Shown piece after piece: positions 1 to 64,000 of a DNA stretch of 64,000 nucleotides. Origin of the DNA: Loxodes magnus (taxonomy: Eukaryota; Ciliophora; Karyorelictea; Loxodida; Loxodidae). Below the pieces are notes generated by a model. That model saw nothing but the letters and a program-made list of their open reading frames with translations, did not search any database and was not told the origin of the DNA. Positions within the stretch are counted from its first letter, which is position 1. Every line of letters starts with the position of its first letter. The DNA is taken from positions 620,001-684,000 of the forward strand of contig CAMPDV010000060.1 in assembly GCA_946699065.1 (NCBI GenBank), in the 5' to 3' direction. A program made the translations under genes and the position numbers.

Positions 1-2
1 AA

Positions 3-575
3 ACTTAAAATGATGGGCTTATTAATTAAAAGATTAATAAAAGCTCTAAGCCTAATTCAGTGAGTAATTCAATTGAAGAAAGTGAAGAGAAATATACTTT
101 CAATTAGAATTTATTTGATTAATAGCATGAGCTCACTCCAACCTCAGCTTATTTAGAAAAAAACAGTTCTTAAGAATAAAATTTGTACGATTTCTATAAA
201 AATAGCAAGAACCACAACGCTTTTTATACTGAGTATTAATCTAGTCCAAAGGAGTCACTTTTTTCATTTAATAAAACCTATCAATTTTAAGAAGATGAAT
301 AAGATAATTTCATAGATAGTTGGAAATAGAGTTCTTACAATTAAATGCTTTTTAAAAATCCATATTATGAACCTAATGCCTTAAATGAACTTTTATAAGA
401 TAATATTGTGCAAGAGGAAGAAAAGACTATGGGTTGGAGAAATGATAATTTTAAAAAGAATGAAGAATTTGAAGATTATGAAGATGAAGAAGTACCAGAA
501 TGGGATTGTGTGGAGGTTAAATAATCTGACGCTAATTTGTATGCCTATAATCAAGGATGCTTTGTTTACAAATGA
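3..575 (+). CDS. Unknown acidic protein, 3' part only (5' end outside window)
   Basis: The frame is open from the left edge to TGA at 573-575, with a second in-frame TGA at 579-581. About 190 residues are visible, rich in Asn, Ser, Gln and Glu. The C-terminal third is distinctive: an acidic run with alternating Glu/Asp and aromatic residues, then the motif EEVPEWDCVEV, then a short end QGCFVYK. Many TAA/TAG codons are read as Gln, and codon third positions are A/T-rich as in the other genes here. I do not recognise the family. The PEWD-in-acidic-context pattern is loosely like linear motifs in translation or decapping adaptors, but that is only a resemblance. The start codon and N-terminus lie upstream of the window. 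Confidence 0.6.
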
Positions 576-2110
576 AACTGAAAAGATATTCGTTAAAAAA
601 TTTAATAAGAATTAAAATTCGTTAAAATTAAATTAAAATAACTATCAAAATATCTTTCCTGTAACTGTAAAAGCTGATTACTCATATTATAATATTTATT
701 CCAGTCACTATTTAGTTTAATTTCACTAGAATTTTTAATTAAAATACCTTATTGACCTTCTCATAATTATATGCAAATAATGTTATCATTCTATTTTTAA
801 TATATCAGCTTCATTCAAATAATTTTATCTATCTTATTAATTTTATAAATCCTTCATTTAAAAAAGTAAATTTAATAGCAAGTTTGAGAGTAATAATTTA
901 AAACATTATTTAATATGGTATAGCACTGTAGCTTATTAATAGTTTCAGTATAGTTTACTTTACTAAAATATATTAGCCAAATTAAACTGATATTAAAAAT
1001 GTTAAGTCTTAAAAGGTCTAATAAATATAATTATCTATCTATATTTTATATTTTAATCAGTTAATGAGCATTTAGAAATATCTTAATATGCCTACTATTT
1101 TCTTAATTATTAGTCTTAGTTATTTTTAATTATTTTATTATAAAATTTGCTAAAAGAAGGATAAATTATTTAGTAAGGTACCTTTAGTTGTGCAGTAATT
1201 ATTGTTTTCTCATTATAACTATTGCTATTTAAACCCTGCTACAGCCTTTAAATAAGCATAACCATTTTATATCTTTTAAGCTGAAATTAAAATTTCTAAT
1301 AATAGCATTAAGATATAAGAGGAAGACTGATAATTTAAGTTTCTCTAAGCTCTTTTATTTATCTTCAAATTATTAGTTTACGTCAATTAGAATCTTGAAA
1401 TTGCCTACTAAATAAACTTATTAATGAGTCTAAGAATTTAAAAGGCAATAAGAGAAAGATTATTATATAGCAAAATTCAAATATAGTTGATATGGAGCAA
1501 CATTTATGGATAATAAATTAATTAAGCTTATCAGTTCTTATTTATAGGTAGAATGGTATCTAATATATAAAATATTATATTATTTATATCCAACTTTAAT
1601 ATATTTGAAGTAAGCACTTCTATAATTAGTTTAATCTATTTAAAAGGAGTTATAAGTTTTAATTCATATGTGAGTTTATAAATATGAAGGTATGCTAGTT
1701 GAAGTTATAAAAATAAAGTAAAAAGTTATGTTACTAAGATGGAGAGAAAACCTATCCTAAAATAGAGTTGAATCTCTAAATTTGAACTTATAAAGATCAA
1801 ATTATTAAAATAAAATAAGAAACCCAATATTAAATAAATAATATATAGGATATTATATCAATAGGGAAATGTTTAACTATTAATTAAGGAATGTTAGCAG
1901 TATTTGTTAGAAATTAAATATAAAATATAAACCAAAAAATGTTCCCAGAGTACTTTAATTTATAAACCTACTCTTAATTTTAATTTAAAAAGATTTACTT
2001 CAAATTTATTTTATTTTGGCTACTGTAAAGAATGTATTTAGTGAGAGCTGGAAAATATGTAGTATGCTTAACTGTAGAAGATGGGGGTATAAAAAAATAA
2101 AATTATTAGA
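576..2110. other. AT-rich intergenic region
   Basis: No supportable gene. TGA (plus) and TCA (minus) triplets recur every few dozen codons in all frames, and translated frames show only Ile/Leu/Lys/Asn/Tyr/Gln-type composition, as expected of AT-rich non-coding DNA. Confidence 0.6.
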
Positions 2111-2488
2111 TCAGTTTTCTACGAATTTAGGTAGAGGAACTTTTGAAGCACAAGGTGCCTATCTATAAAGGGAAACAAAAAATTTTGTTTAATTTCCATA
2201 ACTTTCATTAGACTTAATTTCACTTGTCTTTCTTGAACTTAAGCTTGGTGCCTCGGTTCATTCGCAAGGAATTTCTAATGTGCTTGGTTATTTTTAAGTA
2301 ATTTCAAATTCTTCTTGACTAAAATATTCTTTTTATTGATTTTCTTCATTTTCATCGTCTAATCCTCTTTTCACTTATCTGTTTTAAGAATCATAATAAG
2401 TAGGTGCTTTAACTTCAAAAGTTAAATCAGGCTTTGATATAACTCGATAAATTAGGACTTGTCCATTTTGGCTTCTCTTTCGATTCAT
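2111..2488 (-). CDS. Short protein with C-terminal PNRC/Edc1-like motif
   Basis: A 125-residue reading frame from ATG (2488) to TGA (2111-2113), with one in-frame TGA read as Trp (CEWTEAP). The N-terminus is basic (MNRKRSQNGQ), the middle is acidic (GLDDENEEN), and the protein ends with YRQAPCASKVPLPKFVEN. The last 18 residues resemble the proline-rich motif of PNRC/Edc1 decapping activators (consensus roughly A-x-F-x-x-[SA]P-x-x-S-x-[LV]P-x-P-x-F). In those families this motif binds the decapping enzyme. The motif match is my inference from memory of the consensus, and the A-G-x-F part is not well kept. It lies 384 bp downstream of the LRR gene on the same strand, with its own start. If the TGA were Trp the frame would run on for about 50 AT-rich codons, so the chosen stop is better. 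Confidence 0.55.
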
Positions 2489-2872
2489 TTTACTATTTAA
2501 AAATAGAACACACGTATTTTTATAAATCCTTGAGTAATTAAAGTTTATAACTAGCTATTTAATTATAATCATTCCATATCATTCCATATCATTCCATTAT
2601 CTTATTATTTACTTTCTAACCTTATCACTTTCTTTACTTCAGCTCTTTATTGTCTTAATGTATAACTTTGTGCTTTCAAGTACAGTTTACTTTATAAGAG
2701 CATTTTAGAACAAATTTTTAGAAGCTTTGTATGGACATTTTTTAACGTACGTTTAAACTAATTAAAATATAAAAGTTTGCTTAGTGGATGAAGAGATAAG
2801 TTTAAAGAAGTTTGCTTAAGAAGATTAAAAGTGGCAATGAGAATAGGAAAATACATTATTACATTGTCAACT
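2489..2872. other. Intergenic / promoter side of the PNRC-like gene
   Basis: A 384-bp AT-rich gap between two minus-strand genes. It holds the short tandem repeat at 2569-2598 and no open frame worth calling. Confidence 0.5.
2569..2598. repeat. 10-bp tandem repeat (tcattccata x3)
   Basis: Three consecutive copies of tcattccata/t lie about 80-110 bp upstream of the start codon of the minus-strand PNRC-like gene. The two left copies are identical and the third differs at the last base. It is too short to name; it could be a promoter element or simple slippage. Confidence 0.75.
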
Positions 2873-5800
2873 TCAAATGGAAATTTATGAAGCTTCAAAC
2901 AAAGATTCAAACTTAGGAATTTTTCCAACTACTTCGCCATATCTTGCTTACCTATCTTTTTAACCTGCCCATTCGTCTTCGTCATAATCATTTTCTAACA
3001 GTTAAGGCATCAATATTGTCTACTCAGTTAAATCAAACAAATTGGAAAAAAATCTAATTAGTTTCTTATATAAAGTTTAACCTTTCAGAGAGGAAAAACG
3101 CTCAAATGCATAATCAGCGATTCGACATATAAACTCCAAAAATTCAGTAAAGTTTAGATCAGTAGGATCAATATAAAAACTCTCAACAGTAACTTGCTAG
3201 CTCCAAGCAAACGCAAATAGAAATTCTTACTAACTGACGTAAATGGAAGCATCAGAAAGCATTTTAAGTGCTTAATCTTACTTAATTTCTCCAGAGTCAT
3301 TACTGTATAATGAAAATATCTAACGAATTTCATTTATATTTTACTCAAGTAGATCGCTTACAGGAGTAGTATACATTACATCTGATCGGAAATTCATATC
3401 AGCTATTTTTAAATATCTTAAGTTGTTCATAAAGAATAGTTTTATAGCTTGGTTGCAAGAAATTTTATAGCTTTCCTCAATATTTTCAGCATTCTCTTTA
3501 TGCAAAGATCCATGATTTGCTAATTTCTATTGCTTGGATTAAATTTTTATGAATTTAGAGCTTTATACTTCTTCAATAAAAGAATTCTACGCAAATTTTT
3601 TAGAAGGGAATTCTCGATATTTTATAATAGCTATTCGAAAAAGAACTCCAATAAAATCAGATCTTCCCATTATGATTTCATTATCTTTTTTCTTTAAACC
3701 CTATTAATCCATAATAATTCTAATCAAAGTTCAATCAAAATCTTCGTCAATAATTTATAAAGCGTCTACAATCTCATCAATTTGGTCTTCTCCTATAAAA
3801 GGATAGCTTTTAAAGGAAGCATAGTAGAGGTATATATTTCTTAGTATCTCGTAGTATTTATGAATCAATAGCTTTTTACAACTATTGAAATCTTACCTCT
3901 CTTTTACTAGTTTTCTCAAACGCGACCTTTCGATATCTATTTTAAGTAGCTCTTCAAGGACTTCCTCATTGTCTTCTTTAAAATCTTAAAATATAGACAT
4001 ACTTTTGATGAATTTTTAATAGGGTTGCCTATATACTTATTTATTAGATATAAAGAAAGGAGGCCTTTTATCTTCAGGCTTTACCTCTATTGTATTTAAT
4101 AGCTAAACTTCTTCTTTATCTACCACTATTGGCAAATCGCAACTTACATATATATTTTCATTACTATCTACTATTTAGTAAAAATGCCTTCCAGGAGGTA
4201 AATAATCCTAATAATGGAATAAATTAGTATTAATCTAGTCGCAATTCAATCTTATTTAGCTTCAAGAATTACAACTAAGCCTTAGAAATAGATTGGCTAT
4301 TTAGTTATCATTTGTCTTCTTTCCATTTAAACTATTAATTAATGACTTAACTGAAAATTAAATTAGAGCTTTGCTTCATTTGCAGCAAACTCAACATTAA
4401 CTGGATATTTTTCATGAATCAGATATTTGAGATTCATGAATGATTCTCTGAACAACTAGCTAATTTTCAATTTTCTTACTTTAATGCAAAAATATAGATT
4501 CTCTGTTGTCTGTGTATTCAATTTTTAGCTTAGATGTCCTTAAAGGATACATTTGCTTATATGTATATTTAGCTGTTTTCTTAAGTTAACTTATTTCTAT
4601 ATTTTCGTTTTTATTTGCACTATTCGTTGTTGATTTTCGTTCCTTTATTTAATTGCTATCAAAATCATTTAATAATACTTCTCCTAGTGACTATTAGAAA
4701 TTAGTGCTGTTTAATTAGATATAAGAGCTAAAAAGATTTAAGCTTAAAGTAGGTTTCCTAGTAAATTAATTTACTAGGTTTAGATTGCTTCCCTGACTTT
4801 GAGATAATAAGTCATTTGATGTTTAAGTAGTTTAGTAGTTAAGGCTAATTTGATTCTCATTTAGAAGAAACTTTATTTGAAACTCCAGCTAATTAGAATT
4901 GAAGTCATTTCCTTAAATATGAATACTTATTAGAGTTCTTGACTTTTTTACGCTTTAAATGCATTCTAGAATAGTTTTGTGGCTTATTTTGCAATCTGAA
5001 ATATTTAAGTGCATTAAGCTAGGATGGATTGCAAAAGTTCTGGAAAATAAGCTATTGACTATTTCATTTCCTTACATGTTATTTTTCTAGAGATTTAGAA
5101 ATTAGATAGTTTAGTTTCTTACTAGTCCTTGTATTATAAATTTACTGCCTTGCTTATCTATCGCATTGTAACTAAAATCAAATTCCAACACATTTTTGTT
5201 ATGACTAAAGATAACCCCTAGTTTCTTTAGGGTTATCGTACTTAAGCCAATATACGACAAGTTTATATTTTCTAGACTCTTTGACTTAGATATTGCTTCA
5301 ACTATTTTGTTAACATGCTTAGCAGCAATTTAGCATTTCTTAAGATTTAAAGTTTTGACATTCAATTTTTCGATTATTTGAACTAAAAAGCGTGTAGATT
5401 TACCTCCTATAACATTATTAGTTCAATATATAGTTTCTAGCTCTTAGCTATCAGTATTCAAAAGTCCTTCTCATATATAAGCTGCAGTTTCGTCTGTAAA
5501 GCTATTTTTCTTAAATTAAACAGTTTTCAAGTCATTATGAAACTAGAGAGCTTTTCCAAAAGCTTAGCATGTAGCTTTGTTTAGGAAGTAATACTTTAAT
5601 TATAAGGTTTTATTTTGAATTTTGCAAATGGTAGGCAATGGAGGGTATTTTTATTCGTTAAGAATTTATGAAAAGGCATATTAAGATAGATTGTGAACAG
5701 GTTTATAAGACCTTAATGCTGTGTTCTTGTATTCCTTATATAATTCAGATTTTTTAGTTATAGTTTCAGCAAATTACTGTAGCCTTTGCGTAGGAATTCA

Positions 5801-6370
5801 GCTTTGTGAATCTTTCTGGATAATATTTCTTTGAATGTTAAGCTAGTATATGAGTTTCTTATTATTTAGCTTAACATTCTGCTTCTGAAATATATTTTCT
5901 ACACGTTCTTCTAAAGTTTGCTAATCACTTCTAGATTTTTTCCTTTGCAAGTATTTTTAAAATTACTCTTTCTTCTGCTCCATTTTCTCTCTCTTTTCCT
6001 TGGCTCTATTTAAGTGAGGAATATCAAGAGACTTTTATATTCTTTTTAATTTTAGCTTCAAATTACCTTTATCTTGCTTTTTAAAGAAATTATCTCCATC
6101 AAAATCTGTTTGCTTGAGGTTTGAAGGATTTTTAGGAAGAGATTTGGTAGTTTAGCTAGTTTAAATAATAGTTCCCATTCTTTCCAGAAAAGTGCCTCTT
6201 GAAATAGGCCTTGCTTCCCTAATCCCATTCTTATTTAAAAAGAGATGTCTTATTTTAACGTTATGAAAGTAGCTATCTAGTGACTTATTAAGCTCTGCAA
6301 ATTACTCATTCATCTTCTTATTATTTACTTTAAATCCTGCCTTTTATAAGCATTATGTAAGATCTTCCAT
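2873..6370 (-). CDS. Leucine-rich-repeat (RNI-type) protein, 1165 aa
   Basis: The frame is open for 1165 codons from ATG at 6370 to TGA at 2873-2875, with TAA/TAG as Gln and several TGA as Trp (for example YIWEGLL, IYWTNNV). Residues 1-270 are basic and Lys/Arg-rich. Residues about 300-500 carry ribonuclease-inhibitor-type leucine-rich repeats: VKTLNLKKCQI, LENINLSYIGLS, VLEFDFSYNAID, IQFLNLQKNNM, LMHLNISDCKI and LISIHIQGND, spaced 24-30 residues apart. The C-terminal half (about 700-1165) is helical, with EF-hand-like spacing in places (DQALKMLSDASIY; DPTDLNFTEFLEF) but no clear full loop. LRR proteins of this size in ciliates are often ciliary scaffold proteins; the role here is unknown. 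Start: the first ATG in frame, 312 bp from the divergent RING-YEATS start. Confidence 0.85.
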
Positions 6371-6682
6371 TAAGCTATATCAAAGTCGAAAAAAGTGCAA
6401 CGATTAATATTAAAGCAATAGAGAAAGACGAAATTAAAGAGAATTAAGATAAAGTAATTAGAAAGAAGCTTAATTAAGTTAAACGCTATGAGTTCAGTAC
6501 AGCATTACTAAGAAACTAACTAACTGCTATATTAGTGATTGCATAGCATGGGGTAAAGCTAACAACCATCATTATAATATTAAGTTGTAATAAAAAGGTT
6601 AGTTTTAGACTATCAGAAGCAATAAGTATCTGATATTATCTATTTTGTATATAAAAGCGTTATATACATTTTAATCTCAATA
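6371..6682. promoter_or_regulatory. Shared divergent promoter region
   Basis: A 312-bp gap between two start codons facing away from each other (LRR gene on minus, RING-YEATS gene on plus). It must hold both promoters. No specific element was recognised. Confidence 0.45.
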
Positions 6683-7381
6683 ATGGTGGAGTCAATTAAG
6701 AACTATGAGTGTGGCATTTGTTTAGGTTTAATAGTGGAGCCTACAGTTCTCCCTAAATGCAGACATTAGTTCTGTATTTAATGCATAAGAGAAATGGATG
6801 TAAATAATTAGTAATGCTGTCCTCTATGTAGAACCAAATATTCTTCATAGACTTTAGTAGTGGATTAGAACTTAAAAAATAGGATATAATAAATGTTTCC
6901 TGAAGAGTTCCAAGTTAGAACTAAAGAAGTAGAAGAAATAAAGTAACAGTAGGCAAGTAAGGTACTAGTAAAATTTGCTTATGGAAATATGCATGAGCTA
7001 ATTCAAGATCCTCAAAATGCTAATAATTCATAAAAATCTAATAAACATAAATGAACTGTCTTTGTGAAATGTACAACACAAGGATTTAATACTGAAGACT
7101 TTGTTGATAAAGTTAAATTCGAGCTACATGAAACTTTTCCTTAGCCTATTTAATGGAAAACTAAGGTAGATAAATTCTAATTATCAAGGATAGGATGGGG
7201 CTATTTTACTATTCCAATTGAAGTTCATTTTAAAAAAGAAAGCGGACTTGGCTTTAAGATGATGAATCACACCTTAAACTTTAGTTAACCTGTAACTCAA
7301 AGTGAATTTACAATAAAAGCAGATATTTCTTTCCTACAAAAGAAAGCCTAGAAAACTACAGTAGCAGCAAAAAAGAAATGA
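6683..7381 (+). CDS. RING finger + YEATS domain fusion protein
   Basis: 232 residues, ATG 6683 to TGA 7379-7381. Residues about 9-50 form a C3HC4 RING finger: CGIC, then KCRHQFCIQC, then CCPLC, with ligands at the expected spacing. Residues about 110-200 match a YEATS domain: HKWTVFVK (its Trp encoded by TGA, exactly where YEATS proteins have Trp), KVKFELHETFPQP and GWGYFTIPIEVHFK. RING fingers of this type are usually E3 ubiquitin ligases. YEATS domains read acetylated or crotonylated histone lysines in chromatin complexes. A single small protein carrying both suggests an enzyme directed to acyl-marked chromatin, which is inference. The C-terminus is basic (KKAQKTTVAAKKK). It is transcribed divergently from the LRR gene. 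Confidence 0.9.
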
Positions 7382-9038
7382 AAATACATTATTTATTCAT
7401 ATATCTTTAGTATCTCAAATATATAGCAATAGGTATCTAACAATCTAAACTAACAATAAGCCACATTTTAACATGCTTAAAGCACTATCTTATGACTTAT
7501 TAAGCAGTTAAAGTCAAATTGATTAAATACTTTAAATATAAAATTTAAATATATCATTTTTAAATACTAATTACTATAACCTTTAGCAATAAGAAACTGA
7601 GTAAAACCATTAATTATATTTTAAAAGCATCTTATATCTATAAAATTAACCTATACTCATAACATTTTTCATTTTCTTTAAGATATTTTAGAGATAGCAT
7701 TCCAACCAGTTATCATATAAAAACTAGCTCTTAATTTTTATTTTCTTAACTAGTTATAAAAAATTTTATTGGAAAACAAATAAGTAATTGCAATAAGTAA
7801 TTTTCATAGAAGAATTATGAGCTAGTTTAAATAAAACTTTAATGGTATGCTTTGATTAATATATCCTTATAGTTGTATAAATTACAATAACTTCACAATA
7901 AATTAGATTAGGTAAGCTGATTAGCTAGATACTTATTAAATCTCCTTAAGAGCTAAAGTGTAATTTAAATATTAACATTTTTATTAAGTTTACTAGAAGA
8001 TATTATTGCTAGCAACTTATATAGTTAGGCTTATTAGTTTTAAGGTTTAAGTCTATAAGCCTATACTTTACTAAAAAGGTTCAATAATTAAGTCAACTAA
8101 CCCACCTTTCTTATTAGACAGTTAAAGACTGAAGTTAAAGTTAATATAAGACTTTTATAAATTAGCTTTGTATTTAATAATTTTCAATAATATCATAAGC
8201 AAACATAGTCAACTATAAATCATATAAAAATAAGAAATTTAATTAGGATAATTTAGCTTAAGCTTTTATATCAATTTCTCAGTCTAAATATTCAAAACCT
8301 CAAATCTATAAGAAATAATATAGTCTCATTTTAAGTTTGTTATGAATTAGGAATTAATGTTATTATAGAGTAATTTCTAATTAAGAAGCACTTCTAAAAG
8401 AGATGTAACTCTTAAACAAAGCTAATTTAATTTTAATAAAAATCAATTTTGCATTGATAGGTAAATCCTTTTAAGTGCCTTTAAATATAATTACCTTCTA
8501 GTTATAAGCTTTTATAACTAAAAATAACTAATTTTAAATTAACTAAGGAGTAATTATTACTAGATGCTAAGATTTGATAAGATAGAATTTTGAACTATAT
8601 ATAATTATTGTTAAGATTAATAACTAATATTTATTAATACAGATAGTAAAGCTAAATGTTTTGCTTGATCTGCAAAAATATTAAAAGTTGAAATGATATA
8701 AATGGATTGATTACTAAAGTTGCTTATCTACTATATTATTTTTACTATAATTATATATTAAAATAATTATTTAGGAATCAAAATATCAGTAAATAGGTAT
8801 TAATAATAAATTCATTTACTTCAATTGTTTATTTACTCCCACTATCTAATTAAACTTTATCTTCAATTTTTTTGATATTTGCTCCTTATATAACAGTTTA
8901 AGTTAAAATTTAGAAATAAGACTTTATCGCTATAGCAGAATTATAAGCTGGGTGCCTTGATTGTAAAAGTTAGATAGTATAATAAGATGTGTATTAATAG
9001 TAAATTATTTATTAAAGATAAATATTTAAATTGAGTTT
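7382..9038. other. AT-rich intergenic region
   Basis: 1.66 kb between the convergent ends of the RING-YEATS and Alba genes. Nothing supportable was seen: no long open frame of coding composition and no clear repeat. Confidence 0.55.
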
Positions 9039-9404
9039 TCAAATGTTCTTAGGATGAAGGAGATCTTCTGAAGCATTATTTTTTTGATAAGATTCAATTT
9101 GTTACTAAAAATCAGGACTTCTTTTGAGTACAGCCTTGAGTTTGGTCTTTTTAACAACTGGTCCATTGTCTAACTTCAAATCTATAGTCGAAGTTTCAAG
9201 AGATTAAATTGTTACATATTTTTGATTTACCAAAGTTTCAGCAACTTTTGCAACACCTACCATTGCATCACCTAAGCCATTTACTTCGATTTCCTCATGT
9301 GTTTTTAAGAAATTTCTAGCTAAATTAATGAAAAAGTGAACATTTCTTCTTAAGGAAATATTTATCACATTACTACTTAGATCTTTAGGAGTCTTTTCAG
9401 CCAT
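9039..9404 (-). CDS. Alba-family nucleic-acid-binding protein
   Basis: 121 residues from ATG 9404 to TGA 9039-9041. It starts MAEKTPKDLSSNVINISLRR; later comes EIEVNGLGDAMVGVAKVAETL and then a basic strand PVVKKTKLKAVLKRSP. The pattern V-x-I-(S)-x-R-R-N...EIEVxGLGxAMxxVAKVAExL is the Alba fold signature (IF3-C-like). Eukaryotic Alba proteins include the RNase P/MRP subunits Rpp20/Rpp25 and cytoplasmic RNA-binding proteins active in translational control. Length and the lone domain fit the short Rpp20/Mdp2-type branch, but the subgroup is not certain. The central TAA is read as Gln (VTIQSLE), which a standard-code reading would wrongly take as a stop after 66 residues. Confidence 0.88.
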
Positions 9405-10695
9405 TTTGTAAATTTTTCTATAATTTTTCTATTTTATTTTATTTAAAAAATTTGATTGTTTGATTAAAAATCTATTACCATATAATTTCTAGCCAACCTA
9501 ATATACAAACTTCTCACTTAATACCTTCAGATCACTATTAACTATCTTTTGGTTATTCAGATTTCTTTATTATTTTCATTTAGCTAGGACAAATTTTACT
9601 AGCTAGTTTGATACGAAAAGACAAATAATGATATATCTTTATTTAAAATGCTCTCAAAGGAAATTAATTTAATCACAATTTAAGAGTAATAAATATCGGA
9701 TTCAATGCTTAATCAGATAGAGAGTTAAACTATGGAGTAATCAAATAATATGATACTATATCCCCCTTTTCCTCTAGTAACTTTCTTATTCTTCAAATAA
9801 GTCTAAATTATGTAAATCGTTAAATAAACCCTATTATCTTAAAAATCTAAAGCAATACTAAGAAGACTTAGTTTTAATTAGTAGTCTAAGTGGTAAATGT
9901 TAGGAGATAGAGTAATTGAAAATACAATAAGGTAAATATTTCTTATCTGTTTGATAATAATATGAATGATAAATGCTTGCTAATTATAAGTTTAGTCTTT
10001 TTGAGAGATTTCTATTAAAGCAACTATAATAATAGTATATCAATGGCTTAGTATTAAATAAAGCAGATTATTATAAAGAGCTGCGCACCAACGAGGTGCT
10101 ACGTGCTCTATAATCAAATTTATTTATTTATTATTTATTAAAAGCTGCTTAATTTAAAGGTTTAAATATCAGCTATCTTGAATAAGTTTATACTTAGTTT
10201 GAAATATAACTAATATTTTAATTTCCTTTATAATTAATCAGACCATTGATTTAAAAACTAAAATGAATTTGTATAATATCTATCTAGAAATAATAATATA
10301 TAAAGAATAGTTAAATATACTGTAAGTAAAAAGTCTAGAATATTTAATGAGTAATTACTCAATCTATTCCCAACAGATATGCATTTTAAATTAAGGCTCT
10401 TTTATTTATAATTTGAAAAAATTAATAGTTAAAATACTAAAAACAATGCCATTTATTTTAATTATTTTTGCAGTTTTTATTCTTTTAGTATTTTATAACT
10501 CTAATGAGTAGATTACAATTTCTTTTTTTAAACTAATCTTTCATTGCTTTTTTATAGTTAAATAAGATATTGACGTTAATTTAATTTACTTAGCTCATAA
10601 ATTTAAAATTATGTTAGAAATCTTGTATTACTATATTTAGATAGATAAATTATAAGAAATAAGTAAAAAATAGTATTTTTGAAAGTTCACCATTT
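9405..10695. other. AT-rich intergenic region with one GC-rich hairpin
   Basis: About 1.3 kb without a supportable gene. The only standout is the GC-rich hairpin at 10071-10114, listed separately. Confidence 0.55.
10071..10114. other. GC-rich imperfect hairpin
   Basis: In otherwise AT-rich DNA, 44 bp can fold with outer arms TTATAAAGAGC / GCTCTATAA (one bulge) and inner arms GCACC / GGTGC closing the loop AACGA, separated by the asymmetric internal loop TGC/TACGT. It lies about 620 bp downstream of the end of the nearest gene on the minus strand. It could be a small structured RNA, a processing signal or the tip of a decayed inverted-repeat element. No family was recognised. Confidence 0.5.
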
Positions 10696-13600
10696 TCACT
10701 ATTCTTCTTCCTAAGCATTTTCTTATTTTTCTTAAATAGTCCTTTCTACTACTGTAACCTAGCTACTTGTAACTTCAGTTTAATGACTATTTTCGATATT
10801 TTATGTTTCATTTAATTTTATTTATTCCACTGTATCTCCTTTAACCATATAGCTAATGAATGTTTAAAACTCTTAAATTTGAGAACTTTCCGTTTTTATT
10901 TCCTATTAAGTTTCCACATTTTTCGTATCCTTTGTGTTTACTTCTTTTATCTCTTGTAAAATTTTTTGTTAATTAGCTAATTTCATATTTAGATCTTCAT
11001 TGTTAAGGTCAATTTCCTCTTTAATATTTTTTTCTTGTAAATCTGATGAAAAGTTTGATTTTATTTCTTTTTCTTGAATAATGGTCTCTTAAATATGAAT
11101 TCTAGAGCTTACAAGTAAAGGGTCTTAATTTTTCTCACTTTATACGTCATTTTTTATCATTTATTAATCTTCTTTATCTATATTTAGGCTTTATTCTCTT
11201 TACTTCAATTCATCTTTTTAATTTTAATAAATTTAAACATCCTGCTAGTTTTATATGCTCTCTGTTTCTTCCATAGTTTATTTAGCTTAATGTTTTTCAA
11301 GATTATTTTCTTCTATCTAGCGAGATTTTTCGTTAAACTATTATTTAACTTCTTATACTTCTATTTATTATTTGATTTGATCATTCTAGTTTTAGGATTT
11401 ATTACTGCTACTTTAAGAATTTACTTATTCTTTTTCTTCTATTTATTTAATTTCTTCTTAAGTTTACTATTATTTTCCAAGAATTTCTTTTTCTACGCTT
11501 TATTTTCTCTCTTTTTCTTCTTTTTATTTTTACCTTTATTTTTCATCTTGATCTTCTCCTTTTTCTTCTTCGTCCTCTTTTTGTTTCACTTCTCGTTTCT
11601 CCTTTTGTTTCTCTTCTTTTTTATCTTTTTCTTCTTCTTCATCCTCTTCTTCTTCCTCTTCTTCCTCATCTTCTTCCTCTTCTTCCTCATCTTCTTCCTC
11701 ATCTTCTTCCTCTTCCTCCTCCTCTTCCTCTTCTTCTTCTTCCTCTTCTTCTTCCTCCTCCTCTTCTTCTTCACTCTCCTCTTCGTCTTCATTTTCTTGA
11801 TCTTCTTCATTTATTTTTTCACTATCAGTACTAGTTATTTTTTTTTCTTTTGATGCTGAAATAGTATTATTACCTTAAGGATTTTTTCCAGTTTATTAAT
11901 CGAGCTATTTATCCAATGCTTGAGTAATAATAGTAATAATTTCTGGTATAAGTGACTTAGAAAGTTTATGTTACCTAACAAATTCTTTAGCAACAAGTTT
12001 TGGGGTATCACCTTCATACAAGTTTATTCTTTTTACTTAATCACAAATGTTAATATCGACGCATAAAATCAAATTCTTGATTTAAGTTTTGGTTTACTTA
12101 CTTGCAATGCTAGCACTGATATCAGGTTTGAAAGAAAAATCATTATTTTTCTCCTATATTTATCGATATCTCTCTATTAACTCCTTTTTCTTTTCTAAAT
12201 TTTTTATTGAATCTTCTCATAATTTTAGAGTTCGTTTCTAAGCATTTTTAGGAGTTGAATCAACAGCTCCTATTTCTTTAGAGATTATTCTAGGTGTAAA
12301 TGTACACTCAGACATTCTTTTGTGTTCTAACTCCTTTTTTACTTGCTCGCTTTTACTAAGAGCTTACTTTTTTCTCTCTAATAAAGATTGCTAAAATTCT
12401 AAAGCTCTGTTTGGAGTAACCGCTTTCTACGTATCACCTTTCATTTTTTGGACAAGTTTACTTAGTTAAGGACGGAATGTTGGCTCAATGACTTGTAATT
12501 ATTTTTTTTAGTTTTTGATTTGCATTCTTGATTCTTTAAAAATGATATAGTCAATATGTATTCTTTTAGAGGATTTTTCAGGTAATATATATATCTCTTG
12601 ATAATAATATCCATATATTTCCATATTTTAAGGGATTTATACTTTTAATTTGGCAGTATCTATTTATAACTGCTACTATGCTTCTTAAACATATCCCATT
12701 ATTGAGTAAACAAAAAGTTTCAGTGCTTGCAAAGTAATTCCTTTATTTGGAACACCTAAGTCGTCTCACATTTATTTGAGTAAAATAAGTTGCTCATCAT
12801 CATACATATTTTGAACATCTGGCATAATGAAACTCATATTTTGCATAAGTTGATGCAACTGTAAATAATCCAACTTTTTACCTACAAAATTTTCAATCAG
12901 TTGCTTTTCAAGGCTAGTAACTAATAATTACTTACTTTTGGATCCTATATGGTGGCTTTATTATGAAACCTATTTAACTTTAACTTGTTATCTTCTTTTG
13001 GCATCTTCGTATAAAATATCTTATACCTTTTAATTTCTAACTAACTACGTAGCCTTTTTAGAAACTTCTGGAATCCTTTCTTATTTAATAAATTCTAAAT
13101 CTTCAGGTTTATTAGCTAGACTATATAATCTATCATAAACATCTTCTTCTCTTTCGCCTACTAACTTTTAAGAAACTAAACTCATTCTTGGTCTTTTTTC
13201 TTAAAGTTCTTATAAGACTTGATTTTCTTTATCCTATTTTTCTTATTTCAATGCTTCTATTTTCTCTGTTGTTTTATTTTTTCACTTGTTCTGCAATTAA
13301 ATAAATTGCTCAAATCCCTCTCTTTATCCGTAAAATTTATTTATTTTAGGCTTAAAATTTCAATCTTCTTTCTCTTTTTGCTTTTTTTCATAATTTTCTA
13401 ATAAGGTTTATCTTTTTTCCTTTGCTATTTTGTTATTTTGATAAAGTCTTGCACCTACCTCAACACTTGTTTTCTAAATAACCTATCTATTTAAAGTATT
13501 TTGCAAGATTAATGCTTTTTAGCTTTCATCAATAAGTATTTAGTTCTTTTTCTATTACTGCTTTTTTATTGTGTATTTAGGTTTTTTCGTTTATATTTAA

Positions 13601-15849
13601 AATGCTTTTTATAGTAATTCTTATTTTTATTGCTCACTCAAATCGGAAAGAAATTCTTTATAAGGACTCAATGTGGACTAACTTTTAGTTCTATGATTTT
13701 AACATTTTTTCTAAATATTCGCACCCATGTGTTTATCCTTAGAATTTTGGTTTTTTAAAGATTTTTATTTTTACTAATTATATGTTTCTCTAGCTTAGCC
13801 TTCCTGAAAATTTTGCTGTGATTCTTCAGTTTATAGACTCTAAAATGTCGACTATAATTTTTATGTTTGCTACTATTAAATTTATTCCATATTCATTTGT
13901 TACTCTTCTTGGCTATATTAATACTTAACATTTTCTTACTAATTTTAAATTTATATTTCTAATTATTTTTAATCTTGCTTTTCAATTAAGTTCTCTTCTA
14001 AAACTTCTAAAACTTCTATATCTTTTTGTTCTTTCAAGATCTCTTAATCTTACTACTCTATTTATAATTCTTTTCTTTCATTTTCTTAAATAAGTTTCTG
14101 TTCTATATTTTAAGATTAAGAATCTTCTTATTAGTGTTAATTTAATAGTTTATCCTTAGAATTGTTTTTATGAAGTTCATTCTTTTAAATATTTATTTAA
14201 TTTTAAATATTTTCTTCTTTTTAGTTAATTTCATTATAAGACTGAGATTGGTTGTTCTAATTATCTTACAAGTTTTGACTAGATTCTGGCTTACTTTAGT
14301 GTGATTACATCTACTCTGAATGTGTTTAGTCTATTTCTTATACTTTTACTTCATTAAATTCCTCTTATTACAGATTTTGATGAGAGATTTATTAAATTTC
14401 TTATTATTGACTTTAATCTTTCAATTTTTAGTCTTTTGCACTCTAATCAACAACTTCCTCATTTATCTAAGAGATTTTTTCTTCACTTGTTTACTTTTGT
14501 TCTTATAATTTTTATTATTCTAGATCTACGTTAAATTAATCTTATCCACCTTCTTATTTAAATTAATGTATTTCGCTTTCATTATTTTTTTGAACTTATT
14601 CAACAAAATGTTCTTGCTACATCTAATCATTATTTTTTTCTTTTTCTGTTTACTGACTTATTTAAATGTTCTAATTCTCAAGTGGATTTAAACTTTCAGA
14701 TTATTTTTAGAATTATACTTAATCTTAATTTAATTCTTATTAAGAAACATCTTGAGATTCTTTTTTAGCTTCTTTTAATTCTTCTTTTTATTCCTCTTTA
14801 TTTTCTTCATTTTATTATGCTAGTAAATTTTTTTATTCTTTATTTAGGGTTGATAATTCTTCATTTTTGCTTTCTTTTTCATATTCTTCTTTTTATAAAT
14901 TTTCCTACTACTCCAAATTTTATTAAACCTCGTATAATTCAACTTAATTTGATTTTTGATCTTATTCTAAATCTGATTTTTCGTTTTATGCTTATTTTTG
15001 TTGAATTTCTTATTCATTTTTTTATTTAATATCTTACTCTTGAATTTATTTTATTTCTTAATCTTTATTTATCTCTTCGATATTATCTTTCTATTATTCT
15101 TTATTATCTTCATTAACCTCTTTCAATTCTTCTACTTAGTCTTATTTTATTTTTTCTTCTTGAAGTATTTATTACTACTCTTAGTCAGCCTATAAATTCT
15201 ATTATATTTAAGCTTCTTCTTATAGTTTATTTGATTTTTGCTCTTATTATTTCTAATTTTGTTCAATATTTCTCTCTTATTCATCTTAAATCAACTATTC
15301 AACAATTAAAGTGTTTTGTTCCCTTCCAGTATTTTAAAATTCTTTATGTTCTTCCTAATTTTAAATGTTTTCATTTTATTATTTTTCATTATCTTAGCTC
15401 TAACTATTCTATTCTTACACTTTTTCAATTTCTATTTCATTATCCTAGTTTTAGATTATCTACTCATTTATTTTTTCGCTTTATTTTTCCTTAAATTCAT
15501 TTTTTTATTCTTCGGGGTTTATAAAATTTTAATCTATTTATTAATTTTCTTATATTTAGGCTTCTATCTTAGGAACATCTTATATATCATATTCTTTTTG
15601 CTCTACTTGATGAATGTCCTTATTCTTATCCAAAAGTTCTTGCTCATTTTCCTTTAAATCTTAAACGTTTTAGTTATCAAGTTACTAAATTTGCTACAAT
15701 CCTTAAAACTAGACCTCATTGTCTTCCCTTACATCTTAAGGCAAATTTTAGTTATCCTTTACTTCATTTTTCTCTTGCTGTATCGCTTCTTTTGATTACT
15801 CTGCTTCAATTGCAGATTCTTGCGCTGCAACTATTTCTTTTTCGCTCAT
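10696..15849 (-). CDS. Giant Q/E-rich coiled-coil protein with FxPxI motifs and poly-Glu tract, 1717 aa
   Basis: The frame is open for 1717 codons, ATG 15849 to TGA 10696-10698. Residues about 1-650 are low-complexity, very rich in Gln (nearly all from TAA/TAG), Glu, Asn and Lys. From about 820 to 1240 there is an ordered part with recurring aromatic-x-Pro motifs: WNFKPKI, PTFRPQL, CTFTPRI, FSFKPDI. Between them is LGVPNKGITLQALKLFVYSIMG. Around 1255-1315 sits a small domain, LCVDINICDQVKRINLYEGD...LVAKEFVRQHKL. Residues about 1347-1420 are an almost pure Glu tract with a few Asp. The tail (1440-1717) is again Gln/Glu-rich. FxPxI repeats with a terminal domain of this kind occur in ciliate and flagellate structural proteins. 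I cannot assign a name. The next minus-strand gene upstream is a shorter paralogue. Confidence 0.85.
11590..11810 (-). repeat. Poly-Glu (GAA/GAG) coding tract
   Basis: About 73 codons, almost all GAA or GAG with scattered GAT, giving a near-uninterrupted acidic run in the 1717-residue protein. On the plus strand it is a TTC/CTC polypyrimidine tract that creates false Leu/Phe-rich and, antisense, Lys/Arg-rich ORFs. The mixture of GAA and GAG suggests selection for Glu rather than simple triplet slippage. Confidence 0.85.
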
Positions 15850-15941
15850 AATTGATTTAAAATTAATATAAAGGATTATTAAATATTTTAATAAAGAAGT
15901 AAAACTATTCAAGTTAATTTAAATAAAAATAAAGTTTAATT

Positions 15942-18077
15942 TCACAAGCCAATATGATTCTTTAGCAAACTAACCAGCTTTTCATGCAAATTCTTATCTA
16001 AGTTATGTGAAACTATAAATTCACTTGCAATGTCTTCTAGATTATCTCCTTGATATACAGTTATTCTTTCCGTCCTATCAGCTCCTAATTTTATATCAAT
16101 GTGCATTAGTGGAGTTTCATCATTTCGTTTAGTACTGTTTTTGCTTTTATCTTAAGTTTAACTGTTTTAACTTTCGTTTTAGCTTGTTTCTTTTTCTTTA
16201 CTGTTTTAATCTCTTTATTTGGATTAGTTTTATTAGTTTGATTTTTATATAGGTAAATTTTTTTCCTTCATAATTGTTAGTATTTTTTTGTCTTTTTCAG
16301 CTATTTTCATTTCTTAGATAGTTTCTTCCAATCCTTTTACTTATTTCTTCACATAAATTTTCTTTTTTGACTATTTGCTTCTTTCTAAATTAGGCTTGAA
16401 AGTTGATAAACTTTCCTATTAGCTTTATATTTTTTATGCTTTAACCTATATTTTCGCTTTAATTTCAGCAGCTTTTTCATAAAGCTAATTATAGTTACAA
16501 GTCCTTGAAGTTTAACTTCCTTACCTATTGATGCTAGGCTAAAATGAGCATTCTTCTAGCTCTTTTTAGAGTTAGTCATTTCTCATATTTTCCAATTTTT
16601 CCAAATTTTTCTGTTTAGCCTCAAGGAGAGATTCATAATTCTCTGTTAGTTTTTACGGCGATAAATAGCTTCTCTACGACTATTTTAGAATCTAGGGTTA
16701 AAAAGTACATTCATCTTCTTATTGTGAATATTTTAGTTTGTCTCAATATTTTTAATTGCTTTTTCTGTTAAATCTTAATTCAGTAAAGTGCTTGTAGACT
16801 GCTTCAGATTTCTTAGGTGGAAGTATATAGTTATCAGAACTAATTCAACCAAAAGTTTTAACTTGAGCGTCAAATGAAACAGTAGGATCTTAATCCATTT
16901 TCTCTTAAACTCCCATAATTGCAGCAATGAAAGTTTGTAAATTTTGCAAAGTTATTCCTTCATCATTTAACTCATTTCATATTTACTCCATATATTTTTG
17001 TTCTTACTCGTACTTATTACTATTTGGTTCTAGCCATAAAAATCCAAGGACTTGAAGAGTTTACGAAAGACCTTATTAATCAAGCTTTTAAGATTGTTCG
17101 CTTTATACACTTTTCATAAAGACATTTTCTATTTCTTTATAAAGCCTTTTTCGTAAAAGCTCTTAAGTATCATTGTTACATTTGAAATTAGTATCAGGTT
17201 TTGAAGGTTTAGGCTTTTATATTCTTCTAACAGCGTCTTAATATAACAATTGATGAACAGGTTTATCTCTAACTAATGTTTTACTTTTCGAATTTATCTC
17301 AGGAATCATTTAAGAATTGGATAATGCTGACGTAGTTGATTGATTTTGAGTTGATTTTACTACGTAAAGTCGATCAATAACCGACTAATCATCTTGTTTT
17401 TCAGCGCATATTTTAATACTTCCTTTACTCATGAATCTGCTTGATAAATGAACTTGATTATCAATTTCTTCTTTGAATTATTGTATTTTGTTCTGCTTTT
17501 AAATTAAATGCTTTTCTTGGCTTTCTAGAAATTATTAAAAAGGACGTCTTTCGGTGGAATTGATTCGTGGTCTGAAAGTACAGTTTTCTACGTCTTTTTC
17601 AGTTTTTAACATTTTTTGAGCAGCAATTTTTTCATCAGCTTTTTTCTTAAACTCTAAGCATCTATTAACTTAGTCTAATGACTTTATCTTCTTCTGCTTC
17701 AAATTTTGTTGTATGATTTATTTTTTTTGCTGCTCATTCAAAAAATGAGTAAGGCTAGGAGACGACATTCTGCTAGATCTAATAGATTTAATATTTTACT
17801 TAACGAAATTCTTGTTACTTTGATGAAAAACAGTATTTGAAGTCCTTTAAAACCTACTTCCAGAGTACGTCATTCTCTTTTACATTTGTGTGTCCATAAT
17901 TCTATCGATATCGTAAGTTTCTTTTGAAACATTTTCTCCTTAAACAGCAACCGGAATTCCTCTTCACTATCTACAAACTGATCTTGAAACTGAGTTCTAC
18001 TTCTACGTTTACTTAGTTTCAAATGTATCAATGTCTTCAGAATCAAAATCGAATTCAGCTTAGGATTAAAAGAACAT
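15942..18077 (-). CDS. FxPxI-motif coiled-coil protein, paralogue of the next gene, 711 aa
   Basis: 711 residues, ATG 18077 to TGA 15942-15944, only 92 bp from the start of the 1717-residue gene on the same strand. It has the same order of parts as that gene: CTFRPRINST (about 166), LNDEGITLQNLQTFIAAIMG (about 370), ECTFQPQI (about 459), ECSFQPSI (about 509), STFKPNL (about 559). It ends with the same C-terminal domain, MHIDIKLGADRTERITVYQGD...IASEFIVSHNLD. Compare NKGITLQALKLFVYSIMG and VDINICDQVKRINLYEGD in the neighbour. It lacks the long Gln-rich head and the poly-Glu tail. In-frame TGA reads as Trp at several places. Likely a structural, perhaps ciliary, protein; this is inferred only from motif type. 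Confidence 0.87.
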
Positions 18078-19567
18078 TTTAGTTAATTTTAAATAATTTA
18101 ATTTTCTTAAATTATATTCATTAAAGAAAAAAGATTAGTTCTACTTCTACTAATCTACATATTTCATTTCTCTTTTAACTCCATATCTATTTCAAATACT
18201 TCATTAGATCTCTAAATTTACTATGTTATTATTAAAAATAATGTTTAGTTCCTATTAGTTTAAATTCCCTAATTATGCTTCGTCTTTTTTCTTTTAACTT
18301 AATTATTTTTACATATCTGTTTAGCTTCCATTGCCTTTTTGCTTTATATAAGAGATTAATCACTATAAGTTTAAGCATTGCTATCATTATAAAATATTGC
18401 TTTATACTTGCTTCATGTAATTAAATCTTACCTTAGCGTGACTTAATATGTATAATATACATGAAGATTAGATTAAAGGAGATTAAGGTAAAAGTAAAGA
18501 CAAGATACTTAAGTTCCATTTATCACTCTTAGTTTTAAAGTTTTATCACTTTAGTTATTAAAGCATAAAGGATTAATCTATAGTAGATACCTATTTATGT
18601 CTTAGTTTTGTATCCTTATTTTCAGTAAACTAGAAGTAAATTTTAACCTTTAAGATTTATTTTCTTACTTAACAGAGTTATATAACTGATAGCATGCTTT
18701 AATAAGTAAAGACTATAATTAAGGAGAAAAAAGAAGGACGTTAAGGGATTCTAAAGATAAAGTATAAGAGTTATTTAATTACTAAGCCTTTATGTCTTCC
18801 ACTAGTCTAATTGTATAGCTCGCAATTATCAGTAAGTTAGCATACCAATAATTAGCATATCCAGAGTAGATAATTAAAGAAATTAATAATCAATAGTAAT
18901 AATCTTAATTGCTAGTTAAAGTAAAAATAACATATCATTATAACTAAAGAAAATAAGCTAAAAATTTAAAAGAAGTAATAATAAAGAAAAGTCTTAACTT
19001 ATCTATCTAAGATTATTATACTTCATTTAAAGTTTCAAACAGTACAGAAACATTAAGCTATCTTAACATTCTTGAAGTAAGCTTTATTCCAAAGTATCTT
19101 ATCTGCATTTCATAAACGTCACTTATTAATTTCTTAAAATAATATTTATTTAATGGAAGTAAATAGGAATACAAGCAATAAATTTATTTAAGCACTATAC
19201 GCACACAACATTTTACTAAAGTTAAATTCAGGGAAACTATTAACGAAATTAATAACGGAGTATAAGACAAGTAGTCAGAGTGATAGGCTATTAAGACTAA
19301 TAAGAACTAAAACGATTTTAATTAATTTATTAAATTAGAAATGTTAAGTAAAATTATTAGAGAAAATATATTCGATAGGGCTAGTAAGTTTTAAGTTAGA
19401 AAATAATAAAATAAAAGGAAAAAGTGGCGCTAATTAGGATAGTTTATTTTATTTTAATTGCAAAAATTGAATGTTAAGTGCTTATTAAAATATAGCACTG
19501 ATATAAGGTGTATCAATTTGAAGTTTGTCGAACTTTAATTTTTAACATATTTTTGAATTATAAAAAA
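18078..19567. other. AT-rich intergenic region (divergent promoters)
   Basis: 1.49 kb between the start of the 711-residue gene (minus) and the start of the phosphodiesterase gene (plus). It must hold both promoters. No motif or open frame of coding composition was seen. Confidence 0.5.
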
Positions 19568-22222
19568 ATGAAGATAGAGCCTGTTTCTTAAGATACTGTT
19601 AATATTCAATATGAATCTACGTCAGGTTAATATGGAATTTTTCTCACTTAAGATAAGCAAGGAAGAAATCTCAATGAAGCTGTTATGCAAACTGATATCA
19701 ATACACTTGAATTCAAAGACTAAGAGTAGGAGCTTGACTTCAAAAGCATACTTTATTCTTCTCCTGCAAATGAGAAGAATCCTTCACGTGAATATCTCTT
19801 TGCATGAACTCGCTACATTACCTTCCTAATTTTAGTTTTAGGCTGCAGTTTAGCAGTGGAAATAGTAAATTTGATATACCATAAAGAAAGCGACAAGATG
19901 GTGTTTGCTCAAATAGCAATAATAATTGCGCTTATTTTAATTGAAGGAATTGCTTTAAGTGTTCTGGTTCTCAGCGTAAAAAGAAGATAATACTCCACCT
20001 TAGCTTTTCCTCTTTTAATGATTTTTATAGAAGCATATATTCTAATTTTTGACAAAAGCTTACTAGATAATGTGTTCAAATATAGACCTGAGTCTTAACT
20101 GGATCATTCGCTAGTGATAATAGGTGGACTGTATATATCTTAGTAAGCAGTCTTTAATAATTATAAGAGTACTTGTGCTCTTAATATTGCCACCATCATT
20201 TTATACTTTATCACCAAAATTTTAACTAAGGAAGAAGTTCAAGAAATCCTTACTAGTACTTTGATTCTAATGTTCGTATCAGTTTGCCTGTGCATAGAAT
20301 CATTTAGAAAGGAAAAAATAATGAAGGCTATATTCTTAACCAGATTAAACTAAGAAGATGGTAAAATAAAGACGAGAATTACTGCTAATAGATAAGCTAG
20401 AGAGAATAAAAAATAGCAAACTAATTTAGAATAGCAAAGTGATATTCAATCAGTCAAATTAATGGAGATCATTAGAAAAGATAAAGATACTCTTACTGAA
20501 GTTGAAAAAATCGTACTAAAACTCTAATCTACAATGACTATTATAGGAGCTACTTCCGATGTTATTATGGCTAATGATGTAAGGGTTAAGCTTAATAAAG
20601 CTAATGAAGAGTTAAAATAGATTCTTTTCACGATAATTGAAAAAGAAAATCTATTTGAAATAAATATGAAAGAGGACTTGCCAAAGTCAATTTCAAAAGA
20701 GGATAGGCTATATGTAGCATAGTAATATCAAAAGCCTTCAGTGTAAAATGAAGAGCTTTAAAGAATTATAGAATCAAGAAAAAGCAAAAATAAAAAGTCT
20801 ACTTTATTTGTAGGGAGAAAGGTAACGCAAATAGAAAAAATATAGTCTTATGATGTATAATAATTAAGTAATTTATTGAAACAAGCAGGATTCAACTGGA
20901 ACTTTGATGTATTTTTTTTGTCAAGTATCACATAAGACAAATCTTTATCTACATGTGGTGTCTATCTATTAGACAAATTATTATTGGCTGAAGAAACATT
21001 TCATTTAAAGCAAGAAATTTATAAAAAATATTTTCAGTTGATTGAATCAAAATATATAACCAATCCTTATCATAATCGTGATCATGCTACGGATGTTACA
21101 TGTTCTTTACTATTTTTTATAATGAATTCCTAACTTAAAGAGAAACTCGAAAATTTAGATAATTTCGCTTCAATAGTTGCCTGTTTAGGTCATGATGTAT
21201 AGCACTAAGCTTTAAATAATAGATTTCTGGTAAATAACGAAGAAGACTTAGCTATATTATATAATGATATTTCAGTACTAGAAAATATGCATGCAGCTAC
21301 AACATTTTAGCTGATGAAGAATCCTGATACTAATATTCTAGCAACACTAAATCCTCAAGATAAAATATATGTTAGAAAATTAATAATCGAAATGATTCTT
21401 GAAACTGATATGTCAAAGCATTTCTCTCACTTAGGAGCTTTTAGAACCAAAGCCATTGATTATTGTGAGGAATTTACTTTAGACAAAATAGAAAACAAAC
21501 TATTGGTATTAAAATCAGCAATTAAGTGTGCAGATATTGGTCATTCTAGTAAAGATTGGGATTTACATTTTAAATGAAGTAACAAAGTTATGGAAGAATT
21601 TTTTGGGTAAGGGGATATAGAAAGATCAAAAGGGTAACCTATTTCGATGTACTGCGACAAATATACAACCTAAATACCTAAATCCCAAGCAGGCTTTATA
21701 GACTTTATATGTTTGCCACTCTTTAGAGCTTTTAATGAATATTTAAAATCAGCTTAGGTGAAAAAGTATGTAGTAGATTAGCTTGATAAGAACTTAGCTG
21801 AATGAAACAAAAGAAAAAAAGAAAGAACGAAAACTTTATTTAGTGCTTAAAAAGTGAATCCTGAATTAAAGTAAAATTTTAACTAAACTCGTGAAAATTC
21901 AATTAAATCCTTTGAAAAGCATACTGAAAAGAATTAGGCTGTAAGTGCTAGAAACATCTAAAAATAGAGAAGAACTTCTTTTGATATCGTTAATAAGTAA
22001 ACAACAGCTACCAAAAGCGATAGTAAGAATGATTCGACTTTTAAAGGATCCCAACCTAGTGATGTCACTCCTTTTTTTGCTCAAGAGTTGACTGATATGG
22101 TACAAGATCTTGAAAAAGAAACTGCTAACTCAATAGTTAATCAGCAAAATACATCTCCTAATAAAAACAAAGAGGATGAGAATATAATTGACGAATTGCT
22201 AGCTGAAATAGAAAATGATTGA
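19568..22222 (+). CDS. Six-TM cyclic-nucleotide phosphodiesterase, 884 aa
   Basis: 884 residues, ATG 19568 to TGA 22220-22222. A soluble head of about 80 residues precedes roughly six hydrophobic segments (about 82-103, 113-138, 144-162, 178-190, 200-218, 225-244). A coiled linker follows, then a class I PDE catalytic domain (about 400-760). Metal-binding signatures are NPYHNRDHATDV (about 498-509), CLGHDVQHQALNNRF (about 538-552) and KCADIGHSS (about 653). HFKWSNKVMEEFF has its Trp encoded by TGA, matching the conserved LKWS of PDEs. The enzyme hydrolyses cAMP and/or cGMP. Membrane-anchored PDEs are typical of ciliates, where cyclic nucleotides control ciliary beating. Oddity: the usual HDVDHPG reads HDVQHQA, with TAG and TAA codons for the two Gln. 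The C-terminal tail is polar and disordered. Confidence 0.93.
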
Positions 22223-23230
22223 TAAAAAATACACAAATTTTTCTTAATTTTAATTGAAAAATTTACATCTCACACTTAAAAATCTAAATTTAATAGTACT
22301 ATATTAATATAATCATTAACCAATATAATTAACTCATCTATACAAATTATATAGATTGGCCTTTCATCTAATAAAACTCTAAATGAAGAAATGTTTTTAA
22401 TACATTTAGAATTATTAAAATATTTCAAATTTATACCAAAATCATAAGCTATATATTATAGTCATTTTACTTTATATTGATGAGCAATATAGATTAAAAT
22501 ATATTCTAGTCTATTTAATTTATCGGTATTTTTAAGGCCTTTAATGAAGATTTATTACTAAGGGGTGTTTATAACTCCTTTTTTGTTTTTTTTTAAATTA
22601 ATTTTAAGCTTAAAAATATTAAAAAATTCCAAAAATTTAACCAGATATTCAACTGCTTTTTTGAAGATAAATTACTCATAGCCAGTATGGTTGCTTGCTT
22701 TAATTAAATCTGAACATAAGTTTAAAATTATGAAAACATTCACCAAAATTAAAAATTGAATACTTTTACTCTTTTAAATGTGTCAATATATTTCCTTAAC
22801 TTATTGATCTATAATTATGAGTTTAAAGTACAATAGTTAAGTTTTTTTGTTTCTAACCGTTTTTAAATGAATAGTTTACCATTAGCTATTAAATGAATAA
22901 TTCTATAAATTTTAATTACTCTACACTTTATATTTATGCTCTTATACTTATCTGACTTTTTATTTATCCTATTTAAATTTCTATTCTTATAGTTAATATT
23001 TCAAGATTAAATACGTTTGAACTAATTAAAAACTCTTTAATCATAAATCATTAACTTAATATTTTGACTAGATAATAACCACTTTGCTAAAAAGCTAAGA
23101 ATAAGATTTTAGAATAGAAGATAGATAAGTAGCAAATAAAATGAAAAGGAATATAATTTAAAGCTAATAAAGCATTTAAATAGGATTTAGTGTATTTAAA
23201 TTATTGTAGGTTGTTCTAGTTTATTCTTTA
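22223..23230. other. AT-rich intergenic region
   Basis: About 1 kb between convergent gene ends. Nothing supportable was found. Confidence 0.55.
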
Positions 23231-23578
23231 TCAAAGACTCTCCTTTACACTTTTACCCTACTCTGCCTGCTTTTTTTGATTGGCTTCAAAGCAGCTCAAA
23301 AATTCTCTTTTCCTCTTTTCCATTTCTTTAGTTTCAAGATCAGAGTTAGTGAATTTTGGCGTATTCCTATCAATATCTCAATAAATATCAAAATAGCATT
23401 CTTTATCAACACATTTATGGATGCACATATCTCTAACTAGTTTATTATTTTTATCAATTTTCATGCATTTTCTTGCAGCACATTCAGATCTTAATTGTAC
23501 ATAAGCTTTGTTAGTTTCACTTTGAGCAATTATAAATATTAAGGATATTAGAATGCAAAGTTACTTCAATTTATTCAT
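23231..23578 (-). CDS. Small secreted cysteine-rich protein
   Basis: 115 residues, ATG 23578 to TGA 23231-23233. The N-terminus MNKLKQLCILISLIFIIAQS is a clear signal peptide. The mature part has spaced cysteines: RSECAARKCMKI, DMCIHKCVDKECYFDIYWDID (Trp from TGA), then LSCFEANQKK near the basic C-terminus. The order C-x4-C ... C-x3-C-x4-C-Y-x2-I-Y ... F-x-x-C reminds me of a widespread small uncharacterised eukaryotic family (DUF4787-like), but this is from memory and not tested. Probably secreted or in the ER lumen; function unknown. Confidence 0.75.
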
Positions 23579-24503
23579 CTATATTTTATTAATTTAAAAT
23601 AATAAAACTTTTTAATTGTAATATTTTGAATTTAGCAAGATTAGCTTACTATTTTTCCTTATTATCATATTTAAGACTATACTTTTCCATTAGATTATAC
23701 CTATCTATTTTATAATTCTCTCAACCTTTTAATTTAATTATTACCTTCTTTATAATTAAAGCCCTTAATAAATGACATTGTTTTCATAAGCTTTAAACTT
23801 ATTCTTCCTTATATTTTATAACTTAGGATAGTTATATTAATATATTATCCTATCATTTTAAAGGAATATAAGATAAATGTGCTTTTAATAATCCGACTAT
23901 TAATTACATCTTTATTAGTAGTAGCTATTGCTTTGTGCAAAGGTAAATAGCAATATAATAAAATAGCCTTTTAGAAAAGTAGGATTATAGTTCTAACAGT
24001 TTCTATTTGGCTTGGCTTTATAAAGATTTTTATAAGTAGCATGCAAAGAATATTAGTAGACCTCTTAAGAAGTTAGCTTCTATTATTTTAATTATAATTA
24101 AATCGCTAAGTAAATGAGTCTAGCTTAAATAACACTAAATCTAAGATCCATCTCTACTTTTTATATTAAAGAGCTTTTACATTAAATAGCACTTAAAGCA
24201 AATTTCGAAAGAAGCTTCTGAGTAATAGATTAACAAAGTAAGCAAAATAAGAGTAATTTAGATTTATTAATTTAAGTTATAATATTGTGCTTTGAATGCT
24301 TACTTGCAAAGATTCTTCTTTGCTTAAACTAATTAGCAGTCTAAGTTCTTTCCATATAACTTGCTATCTGAATGAAAATGAGGAAGATTAAAGATGGTTG
24401 GAGTTTTAAAATATAGGAATGATGAATTTAAAGTAAAGATGGTATTAATAGTTAGTAGAAAGCAAAATAAATATGAGTGTTTTAAATTTATTTTAATAAT
24501 AAT
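23579..24503. other. Intergenic region, divergent promoters
   Basis: 925 bp between the start of the secreted-protein gene (minus) and the start of the uS10 gene (plus). Two overlapping frames near 23,870-24,290 look superficially protein-like but have no good start and AT-driven composition, so neither is called. Confidence 0.5.
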
Positions 24504-24869
24504 ATGGAAGAGCCGACTGAAAAGACAAAGGGAAAGGGTGAAGCTTTGGATGAGAAACCCAGTAGAATTCGCTTTACTTTGACTTCTCGCGATGTTAGAG
24601 CATTAGAAAATGTTGCTTCTAATCTTGTGAAGTCTGCTAAAGAGAGAAAGCTTGATGTTAAAGGACCAGTACGATTTCCCACAAAAACTTTAAGACTTAC
24701 CACCAGAAAAAGTCCTTGCGGTAATGGTACTGCAACTTTTGATAGATGGGAAATGAGAATTCATAAAAGAGTAATTACTCTAATTTGTCCTTCAGAAACT
24801 ATTAAATAAGTTACAAACGTCACCATTGATCCTGGAGTTGAAATAGAGTTAGTAATTGCTGATGTTTGA
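24504..24869 (+). CDS. RPS20: 40S ribosomal protein S20 (uS10)
   Basis: 121 residues, ATG 24504 to TGA 24867-24869; animal RPS20 is about 119. Diagnostic stretches are [59 protein letters not shown] and the C-terminal [15 protein letters not shown]. It is a small-subunit head protein. One in-frame TAA is Gln (ETIKQVTNV), where a standard reading would truncate the protein at 101 residues. The TGA falls exactly at the family's normal C-terminus, so this gene is a clean proof that TGA is a true stop here while TAA is sense. Confidence 0.97.
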
Positions 24870-25083
24870 GACTTCTATACTTTTAATTTAACCTAAATCA
24901 TTAATATTTTTATTTACACCCGATAAATCTATTTATTTACATTTGCTGCCTTACCGTATACTTAAATGTTAAATAATTAATATAGATTTAAATCAAGGGG
25001 ATTTTAAATACTTTAGTAAAGCATGAATTTTAAATTTAAAGTAAAATATAAATATAAATATCAAGTTGTTCAATAAAGATAAA

Positions 25084-26753
25084 TCACCTTGCAGATTTTG
25101 AACCATTTGCTGTCTAGACTGTTGGGTTTTTTGGATTATTTCATGCTTACTTAGTGTTAATATATATAATTGATCTTCTAGCATTATCAGCACTTGCCTT
25201 TCTAAGTTTTTTAAGTTCTTCCTTCTACTTAGCTTCCTTAATAGCTTCTTCTTTCATTTTGATTCTTAACTCCTTAAGTTCAGTAAAATCACTTTCATCC
25301 TAGTTTAGATCCTTCTCATCTTCTTCTACAGGAATAGCAGCAGGAACTCTAATATTTTTACGCATAAACTTGGATTCTTTTAGTTATTTCTAAGTAAGAG
25401 CATACCTATAATTACTCTGAGTTCTTTTTAAGTCTAGATTCTATTATTTCTTGAACATTTAGTTTATCTTCTATAAGTTCCTGCACTCCATTATCTACAA
25501 GTTCTGATATTTCACTAAAAATTTTTAGCAATTAATCAGTTCTAGGATCTATATATTTTTCTGGCTATGTAGTTTCCTATCCAATCTATATAATCAAATA
25601 CATTTTTTTTTATTCTTTAAAGAGTTTTTTATCCTCAATTAGCAACCTATTCATATATGGACTTTGCTTTTGCTTATCTTTCTTTAAGATCTTGATGCTA
25701 TTTTTGAAGTTCGTGCAATTCATTTTGAACTTCTTCAATTTAGTCTTAGGTATAAGTTCTAGATTCTTTTTATTCAGTAAATTCTAAATTTTTTAGAGTT
25801 TTTCTCATTTATTCGTTACCCTCTTTAAGCTAGTCAAGTTTTTTTTCAGCAACCTCGACATCAGTTAATAATTGCTTGTAAGTTTAATCTCTATCAAGGA
25901 ATTTTTCAACAATTTCATTCATATCAGCAATGCCAGTTGTACTCTTTACTTACTAGTAAGCTTATTCAATGTTTTTAGATTTTTTTTCTTCCTTTTCAAG
26001 AACTCTTTTCAGAATAAAATGCCAAAACTTATGTACCAATAATTAATCTCTCATTTTTGTTTCAACAGATTCTTTATCTTCTTTACCTCCTACAACTTCC
26101 ATTATTTCACTTTACTTCTTCAATTATATTTCACGTTCAATAGCATGTGCTTTACGTTGCTAAATGTTTCTTTCAAGACTTCTTAGTTTTTATTCTTTCA
26201 TTTGAATGTCAAGTTACATATTTTTCTTTGTTTCACTAAGAGCCGCTTTTGTAGCTTACTTTTTCTCTTTGAATTTTTTTGTTTTTTCATGTTCGTTAAA
26301 TAGTTCCTACTGCCTGAAATCAAGTTGATCCATTAATTAGTTAGCTTTGTATTCTTATGCTATTTTTTCCTACTTAAGTCTGCTTAGCATATATTTATAC
26401 TAATCTTTCTATAAGCAAGCTTCCTCAAATTTTTATTTAGTTTCCTGTAAGAGGAAAGTTAAATTGTCTAATTTAGATTGCATATCTTATACAGTGTTTT
26501 CACTTCTCTTTTCAAGCTTGCTAATGTTATTAAGTTCATACTTAATTCTATTTAGTTCGTTCTGTCGTTTAGTAGTCATTTACTTAGCAGTATCATATTT
26601 CTTTCTTATACTTGAAAGCTGATTATTCACTTCTGTGATTTCCTCTTCTTATTACTTTAAAAAAGACTAATCTTAAAATGAAGGAGAATCTGGAGTTTTA
26701 AGCCTTCTATGCTTAGTATTAGGGTTAACTTGATTCTTTTTACTTTATGCCAT
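25084..26753 (-). CDS. Outer-dynein-arm docking complex protein, ODAD3/CCDC151-like, 2 introns
   Basis: Three exons (26753-25602, 25585-25406, 25389-25084) joined across two 16-nt introns give 545 residues ending at TGA 25084-25086. It is almost entirely coiled coil. Family-like blocks are LDIQMKEQKLRSLERNIQQR, VHKFWHFILKRVLEKEEK, TGIADMNEIVEKFLDRDQTY (like the T-G-(I/V)-x-D-(x)-(E)-(I/V)-V-x-x-F-L block of ODA docking proteins) and SIYEQVANWGQKTL. Such proteins help fix outer dynein arms to ciliary doublets. I favour CCDC151/ODAD3 over CCDC63/114, but not firmly. The tail after the second intron is basic and charged (SKFMRKNIRVPAAIPVEEDE). The gene is convergent with RPS20, with stop codons 214 bp apart. 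Confidence 0.8.
25390..25405 (-). other. 16-nt intron (GTATGCTCTTACTTAG)
   Basis: On the minus strand the 16 bases start GTA and end TAG. Removing them joins EQLQ to KQLKESKFMRK in one frame. Without removal the frame passes into nonsense and several TGA. Confidence 0.85.
25586..25601 (-). other. 16-nt intron (GTATTTGATTATATAG)
   Basis: Removing these 16 bases joins TLQRIKKN to IGQETTQPEKYIDPRTDQLL, a continuous coiled-coil frame. Kept in, the frame reads into TGA-rich sequence. The length, GT/AG ends and internal TTA match the other two mini-introns. Confidence 0.85.
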
Positions 26754-28223
26754 TACAAAAGTTAAGAAAAAGGATTTTCAAGCAATATTTAAAAATCATA
26801 ATTGATAAGAACTTTATTAATAATCCTTCATCTACATCCTACTAGTATTCTTTTACATCTATTCTTATTTAATTTATCATTACTTACTTCAGTCCCCTTC
26901 AAGGTTTCTCAATAAATGCAATTAAATATTTAGATAAGCCAAAATATACAAAAGAGCTTACATTTATAAAGCTTTTAATATATTTCTGATTTTATTAGTA
27001 AATCAGATAATTTTTATTTGCTTACTAGTATATATTATAATCTCTAACTTTCTTCATATGCTACATTACTTAGATGGGATTAAGCTATTTAAATATCTAG
27101 CTATTTTATAATGAAGTATTGCTTTTATAATAGAAGACTAGAATCTAATTTAGCACGTTGAATAAAGCTATACTTATGGTGTGGCTTAAGTTTACCTTAT
27201 ATAGTTTATAATTTAAATAATTTATCTATTTTTTAAAGATCCAAGCAATGTAAATAACTAAATCCAATTTTCTAAACTTTTCTGTTATATTATCTAATTT
27301 AATTTGTATGCCTATACAATGATTTACAGTTGGTTAAAATAATAGCATTAATTGTATAAATTATTTAATTTCTATAAGAAAAATAACTAAATAAAGCATA
27401 GCAAGAGAGAAATAGCACTATTATCAAGATCATTATGATATTATACAAATTGCTTTTCAATTTTTAAACTACTCTCACTTTATTAATATGGTAAATATAA
27501 GTATTTATGCCTTTAATTTCCTAAGGTATTCAAAGCTGGAGATATAATAAATTAACTATTATACACCTTTTACTTAACGAAAAAGTTATTCCTAATTTGC
27601 TTTTTTAAGAATTAAAATTAAGTTTATTTTAATAAGTTTAGTTACTTAGACTAGTTAATATAATACAATGAAATAGCTATAGTAAAGATATATTTGATAG
27701 TGATTAAATTCTATAAAATGATTTAGAGTGGTAAGTAATAATATTGCTAGTGAATCTAAAAAATATCAATTCCTTATATTTGAGCTAATAATTACCTTCA
27801 TTCATTTTGTTCTTTTTGAATACTAAGTCTCATATCAGTAGTTGAATATAGGGAAATAGCTAAATTAATAATTTAGAATTTTAAAGCAAATTAGCTTATA
27901 AAGATAAATATTAAAATATCTTAAATATTTAAAACTTAATTTATTGCTAGGACTTATTATTTTATATTAATAAGGCAATATTTTAAAATTAGGTATATCT
28001 AAATATAATTCTTATTTATAGTGACTTTGTTTATTAAGAAAATTTTAATATTCAAAGCAAAAAAGTTAATTTGTATCATTTATCTATATATGATGAGTGT
28101 TCTAAAAGCATTTTTAATTAAGTTGCTTAAATTTTTGTGTTTTAAATTTAAGGTTTGCTATTGGAAATTAAATAGCTAACATTTTAACTTATTAATAAAT
28201 TTAAGATTTGTTGTATAATATTT
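26754..28223. other. AT-rich intergenic region
   Basis: 1.47 kb between two minus-strand genes. No coding frame, structured RNA or repeat could be supported. Confidence 0.55.
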
Positions 28224-29123
28224 TCAAAGTCTTGCTTTACCTATTTGAGCAACACCAACAATACACTATTTTCCTCTCTCCATAGTTTGACAGGAAAAAA
28301 TTATATCGTTCTTTTCTTTCCAAAAACTGAATTTAAGAGTTTCTCCTGGAAAAACATGAGAAACAAATCTGGCATGTAAAGACTAAAATAGATTTGGTTA
28401 ATTTCCGCAGAATTCTTTTAGAATAATTCTTGCTGAATATCCATAGAAGCACATTCCATGTAAGATTGGCTTTTCATATCCTCCTATTGCTGCCATATTT
28501 GGATCTGCATGTAGAGGATTAAAATCTCCTGAAAGTCTATAAATAAGAGCTTAATGAACTAATGTCTTTTCGCTTATTTCCTTATCTGGAGCTCTTTTTG
28601 GAATAGAAGGTAAATTTTCTTAAAAAAAGCCTTTATCACCAAAACCTCCAATACCTTTCATCAAGAATTTCCAGTAGTTAGTCTGATAAACTTCATCTTT
28701 ATTTGCAGGGTTAAAAATTTTATGCTCTAATATAACTAAGGCACCTTTACCCTTATCTTAAATATCCAATATCTTCTAAGAACTTATAACTGTTCCACTT
28801 GTTGGCATCTCTTTGTGGAAAATTTATTTTTATTCTCCATGTAGTATAAGCATAGGGTTGAAATCTGGAATTCCAGAACATTAATTTAATCTATCTATCC
28901 AACTAGCATCTATCGGATGAAGAACCGCTCCAAAAGTTGGAATACATTTAAACTCTGGATGAAGTTCATAAGTTAATTATAAATCATTATCAGAAGTTGG
29001 GTTTTCAGCGCCTGCTCCAACACCTAAAGCATACAATGACACTGTTTTTGAAGTATAAGAAACTTCGCAAGTTGAATGCTCAAATCCTCTAACTTTCTCT
29101 GGAATAACCTTTGTTGGCTTCAT
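28224..29123 (-). CDS. Peroxisomal 2-enoyl-CoA hydratase 2 (MaoC/MFE-2 hydratase type)
   Basis: 299 residues, ATG 29123 to TGA 28224-28226. It has double hot-dog architecture. The N-terminal half includes [15 protein letters not shown], as in MFE-2 hydratases. The C-terminal half has the hydratase-2 motif [17 protein letters not shown] (catalytic Asp and His) followed by [15 protein letters not shown]. It would hydrate trans-2-enoyl-CoA to (3R)-hydroxyacyl-CoA in beta-oxidation. In animals and fungi this unit is fused to a dehydrogenase; here it stands alone, as in plant ECH2. The last three residues, ARL, fit the PTS1 consensus [SAC][KRH][LM], so a peroxisomal location is likely. No intron. 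Confidence 0.92.
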
Positions 29124-31390
29124 TTATTTAAATTAACTTTTATACTAATTTTTTACATTTTCCCCAAATTACTTTCTAAACTTCTCTCTATTCCTATTTT
29201 CCTTTCTTACTCTAAATTACTCCAATTATTCTTATAAAGTATAAAATTATCTTCTATTAAGTTTAAAGAAAATCATAATAATGTTTAAAGGACATAAATA
29301 GATATTTTTGTATAATTCTTCTTTATCCAAAAGCTATCTATATTTTTAGATATTGAGTATAATGATTCATAATAGTTCTACTATACTATAATCAATATAT
29401 CTAAACTTAATTTTAATAACTTTAATTAAATATAAAGAATTTACTTAAGCTACATTTTTAACTTATTTAACTTAATTAAACCGCAAACTTAGATGAAAAT
29501 ATTAGTATTTTATCTTTTTATAAAGATTATTTTTATTTATTATATAAATTTCTTTTGATTCTTTTTATTATTAAATATCACTAAAATATAAAAATAAATA
29601 AATAGTTAAATCCTTTTAAATATTAGCTCTATAAGTAATTTTATCATACAATTACTATTAATTAGCAAGCTATAATAATTATGTTCTTTGCTTATACGAA
29701 GCAGAGTGAAATATAGTTTAAGCCTCATTTATACATATATCCCTTTTAATAAACACTCAATTTTATTTAATCTCATCTAAGTTATTTTAGGATTGCCAAT
29801 GATTCTCTTTTATAATAAATAAGATTATTTACAAAGCTATAATAAATAAAGGGACTATAATGCTAAAAAAGTAATAATTATAATAAAATAAACAAGGATA
29901 TAATACAATCAAAGGATATTCCATTATCAGTTAAAAAGTAGATAGCTATACAGTAATAATCTATAAGAGCTTTATTATTTAGTAATATTGCAATATAGTT
30001 GCATAACTACTTGGAATTATCACGCAAATTAAGCTAAAATACAAATTTATGCTAATTAAATCTCAAAGTCTCAATCATCATACTATATATCACAACCTAG
30101 AAAACTATATAAGCTTGAAAATTAATATATTATAAAATCTTTAGTTATAATAGCTTAAGTATACTTATGATAAAAGGAATTCTAATTAAAGCATTATATC
30201 TAAAAGGAATTTTAAAATTATTAAATTTAAAGTTTTAGTCTAATTTTTTATGCTTAATTTCTTAAATATCCTTTTAAGATTAAATAGGTAATGTTTACTA
30301 ATCCAGTTAAAAGGATAAAAAAAGAGATTTTATAACTTCAAAATTTAATTTAGAGTATTAAATTTCATAAAGGAAACTTGAGCTTAATTGATTTAATTAA
30401 AAATGAACCGATTTGTTTAACTTGATAAAGATTAAAGTTAACTCAATTCATTCAATAAGGCTAGAGAGGTTGAATTAATCAATTTAAATACCTTTTAATA
30501 ACTTATAGTTCTTTAAATACTTCAAGGAACATAAAACTTTAGAAAAATATTCGTTCTACATTTCTAAAACAATTCAACTATTCTTTATAGTTTATAATTA
30601 ACTATAAATATGAAGGCTAATATTGACTAGATTAATAAATTTAAAATGCACTTAATATATTATAATACATCTAATTACTATAAATAATAGAGTGAAAGCC
30701 AAATTAAACGTTTGCAATGCTTTGTATAATATTTTAATTTAATTAATGTATTAATTTTATAATACAAGTAGATAGTTATTTTTGCATATGATACTATTAT
30801 TTATGGAAAGCAACTGTTTAAGAATCAAATATACTTTAGTGCTTCATTTATTGTGATTTAGTTAAAATTAAATTATTTTTAGTTCTGTGATAAGTATAGA
30901 CTTATACATAGAATGAAAGGAGTTTTACTATATCTAGATGTGTAAATCATTATAATAGAGAGAAAATAAAAATGAACTTATCAAATATTCAATAATATAC
31001 AGTAGCATAGCTTAGAGTGTAAATAAAAGAATTGCTATACCAAATACTAAATAATTAGAAATGATCTAATCTGATTTAGTAATTGTTAGATGGTTAGTTT
31101 AAATATTATATTAACATACTGATTTTTGGAAACTTATATTATATGATTAAATTAAATTAGAAATAACATACACACCCTAGCAGTTGTCGTGCTGATGCTC
31201 AAAAAAAAGAGCTAGAGTATTTTAGTATCTGGTGTATCTGGTATTTATAGTCAAAAGCAAAGTTAGGTTTGCATAGTATTTTTTGTTAAAACTATCTTTC
31301 TTATAAACTTTAAAAGTAGTACAAAAATAAGGTTGATATAATTACTTCATTAATGCAGGGAATTAAAATTAAAGGTTATATAGAGATTAA
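29124..31390. other. AT-rich intergenic region (divergent promoters)
   Basis: 2.27 kb between the hydratase start and the carrier start. It is AT-rich throughout except for the GC-richer, foldable segment at 31172-31284, listed separately. Confidence 0.5.
31172..31284 (+). ncRNA. Possible small structured RNA ending at a T6 run
   Basis: A GC-richer island in AT-rich DNA. It can form a closing pair ACACC (31173) / GGTGT (31231) around two hairpins, AGCA/TGCT (loop GTTGTCG) and GCTC/GAGC (loop A8). About 45 nt after the closing stem is a TTTTTT run (31279-31284), which would serve as a Pol III terminator. No match to tRNA, U6, 5S or SRP RNA was recognised. It could instead be part of the carrier's promoter or 5' leader, whose ATG is at 31391. 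Confidence 0.25.
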
Positions 31391-32257
31391 ATGGAAAAGT
31401 CGACTATCTAGTTCGAGCTTAAAATATTTTTATCAGGGTTTATTTCAACTTTTACAACTGCTACTATTTTCTAACCTTTTGACGTTATGCGAACTACTAT
31501 GATTTTGCATCCATTAAATTTCGCACAAACTTTCAAGTTTCTTGCAGAAAAAGAAGGATTAAAAGGATTTTATAGAGGAACTTAGGTAGCCGGACTTAGA
31601 AGTGGATTAGGTGGAGGAATTTTCTGAATTACACTTGAAAGTCTTAAATCGCATAGATCTAACTCTCTTATTTAATAATTTGGACAAGATGCATTTTTAG
31701 CAGGATTTTCTAGAGGTTTTGGTGCAATAATCGTAAGTCCTTTAACAATGGTAAAATCGAGAATGGAAATTCCAGGTTTTAACAAGTATCATTCGATTGC
31801 TGATGGATTAAATAAAATTTTTAAAAAAGAAGGTGTCATGGGTTTCTATTCAGGTTTAATACCTTATTTATGTAGAGATGTACCATAAGCTGCTGTATGA
31901 TATGCTTCTTATGAACAATATCATCATTTTTTCTAAAGCTAATTCCAAATTAATAAAGAAATATGATATTGCAATTCTCTATGTGGAGGATTAGCAGGCC
32001 TAACGGCTCTAGCAATTCTACATCCTTTTGATGTAGTAAAGACAAGAATTCAAGTGGGATCATTTAATAAGAACGTTTAATAAAAATATAGTGGCCTTTT
32101 TGACGCTATTTTCAAAATATTTAACCATGATGGAATTATGGGATTCTATATGGGAATCCAGCCAAGAATGTGTAGGAAAGTTCTTTCTTCTTCATTTTTA
32201 CTTACCGTTTATGAGTTACTAAAACAGATAAGGTTAGATGAGAAAAACAGTTCTTAA
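31391..32257 (+). CDS. Mitochondrial carrier, SLC25A38/Hem25-like
   Basis: Three mitochondrial-carrier repeats of about 95 residues are present, with signature starts QPFDVMR (about 28), SPLTMVKSR (about 115) and HPFDVVKTR (about 213). Each is followed by G-F-Y-x-G type ends (KGFYRGT, MGFYSGL, MGFYMGI). The unusual second-repeat start SPLTMVKSR and the run GFSRGFGAIIVSP closely resemble SLC25A38, the glycine importer needed for haem synthesis. Trp by TGA occurs in GGGIFWITLESL and AAVWYASYEQ. The family end, TVYELLKQIRLDEKNSS, is reached at 32254, where a TAA (32255-32257) follows. The first in-frame TGA is only at 32369-32371, after 37 more AT-rich codons. I end the gene at the TAA because 288 residues is the normal length, but a 326-residue product is possible. 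Confidence 0.87.
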
Positions 32258-32462
32258 TTCTAATGTTTAAATTTATAATTAAATTGGATAATTTCCTTTA
32301 CTTTCTAATCCTATCTTGAAACTAATCTTGTTTAAATTACATTTCTTTATTAAAGAGGCATCAGTATATGATAAGCTTGTAATTTGAACCTATTAAGATT
32401 TAAAATACTAATTAAAGTTGATACAGAGAGGCTTTAGACTGAATAAATAAAATTATTAAAAA

Positions 32463-33857
32463 ATGTCTACACCAACTAGTAGGAGACTTAACTTGTTAGA
32501 AGGTCACCTTTAGATAACTGATAGCAGAAATAATAAAACATTTGAAGTTCCTGTGTATAAGAATTATGTTCACTCATCAGATCTACAAAAGATAAAGCAT
32601 AATAAGCAAGCTTTAAACGTATATGATCCTTATTACCATAACACAATTAATTGTAGTTCCTAAATTTCATATATAAATGGAATTAAAGGCACTCTTAGAT
32701 ACAGAGGTTTTGATATTTTTGATATTAGCTAGAAATGCAATTTCTTGGAATCTGCTTTTCTATTAATTTATGGAGAATTGCCAACAGTTGAGTAACTAAC
32801 TTAGTGGGAAAAGAAAATTAACGAGTAAAGGGATCTCAATTTGGATATTGTTAACATGATCAGCAGTTTTAAAGCAGAGTCTAATCCTATGGGAATGCTA
32901 GTTAGTGCATTTTCGGCCCTAGGAACTTATTTTTCTGAGTAAAATCCAAATATTGTTGGATAGAAAATCTATAACAACAAAAAAGTAGTTAATAAGCAAA
33001 TACACAGAATCTTAGGAATTATGCCTGTAATAGCTGCTCACGTTTTCATGCATAGATTTAAGCAAAGACCTGAAGATATTAACCCTAATCTAACGTATGT
33101 AGATCAGTTTCTATTCATGATAACAGGAAAAATTCCACATCCCATTATTTCAAAAATTTTAGAAATTTTATTTATTCTTCATATGGATCATGAACTTAAT
33201 AATAGTACAGCTATGATGAGGCATTTAGCTAGCACAGGAGTGGATGTTTATTCTGCTATTGCTGGAGCAATGGCTTCATTAAGTGGAAGAAATCATGGAG
33301 GAGCAAATTAATGTGTGTTAGTTATGCTGGAAAAAATAGGCAACGTTAATAATGTCAAAAATTTTGTAAACAAAGTAAAAAGAAAAAAGGAAGAATTAAT
33401 AGGATTCGGACATCCTGTCTATACTAATTATGATCCAAGGGCTAAAATTATCCTAAAATATTTACCTTAACTCTTAGAAATCGCTGGAAAACAGGAATTG
33501 GTTGATGTTGCTAATTATCTAGAATAAACAATTACCAATGATGATCACTTTATTGAACGAAAACTTTATCCTAATATTGACTTTTATTCGGGATTAGTTT
33601 ATAGAGCTATTGGGCTTCCTAATGATTATTTTTCTGTTATGTTTTCAATTCCAAGAGTTGTAGGATGGTTAGCCCATTGGAAAGAGTTTTTAGTAGATCC
33701 TGAAAATAAAATAGTAAGGCCTAGACAGAATTATATAGGAAAGCGAGAACTTATTTATAGGCCTATCAGTTAGTAGGAAGAAAAAGTAAAAGAGGATATT
33801 AACTCCGAAGACATTTGGTATCATAAAAGATACCACATTAGCTCAAGTTTAAATTGA
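32463..33857 (+). CDS. Citrate synthase, peroxisomal/glyoxysomal type with PTS2
   Basis: 464 residues, ATG 32463 to TGA 33855-33857, with a second TGA next to it. Catalytic regions are [19 protein letters not shown] (His near 243), [16 protein letters not shown] (His near 317) and [16 protein letters not shown] (Asp near 373). The substrate-contact block [11 protein letters not shown] is complete. The N-terminal half reads [33 protein letters not shown], as in plant glyoxysomal and bacterial citrate synthases. The N-terminus contains RLNLLEGHL (residues 8-16), a perfect PTS2 nonapeptide (R-L-x5-H-L), at the same place as in plant peroxisomal citrate synthases. It condenses acetyl-CoA with oxaloacetate. 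It starts 205 bp after the carrier's TAA, on the same strand. Confidence 0.96.
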
Positions 33858-36800
33858 TGATAAATTTGATTGACTTAAAGTCTAATAATTAATTTGAACT
33901 ATTACTAATAAAAAGAAAAATTAATTAATAAACTACCAAGTTATCATTAAGTTGTTTATCCATTAAAACAATAAATCATTTTTATTCCCTCATTCAAATT
34001 AAAAAAGCATATATTTAGTTTTATCTCTTAGCTTATCTAATACCTTATGTTTATAAATCCATAATTATTATTTGCTTATTTTATCTAAAAGCAGATCACA
34101 GTTTGATATATTATTAACTATCCTTACTCTTCATCTCGTTATTTTTACTAATCACTTCTATTTTTATTTTAAAAAGGAGTTTTTTATTTATTTAGCTTAC
34201 AAGGTATTTGGAATCTTGTTTAATAAATATAAAATAGTTTGAATAAAGGAGACTTTGAACTATATAGTGAAGAGCTATATAATTGAAGTAATTTAAAATG
34301 AAAGAATAAAGTTTTTAGATAAATAGCATTTGAATAAAATACATTAAAATAGGAAACTAGCAGAACTAAATTAAACTAATGAGTTTCCATGTTTTATCTT
34401 TATTACCCTTTTGCTTAAAAAGAACAGTTACTTATACATTGCTTACTCTTACTATTAAATTTAAATTATTATTTTTAACCAAGGATTTTTAATAAACAGC
34501 ACTCTTTTATTTGGAGTAATATTAGAAACATAAATAAAATTAGTAATATAATAATCTAAATTAAGATAGCTATAGAGTATAAATAGATCAAAAGAATAAG
34601 CTAAATAATAAAACAGCACACTTTTTATTTCTAAGTGTCAACTGGAAGAATTTATACTTAGATTATTTATACAATTTCAAAAGGTTCTAATCATATTATA
34701 ATTAAAACAATAGAATAAAATTTTATACTATTAAATTAAAGTGTTATTAAAGACTAGCTTTATTTAATATCTTCAATTAAAAATAAAATATTCTCTGATA
34801 GTTGGCTTTATAACTTTAACTAAAACTTTTTGATAAAAGAGTAAAAGTTACTTAATATTTAAATTTTTAGTTGGATAATATAGGTAATTTTTATCCAGCT
34901 TCTTTGTTAATTTAAAATTATTATAGTTTAAATTCTAGATTACATTGAGAATAGAAACAAAAATAGAAAAAATTAGAAGCATATAATAAATTGATTTACA
35001 AAGACATGAATTTAAATAAGGGAAGTATTAAATAATAATGATAATTAGCTATTTTTAAAGATTGTTAGATATAAGAAATGATAAATAGTATTTACAGCAA
35101 TTCCTTCCTAATTTCACTCTTTTGCTTTTATTAAATGTTTAATTAATTAAAATTAGTATAAATATAAAAACTACTAATGTATTAATTAAACATTTAATAT
35201 TAAATATAAGATAAATACACTTTATATCCTTAAATCGTTTTTTTAATTATTTCATTTCTTGAGTTTCAAACTTTATTACGAAAAAATGATATGGTAGATC
35301 ATTAACCATTTTCTTTGCTTAATCAATACAAATTTAAGGAATTCTAGCTTATTACTTTTTTCCTTTTATTTATTTCAATTTAGATTAACTAAAATAGAGT
35401 AATTGCTGCATAAACTTTTTAAAGCTTTATTAGATAAATTTTAAATAAATACCATTTCTTAAATGTAAAAAGAATTACCATTATAAGAAAATCTTACATT
35501 CTAGAAATAACGATAAAAGCCATAATATTATTAGATATTTAATATAGGAAATTTTATAAAGTAGATTTATCTCTGAATTATCTAAATTTTTTGCTATAAG
35601 TGCTATAATATTAAATTAAAGCAATCATTTGGATTAATTAAAACTTAATTTTATGTGCTGGCATCTATTTTATAAGCTAATTAAAATTATAAATTCAAAG
35701 CTTAGATATCTTTAGTTTAAAATGGAAGAGTTTAGTTATGGATCTTACTATTTGCCTAAATTTAAAATAAAAGGTAGTTTATGTATCTAATAAATGTAGC
35801 ATCATTTCTTAATAAACTTTACAAAAGACACATTTGACTTATGGTATATCTAAATAAATTAAATAGCATTATCTTTATACTTTTACTTTAAAGTTCCTTC
35901 TTTAAATATTTTATAGAGCTATAAATCTTATTAATAATAAAGAGGCTATAATAAAAAGAGGAAAAACACACTAAATTAAATATAATAGTAGAATTTAAAT
36001 TTTAGGACATTTATTTTTAATTTTGACTTGATTGGTAAATTTTTTAAAAAGAGTTAGGTACTTAGCTAAGTGATTTAAAATTATACTTACTAGTAATGCT
36101 AATTAAATAAACTTGTTATCTGAAAACAGTTTTTCATTATTTCTATTAGAAAAATTTGATAGAAAGGATTTCTAGCTAAGAAAAATATGATTTTTGGATT
36201 TAAATAAGCTTGATTATTTTTATAATAAAAACAATGAAATTAATTAATAATAAATCAAGGCAAGTAAGGCAATCTATATTTCCAAGTATTACTAACTTGC
36301 TAAATCAAACTATAAGCTTTCTCATATTAGATTATTATGCTATTTTTAAATATTATTTAAGATTTTGCTTTATTATAGCAGTTTTATTTTAAAGCTGAAA
36401 TATATTAACTTAACTAAGAGTGAAAATCAGCTTTTACATTATGAGGATAAAAATAGAAGTTTTAGTTCTATAAAAGTTATAAATAAGTAAAATTTTCTAA
36501 TAAAGTAATCTATTTTTATTTGAGTATATCATTATAAAGATAGAAAATATTAAATTAAATATTAATAGAATAAAAATCCTATTCTAATGTTATAATCATT
36601 ATTGTTAATTCCTATATTAACTTGCTAATAGTCCTGCTCCCTTGTCTTTAATCAAGCATTCTAAAAAAATTTCATAAATTAACGGAAATATAATTCTAAA
36701 ATTTTAGCATTTTAGTATCTTTCTGCTTTTAGAACTCATTCTTCACGCTTTCTTACTCTTTTATAATTCCTAAACTAAGAATTATTGAATTCCAAACAAA

Positions 36801-39259
36801 ACTCAACGTATAAAGTAAATTATTTAAAATTTGCTAACTTAAGCTTTAGAATATTTTATTGCTATTTTTACCTCTAATCTCAAGATACTTAAATAAATTA
36901 ATTAATAAGTTTATCTAATTAAAAATAACTATTTTAGAGCAATATAACAAGAAAAAGATAGTGCTTTATCTTTTAAGCATAGCTTATATTTACTTATAAC
37001 ATTATTATAAATTCCCTTCTAATAAGGCAATGCATCAGATATCCTACAAAATATCAAAAGTTAATTTTAAATAGTAAATAAAATAATTAGATCTAACTTA
37101 TTTTATTTACTCTATTTTCAAAAGTTCTTAGAATATTTTAAAGTCTATTTAGTTGCAAAAGGATGAAAAATAATAAGTTTTATTAGTTAATTTTAGTAAA
37201 TAAGAGTATATTCTTTATCTTTAAAGAATAATAAGTATTTAAGTATTTATTATTTTAGCTTTAATAAAATTGATAGGCATTAGCTTTATAGATTGTATGC
37301 TTGAGAAAGTAACTTCTAAAAGTTATTTTATTAGCTATTTAATAAAATTTAAAGAACTTATTATTATTTATTTTTCTTATCCTTAGATAGAGTCAAATCT
37401 ACTTATCCCCTTTAAATAGAGCATTAAATATTAGCTTATGGATTCTCTCTAAGAAATGACTTAATTGGAGCAGAATGTAAAAGAGATATGTAGGTTATAA
37501 TGTTCCATCATTGACTATTTAAAAGTAGAATCAAGCTGCTATAATAAAAGCTCATAAATACTTTCAAATTTTATGGATAAATTAATAAAATTCAAATAGT
37601 TTGGATAGGAATATTATTCATAACTACTGATACTATATAATAGCTTCTCATAATAAAGCTACTAACAAATGTAAATAATTAGCTTAAATTATAATCTATT
37701 TGCATCAAATTTTAAGCAATCATATAAAATCATATACAAGCAATCAATAAATAAAGATCTAATAACTGCTTTATTAAGTCTCTATCATTTAAGTTATCTT
37801 CGTTAGCGCAAACATAATATTATTGAATTAAAATTATAGAAAGCATTAAAATTTACCATCAACAATATAAATGAAGAATTTAAAATAATATTTAAGTGTA
37901 AGTAAACTAGCTTTTCCAATTTTATATCTATTATATACATCTTAATCAAAGAAAGATTAAACAGAAATTGAGGAAATTCGTAAAAGAAGGGGGAAAATAA
38001 TCTGTAGCAGATAAAGAATTTATTTTATCTATATTTTATAAACTATTAGTAAAGTAAAGCTTCTAATAACTAAAGCAATGCAAGATTTATATTGTAAATA
38101 ACAATATTATCAACTTTTTACAAATATTTAAGTTCTTAAATATATTTATAACTAAGATATGGAGCTAAAATATTTCTTATAACTATATTTTAGTAATTTT
38201 CAGTCAATATTTTATTAAGAATTAATATATATTGTAAGAAGTTAAGTTATATTATAAAACCATATGAGATTTTAATTTCTTCATAAATGTTTTGCAGCTT
38301 TATTAAATTTAATAAGTGTTAGCACTTTAAACATTTTAAAAATTTGGGTATTAATACTTCTTCTTTTAAATGTTTATGTGGAATAATTATTTATAATTTT
38401 GCTTCAAAGTCACTAAGTATTCATTTAATTTTCCTAGTATATGCTTTTCATTATTTCGAAGTATATTTACTAAAGAAAAGTACATAAGTATGAAAAGTGA
38501 AGTAGTAAACATTGATTTTTTGGATTGATTATTTTATTTGAATTTTAAATTTATATTTAAGAAAAAAGAAATAGCTAACTGATTTAATGGATCAGAAAAA
38601 TATAATAAACTGCTTTTTAAATTTAAAATAAGTCTTCTTTTTCAATTTATTCTGATTATATTTTTTTAAAGTATAAGTGTATATGAGATAGTTAATTAAA
38701 GATAAGGAATATTTCTATAAATTTAAATCCATCACTTTAATTCTTTTTATTTTTCTTTTATTAGTTAATTTTTACAATTTATGAGGTAATAAATTATAAC
38801 TGGAAATATAGAATAAATTATTATAAAAATGATTATTTTAAAATTATAAAATGCTAATTTGATATTAGCCATGCTTACTTTATAATTCCTAGCTTTATAA
38901 ATAGCAAATAATTTTAAATCTAGTTAAATATTTTAAACCATAACAATATCACTTTACGATACAATTTAATTGGAATCATTTGATATTACTCAGGCTTATA
39001 CACGGCTATATTATTTTGACAATGCAAATTAAGTATTTTTCACCCCTTTTTTATAATTAAAATCACCAATAGCAGCAAGTATTGTAAGTTAAATGTGCTG
39101 ATAATTTGAGAAAGTTGTTAAATTAATTAATATGTAGTTATATTAATTCTTAATTAAGATTAATGCAAAATGTATTTTTACCGTTTAATTAACGGGATAA
39201 TCTAATCAAGTGCATTTTAACTATTTGTAAATTAAATTATCAACATTTTAAAATATTAA
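33858..39259. other. Long AT-rich intergenic region
   Basis: 5.4 kb with no gene I can support. A 177-codon TGA-free frame at 37438-37971 has the amino-acid composition of random AT-rich DNA and is rejected. The region holds a perfect 18-bp inverted repeat at 35130-35198. Confidence 0.5.
35130..35198. repeat. Perfect 18-bp inverted repeat (hairpin)
   Basis: The left arm ATTAAATGTTTAATTAAT (35130-35147) and right arm ATTAATTAAACATTTAAT (35181-35198) are exact reverse complements across a 33-bp spacer. The spacer itself has the complementary pair ATTAGTA/TACTAAT. Eighteen perfect pairs plus an inner stem exceed what I would expect by chance nearby, although AT-richness lowers the significance. 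It could be a cruciform, a small non-autonomous element or a transcript hairpin. Confidence 0.7.
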
Positions 39260-40105
39260 ATGGGGCAAGCATGTTGCTGCGGACCTCGTGGAGATGAACG
39301 CTGGTTTAAAAATTAGAAGTTTACTCTCTAGCAGAACTTCTTAAATTGTTAGTTAGAAACTACTGAACAACCAATAATCTTTGATCCTGAATAATTAAAT
39401 GAGTAAGTTGATTCATGCTTAAAGGAATTTAACCTATGAATAAACTATTAGCCTTCTTAGAAGAATTTGGTATTGGAAGAAAATCAAATAAAAGTATGAT
39501 CCTATAACTCTTATTAGTATAACCAAATACTAAAAGAATAAGATTTAAGGTTATATAACAAGAAATAAGGATTCCATGGATTTTTGGTCCTTGCTAAGTA
39601 TCCTATTCAGTTTAAAGCTGAAACCTATCTTAAATTCATGAATGATAGCAGCTAAAGAAAATACTGAGACTTATAGCTTAGAGAAATTCAAAACTTAGAA
39701 TACTTCAAGAAATATAACTTGGAAGCTCTTCGAATGATTTATAAAGGGCTAGCTTTTATAGAAGACAGAGAATTTTTACTGTTGAACAAAATATATAAGG
39801 ATAAAAGTTATTTTAAAGACGGAATTGCAAGTATTAGTACTAGCTTTAATCATGAAGGAATTCCTCCTATAAAAAACATTACAAGATCATAGTTGGAATT
39901 AGGTGGCTATTATCTCTAGGAAATTTAGGAAGTCGAACCGTCTTTAAAAAAGAATTGTTTTTCGTAGAATTGCTGCTAAGTCACAATGCTAACTAAAATT
40001 ACTCCTAGTGGTTACTTGCCTATTAACTTAGTAAAAAATGCTACTTCAGGATAGATTCCCTTAAAAATATAGATGATAGAAAAAATCATGAAGACCAAAT
40101 TTTAG
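39260..40105 (+). CDS. START-domain lipid-binding protein with acylation-type N-terminus
   Basis: It starts MGQACCCGPRGDERW: Gly-2 followed by Cys-5, -6 and -7 is a classic myristoylation plus palmitoylation signal, placing the protein on membranes. After about 55 residues comes a START fold: FHGFLVLAKYPIQFKAETYLKFM, EYFKKYNLEALRMIYKGL, RSQLELGGYYLQEI and finally TPSGYLPINLVKNATSGQIP, typical of the C-terminal START helix region. START domains bind lipids such as sterols or phosphatidylcholine. Trp by TGA occurs in NLWINY, KVWSYN and KYWDLQ. The domain is complete at KIMKTKF, followed at once by TAG (40103-40105) and then TAA (40115). There is no TGA in any frame for more than 300 bp; the first in-frame one is 40670-40672. 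I stop at TAG; the alternative is a 470-residue product with a junk-like tail. Confidence 0.82.
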
Positions 40106-41249
40106 TTATTTAATTAAGCTCTATTTTTTTCTAAAATACTTTTTTCGACCATGGAAAATTCTAGAAATATGTATTCATAAATATATCTTTACCTACATAA
40201 ATTTAAATCTTAATAAACAAGTAAAATTATAGGCTTTTATACAAAATTATATTAATAACATAACCTAAAATAATTTATCTTAAGCACTACCTTCTTATCT
40301 TATAAGTCAAATTATTTCCATTTAGTCTTAATTTTATTATTTAAAATAATCCTTCAAAAATAATAATTATAATAAGTCTATTTATCTAAAGAATTTTGGT
40401 ACATTCTAGGATTCTTTGTGATTAAGATTTATCTATACAAATTATTATTTAAATAATTCTTATGGCTTAAAATATCATTATGTTACTGTCAGTTAACTAA
40501 GCATTTCATTTAGAAAAATATATAGTTCAAAGATACTATTAGAAAAATGCGCCTATTTACTAATGCTATCATATTATTTTTATAAGCAGTTTTATAGCCA
40601 AAGCATCTCTAAATTTAAGTCTTAAAATAAAGATAACTTGAAATTTAATAGATATTTTATTTCTAAATATGAATGATTAATGAAATTGCAGAATCGAACA
40701 AACTCTTGATTTTTGTTAAATTATAAATAGACTAGGTATTTTTAGAAAACTAGGGGAAAATTATTAAACTTTATAACTATTTTAGTTCTTAAAGAATAAA
40801 TTATCTTACATGCTTGAAGATTTCGAATATGCTTTATATGCTAATCTATAATATTTATCATAAAATCATTCAAAAGTCACATGATTTCTTAAATTATTAA
40901 TATTTAAAATACTAATTCTAAAAATTGCTTCTACCTATTTAAAAGGAATGAGTCTTTTTAATTATTAATCCAAACAATGTTTTCTTATAGATCCAAGTCA
41001 TTAATAAGTAAAGAATTGTATTATAGCATTAAAAATGATTGAGTTGCACAAATACTTAACTGATAAGATCAAAGATATAGTAATTAAATAATAGATACTT
41101 AATTAAAAGAAGAAGATTGATTATTCAAAGTATAATTGATTATTTATATTTAATTTATTGTAAGCTAGTCATGCTAATTTTTTTTATTGATAGATATTTA
41201 AATATTAAGAATTAAAATTAAATCATTCTAACTATTATAAAATAAAACT
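40106..41249. other. AT-rich intergenic region / long 3' flank
   Basis: The START gene frame stays open here to TGA at 40670, but the translation is Ile/Leu/Lys/Gln-rich and matches nothing. The rest holds no supportable gene. Confidence 0.5.
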
Positions 41250-42504
41250 TCATTGATTGAGAGCTTCGAATCTTTGTTGATGAGTTTTATAACTATACCA
41301 TTCAACAGTAGGATATCCTTGAAATCTATTCAAATCTTTTGACATTCACTTCTAAAATGCTTCTAGTTATTACTAGTTTTCCAATATTTCTTATTAGTCT
41401 CGCAATTTTAATGTTTTATTTGAAGGATATTCATCATAAAGTAATTTTTTCTATCTTTATGATAAACATTAAGAATTAGATTTCTGGTATTTTTTAAAGC
41501 TCTGAGAAGATAAATTTCTATTAATTTTTTAAAATCCAATTGAAGTTTCCGGGATTTATACCATATGTTTTGCTTGTCTACTAATAGCCTTTGGTAGAGG
41601 TACATGATCTGATAAAGGAAATTCCTATTACTTAGCAATTCTACTATCGTTCAATTCAGATTTTTATTTCGCTTTAACATATTAAGAAGCCATATGCTAG
41701 TAATCAGTTGAGATTAGACCTCTATAATCGGAATGAGCGTAAGGATCTTTGGATATAAATTTTTCTTTTGGTCTAGATAACTGATAAATCCTTGAATTTT
41801 CTTCTACCATACTACTAGATTGATATCCATTTTAAGACTTGCACCTTTCACTTTCTTTTTGCATGGAAAAGTTTAAAGAATTTTCAATGTTTTTTATTTA
41901 TTTTTTCTTCATTCCTGTCTTCTTTATTAAATCAAAATTTTTCATTCTTTTCTGCTGAAAACTACTCATAGCTTGCTTCCTGTTACTTTCTAAAAATTAC
42001 TCTCTTTTAGTATTTATTAAACTTCTTTCTGTAATCAAAGCTCGTGACTAAAGATCGTTTTTCATTATTAAAGGAGTTATTATTCTTTGAATTCCCTTCT
42101 GAGGATAATGATTTATATTTTCCCATTGGTTTTGCTTGCTTGTAGGAAGCAGAAGCGGATCTTTATATCCATATTGTCTACTTTTTGCTAACTCCTATAA
42201 GTAAAAAAGAAATTACATTTATTTACTCAAAACTCAAATTTACCTTGTTCTCAGTTACTCTCTGTCCGCATTTTAATTACAACATTTCTCTTTCTAATTT
42301 TCTTTAGTGTAGCCTAAATTAATTTAAACCTTTTATTTTTTATCTCCTTTACTAAACACCTTCTAAATCTTATTCTTGAAATGATAGATCTCTTTCAATT
42401 ATATCCCATGTCTGATTTGTTTTATTTAACCAATATTTTTAGTCTTTTTACACTAGTTGATCCTTAAATTCTCGTTCCCAACCTAAATAGAAAGTTTTGT
42501 TCAT
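41250..42504 (-). CDS. Unknown two-exon protein, 401 aa
   Basis: Exon 1 (42504-42244) and exon 2 (42194-41250) are joined in phase 0 across a 49-nt intron, giving 401 residues ending at TGA 41250-41252. Exon 1 is basic and helical (MNKTFYLGWEREFKDQL, then QQRRQKIKGLNQFRLHQRKL). Exon 2 starts ELAKSRQYGYKDPLLLPTSK, has KEKFISKDPYAHSDYRGLIS, and ends with KWMSKDLNRFQGYPTVEWYS...RFEALNQ (the first Trp from TGA). Tyr-Pro and Asp-Pro turns between basic helices suggest a microtubule-inner or ciliary type protein, but I recognise no family. Codon third positions and Asp/Glu/Gly/Pro content are like the confirmed genes, so it is very likely coding. Confidence 0.8.
42195..42243 (-). other. 49-nt intron
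   Basis: On the minus strand it begins GTAAATTTGAG and ends with a pyrimidine run and TTACTTATAG. It separates GQRVTENK from ELAKSRQYGY in phase 0. If kept, the frame meets TGA twice and loses its coding character. It is three times longer than the 16-nt introns in this window. Confidence 0.8.
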
Positions 42505-44769
42505 TTGTAATTGAATATCAAATTAACTTCAATTAATTGTTTATTATCTTAGTTAAATAAATTAAACAATTAGATTAATTTCCCTTTATGACTAGCAATC
42601 ATCAAGTAGAGTCTATTTCTTTAATTAATTATATAGTTTAAATATTCATCTAATTGCTTAACTATATCTCTAAATCTAAATTTTATTTACTTTCTACTTG
42701 CAAGAAAAGCCACCAATTTTTAATTGTTTAAATGGAATTTTAAAATATAAAATGAAGCTTTTGATTGTTTCTTAGTTTCCTTTTTAATGCTGATAATTAT
42801 ACTCTATAGCTTGTGATTTAAATTATTAAATATATCTCTTCAGTGTAGAAGATATGTACTTACTATGCCAGTTGCTTCTATTTATTTACTTCTTTATCTA
42901 TGAAATTTTTTTAATTTAAAATCTAGAATTATTCAAAGTATTTTCATAGCTACCAACAGAGATACAAACAGCTTTAAATAAAAAAGAAACTTCAACCGCT
43001 TTATACAAGATAATTTAAATAAAAGGGTATCATTTTTATTTTACTTTATGTAAGTTATAGGATATAGTGATTTATTTCTATTTTGATATTTAAACAAACG
43101 CAATTATTCTCTACTTGCATAGAAAATGTTCTTATTAAGAAATACCTAGATAATATACTTTCCTGGAAATTTTACTTATACTTAAAAAAATAAACTTGGA
43201 AGTAGTTTTGCTCTTTTGAGTCTTTTTTATCTTAGCTACTTAAATATTAGCTTTTTTTATTTCATCCTAAAATTGATTTAGTAATAGATAGTTATAATGA
43301 TAACTTTCTTAAAGAAATAGACAATAATAGAATTAAAATTTTTCAATATAAAAAGTTAAGAATCATGTGAACTAATGCTACTAAACTTAAATTGTTACCT
43401 TTGTCCTAGCTAATTAAAAGTAATATTAGTGATTGAAGAATAGTTAGAAATAATTAATAGTTACTTTATTTGGGTTAATTTTTCTAATTAAAATTGTATT
43501 TTTCATATAATTTAAGTAATTAAGTATACTTAACAAACTACTGTTATGACTATGAGCTCTTAGTTTATTCTAATTATGCTTATCTTTAAGTATTCTGTCA
43601 GATAGTCTTAAATGATATACTCAGTTGAGTTTAAAAGAGGTTTATTCTTTTTAAATAAGTAGCATATTAACTATGCTAGATGTAAATATATTTTCTTTCA
43701 TATTTCTAATAAAATAATTACTTGTAATTATGGATGTCTATTTTGTATGCTTTCCTATCTATTCCTTTGCAAGTAAATTACAACTATAATAAATGATGCT
43801 TTATGATTTTTTAAAGTTAATATAATATAAGTATTGCCAATTTATTTTCTTGCAGCAGATTAAGTAAAATTTAAAATCTGGAGAGCAAGAACCCAGTTAA
43901 AAAGAGATAAATGACTATATCAGTTGAAATAAACTTGCTAGAATAAAAAGAAGGAAAGTTATGTAGGTTTTAAGATAAAAAATTACTAGATTTTTGTTCT
44001 TTCTTAGTCTATCGATTTATTCACAGATATGATATAGTAAAATAATTTCTAATTATATAAAAAAGAAATGGTCAATAAATATTAATAAATATAGAAAAAA
44101 AACTAAAACTAAACTCTAGCAATCTTTTCTCTTCTTATTTTTTATACTCTTTATATCGAAATTGATTAAAGTAGTTATCCTAAGATTTAACTTGCACATA
44201 TTGTTTAATGAAGTCTAATTATTAAGATTCACTTGGTCTTTATAATTATAATCGAATATTACAGCGATGCTGCTTATATTAGCTCGTAATCTTGATTTTA
44301 CATACATGGAAGCTAGTCTTTCTATTTTATGTTATAATAATTTATTCTTATTAATGTAGGTTAATCACATATCTTATTTTCAATCTTTATTATTGCCGAG
44401 AAAATTAGCAGCTAGGCTATCTTCATTAAATCGTGCTAGATTTTAACTAAGCCTTCATCTCTTGAAAAAGATTTAAATCTTTGTCACTAAAATTGCAATT
44501 TAGTTCTATGAAATTTGTAAACCTAAAAGATAGAAAAATTTCGATCTATTGCATGATTTTCTTATATTAGTTTGGAATATTAAGAGACTTCCAATATAAA
44601 TCTGAAAATTAATAGCTACTTACTTGCTTTTTAACAATTAAGAATAATAACCATATAATATTATTCTTAAGCCTCTTTGATTAATCAAGAGTATACATAT
44701 TTTTAGTAGTTTTTTTACAGTATACTGAAAGACTACAAAAAGCTATGTATATAATTAATTTATAATAAT
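42505..44769. other. AT-rich intergenic region
   Basis: 2.26 kb between divergent genes. A 99-codon frame at 44306-44605 was considered and rejected (almost no Asp, Glu, Gly or Pro). No other structure was seen. Confidence 0.5.
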
Positions 44770-45144
44770 ATGAAGGTTGAGGAGAAAAACATTTTTAATG
44801 GAATGCCAAGCTTGTTACAAGGTAGAAAACTTGATTTCGTGCAGGATTGACCTCTTGAATTGATTTTACCTAATCCTTTTTCATTCCAAAAATAAAAGAA
44901 GAACAGTTCAAATGCTACTCTGAGAGAGCATAAGTTAATTACAGCTTGTCCGCATCAAAACCGCAAACATTATGCGAAGAATATGTGTAAAAATTGCTAC
45001 ATTAAGATCGGACGAGACAAGCCAGCATGAATGTGTCCTCATAAAGAACGGGCTCACTACGCAAAGGGATAGTGCTAGTTGTGCTATTTGTCCCGCTACA
45101 ATAAAGAGAAAAAAATAAATCAGAAAAGCATATAAAATACATGA
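44770..45144 (+). CDS. Small zinc-binding protein with two CPH/HYAK-C-x2-C repeats
   Basis: 124 residues, ATG 44770 to TGA 45142-45144. Two tandem repeats carry the same metal-ligand pattern. The first is ACPHQNRKHYAKNMCKNCYI and the second is MCPHKERAHYAKGQCQLCYL, each giving C-x-H...H-Y-A-K-x2-C-x2-C-Y. The pattern resembles short plant/protist zinc-finger proteins, but I cannot name the family. The linker IGRDKPAW uses TGA for Trp. The N-terminus MKVEEKNIFNGMPSLLQGRK is a separate segment and the tail is Lys-rich. GC content is clearly higher than in the flanks. A nucleic-acid-binding role is plausible; function unknown. Confidence 0.85.
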
Positions 45145-48100
45145 GAACAATTTAATTTTATTCATCTTTAATTTACTTCTATCAACTTTGCTTCTTCGTT
45201 AGAACCTAAGCCATAAATTTTGCTCATGTTCTTGTGCCTTCAGACATAAGCATTTCATTATATCTAATTCTTGTGTAAAACTTAAGTAGTAGTTAATCAT
45301 TATATTGCTAATTAAATTGCATAAATTATTAGAAGCATATATGTTTCTATATGATTAATAAAATATTATTAACATAAATATATAAATAAAATTATTTTAT
45401 GGTTATCCAAAGTTATCATTATATATTTCATATCATTTTAAAACTTTCTCTTCCTTTATCTTTTAATAATCGCTGCTGCTTTTGCTTGATTCATCTAGGC
45501 TTTTTTAATTGGGATATTTAGTTACTTCTCTTGACTATATCAGCAAAATTCCTTTTAATTTCATTTTTTGCGTTTGTTCATTTGATTTAGAAAGTTTCAA
45601 TGCTATATGTATAATAACTTAATTCTGTTATAAGTTAAACCTATAACCGGAAAATATCGATTTGAAAGAAATTTATATAATTACAAGGCAATGAATCTTG
45701 TAAATAATTTATTTAATGAATTTAATTTTGTACCTTTAAGAAATAGTTAGAAGCTTACTTTATTTCAAGAAAATAAATAATTTAATGATCAAAATTTGCA
45801 ATCATTTTAATATTAAAATGATGATTTTACTCAAAGGTTTGATTTTTCTTCTTTAAAATATTACTAGTTTATATTATACATGAGGAAGCATTTCCCCATA
45901 ATTCAAGCTATAGATGATTAATCATTAATAAAGATAGATAAAAATATAGACGTTAACTTGCTTTAAAAAATTCCTTCTTATTTTATCAAAAGAAGAGGTA
46001 ATTAAAAAGCTTCTTACGAATCCTTATTGCTTAGGACTTTATTATATATACGCATAAGTTAGAAACATTTCCTAAAAATATTATTAAATTGCGCATTCAC
46101 TCAAATAATATCAAACTAAACAAATATTTTGAACGAATATAATCTTAAGAGTATTATTAAGCTCATTAAGAGTATATTCTTATGTACATCATAATCAGAA
46201 CAAAGATTCGTATGTAGAAATGCTTTCTTAAAATAATCAATTTAGTATATTAAAGAGAATTCTCCTTAATCACTAACATCTGAGGTTTTAGCTATCAAAA
46301 TCTCAGAATTATTTAGTCTTAAACTAGGAAATATTATAATACTATGAGTTTTATTCAAAACTTTTAGAGTTTACTAATTTTTAAAATAGACTCTAAAATA
46401 ATATTATGAAAGCTTTTTAAAACAGTTAAACATTTTTAATCAAACAAAGTGTTTGAAGTATTGGATATTCTTAAAAGTTGCTGATTATATTTATTTTCAA
46501 AGTTATAACTTGCGAATTTAGATAAAATAATTAAAATATTACTTGGATTATAGACTCTATAACAGTTTTTATAGCATCTCATCTAGCGAGAAATTTCTTA
46601 GAGGTAGAAGTATTACAATCTAGTTATAAAATATTTAAATAGCAAGTTCAGCAATCTAAATTAGTATTTCTGGATTAATCTATTTTAAGTAATCATAAAT
46701 TATATCTACATACTTAAAGTTAATCAGGTTTTTAATACTTCTGCGGTATTTTTAAAATTAAAAACTTTTAATTAAATCCTTTACTTTAACTTTTCCATTT
46801 TAGAAACTAAAAATTTTTAGGTAAGTAATAAAAGAATAAATCTTAAAGTCTAAATAAAATAAATTTAATATATAAACCTAGAAGCTTTTAGATTTCATCC
46901 TTCCCAGTTTGATCAGATTTTTAAATAATTTATTGTTCAGTGCTATAAATATCTATCCTTAATTCTTTTGATTTCATACTTACAATAAAATTTAGTAGAA
47001 ACGTAAAATTTACATCTATGCAACTAAATCCTTAAAATTATAGCTTTTAGAACTTTTATCATATTTATTGATATAATAACTAGTTAATGTAAAAGTGAAG
47101 CAAGCTTTAGTATGAAAACTGATATTAACTCAATTTTTACTATTAATTAAATGTTTAAATTTGAAGATTGTTAAATTGACAAAATAGTTGCTATTAAGAC
47201 TAATAGTTCCCTAATATATTTTGATCTGTTGTAAAATTTAGCTTTCATTAATAATCAATTAAGTAGTCATAGCATTTGCAATTATAGTGCTTTATATTGT
47301 TATTACTCTTTATTATTAGATACCTACTGAGATCGTCTAGATAAATATAATAGTTTAACATACTAGCAAGTAACTAAAATAAGAAAGCTGCTTATAATTT
47401 TAGAATCTTATTAACTTTTACTAGGTAAATTATTTAATAGTTAATCAATAAATCAATACCTTTAGAAATCCAAGCTTAATAATTAAAAAATAACAAGTTT
47501 AAATGGTGAAATATTTGAATTATATAAACAATTGAATCTACAAATAGTAATGATATATAAGTTAAAAATGTATATCCATTCTTAGAACTCTAATGAAGCA
47601 AAATTAATATATTGTAATACTATAGAGGCAAATTATTATTAATTTTAGCTAATTAAAAGGCATATGATGTAATGTAGCTTGCTTATTAGTAGTAATTCTA
47701 TTTTTAAGATGTTTATTTTTTATTGTTGTAAGAGTTTTGCTTATATTTAAAATAGTAAAATATTGATAAAGATTAAAACAAATAATCTTATGTACCTTTC
47801 TATTGATGAACATACTATTTTACAACAAATTATAGAAAACTAGGACTTTTTATCTAGCCTACTAAGTTATAAAGCTGTGAAAATAATAGTTACCGTATTG
47901 CTAAAAAATTGATTATCATTAGTAGTGATTATTCAAAATGATAAATATAATTAAAACCAATTAAACTTAAGACTCTATAAATATTTAAAGCTATTAACAA
48001 AAGAGTAACAAGCAGTATTTAAATAATTAAATGTCTTAATTTAAATTAGATTGTTTTCAAGCTTTATAGTAATCATATCGATATAAAAATAATATAGATA

Positions 48101-50691
48101 TTAATTAAATAGTACCTACTATTGTAGAAGCAGTAATATCACAATCATACGCAAGAATTTATTATAATCTAATTTTCATAATAAGCGAAAGTTTTTATTA
48201 TATCCTTTTAAGTCAGAAATAATAATAAAATAGACACTTCAAATAACCTAATTTTAAAAATCTACTAAGATTTGGACTAATTATATAAAAAAGGAACTTA
48301 AATAGCTTAAAGAATGATGCTATTTATATAAACTAAGAAAGTATTAGTTAATTTAGCTTAATTATAATATTATATTATGCTTATTTATAAGAATAATATC
48401 TTATATACATAAACAAATATTTTATAAAAAGGAAATATATTTAATAAAAGGTAATCAATTTTATAGTGCTAATTATCTTATATATTGAAATTTAATAATT
48501 CTTTGTTATTATTTATTAGAAACATGATAACCTAAAAGTATATGACTAAGTTTTAGATAATCTTTCTTATAAGTGCTCTTTTATTAAAGCAGCATTTATA
48601 TTTACTTAGGCACTAGATTAAAGATAGATAAAGCTTTAAGTTTTTAAAGATAGCTAGATTTATATATAAGTAAAATCTTACAGCTAATACAATATAATCA
48701 ACTTAGATCTATCTCTTACTATTAATTATTTCAAAAATCCCTTTAATTCAGAATATAAAAGTCTGTAGTTTAAAATAAATTTATATTAAAAGACTTTTGA
48801 ACTGATTTGTTCTATTTTAAAAGTAGAGATGTAAAAGTAATACTTTAATAGAATTTTAATTATTAATAATTAGTTGAAAATGCATTGCTTTATAATATTG
48901 ATGTAGAGCATTTTAGTTATTGACAGTACACTAATAATCAGAAAGTAATTTTCCTCGTTATATTCATACAAGTAAAAAGTTTTTAAATAAGAAAATAAAA
49001 TATAGAAAACCAAAAATAAATGTAAAAACCTTTAATTAATACCTTTTAATAAAATTATGTATCCTCTCTTTATAATTTTCATTAAAGGGATATCCATCTA
49101 ATTTTTATTAGTTCATCTAGTTTTTCATTAAATATTTATATTAATTAATTTTTTTAATTATCTATCTTTTCAAGCTTGCTCTTATAATAATTAAAGCTAT
49201 TATTTGTACCAAAACGATAATTGATTGAAATTATAGTAATTTTGACTAGAATTTAATTTGTTAAATTTTTCTCTTTAATTTGTTTACTAAAAATAATGGA
49301 AATTTATATGTATTATACTTTTTTCATTATAAGCTTTTTGATATCTAAAATAAATATTTAAGCATTTTATTTAGATTTTTTATAAAAAATAGAAATTACT
49401 AGAATTAAAATATCTTAGACATAAGTTATTTGATAAGAATATGTAACTAGTTAGTGGAAATCTTGCACAAAAGGTAAAGTTTTAAATGAGAATCAGATTG
49501 CCTTTCTAATTTTTCTAAAGGGAAAAATCACAAAAAATTATTATTCCAAGAAATTATTTTGATTTGAAGCATTTCTCCAAAATAATATATTAATCATTAC
49601 AGTCTGCCTATAACTCTCTTATATGTTTCTTTAATTTATTCTTATTTCAAAACTTAATATCAATTATCTATCCGATAATAGGAATTTTAGAATTTATAAT
49701 ATTCAAACAGGATATGAGAAGTCTAAAGTTAATTAGTAAATAAAGTAAAACTAGTATGTAGAAAATATGATTTAAATTAATTAAGAAGCTATTAAATAAA
49801 TCAAATTGCTTAATATCTAAAATAGCATAAGTCTAATTTATTATTTATTATAACCTTCAATTAAGATTATTTTGAGAAAAAAACATAATTAAGCTTAAAT
49901 AGTTTGGTAATAGTAGCAACTATTTTTTCATAGATGATAAATAATTATATTATAATAACTTGTACTTTAATTAATAGCTAGATTTCAAATTATCACACTA
50001 GGATCTCTAATATAACTAATTTTAAAGTAAGACAGTTAAATAATTTTCGTAATTAAAAGCTAATAACTCTTTGAGTAGTTTAGTATAAGACTAATAAGCT
50101 TACTTTTAAGCTAAAGCAGATAACTTATTTATATCATAATTAAATTAATTTACACTGCTTTAAATTATAAAGAAGATAAAAGTACTACATTAGTGAATTA
50201 CTAGTTGCTTATATTAATATAATAAACTTTAAATTATAATCAAAACATTTCTAAAAAAGGAAATCATTAGGTTATCCACTGACTATTCATGAACTGGTAA
50301 TAATAGAAGAGCAACTTAAATTAAAAAATAAAGCGATAAAAGCTAGAAAATTATAAGATTCTTGTTATTACTTAGTAACAATTTTAGGAGACCAGGAAAT
50401 ATTTACTATCTGATTTGAAAAGAAAAATATTTACAACTATATGAGCATTCATGCTTGCGACGAATAAATTGAATCTATAAAGCTACTTATGAAATTTATA
50501 AATCTAAATTAATAATATATTCAAAATACCTTTTAATAAATTAATTATTAATTAGAGATAAAATAAAAGCTTGTAATATCCTTAATGAGTTAAATTATGC
50601 TAAATGATACTTTCTTGTTCAATGATTCTAGAGTTTTCTAGACATTTCTAGAATAAATGTTAATTTTAATTGAGGTTTTTTTATAATAAGT
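45145..50691. other. 5.5-kb AT-rich intergenic region
   Basis: One frame can be read almost end to end if TGA is Trp, but its Asp+Glu+Gly+Ala+Pro fraction (about 7-8% where I counted) is no higher than that of random DNA at this base composition. TGA is also not depleted. I therefore call the stretch non-coding. The last 70 bp hold the TTCTAGA array upstream of the kinase gene. Confidence 0.5.
50626..50653. promoter_or_regulatory. Heat-shock-element-like array (3x TTCTAGA, 10-bp phase)
   Basis: TTCTAGA occurs at 50626, 50636 and 50646, exactly one helical turn apart, and the last copy completes the palindrome TTCTAGAA. Inverted nTTCnnGAAn units are what trimeric heat-shock factor binds. The array ends 38 bp before the kinase start codon, so it is in promoter or 5'-leader position. 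Function is inferred from the motif only. Confidence 0.5.
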
Positions 50692-52950
50692 ATGATAAAA
50701 CTAATATTACTCATTTAGACTCTTTTATACTCAATCTCTTTTACTACTGAGATTTAAAGCCAAGAAACTAACTTATAGGTGATTTAATCTAAAACTTCCT
50801 CTCAAATTATTCCAACTATTTCTTGATCACAAGATGCTCAGCTGATTCCTTCTATTGAAGGAATTCTTTATATTAAGAATAATGGAGATGAAGAGTTAAA
50901 GTAAACTGACATTAGTATTGATTAACTCGCTGGAAATACTACCTTCTCGATTTCCGAGTTTCCTCAAATATCATTAATTACAGATAAGATCACCGAACTG
51001 TTGGTTTATGATGTTGAAAACTAAGAAATCTAGCAATGTAACTTTGATGTTGAGCAAAGTTCGATGAAAGAAAATATAGTTTTAATTATAAATGAGTTGT
51101 TCAAAGTAAGAGCAATTAATAGAACAACTGGAAGACAAAAATGGAATTTTACTTATTAGAGATTTAACCTTTTAGATAAGGAATACAATACTAGCTTAAT
51201 AAAAACTATTTTAGATACTAAAAGTATAAATTCAGGCTAGATTTCAGTTAAAACTACCTTAGGTTTTTCAAAAACCTGACTAGAGCAAATAAAAAACCAT
51301 TTCAATATACTTTATTATATGGTTTCTATTTGACTTACTGATATAGGGGCGGGAATTGATTTTAATTGCTTGTTAGTAGTTCTGCTTATTTATTGAATCA
51401 TCTATAAAAATATGGTATAGTAATGTAAAAATCCTGTACCTTAAACACCAGCAATAATTCCGTATCATCCTACCAATCCCGAATAATGATCTATTTAATC
51501 TGCTATAAATGCAGATATTAATTAAATAGAAATTCAATGACTAATGTAAGAATTTTAGTTTACTAGAGAATAAGCGTATAAGTTGTATATATATTTATAG
51601 ATGATAAAATAGAAGCAGCAGTTTCAATAAGCAAAACTTTAACTATTATGGCCAGACTTCAATAAAGATCTTATCTCTAAGGATGTTTAATGCCAAAGCA
51701 AATTTACTATAGGTTCTCTGTCGTACATTAAATCTGATAAAATAAAGTCAATTAGTAACTGGGATCATCTTCAGTGTGAAGAAAATAGTTTTGAAAACTT
51801 AAGTTCGTTATGCTAAAATGGATTGTTTGAAAATTTGTTTATAAATTAAGGAGAAATAGGAAAAGGGGGCTTTGGAAAAGTCTTCAAAGTAATTCATAGA
51901 TTTGACAGATAGTATTATGCCGTTAAAACAGTAATTCTAGATTAAAAGAAGAACCTTGTAAATGAAAAATAAAGAAGAGAAGTTACAACCATGCTCTAAC
52001 TTAATTCACCGTATATAGTTAGATATGTTTTTTGCTGGATTGAGGAATTAAAAGATAATAAATTATATCTATCAAATGAAATTGAATCAATAGATGAATC
52101 AATAGATGAACCAATAGATGGATCAATAGAAGAGATAGACTAATAAGATAGAACTGAATAAGAAGATAAAATTGATTCAATAGATACATCTTAATTAAAA
52201 TCAGAAAAATCAAGTTAATCATCTTCAAATCTAGAGTCGCTCCCTTTTGAGTGGAATAGAAGCTAAGAAGAAAAATCGACAGACACAGTATAGTCCTCTG
52301 AAAGAAAACAAATAAAAATAGAAGCTGATAACATAAAATATTGCCTTTATATATAGATGGAATTATGCGAGGGATCGACTTTAAAGGATTTAATCGAAAA
52401 TAAGAAGAATTAAAGTTAGACAGAAATAGAAGAATCAAGTTTTTATTCGTAAAATCATAAAATCAACTTATTTAAATAGATTGTTAAAGGCCTTAAATAT
52501 ATACACTCAAAAGGAATAGTTCATAGAGATCTAAAGCCAAGTAATATTTTCCTTATCAACAATTATTAAAATATAAAAATAGGAGATTTTGGACTTGCTC
52601 GAAAGATGCTAAAAGATAAGCAGCTTGATAATCCTATTAAAGAATTAAAAATGTCTAACAATTTAGGAACCCCACTATATTAAGCTCCTGAACTTTATGA
52701 TGGCTAATATGATTTCTCAGTTGATATTTTTTCGTTGGGAATAATTCTTTTAGAATTGTTATGGAAATTTGACACATAACAAGAACGAGTTTTCAGCTTA
52801 TTAGCTCTCTAATAAAGCAAGAAACTTCCAGAAGGTATGAAATAAACAAAAGTAGGCAATCTCATTCTTAAAATGGTTGACAACGATTCCCAAAAAAGAC
52901 CTAATGCTGATCAAATACTGAATGAAATTAAATTATTTGAGAATCATTGA
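50692..52950 (+). CDS. PERK-like ER transmembrane protein kinase, 752 aa
   Basis: 752 residues, ATG 50692 to TGA 52948-52950. Residues 1-18 are a signal peptide (MIKLILLIQTLLYSISF). The luminal part (about 20-220) has the propeller-type strand KVRAINRTTGRQKWNFTY seen in PERK/IRE1 sensors. A single TM (FNCLLVVLLIYWIIYKNMV) lies at about 224-243. The kinase domain (about 385-750) has EIGKGGFGKVFKV, AVKTV (Lys near 409), YIVRYVFCWIE, HRDLKPSNIFLI, KIGDFGLARKM and GTPLYQAPELYDG. An acidic insert (about 456-546, with SIDE repeats) splits strands beta4 and beta5, as in eIF2-alpha kinases. That points to an ER-stress eIF2-alpha kinase; there is no RNase domain, so it is not IRE1. It is preceded by a heat-shock-element-like array. 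TGA gives Trp six or more times. Confidence 0.88.
52083..52131 (+). repeat. 12-bp coding tandem repeat (Ser-Ile-Asp-Glu)
   Basis: Four imperfect copies of the unit tcaatagatgaa inside the kinase insert encode SIDESIDEPIDGSIEE. It lies in the eIF2-alpha-kinase-type insert loop, where length variation is common. Confidence 0.8.
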
Positions 52951-54153
52951 AGTTTTAGCTTAAAACTTTTATAACATTTAAATTGTTCATATTTCAAATA
53001 ATCTTTTCTCTCAAAATTTAAACTTTTACTCATCTTTATATTTGTTCTATTTGTAAACTTTTCATTCTTACTAATTTTTAATTCTTCATACCTGTGGTAG
53101 GAGAAATTTTAAGTAACATTCATGAATTTACACTAACCTATATGAGTCTAAATTAGGTTAATATTTTTTATATTTAAATTTTAAAGAAAATATTTCTTAA
53201 AAAGTATGGCTCTCAACTATTTTTACTTAAATAGGTATACTTGCCGCTTTAATTTTAAAGATAAATTAGTAAACCTTTAGTAAGTTAATTTATAAAGGTT
53301 TTAAAAATTAGAATTATATTACTATTTAATACCAAACAAATTATTGATACATATTAAATTTAGTCTCTTTATGAACACATAAATATCCTATAAATTCATT
53401 TACTTTATGAAATATAACTCATTCTTAGTTAAATAGATTCTGAAGATTCTTTTTGCTAAAGTTTTAATATTATTATAATAAGTGGGATGGTAATCAAATT
53501 GAGCTTAATTAGATAGGCTAATATACAGTTATTTAAATATTTCCTTTTATTCTCTGTTTAATTCTTTAAAGTTTGATCATTTATATGTTTAGCTTAAATA
53601 ATTCTAAGCTAAATTTTATATATTCAAAAGTTATTTTTAAACTGCTATTTTTCTTTCTTCTACATTGATTTTTATATGTAATTTTGTTTAAAAAAGACTA
53701 AAGAAAAATAGAGTTAAAAGTAAATTAGATAGATATTCTATAAAGTGATTTCTATTGAAGGCTTATAAGCTTAACATGATTCTTTACTTTCCTATTTCTA
53801 AATTTTAAGGAAATATAGCTCTATTATCCTTATTACAGTCTATTAAGCACACACTTAAGATATTCTTTATTTGCATACTTAATAAAATTTAAATTTAGTA
53901 TTTGAAGTTCTGAATTTATTATACTTGGATATAATAATATTAAGAAACATTTAAACTCTTCTCAAGTATACGAAAGAGAGTTTAGTAAATAATCAAGAAG
54001 AGCAATTTTAAAATAGTTTGGTATAATAAATGTTGAGATAGCTATTTGATATAAATATTCTTGGTACAAGTTAAACTAATCTAATTTATTCTTTTAAGCA
54101 TAAGGGAAAAGAGTAAGTTGTAATAATGGACTTATTATAAAAAAGGATTAAAA
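52951..54153. other. AT-rich intergenic region
   Basis: 1.2 kb between two plus-strand genes. Nothing supportable was seen. Confidence 0.55.
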
Positions 54154-55452
54154 ATGAGTAAAATCATAGGAAATTCTTTAAATGACCGAAAAGAAAAAAA
54201 TATTTATGGGAAAGGTCTTTTACCTACTTAATAAAAAGTTCGTGATTCTATGACAGGAAAACGTAAATTTCATGGTGCCTTTAGAGGAGGATTCTAAGCT
54301 GGATATAAGAACACTTGTGATACAAATTTAGGATTTTAACCTGCTAGTTTTATAAGCTCTAGAAGTAACAAAGCAAAAGTAAAATAGTAGAAAGTAGAAG
54401 ATTTATTGGATATTGAAGATATAGAAGAAAATTAAGATAACATTAAAGTATAAGAAGAACTTGCAATCAGCTTTAGCCAAAACTTTTAAAATTCTATAGG
54501 CTTTAAGATTTTATCGATATTAAAGACTTAAAAGAAAAAAATGTACGGAGCAGCAAGGCGGCCTTAAGCAGAATAACCATTAAGAAGAAACTTGAAAGAT
54601 TATTCAGGTCTTGGTTTCATAAGCAACTCAAATTAAAATTAAACTTAAACAAATCAAAAACCATAAACAAGTAAACAGAAGGATTCAATTAAAAGTATAT
54701 TTAAAACCAATAATTGAATTGATGGAGATTAAGAGGATTACAACATATAAGAACAGCCTGCTGCTTCTTTCTAACTTTTTAAGTTAAACCAGTTTATAAA
54801 GAATTCTAACGCCGAGTGAAGCTGCGAAAGTTAAATTGTGAAAGTTCCTAAAGAGTTTATTCCTAAAGTTATTTAATTTGAGCCAATGGAAATATTAAGG
54901 AAATTTCTCACTCCTAATTAAAGAGCTAAAATTTTAGGTGAAAAATAGAGCTGGTATTCAGATAATAGAAATAAAAACTTCTAGAACTTAAATTCTAAAT
55001 TTATAAGATCAAGCTAGTAAGAAAATCAAGTTCAAAGCTCTTCTTAAGCAAAGAATTCACAAAAAGAAAATTTTATAGATCTATGTAATGACTAAGAAGA
55101 GTAATTTCTTATTACTTCAATTACTGAAAATAATAAAACTGTGAATTAGTAGAGACTAACTCCAAAGCCTCCTCAAAGGAAAGTCTCCTCTTGAACTCCT
55201 TGTTAAATTTTGTGTTAGAAAATGAATATTATCACCACACATATTTAACCAAAAAAATTTAATGTATAGAGCTAAGAGATTGATCTTTAAACACCACTTC
55301 TTTGCAGAGAAGATGCAAAAGAATGGTAAGATCTCTTTGATTTCGTCTTTAATTAAAGTGAAACATCAAATTTTAGAAATGAACCTAAATAGGACTAGAC
55401 AAAAGAAAGGGAAAAACCAAAAAATAATAGAACAAGGTCAAGATCAAGATGA
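54154..55452 (+). CDS. GPATCH1-like splicing-associated protein with degenerate G-patch
   Basis: 432 residues, ATG 54154 to TGA 55450-55452. The N-terminus NIYGKGLLPTQQ...RKFHGAFRGGFQAGYKNTC matches the GPATCH1 N-terminal block (F-x-G-A-F-x-G-G-F-S/Q-A-G-Y-x-N-T). Next comes IGFKILSILKTQKKKMYGAARRP at the G-patch position, which keeps the start of the motif but lacks the Gly-rich W-x-x-G-x-G-x-G part. Further on are DYSGLGFISN, VSSWTPCQILCQKMNI (the W-x-P-x-x-L-C block, Trp from TGA), REDAKEWQDLFDFVFNQSE (the D-L-F-x-x-I/V-F block) and an Arg/Ser end TRSRSR. GPATCH1 associates with spliceosomes, where G-patches activate DEAH helicases. The loss of G-patch glycines is notable. Confidence 0.82.
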
Positions 55453-56354
55453 TTACTGAAGTATTTTATATTAAACTCTAATCATAATTTAGACATTTGT
55501 TATCAGTTAAATTTTATATTTATTGAATCAATTTTACAATAAAATTTTAAAAAATGCGCATATTTTTTAATTGAAAGAAATCCCAAATGAAAGTGAATAA
55601 TGATAGAAAACTTTTTAGCTAATAACTCCATAACTTAATTTTTAAGGTAAATTAATTAAAGGACTTTTTTCTTACTGATTGCCTTTAAATCATAAATCCT
55701 ATGAATAACTAGTAATTAAAGTTTTTAATTTTTTATTCTTAAGTAAATTTTTAAGATAATACATAAAACTTGATTAAGAAATAACTAAAAATAAGTGAAG
55801 CAAAATTTATTTATTTGCATATATTATAAAAGACTATTGTCTATTAAGTTTATTTGTTCCATTTATTTCTAAAAATTAAAAAAACAATTAGAAATTATAT
55901 TAAGAGTAAGCTAATAAAATTAAATAAGTACTAGTCAGTTAGTTTATTTTCCTTAATGAATAACAAATAGTAAGAATATGCTTTTAATACTTATTATCAA
56001 AGCTATTTTAATAAAGACATCTTAGGCAAATGTAATTTACAATATTTTAAATTATATCAAAGTCAAAATATTAGCTTAATAAATATAACTAGCCAGAAAA
56101 AAATGTTTGTATTGTTAATTTAACTAAATTATTAGAAATAATACTTATTATTGTGATTTAGTAAAATATAATCCTTAATTTATTACTTATTAATAGCAGT
56201 GTTGCTAATACTAAATAACTAGTAATAAAATTTTTTATAGATAAACTTCTAGTATTCTTAGATTTGATATAAATAAGTTTAAAAATGAAGCTTATAAGAA
56301 TATATTATAGATAATTCTTATTATTACTAGAAATAGTTTTATAGATAATTTTTT
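55453..56354. other. AT-rich intergenic region between convergent genes
   Basis: About 0.9 kb. No gene, repeat or structured element could be supported. Confidence 0.55.
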
Positions 56355-57677
56355 TCATCTTAATAACTTCTAAGACTTTGATTTTTGAAGTGAGGGTAAA
56401 AACTTAGTTGATTTCCGACAGTACATCTTGCTAATTATGTCTTTTCTATCAATGTTTTAATTAACGTTCGATATGTTTTTCATCATCTCTTTTTCGATTT
56501 CAGGTAATTTTAAGTTTATTCTAGCTGACTTGATCTAGAAGTATTATAACTTTGCATCTAGTGACTATTAAATTTAAGTTAAGCGTTCGTTGAAATCTTA
56601 AGTAAGAGATGAATTTAAGGTTACTATTTAGGATTTTATTCTCTGCTTAAAAATAGAATTTTCTCCTATTTTTATATTAGAATGTTTTTGTGAAATTCTT
56701 TCCGTATTTTTGTTAAATTTTTGTTAATCTTTGAGTATTTAAATCTGTCGCTGATTTTTCCTATTTTTTGGATTGTTCATAAATTTACTTTATGAAAGCT
56801 TTTTAATATTCTCTTATATTTTCTTTTATAGCTCCATTTTATATATTTTAGAGTCTTAAGCATTTAATCCTTATTTATTGAGAGACTTCTAGAAATCTTC
56901 AGAGTACTATTACAAAATTTGAGTTTTTGGTTTTGGAATTAACAAAAGATTGCAATCAAAATCTTAAGCTTTCCACTCTCCACTTGAACTTTATTCTCAA
57001 CTATCTGAATCTACATCACTAGAGTCTTACATTCCGATATTTTGAATTTTGTCAATGAGTTATCCTATAAACTATTATTTGGTACTCATTCTTACTTTTC
57101 ATTTGGATTTTCTAATGGAGCTTCTATTATTTTATTTAAGTTATCTGATGTCATTCTATCTTGATAATTTACTTGATTTAAGGATAGCCTATCTTCTTTT
57201 GCTAATATCTACTGCTTTCTTTTATTAAAAATTATCATGAAACATGCTAAAATTGGCTTTATTCATTAACCTCTACGCATTATTTATCCATGAGCCTCTA
57301 CAGTCAATACAACAGCAAGATTTTCTTCTCATAAATTTCTTCAGCAACTTAGTTTACTAAACTGGAATAATCCCATCATATAAAAGATCATTAAACGTAT
57401 CTTAAATATTTTCACTTCTTGTCCTTTAATTTTTTCTTGGGATAGATCTAAATTTTCTAGGTTAGTAAGGTTCCATTAAGTTAGGCAAGCTAATTCCTAT
57501 TTTCTGCTAACTTATATTATTAATCTTTTTCAAACTCTTCTTTCCTTTTTTATGCTTATCCTTACGATTTGCTTCTTTGATGTTTTGAGTCTTAATTTCA
57601 AAGGCTTTTTTTATATTTTGCTTCAAGCTGCTAATTTTTGATGGTAGCTATTAATTATTACTTTAGTAGTTCTCCAT
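56355..57677 (-). CDS. Unknown basic protein, 440 aa
   Basis: 440 residues, ATG 57677 to TGA 56355-56357, no intron needed. It is strongly basic, Lys/Gln/Ser-rich and mostly predicted disordered: KEANRKDKHKKGKKSLKKIN near the N-terminus, then SLPNLMEPYQPRKFRSIPRK. One Cys cluster, RKSCCCIDCRGSW (about 116-128), is the only distinctive motif. An acidic stretch MQDSSDVDSDSWEQSSSGEW follows at about 221-240. The C-terminal third is helical (EIEKEMMKNISNVNQNIDRK). No family was recognised. The composition and codon bias match the other genes here, so it is very likely real. The Cys cluster could bind metal or be acylated, but that is speculation. Confidence 0.75.
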
Positions 57678-58315
57678 TAATGTTTTACTATATCTATTTA
57701 CTAAGTAATTAAAACCCTTTAATGTAAGTAGTAAGTAACTCTAATTATTTAATATTAAATTAAGAAGTTTAAGTTAAAGTAGAGACAAATATTAGGACTA
57801 TAGTTATATATCAATACTTATAATAACTCTTATTAGTGTAGTACACTTTTTTGTTTATTATTAAGAGTTGATTGCTTCTTTCAGTTTTATAACTTCAATA
57901 GATAGCTCTAGTAATTTTAAAGAGAATTAACTTAGTCATTAAGAAATATAACTTGCTGATGATATATATAAGTAGTAATATTTTTGAATTGAAGTGCATT
58001 TAATTAAAATCAGTAACTTAAAGAAAAGCTTGAAATAGCTTTAAAAATTATAGTCAAAATATTTGTTTATTGAGTTCTTATCTTATGAACTTTCTAAAAT
58101 GTACTTTCCTAATCAAATAATAAAGACTTGTTCTATTAAACAATTTTTTTGTGAAAATCATATAATTAAATAGCTTCTTTGCTTTGAAGATATATTTTTA
58201 GCTCCTTTTAAAGACTTGTAAAATTCTATCTAGAAATTTTTTTCTAAATAAAAAAAATAAAAAGAGGAAATAAAATAGTAAGCTATATGAACAACTAAAA
58301 AATTGCATTAATTGA
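57678..58315. other. AT-rich intergenic region
   Basis: About 640 bp between two minus-strand genes. The FYVE gene frame stays open here without coding character until TGA at 58010-58012. Confidence 0.5.
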
Positions 58316-59189
58316 TTAAAATAAGACACAATTGTTTTGACAACAACTTTGCCCATCAGATCCAACAATTCTTCCTTTATTTCTCGCATCAGTAACACTA
58401 TCTCTGAAAGGAAAAGTCCCTTAAGAACCTTAAGTTTCTTGCTCATTAGAGGTTATATCAGCTGTTTCAGATTAATTAAAAATATTTGTTTCTTTAGCCT
58501 AGCGAAACTTTTATTCTAATTCTTATTTTTCTTTTAAATCTTTCTCCTTTTTAATTTCAAGTTCAAGATATTCTATTCTTTTTCTCGCCTACTCAAGTTC
58601 TGTTTTATAACGTTTATTTAACGTCTCTCTGCATAAAATCTTACGTGATAACTTCTCCTTTTTAGGATTAATCTAAAGCAATCCTAAGGTTTTCAGCTAC
58701 ATTTCTGGTATGCTCGTGTTTTAATTATTCTTCCTAGAAAAGCTTTCTAATACTGCTTTCCTTCTCTAAATTAGAATTTTCTAAAAATTTGATTTTATTT
58801 TCAACTGCTTTAATTTAACTTTCTTGCTTTTCTATTTCTTGATTTTTTAACTGCATCATTTCTTCAAATCTTTCTATCTTTTCTTGTATAAGCTTATTTT
58901 CAGCATGCAAAGCTTCATTAATAGCATTCTAAACAAATTCTATTTCGCATAAGTCACAAATTCTTGCTTTACCACTTTTAGTCTATCTTTATTTTTAGCT
59001 ATGCTCTTTGCATACAGAATGTCCACATTATCTACAATGATGCCTACTCAATAATATTGTAAAAGCCCTTCCACATATTCTGCAACTTTTATCAAATTTA
59101 AATTAAGTTTCTTTCCCTAAAGATTCTATGCTATATGTACTCGCTTTAGAAATTGGTTGTTCATCAAATGTGTTGTTTGGCTTTTCCAT
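58316..59189 (-). CDS. FYVE zinc finger + coiled-coil protein ending in a CaaX box
   Basis: Exons 59189-58645 and 58628-58316 join across a 16-nt intron to give 285 residues. A FYVE finger lies at about 35-85: CRICGRAFTILLSRHHCRQCG, then HSVCKEH and ARICDLC, with the basic R-HHCR-CG motif that binds PI3P on endosomes. The WxxD part is not seen. Residues about 90-230 are coiled coil (ERFEEMMQLKNQEIEKQES; RKRIEYLELEIKKEK). The C-terminus reads GSDGQSCCQNNCVLF followed directly by TAA (58316-58318). CVLF is a good CaaX prenylation box, with extra Cys for palmitoylation. The first in-frame TGA is 102 codons later (58010-58012) through AT-rich sequence, so TAA is the likely stop. A membrane-tethered endosomal adaptor is inferred. 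Confidence 0.82.
58629..58644 (-). other. 16-nt intron (GTAAGATTTTATGCAG)
   Basis: Removal joins KGEVIT to ETLNKRYKTELEQARKR in one coiled-coil frame. With it kept, the frame runs into several TGA. The ends, length and position of the internal A match the other two 16-nt introns. Confidence 0.87.
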
Positions 59190-59441
59190 TCTATTTTTAA
59201 ATTTAAGTGTAAAATTCAAATTTAATAAACTTTACCTATAAAAGCTTATTTATATTTAACTTCCTATTCATATCAAATACAATTCTACTACATAATTTAA
59301 CTTCCTACAATCTCTTTTCTCTTTTATTTAACTTTATTTAAGTAAAATAAGGAGTATTTATTTATCTTAGTAAACAACTAGTAGGCTATTTATAGCGATA
59401 GTTAATAAGTTAATTAATAATGATATTAAATTAAGAAAGTG
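59190..59441. other. Short intergenic gap
   Basis: 252 bp, AT-rich, between the start of the FYVE gene and the stop of the next minus-strand gene. It must hold the FYVE promoter. Confidence 0.5.
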
Positions 59442-62400
59442 TCACTTAGCTTTATCCTGCTAATATAAAATTGACTACTTATTAACGCTCTGAATTTTAG
59501 AAAACACTTGCATGTAATTCTAGCTCCATTCTTTACTTTACATTAAATCAACCTGTCTTTTTACTAGTTAGTTTACTAAATCCTTAAATTTTATCTTATT
59601 TCTCATGCAAGTTAATATTACACTTTACTCCTTGCCAGCATTGAACTCTTCAATTAATGAAGAATGCTTTTGAATAATCTTATTAGCTGCAAATTCTATC
59701 AGAACAGTACTTTGCTTGAAACTTTTCAACTTTGCAATAGAGTTTAACTCCTCAGTGATTTTGGCTTTTAAAAAGATAGTGAATTACTCATAGATTGATT
59801 AGTCTTCTTGCTAGTTTTCTTATTACTTTCCAAATTTCTTCTGTAAATCAGCTTTCTGATCATCTATCATTTTTCTCATAATAGTGGATTATCTTCTCTG
59901 TATTTTAAAATCAAATGACTAATTTTCTGTTTTAGCTGCCTTGGCTTCTTCAGTCTATAGATATTGGCTAGCAAGATTAGTATTGATGATAACACTATTT
60001 CTTGCTTAATTCTTTTTAATTGTAATTTCATCCATAAAGTCTAAATCAGACTTTTATCAAATATCATAATACTAAGCGACACATTAAATGAAACTCAGGA
60101 AAGTTTTGCACACATCAGGAATTTAAGTATTAAACAGATCAATTGCTTTCATTCAGTACCAAATCTTAGAAACACACTCTTCATTGATGGATTTATTAAT
60201 AACTGAATGATGGATATTTTTAAGAACATGCAATACTTCCTGCCCATTCTACAAATTAAATACTACTTGTTCTATCTTTGGCTATGATTAATCAAAAATA
60301 AAACTTGTTTCTATTCCAGGTACTCGAGCATAGTAAATAAGCAAATTTAATGAAAATCCAATATTTGTCACTATTGTACTTAGCTCTTTCTCTTTAGGTA
60401 AGTTTTCGCATAATTATTTGAATTTCTCTATATTAGCTAAGTTCAATATATGTGAATGGAGTTTATCTATCATTTGCTATTCTAATTTTTCTTTTTTGGA
60501 TTTTATTGGTGCTTGCTATATTATGTTTCCTCTAGGACTTAGAGATTAATTTCTATCTTGATTCTAGTCTGGTAAATAGTTAAAAACACTATTTGACCTT
60601 ATTTTTCTCGCTACAACTTAATTTTGATTTTGTGGCTTTTAATGCTACTATACTCTATCTTAATTTTAAGGTTGCTATTTTAGATTGTTCTTTTAGCTTT
60701 CTTCTGATTTTCGATTTTCCTGATTTTCATTTTCTTTTTGTTTTGCATTTTTCTATTCAATTGGTCTAGTTGACGTTTCATTTGATTTCTTTGAATAGTT
60801 TTTAATAAGTTTATTTACTTTACTTTGCTGCTTATTTTAGCCTTTATTTTATAAAGTTCCTTTATTTGCAGTTTAATTCTAACTCTTAACATTTTTATTT
60901 GGCTAAAATTTGTTTATGATTTTAGATTAATCAGGAGGTTTACTTGGTTTTATAAATTAAGTTTGGGGAATTATATTTTGAGTTTTTTCTTCATTTTTGT
61001 TACTAAACTACTATATTCTTTATTTCACATTTGTCTTATTTACTTCGCTTTATTTTTGTTATTCACTGATTTACTTAATTTCCTATACATTTTACTTATT
61101 TTCGTTGATTAGAGATTCATTTTTTGTTTCAATTTAAATTTTTTCGCTTTTAGACTCATTCTAAAAATCTTCTTGTGTTTTGGAAGATATCTCATTGTTG
61201 ACATCATGTTTAGGAGAAGTTTACTCTATTTCTAAAGAATTTTGTGGCTCAGAATTGCTTTAAGCATTACTTTATTGCTTTATATTGCCTTATGAGATAG
61301 AACTTATTTATTAATTTTAATTTTCTTATTTCTAATCCGTTTAATTACTTTCCTCCCCTTCTTTTTCTTCTTCTGGCTACGTTTCTACATTTATGGGAGA
61401 TTATATCTAGATATCTTATGTATTTTATTGTTTTTAATCTAAAATATTTTATGTTTCCTATTAACTTTGAATGATATTGCTGATTTATTGGCTTTTATTT
61501 GATTATTATTTGTTATTTTCTTCTGATTCTTATTTATTAATTTCTTCTTATTATAGTTAATTTACAGTTTTTTCTCTATGTTATTCTTGAATTGTGGGAG
61601 ATTTATCTTCTTCTTTTGGCTTAATTCAGTCTTTTTTTCCAAATTTCTTTTATTAAGAAACTGAAGTAACATGTTTTTAATCCTGATTTTTTTGCAATTC
61701 TTGTCCTTCATGCTTAGCAATAATATTTTTATCTTTCTATTCTTTATTTTTATTTAGGTCTTTTTGTTCTTGTTTGGGCTAATTTTAGAATTTATTACCA
61801 AATTATTTAGATTGAGGTAATTATTCCTTTTTCTAAATATTTTCTTTTTCTTTCTAAAATTTGTTTATCTATGCCTTTACAGAAATCTGCTTTTCTTCTG
61901 TTTAGCTTTTTTGCTCGTCTAATTATTTTTCCTGCTAAATTTCACTTTTAATATCATTAGTTTCTTTCTCTTAACTAGGTTAAGGACTTTACTAATTTTC
62001 AACTTCTTATGAAATTAAATTTGACATTTGTTTCTCTTAATTTTTAAAATTAGCTTTCTTATCCTTTTCTTCATTGCTCTTTTAACTTTAAACTTTAAAA
62101 GGTTAAGGTTTCTTATCAGGCTATTCTTTAGTTTTCTAGAACATTTTTATTTAATCTTTGACTGAAGCTTTTTGCTAAAAAGGATTAACTTTGATATCTT
62201 ATTTTTCAATTTCCTCTTCTTTTTCCTTTGTAACTTCCTATTAGTCATTATCTTCTCTTTCTTTTGATTCGTACGATTTATTAATTAAATTTTAGTTTTA
62301 TGAATCTTCTATTTGCTCCTCTTAATTTTAACTTATACAATCTTCCTAAAAATCTTCATCTTACTTTTGCTATATCTCACTATCAAGCAATGCACTTTGT

Positions 62401-63092
62401 ACTTCCTTTTTTAGATCAGACTCTTCTTCTCCTTCTTATTACTTTACTTCTTCCTAGTAAGATTAATTTGAAATTTATTCTTCATTTTAATCTTCACTAT
62501 CGTCAGACTCAGAGTCAGTATCAAGTGAAGATTCTCCTGAATCTTCTTCAATTTTATTTCTTTGCTTTTTTTGCCATTTATTTTCAATAGGGTTATTTGG
62601 TTATTAAACTTAGTCATAACTCACTGTTTATTATTAAATTCACATTTAATCCTCTCCTTCAAAAAACTACCCTACGGCTAGATACCTTCCCCTCTTTTAA
62701 GAAGCTCTTACTGATTTTCCCATTTCGACATGGTTTAAATTTTTTGAATGTTAAGATGAAGTAACATTTGGTTTATTACTTTTATTAAATATATTTTCCA
62801 ACTTTTCTTTAATTACTTTTTTGTCCATTTTTTCTTCATCTTCTTCAATCCTGCAAGTTTCAGCCATAGTAGAAAGTCTATTAAGTCTTTTTTTTAAAAC
62901 AGAACTGCTAGATCTATCGCGCTAGTCTGAATCTTCTTCCTGAGAATTCTCTTCAGTAAACTAATTAGGAACTGATTTAGTTTTATTTCTGAACTGATCT
63001 ATTCTTTCAATCTCCTATTGCTACTAATTCTAATATATTTAACTTTAAGAATTTGCTTCCTATATGCCTTAGTAATCTCCTTCCATCGACAT
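59442..63092 (-). CDS. Large Q/E/K-rich protein with unknown folded C-terminal region, 1216 aa
   Basis: 1216 codons, ATG 63092 to TGA 59442-59444, no intron needed. A second ATG two codons in (63086) could also serve as start. Residues 1-800 are low complexity: acidic/Ser-rich early (ESSLDTDSESDDSEDQNEEQ near 200), then long Gln/Lys/Glu-rich stretches whose Gln are almost all TAA/TAG. From about 860 the composition changes to a folded type: RGNIIQQAPIKSKKEKLEQQ, LHSHILNLANIEKFKQLCEN, ELSTIVTNIGFSLNLLIYYA, VLKNIHHSVINKSINEECVS and QMIPx-like helices to the end (VFSKIQSVNKQSILYQQDK). This all-helical part of about 350 residues is not one I can name. It could be an armadillo/HEAT-like or formin-associated helical domain; both are guesses. 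Confidence 0.78.
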
Positions 63093-64000
63093 TTTTATCA
63101 ATTATTTAAACTTTAAAGCAAATCAATTTAAAATATCATAATATTACATCTGATTATTGCCTTCACATCATCATCTCTTAGTAAGTATAAATGAATGTTT
63201 ATCTAACATCAAAATAAGTAAAATTACAAGTCTGGATAACTAATTTAGCTTAAATAGTTCTGCTTTTCAATAAAGAATATTAATCCTTTTAAGTTAATTC
63301 TTATTGACAACTAAACATCTTTAAGCATATTTTTAAAACTATCAATTCTACTCTATATTTCCTATTAATTCTAATATTCATCATATCTACTACATATACC
63401 CAAATATTATGAAAATCAATTATTTAGATCATTTATATCTTCAAACTAATGTTTATAACCTATAAGCATCAGTATTTTTATTTAACTTCTTTATATAAGA
63501 AAAAGTATTTTTAGCGATCAATCTGCTACAGTTTTAATAGGGTAAAATTTACTTTTATAGTTATGTTTATTAAACTACTACAAGTAAAGCTTAAGTATCT
63601 AGTATCTTTTATTTAAATTATCAATTCTATTATTTAAATACTCCTATATTAGCTACTTTCCTATTTATCATAGTTATAGGAAATAAACTTATCTATCTTT
63701 AACTTAAGAATCTCCCAGTTATTTTGATTACTTAACAATATGCTTTACAAGCTAAGTTTAGAACTTGCATACAAAATCTAAAATATTTAAGTTATAAGCT
63801 CTTAAATATAAAATAGCTAATATCTTATCCCTTACTTATAATATACTTAAATAGCTTATTATATAATAAATCAATAATTTAGTATTTGAGCATAGTTGAG
63901 GGAATATTAAGTATTAATTTTATTAATTTAAGAAGGCTAAGCATTATTAAATTTAACTTTCTCTTAAGGAAAGATAAATAGGGGATATTATGAAAGAATA
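63093..64000. other. AT-rich right-hand end of window
   Basis: About 0.9 kb upstream of the 1216-residue gene. No gene, repeat or telomere sequence was seen. Confidence 0.5.

What the first reader, a model, noticed from the sequence alone, without database searches (positions are those of the whole stretch)
58316..58333. FYVE gene: TAA directly after a CaaX box (CVLF)
The frame ends ...SCCQNNCVLF-TAA. A farnesyl/geranylgeranyl CaaX box is functional only at the extreme C-terminus, which independently argues that this TAA stops translation although TAA is Gln elsewhere. The next in-frame TGA is 102 codons further. With the carrier and START genes, this is the third case in 64 kb, suggesting that all three codons keep stop function in a position-dependent way.
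Basis: partly seen in the sequence, partly recalled or inferred. Interest (0 to 1): 0.75.

Follow-up and report, generated by a model that had tools for sequence, protein, structure and literature searches.

The report
A glutamine codon doubling as stop
In this ciliate the triplet TAA normally means glutamine, but comparison with sister genes indicates that here, right after a lipid-anchor signal, it ends the protein, as it seems to in a minority of other genes of the same genome.

Summary
On the minus strand a FYVE gene (exons 59189–58645 and 58628–58319) reads …GQSCCQNNCVLF then TAA (58318–58316); the next in-frame TGA is 102 codons on. The genome (705.7 Mb) matches in size and code the published Loxodes magnus macronuclear assembly (706 Mbp), described as having UGA as its only stop and UAA as glutamine.

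Evidence that this TAA is a stop: nine FYVE paralogues in the genome all end in a CaaX box, eight followed by TGA, one (CLVF) by TAA. Coding signal and G+C fall at the TAA. Among 130 Ras/Rab gene tails, C-terminal cysteines precede TGA in 54 and TAA in 14 (11 strong). Two of 20 histone tails show TAA at the expected end; one of the two has a TGA five codons on.

UAG gave no clean stop case, so the claim that all three codons keep stop function holds for UGA and UAA only.

Dual use of UAA in karyorelicts is not a new idea (recalled 2022 abstract; loose statements in two papers), but the 2024 genome paper says UGA only. Best reading: UAA and UGA are both dual, UAG sense only. No RNA or protein data were available.

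The parts
58645..59189 (-). exon 1 of the FYVE, coiled-coil-like, CaaX gene (ATG at 59189)
   Evidence: open frame with TAA/TAG=Gln; Pfam FYVE hit
58944..59090 (-). FYVE zinc-finger domain
   Evidence: PF01363, 40.7 bits in the genome search; 41.8 and 41.3 bits in the spliced proteins
58629..58644 (-). 16-nt intron GTAAGATTTTATGCAG
   Evidence: restores the frame; same site holds a GTAA..AG stretch of 16-25 nt in 9 of 9 genes spliced, this one included
58319..58628 (-). coding part of exon 2: helical region, linker with FRDSV motif, C-terminal cysteines
   Evidence: alignment with nine paralogues; positive codon score in the five blocks before the TAA
58319..58330 (-). CaaX box Cys-Val-Leu-Phe
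   Evidence: paralogues have CIVM, CLVF, CLVM, CLIM, CLLM, CFIM, CFIM, CLIM, CLVF at the same place
58316..58318 (-). TAA inferred to be the stop codon
   Evidence: aligned with TGA in 8 paralogues and TAA in one; G+C 0.350 in 120 nt before and 0.192 after
58010..58012 (-). next in-frame TGA, 102 codons past the TAA; not the likely stop
   Evidence: no block between with a clearly positive coding score in any frame
   Evidence: PF00153, three stretches, E 3.7e-50 in 31382-32170
32255..32257 (+). TAA after ...DEKNSS, candidate stop of the carrier gene
   Evidence: G+C 0.325 before, 0.217 after; next gene (looks like citrate synthase by eye, not checked by Pfam) has an ATG near 32463

Best explanation
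The TAA at 58318-58316 is the true stop of a FYVE protein with a C-terminal CaaX box. In this Loxodes genome UAA has two meanings: glutamine in the body of a gene, and stop close to the 3' end of some genes, as UGA has (tryptophan and stop); UAG is only glutamine. Shown here by sequence: the homologous C-terminal CaaX box, TGA in the same place in eight paralogues and TAA in a ninth, the fall of coding signal, and TAA at expected ends of Ras/Rab and H3-variant genes. Inferred: that the release factor wins over the UAA-reading tRNA-Gln near the poly(A) tail, and that the CaaX cysteine is prenylated so that the protein sits on PI3P-bearing membranes with two anchors (FYVE plus lipid).
For: Nine paralogues: 9 of 9 end in CaaX, 8 followed by TGA and 1 by TAA, with the intron site shared by 9 of 9 genes spliced and a D-S linker motif in 8 of 10. 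Ras/Rab tails, 130 examined of 150 hits: by a fixed pattern, cysteine motif followed by TGA 42, TAA 13, TAG 4; counted by cysteine in the last four residues before the first TGA, 57 tails, of which L027, L055 and L065 look like chance, so 54 TGA against 14 TAA (L121 added by eye). Both kinds lie 25-55 codons from the domain and show the same G+C drop (0.305 to 0.208 and 0.309 to 0.199). In 80 tails without motif+TGA, TAA follows 13 of 72 motif sites against 4.2 expected, p 2.4e-4. Relatives that differ at the stop: L026 ..NCNC-TGA and L040 ..SCNC-TAA; L117, L128, L133 CNVL/CNVL/CNLL-TGA and L139 CNVL-TAA. Histones: 18 of 20 tails TGA, 2 H3 variants TAA. In the last 20 codons of 58 Ras/Rab genes TAA:TAG is 30:38 against 122:54 in 30 domains (Fisher p 3.8e-4); the published transcripts show UAA but not UAG depleted there.
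Against: The 2024 genome paper states that UGA is the only stop. No transcript, ribosome or peptide data were available to me. Three of the 14 Ras/Rab TAA cases are weak: L036 could be a one-base insertion in CEKC-TGA, L053 lies beyond an in-frame TGA, L092 has TGA as the next codon. H3 variant L169 has a TGA five codons after its TAA. In the enrichment test the sites are not independent (13 sites in 12 tails) and TAT also came out high (8 against 2.9, p 0.0075). Glutamine codons of every kind are scarcer in the last 8 codons (TAA 1, TAG 6, CAA 4), so that fall is only partly about UAA. Hsp70 ends gave no stand-alone TAA. The frame of the rejected intron model scores positive in the last two blocks before the TAA (+3.7, +4.6). 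eRF1 keeps NIKS but has a changed TAS part, which does not settle which stops it reads. Single-base assembly errors were not tested with reads.
Confidence: 0.88

Rival explanations
1. UGA is the only stop. The TAA is read as glutamine and the protein continues 102 codons to TGA 58012, so that the CaaX box is internal and not functional in this copy.
For: Published code of Loxodes; the frame is open to 58012.
Against: The extension has no clear coding signal and G+C about 0.19-0.20, and the CaaX box would be kept for nothing. Ras/Rab genes would have to carry the same kind of extension (next in-frame TGA 16-101 codons away in 12 of 14, 1 in L092, beyond the stretch held in L053).
Confidence: 0.06
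2. A short intron before the end switches the frame, and the gene ends at a TGA in another frame (58056-58054). I first favoured this: a 25-nt GT..AG stretch at 58428-58404 leads to a frame with few TAA/TAG codons.
Against: A search of the genome with the alternative protein found only itself. That frame scores negative in all seven blocks after the TAA position (-2.6 to -7.0).
Confidence: 0.02
3. Programmed read-through: UAA here ends most chains, giving the prenylated form, while some ribosomes insert glutamine and make a longer form without lipid anchor.
For: UAA is read as glutamine elsewhere in this genome; the frame stays open for 102 codons.
Against: No clear coding signal in the extension. 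The extension was not compared with relatives beyond the whole-gene DNA search, which matched only 61-62 bases of the FYVE part in two of them.
Confidence: 0.03

Closest known systems
Karyorelict nuclear code (NCBI table 27; Loxodes, Parduczia)
   Same: UAA and UAG as glutamine, UGA as tryptophan inside genes and stop near the end; UAA depleted before stops (PMC11441545, section 9 read; PMC4967479, passages).
   Different: UAA itself stands at the expected stop in a minority of genes. From memory, not from a call, the 2022 Peer Community Journal abstract already said that a small minority of transcripts may use stop-UAA; that paper is not held. PMC11687900 and PMC12153298 (passages) say loosely that in Karyorelictea all stop codons are reassigned and can also be stops.
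Condylostoma magnum code (NCBI table 28)
   Same: UAA both glutamine and stop, resolved by nearness to the mRNA end (PMC4967479, passages).
   Different: There all three codons are used as stops; here no clean UAG stop was seen.
Blastocrithidia code
   Same: UAA has a dual sense and stop meaning (PMC12153298, passages).
   Different: There UAA means glutamate and is the only stop.
[quoted passage not shown]
   Same: FYVE plus coiled coil, prenylated, mislocalised when prenylation is removed (PMC6667170, one passage).
   Different: Relationship to the Loxodes family not tested; the genome search gave ten such Loxodes genes.

Membership tests
Karyorelict code (table 27) | UAA and UAG encode glutamine inside genes | tested here: met
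   in-frame TAA/TAG inside FYVE and Ras domain matches; that the residue is glutamine rests on the publication
Karyorelict code (table 27) | UGA encodes tryptophan inside genes | tested here: met
   in-frame TGA inside FYVE and Ras domain matches; EIFT-TGA-LA in L114, L134 (and EIFA-TGA-LA in L136) where L115 has EIFT-TGG-LA
Karyorelict code (table 27) | UGA is the only stop | tested here: not met
   expected end followed by TAA in 14 of 130 Ras/Rab tails (11 strong; 54 have TGA), 2 of 10 FYVE genes, 2 of 20 histone tails
Condylostoma code (table 28) | UAG also used as stop | tested here: not met
   no TAG at an expected end without a TGA within 7 codons among 130 Ras/Rab, 10 FYVE and 20 histone tails
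Nearness-dependent stop/sense code | ambiguous codons depleted just before the stop | tested here: met
   last 20 codons of 58 genes: TGA 0 of 1160, TAA 30, TAG 38; 30 domains: TGA 23, TAA 122, TAG 54 of 4200; Fisher for TAA:TAG p 3.8e-4
FYVE domain (PF01363) | profile score over Pfam's cut-off | tested here: met
   41.8 bits against 27.8
FYVE domain (PF01363) | WxxD, R(R/K)HHCR and RVC signatures (motifs recalled) | tested here: inconclusive
   SRHHCR and RIC present; the tryptophan of WxxD is phenylalanine (FKFD)
CaaX prenylation motif | Cys-a-a-X at the extreme C-terminus, conserved | tested here: met
   10 of 10 family members, if the TAA in two of them is a stop
CaaX prenylation motif | the cysteine carries a prenyl group | not testable with these tools
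   needs labelling or mass spectrometry
Plasmodium FCP family | common descent outside the FYVE domain | not tested
   no comparison made

The most novel reading that the evidence does not exclude
Loxodes magnus uses a code that fits neither NCBI table 27 nor 28: UGA (Trp/stop) and UAA (Gln/stop) are both ambiguous while UAG is sense only, with UAA ending roughly a tenth to a fifth of the genes in three of the four families looked at (Ras/Rab, FYVE, histones; not seen alone in Hsp70), possibly with a preference for a preceding pyrimidine.
Probability: 0.7. Interest if true: 0.7.

Novelty: new variant of a known kind. Interest (0 to 1): 0.6.

Why it matters
The published gene models for this genome were made with UGA as the only stop, so genes ending in UAA would be extended into their 3' flanks, which hides prenylation boxes and other C-terminal signals. 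A genome in which UAA is still partly stop while UAG is sense only would be an intermediate stage of codon reassignment that can be studied directly, and it makes concrete predictions for eRF1 and tRNA competition.

Tried and rejected
A 25-nt intron that would end the gene at a TGA in another frame was my first explanation.

A preceding-base rule: TAA stops had a pyrimidine before them in 16 of 16 Ras/Rab and FYVE cases against 24 of 50 TGA stops (Fisher p 8e-5; p 0.0044 for Ras/Rab alone with three paralogues counted once). It was found after looking, the genes are related, three of the 16 are weak cases, and the two H3 variants found later break it (ATG-TAA). Sense TAA codons near the end show no shift in that base. 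Kept as a tendency only.

Sequence error TGA to TAA: not tested with reads; judged unlikely because the same occurs at several homologous ends. ARAGORN found no tRNA in the window. Hsp70: 12 tails fetched of 68 hits (one per tandem array where possible). By eye 10 show a recognisable end, 8 with TGA and 2 with TAA then TGA (L143, L152); L149 and L153 were unclear.

Rows dropped before counts: 20 of 150 Ras/Rab hits were not fetched (12 with a partial domain, 8 others); 11 of 31 histone hits were not fetched. Of the 130 Ras/Rab tails, 59 have neither a cysteine end before the first TGA nor a TAA end, among them 5 Ran-like EEDEDL-TGA, a group ending in ..Y-TGA, and tails where an intron or other ending breaks the frame.

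Full report
What is there. On the minus strand of the window, 59189–58316, lies a gene with a FYVE zinc finger (PF01363, 41.8 bits against a cut-off of 27.8), a coiled-coil-like middle (judged by eye) and a linker, 285 codons in two exons separated by a 16-nt intron at 58644–58629. It ends …PFRDSVTDARNKGRIVGSDGQSCCQNNCVLF followed by TAA at 58318–58316.

Which organism. The window is G000:C60:620001–684000 of a genome of 705,730,643 bases. The published Loxodes magnus macronuclear assembly is 706 Mbp (PMC11441545, passages; section 9 read). The code agrees: TAA, TAG and TGA all occur in frame inside conserved domains. The identification is by size and code, not by a name on the record. The paper states that UGA is the only stop and also tryptophan, that UAA and UGA, but not UAG, are depleted in about 20 codons before stops, that 3'-UTRs have a median of 41 bp, and that introns have a mode of 17 bp with 93% at 25 bp or less.

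A wrong turn. A 25-nt GT…AG stretch at 58428–58404 would switch to a frame with far fewer TAA/TAG codons, ending at TGA 58056–58054. This would have made the finding an artefact. The paralogues rejected it.

The paralogues decide. A FYVE family search and a DNA search of the genome gave 16 FYVE hits, the window gene among them. Six (L001–L005, L157) look like long PIKfyve-type proteins by eye (not checked by profile). The other nine besides the window gene share its layout, although L161 was read only from the end of its FYVE domain onward and aligns weakly. All nine end in a CaaX box: CIVM, CLVF, CLVM, CLIM, CLLM, CFIM, CFIM and CLIM followed by TGA, and CLVF (L161) followed by TAA. With the window gene that is 10 of 10 with CaaX, 8 TGA and 2 TAA. 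An intron of 16–25 nt sits at the same site in 9 of 9 genes spliced, and a D-S motif such as FKDSV stands before the C-terminus in 8 of 10 (not L158, L161).

The coding signal ends there. The +1 frame, that of the rejected intron, is also positive in the last two blocks before the TAA (+3.7, +4.6), so the score alone does not exclude it there. G+C is 0.350 in the 120 nt before and 0.192 after, like the published 33.5% and 18.6% for coding and 3'-UTR.

Is it one gene or many? Ras/Rab proteins as a rule need their cysteines at the very end, so they test the stop. Of 150 hits 130 tails were read (30 loci and 100 fetched regions). By a fixed pattern, a C-terminal cysteine motif is followed by TGA in 42, TAA in 13, TAG in 4; 4 tails have another CC or CxC motif and 67 have none. 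Of the 4 others, L044, L095 and L134 end in TGA and L121 (CCFKC) in TAA, which makes 14 TAA. A recount by cysteine within four residues of the first in-frame TGA gives 57 tails, 54 after setting aside L027, L055 and L065, whose TGA lies far downstream. So 54 TGA stand against 14 TAA. The four TAG cases reach TGA 1 (L013, L014), 3 (L035) and 7 (L114) codons later and are among the 54. Distances from the domain end are the same (25–55 codons) and so are the G+C drops. In the 80 tails without motif+TGA there were 72 motif sites; TAA follows 13 (in 12 tails) against 4.2 expected (p 2.4e-4), TAG 2 against 1.3, and TAT 8 against 2.9 (p 0.0075). Three of the 14 are weak: L036 (possible one-base insertion), L053 (beyond an in-frame TGA), L092 (TAA then TGA). 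Close relatives differ at the stop: L026/L040 and L117, L128, L133/L139. The next in-frame TGA after these TAA codons is 16–101 codons away in 12 of 14, 1 codon in L092, and not within the stretch held in L053.

Other families. Histones (kinds named by eye): of 20 tails fetched of 31 hits, 18 end with TGA. Two H3 variants end …RGEKHLTDM-TAA where a sister variant has …RGEKQLTDV-TGA; one (L172) has three TAA in a row, the other (L169) has a TGA five codons on. Hsp70: of 12 tails fetched, 10 show an end, 8 TGA and 2 TAA-TGA (L143, L152), so no stand-alone TAA. In the window, ribosomal protein S20e, a hydratase and a kinase-like gene end with TGA, and the mitochondrial carrier runs into TAA at 32255.

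Depletion. In the last 20 codons of 58 Ras/Rab genes TGA is absent (0 of 1160), and TAA is 30 against 38 TAG. In 30 Ras domains (4200 codons) TGA is 23, TAA 122 and TAG 54 (Fisher for TAA:TAG p 3.8e-4). By distance (17–24, 9–16, 1–8 codons before the stop) TAA is 28, 14, 1; TAG 12, 28, 6; CAA 11, 25, 4. The last 8 codons are thus poor in glutamine of every kind, but the steady fall is peculiar to TAA. The published transcripts show depletion of UAA and not of UAG.

How it probably works. Shown by sequence: where the protein should end, and which codon stands there. Inferred: near the poly(A) tail the release factor outcompetes the glutamine tRNA at UAA, as proposed for the ambiguous codes of Condylostoma and Parduczia (PMC4967479, passages). 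The genome search gave three eRF1-domain hits. By eye one (L162) is the eRF1-like Pelota, and the two on C196, 35 kb apart, are eRF1. The one read (L163) keeps NIKS but has RAQ in place of TAS, the Q itself written as TAA (TAS recalled). That does not tell which stops it reads. The FYVE and CaaX parts suggest a protein held on endosomal membranes by PI3P and a prenyl group; Plasmodium has a prenylated FYVE coiled-coil protein that loses its place without the prenyl group (PMC6667170, one passage). Kinship between the two was not tested.

Known or new. The 2024 genome paper says UGA only. Two later papers say in passing that in Karyorelictea all stop codons are reassigned and can also be stops (PMC11687900 and PMC12153298, passages), without data on Loxodes in the passages seen. 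From memory, the abstract of the 2022 Peer Community Journal paper on karyorelict codes already says that a small minority of transcripts may use stop-UAA; it is not held. Searches listed no paper that I saw to give gene-level evidence for UAA stops in Loxodes; I read only listings and the passages named. So the idea is not new. What is added is gene-by-gene comparative evidence, a rough share (14 of 68 Ras/Rab ends, 11 of 65 without the weak cases; 2 of 10 FYVE; 2 of 20 histones; 0 of 10 Hsp70 alone), and the contrast with UAG.

Noticed in passing
G000:C196:19713-20081 (L163) and 54613-54981: Two eRF1-domain copies about 35 kb apart. The copy read has RAQNIKS instead of TASNIKS (recalled) in the stop-recognition loop, its Q encoded by TAA.
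   Followed up: partly
G000:C45, C86 and C854: Tandem arrays of nearly identical Hsp70 matches, about 2.1-2.8 kb apart.
   Followed up: no
L022, L025, L032, L062, L067, L073, L077, L085, L112: A group of Rab-like genes without C-terminal cysteines, ending in a tyrosine followed by TGA (such as KDLY, KNLY, ANLY), apparently not prenylated.
   Followed up: no
L013, L014, L092, L143, L152: Ends written as TAG-TGA or TAA-TGA, as if a weak or lost stop were backed up by TGA.
   Followed up: partly
window 6683-7372 (+): RING finger followed by a YEATS domain in one open stretch.
   Followed up: no
window 28230-29123 (-): MaoC/MFE-2 hydratase ending ...KARL-TGA, which resembles a peroxisomal targeting end (recalled motif).
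   Followed up: no
L088 and L131: Rab-like genes followed by a 16-residue tandem repeat (ILSKV(K/E)RKAYFKKFHQ).
   Followed up: no
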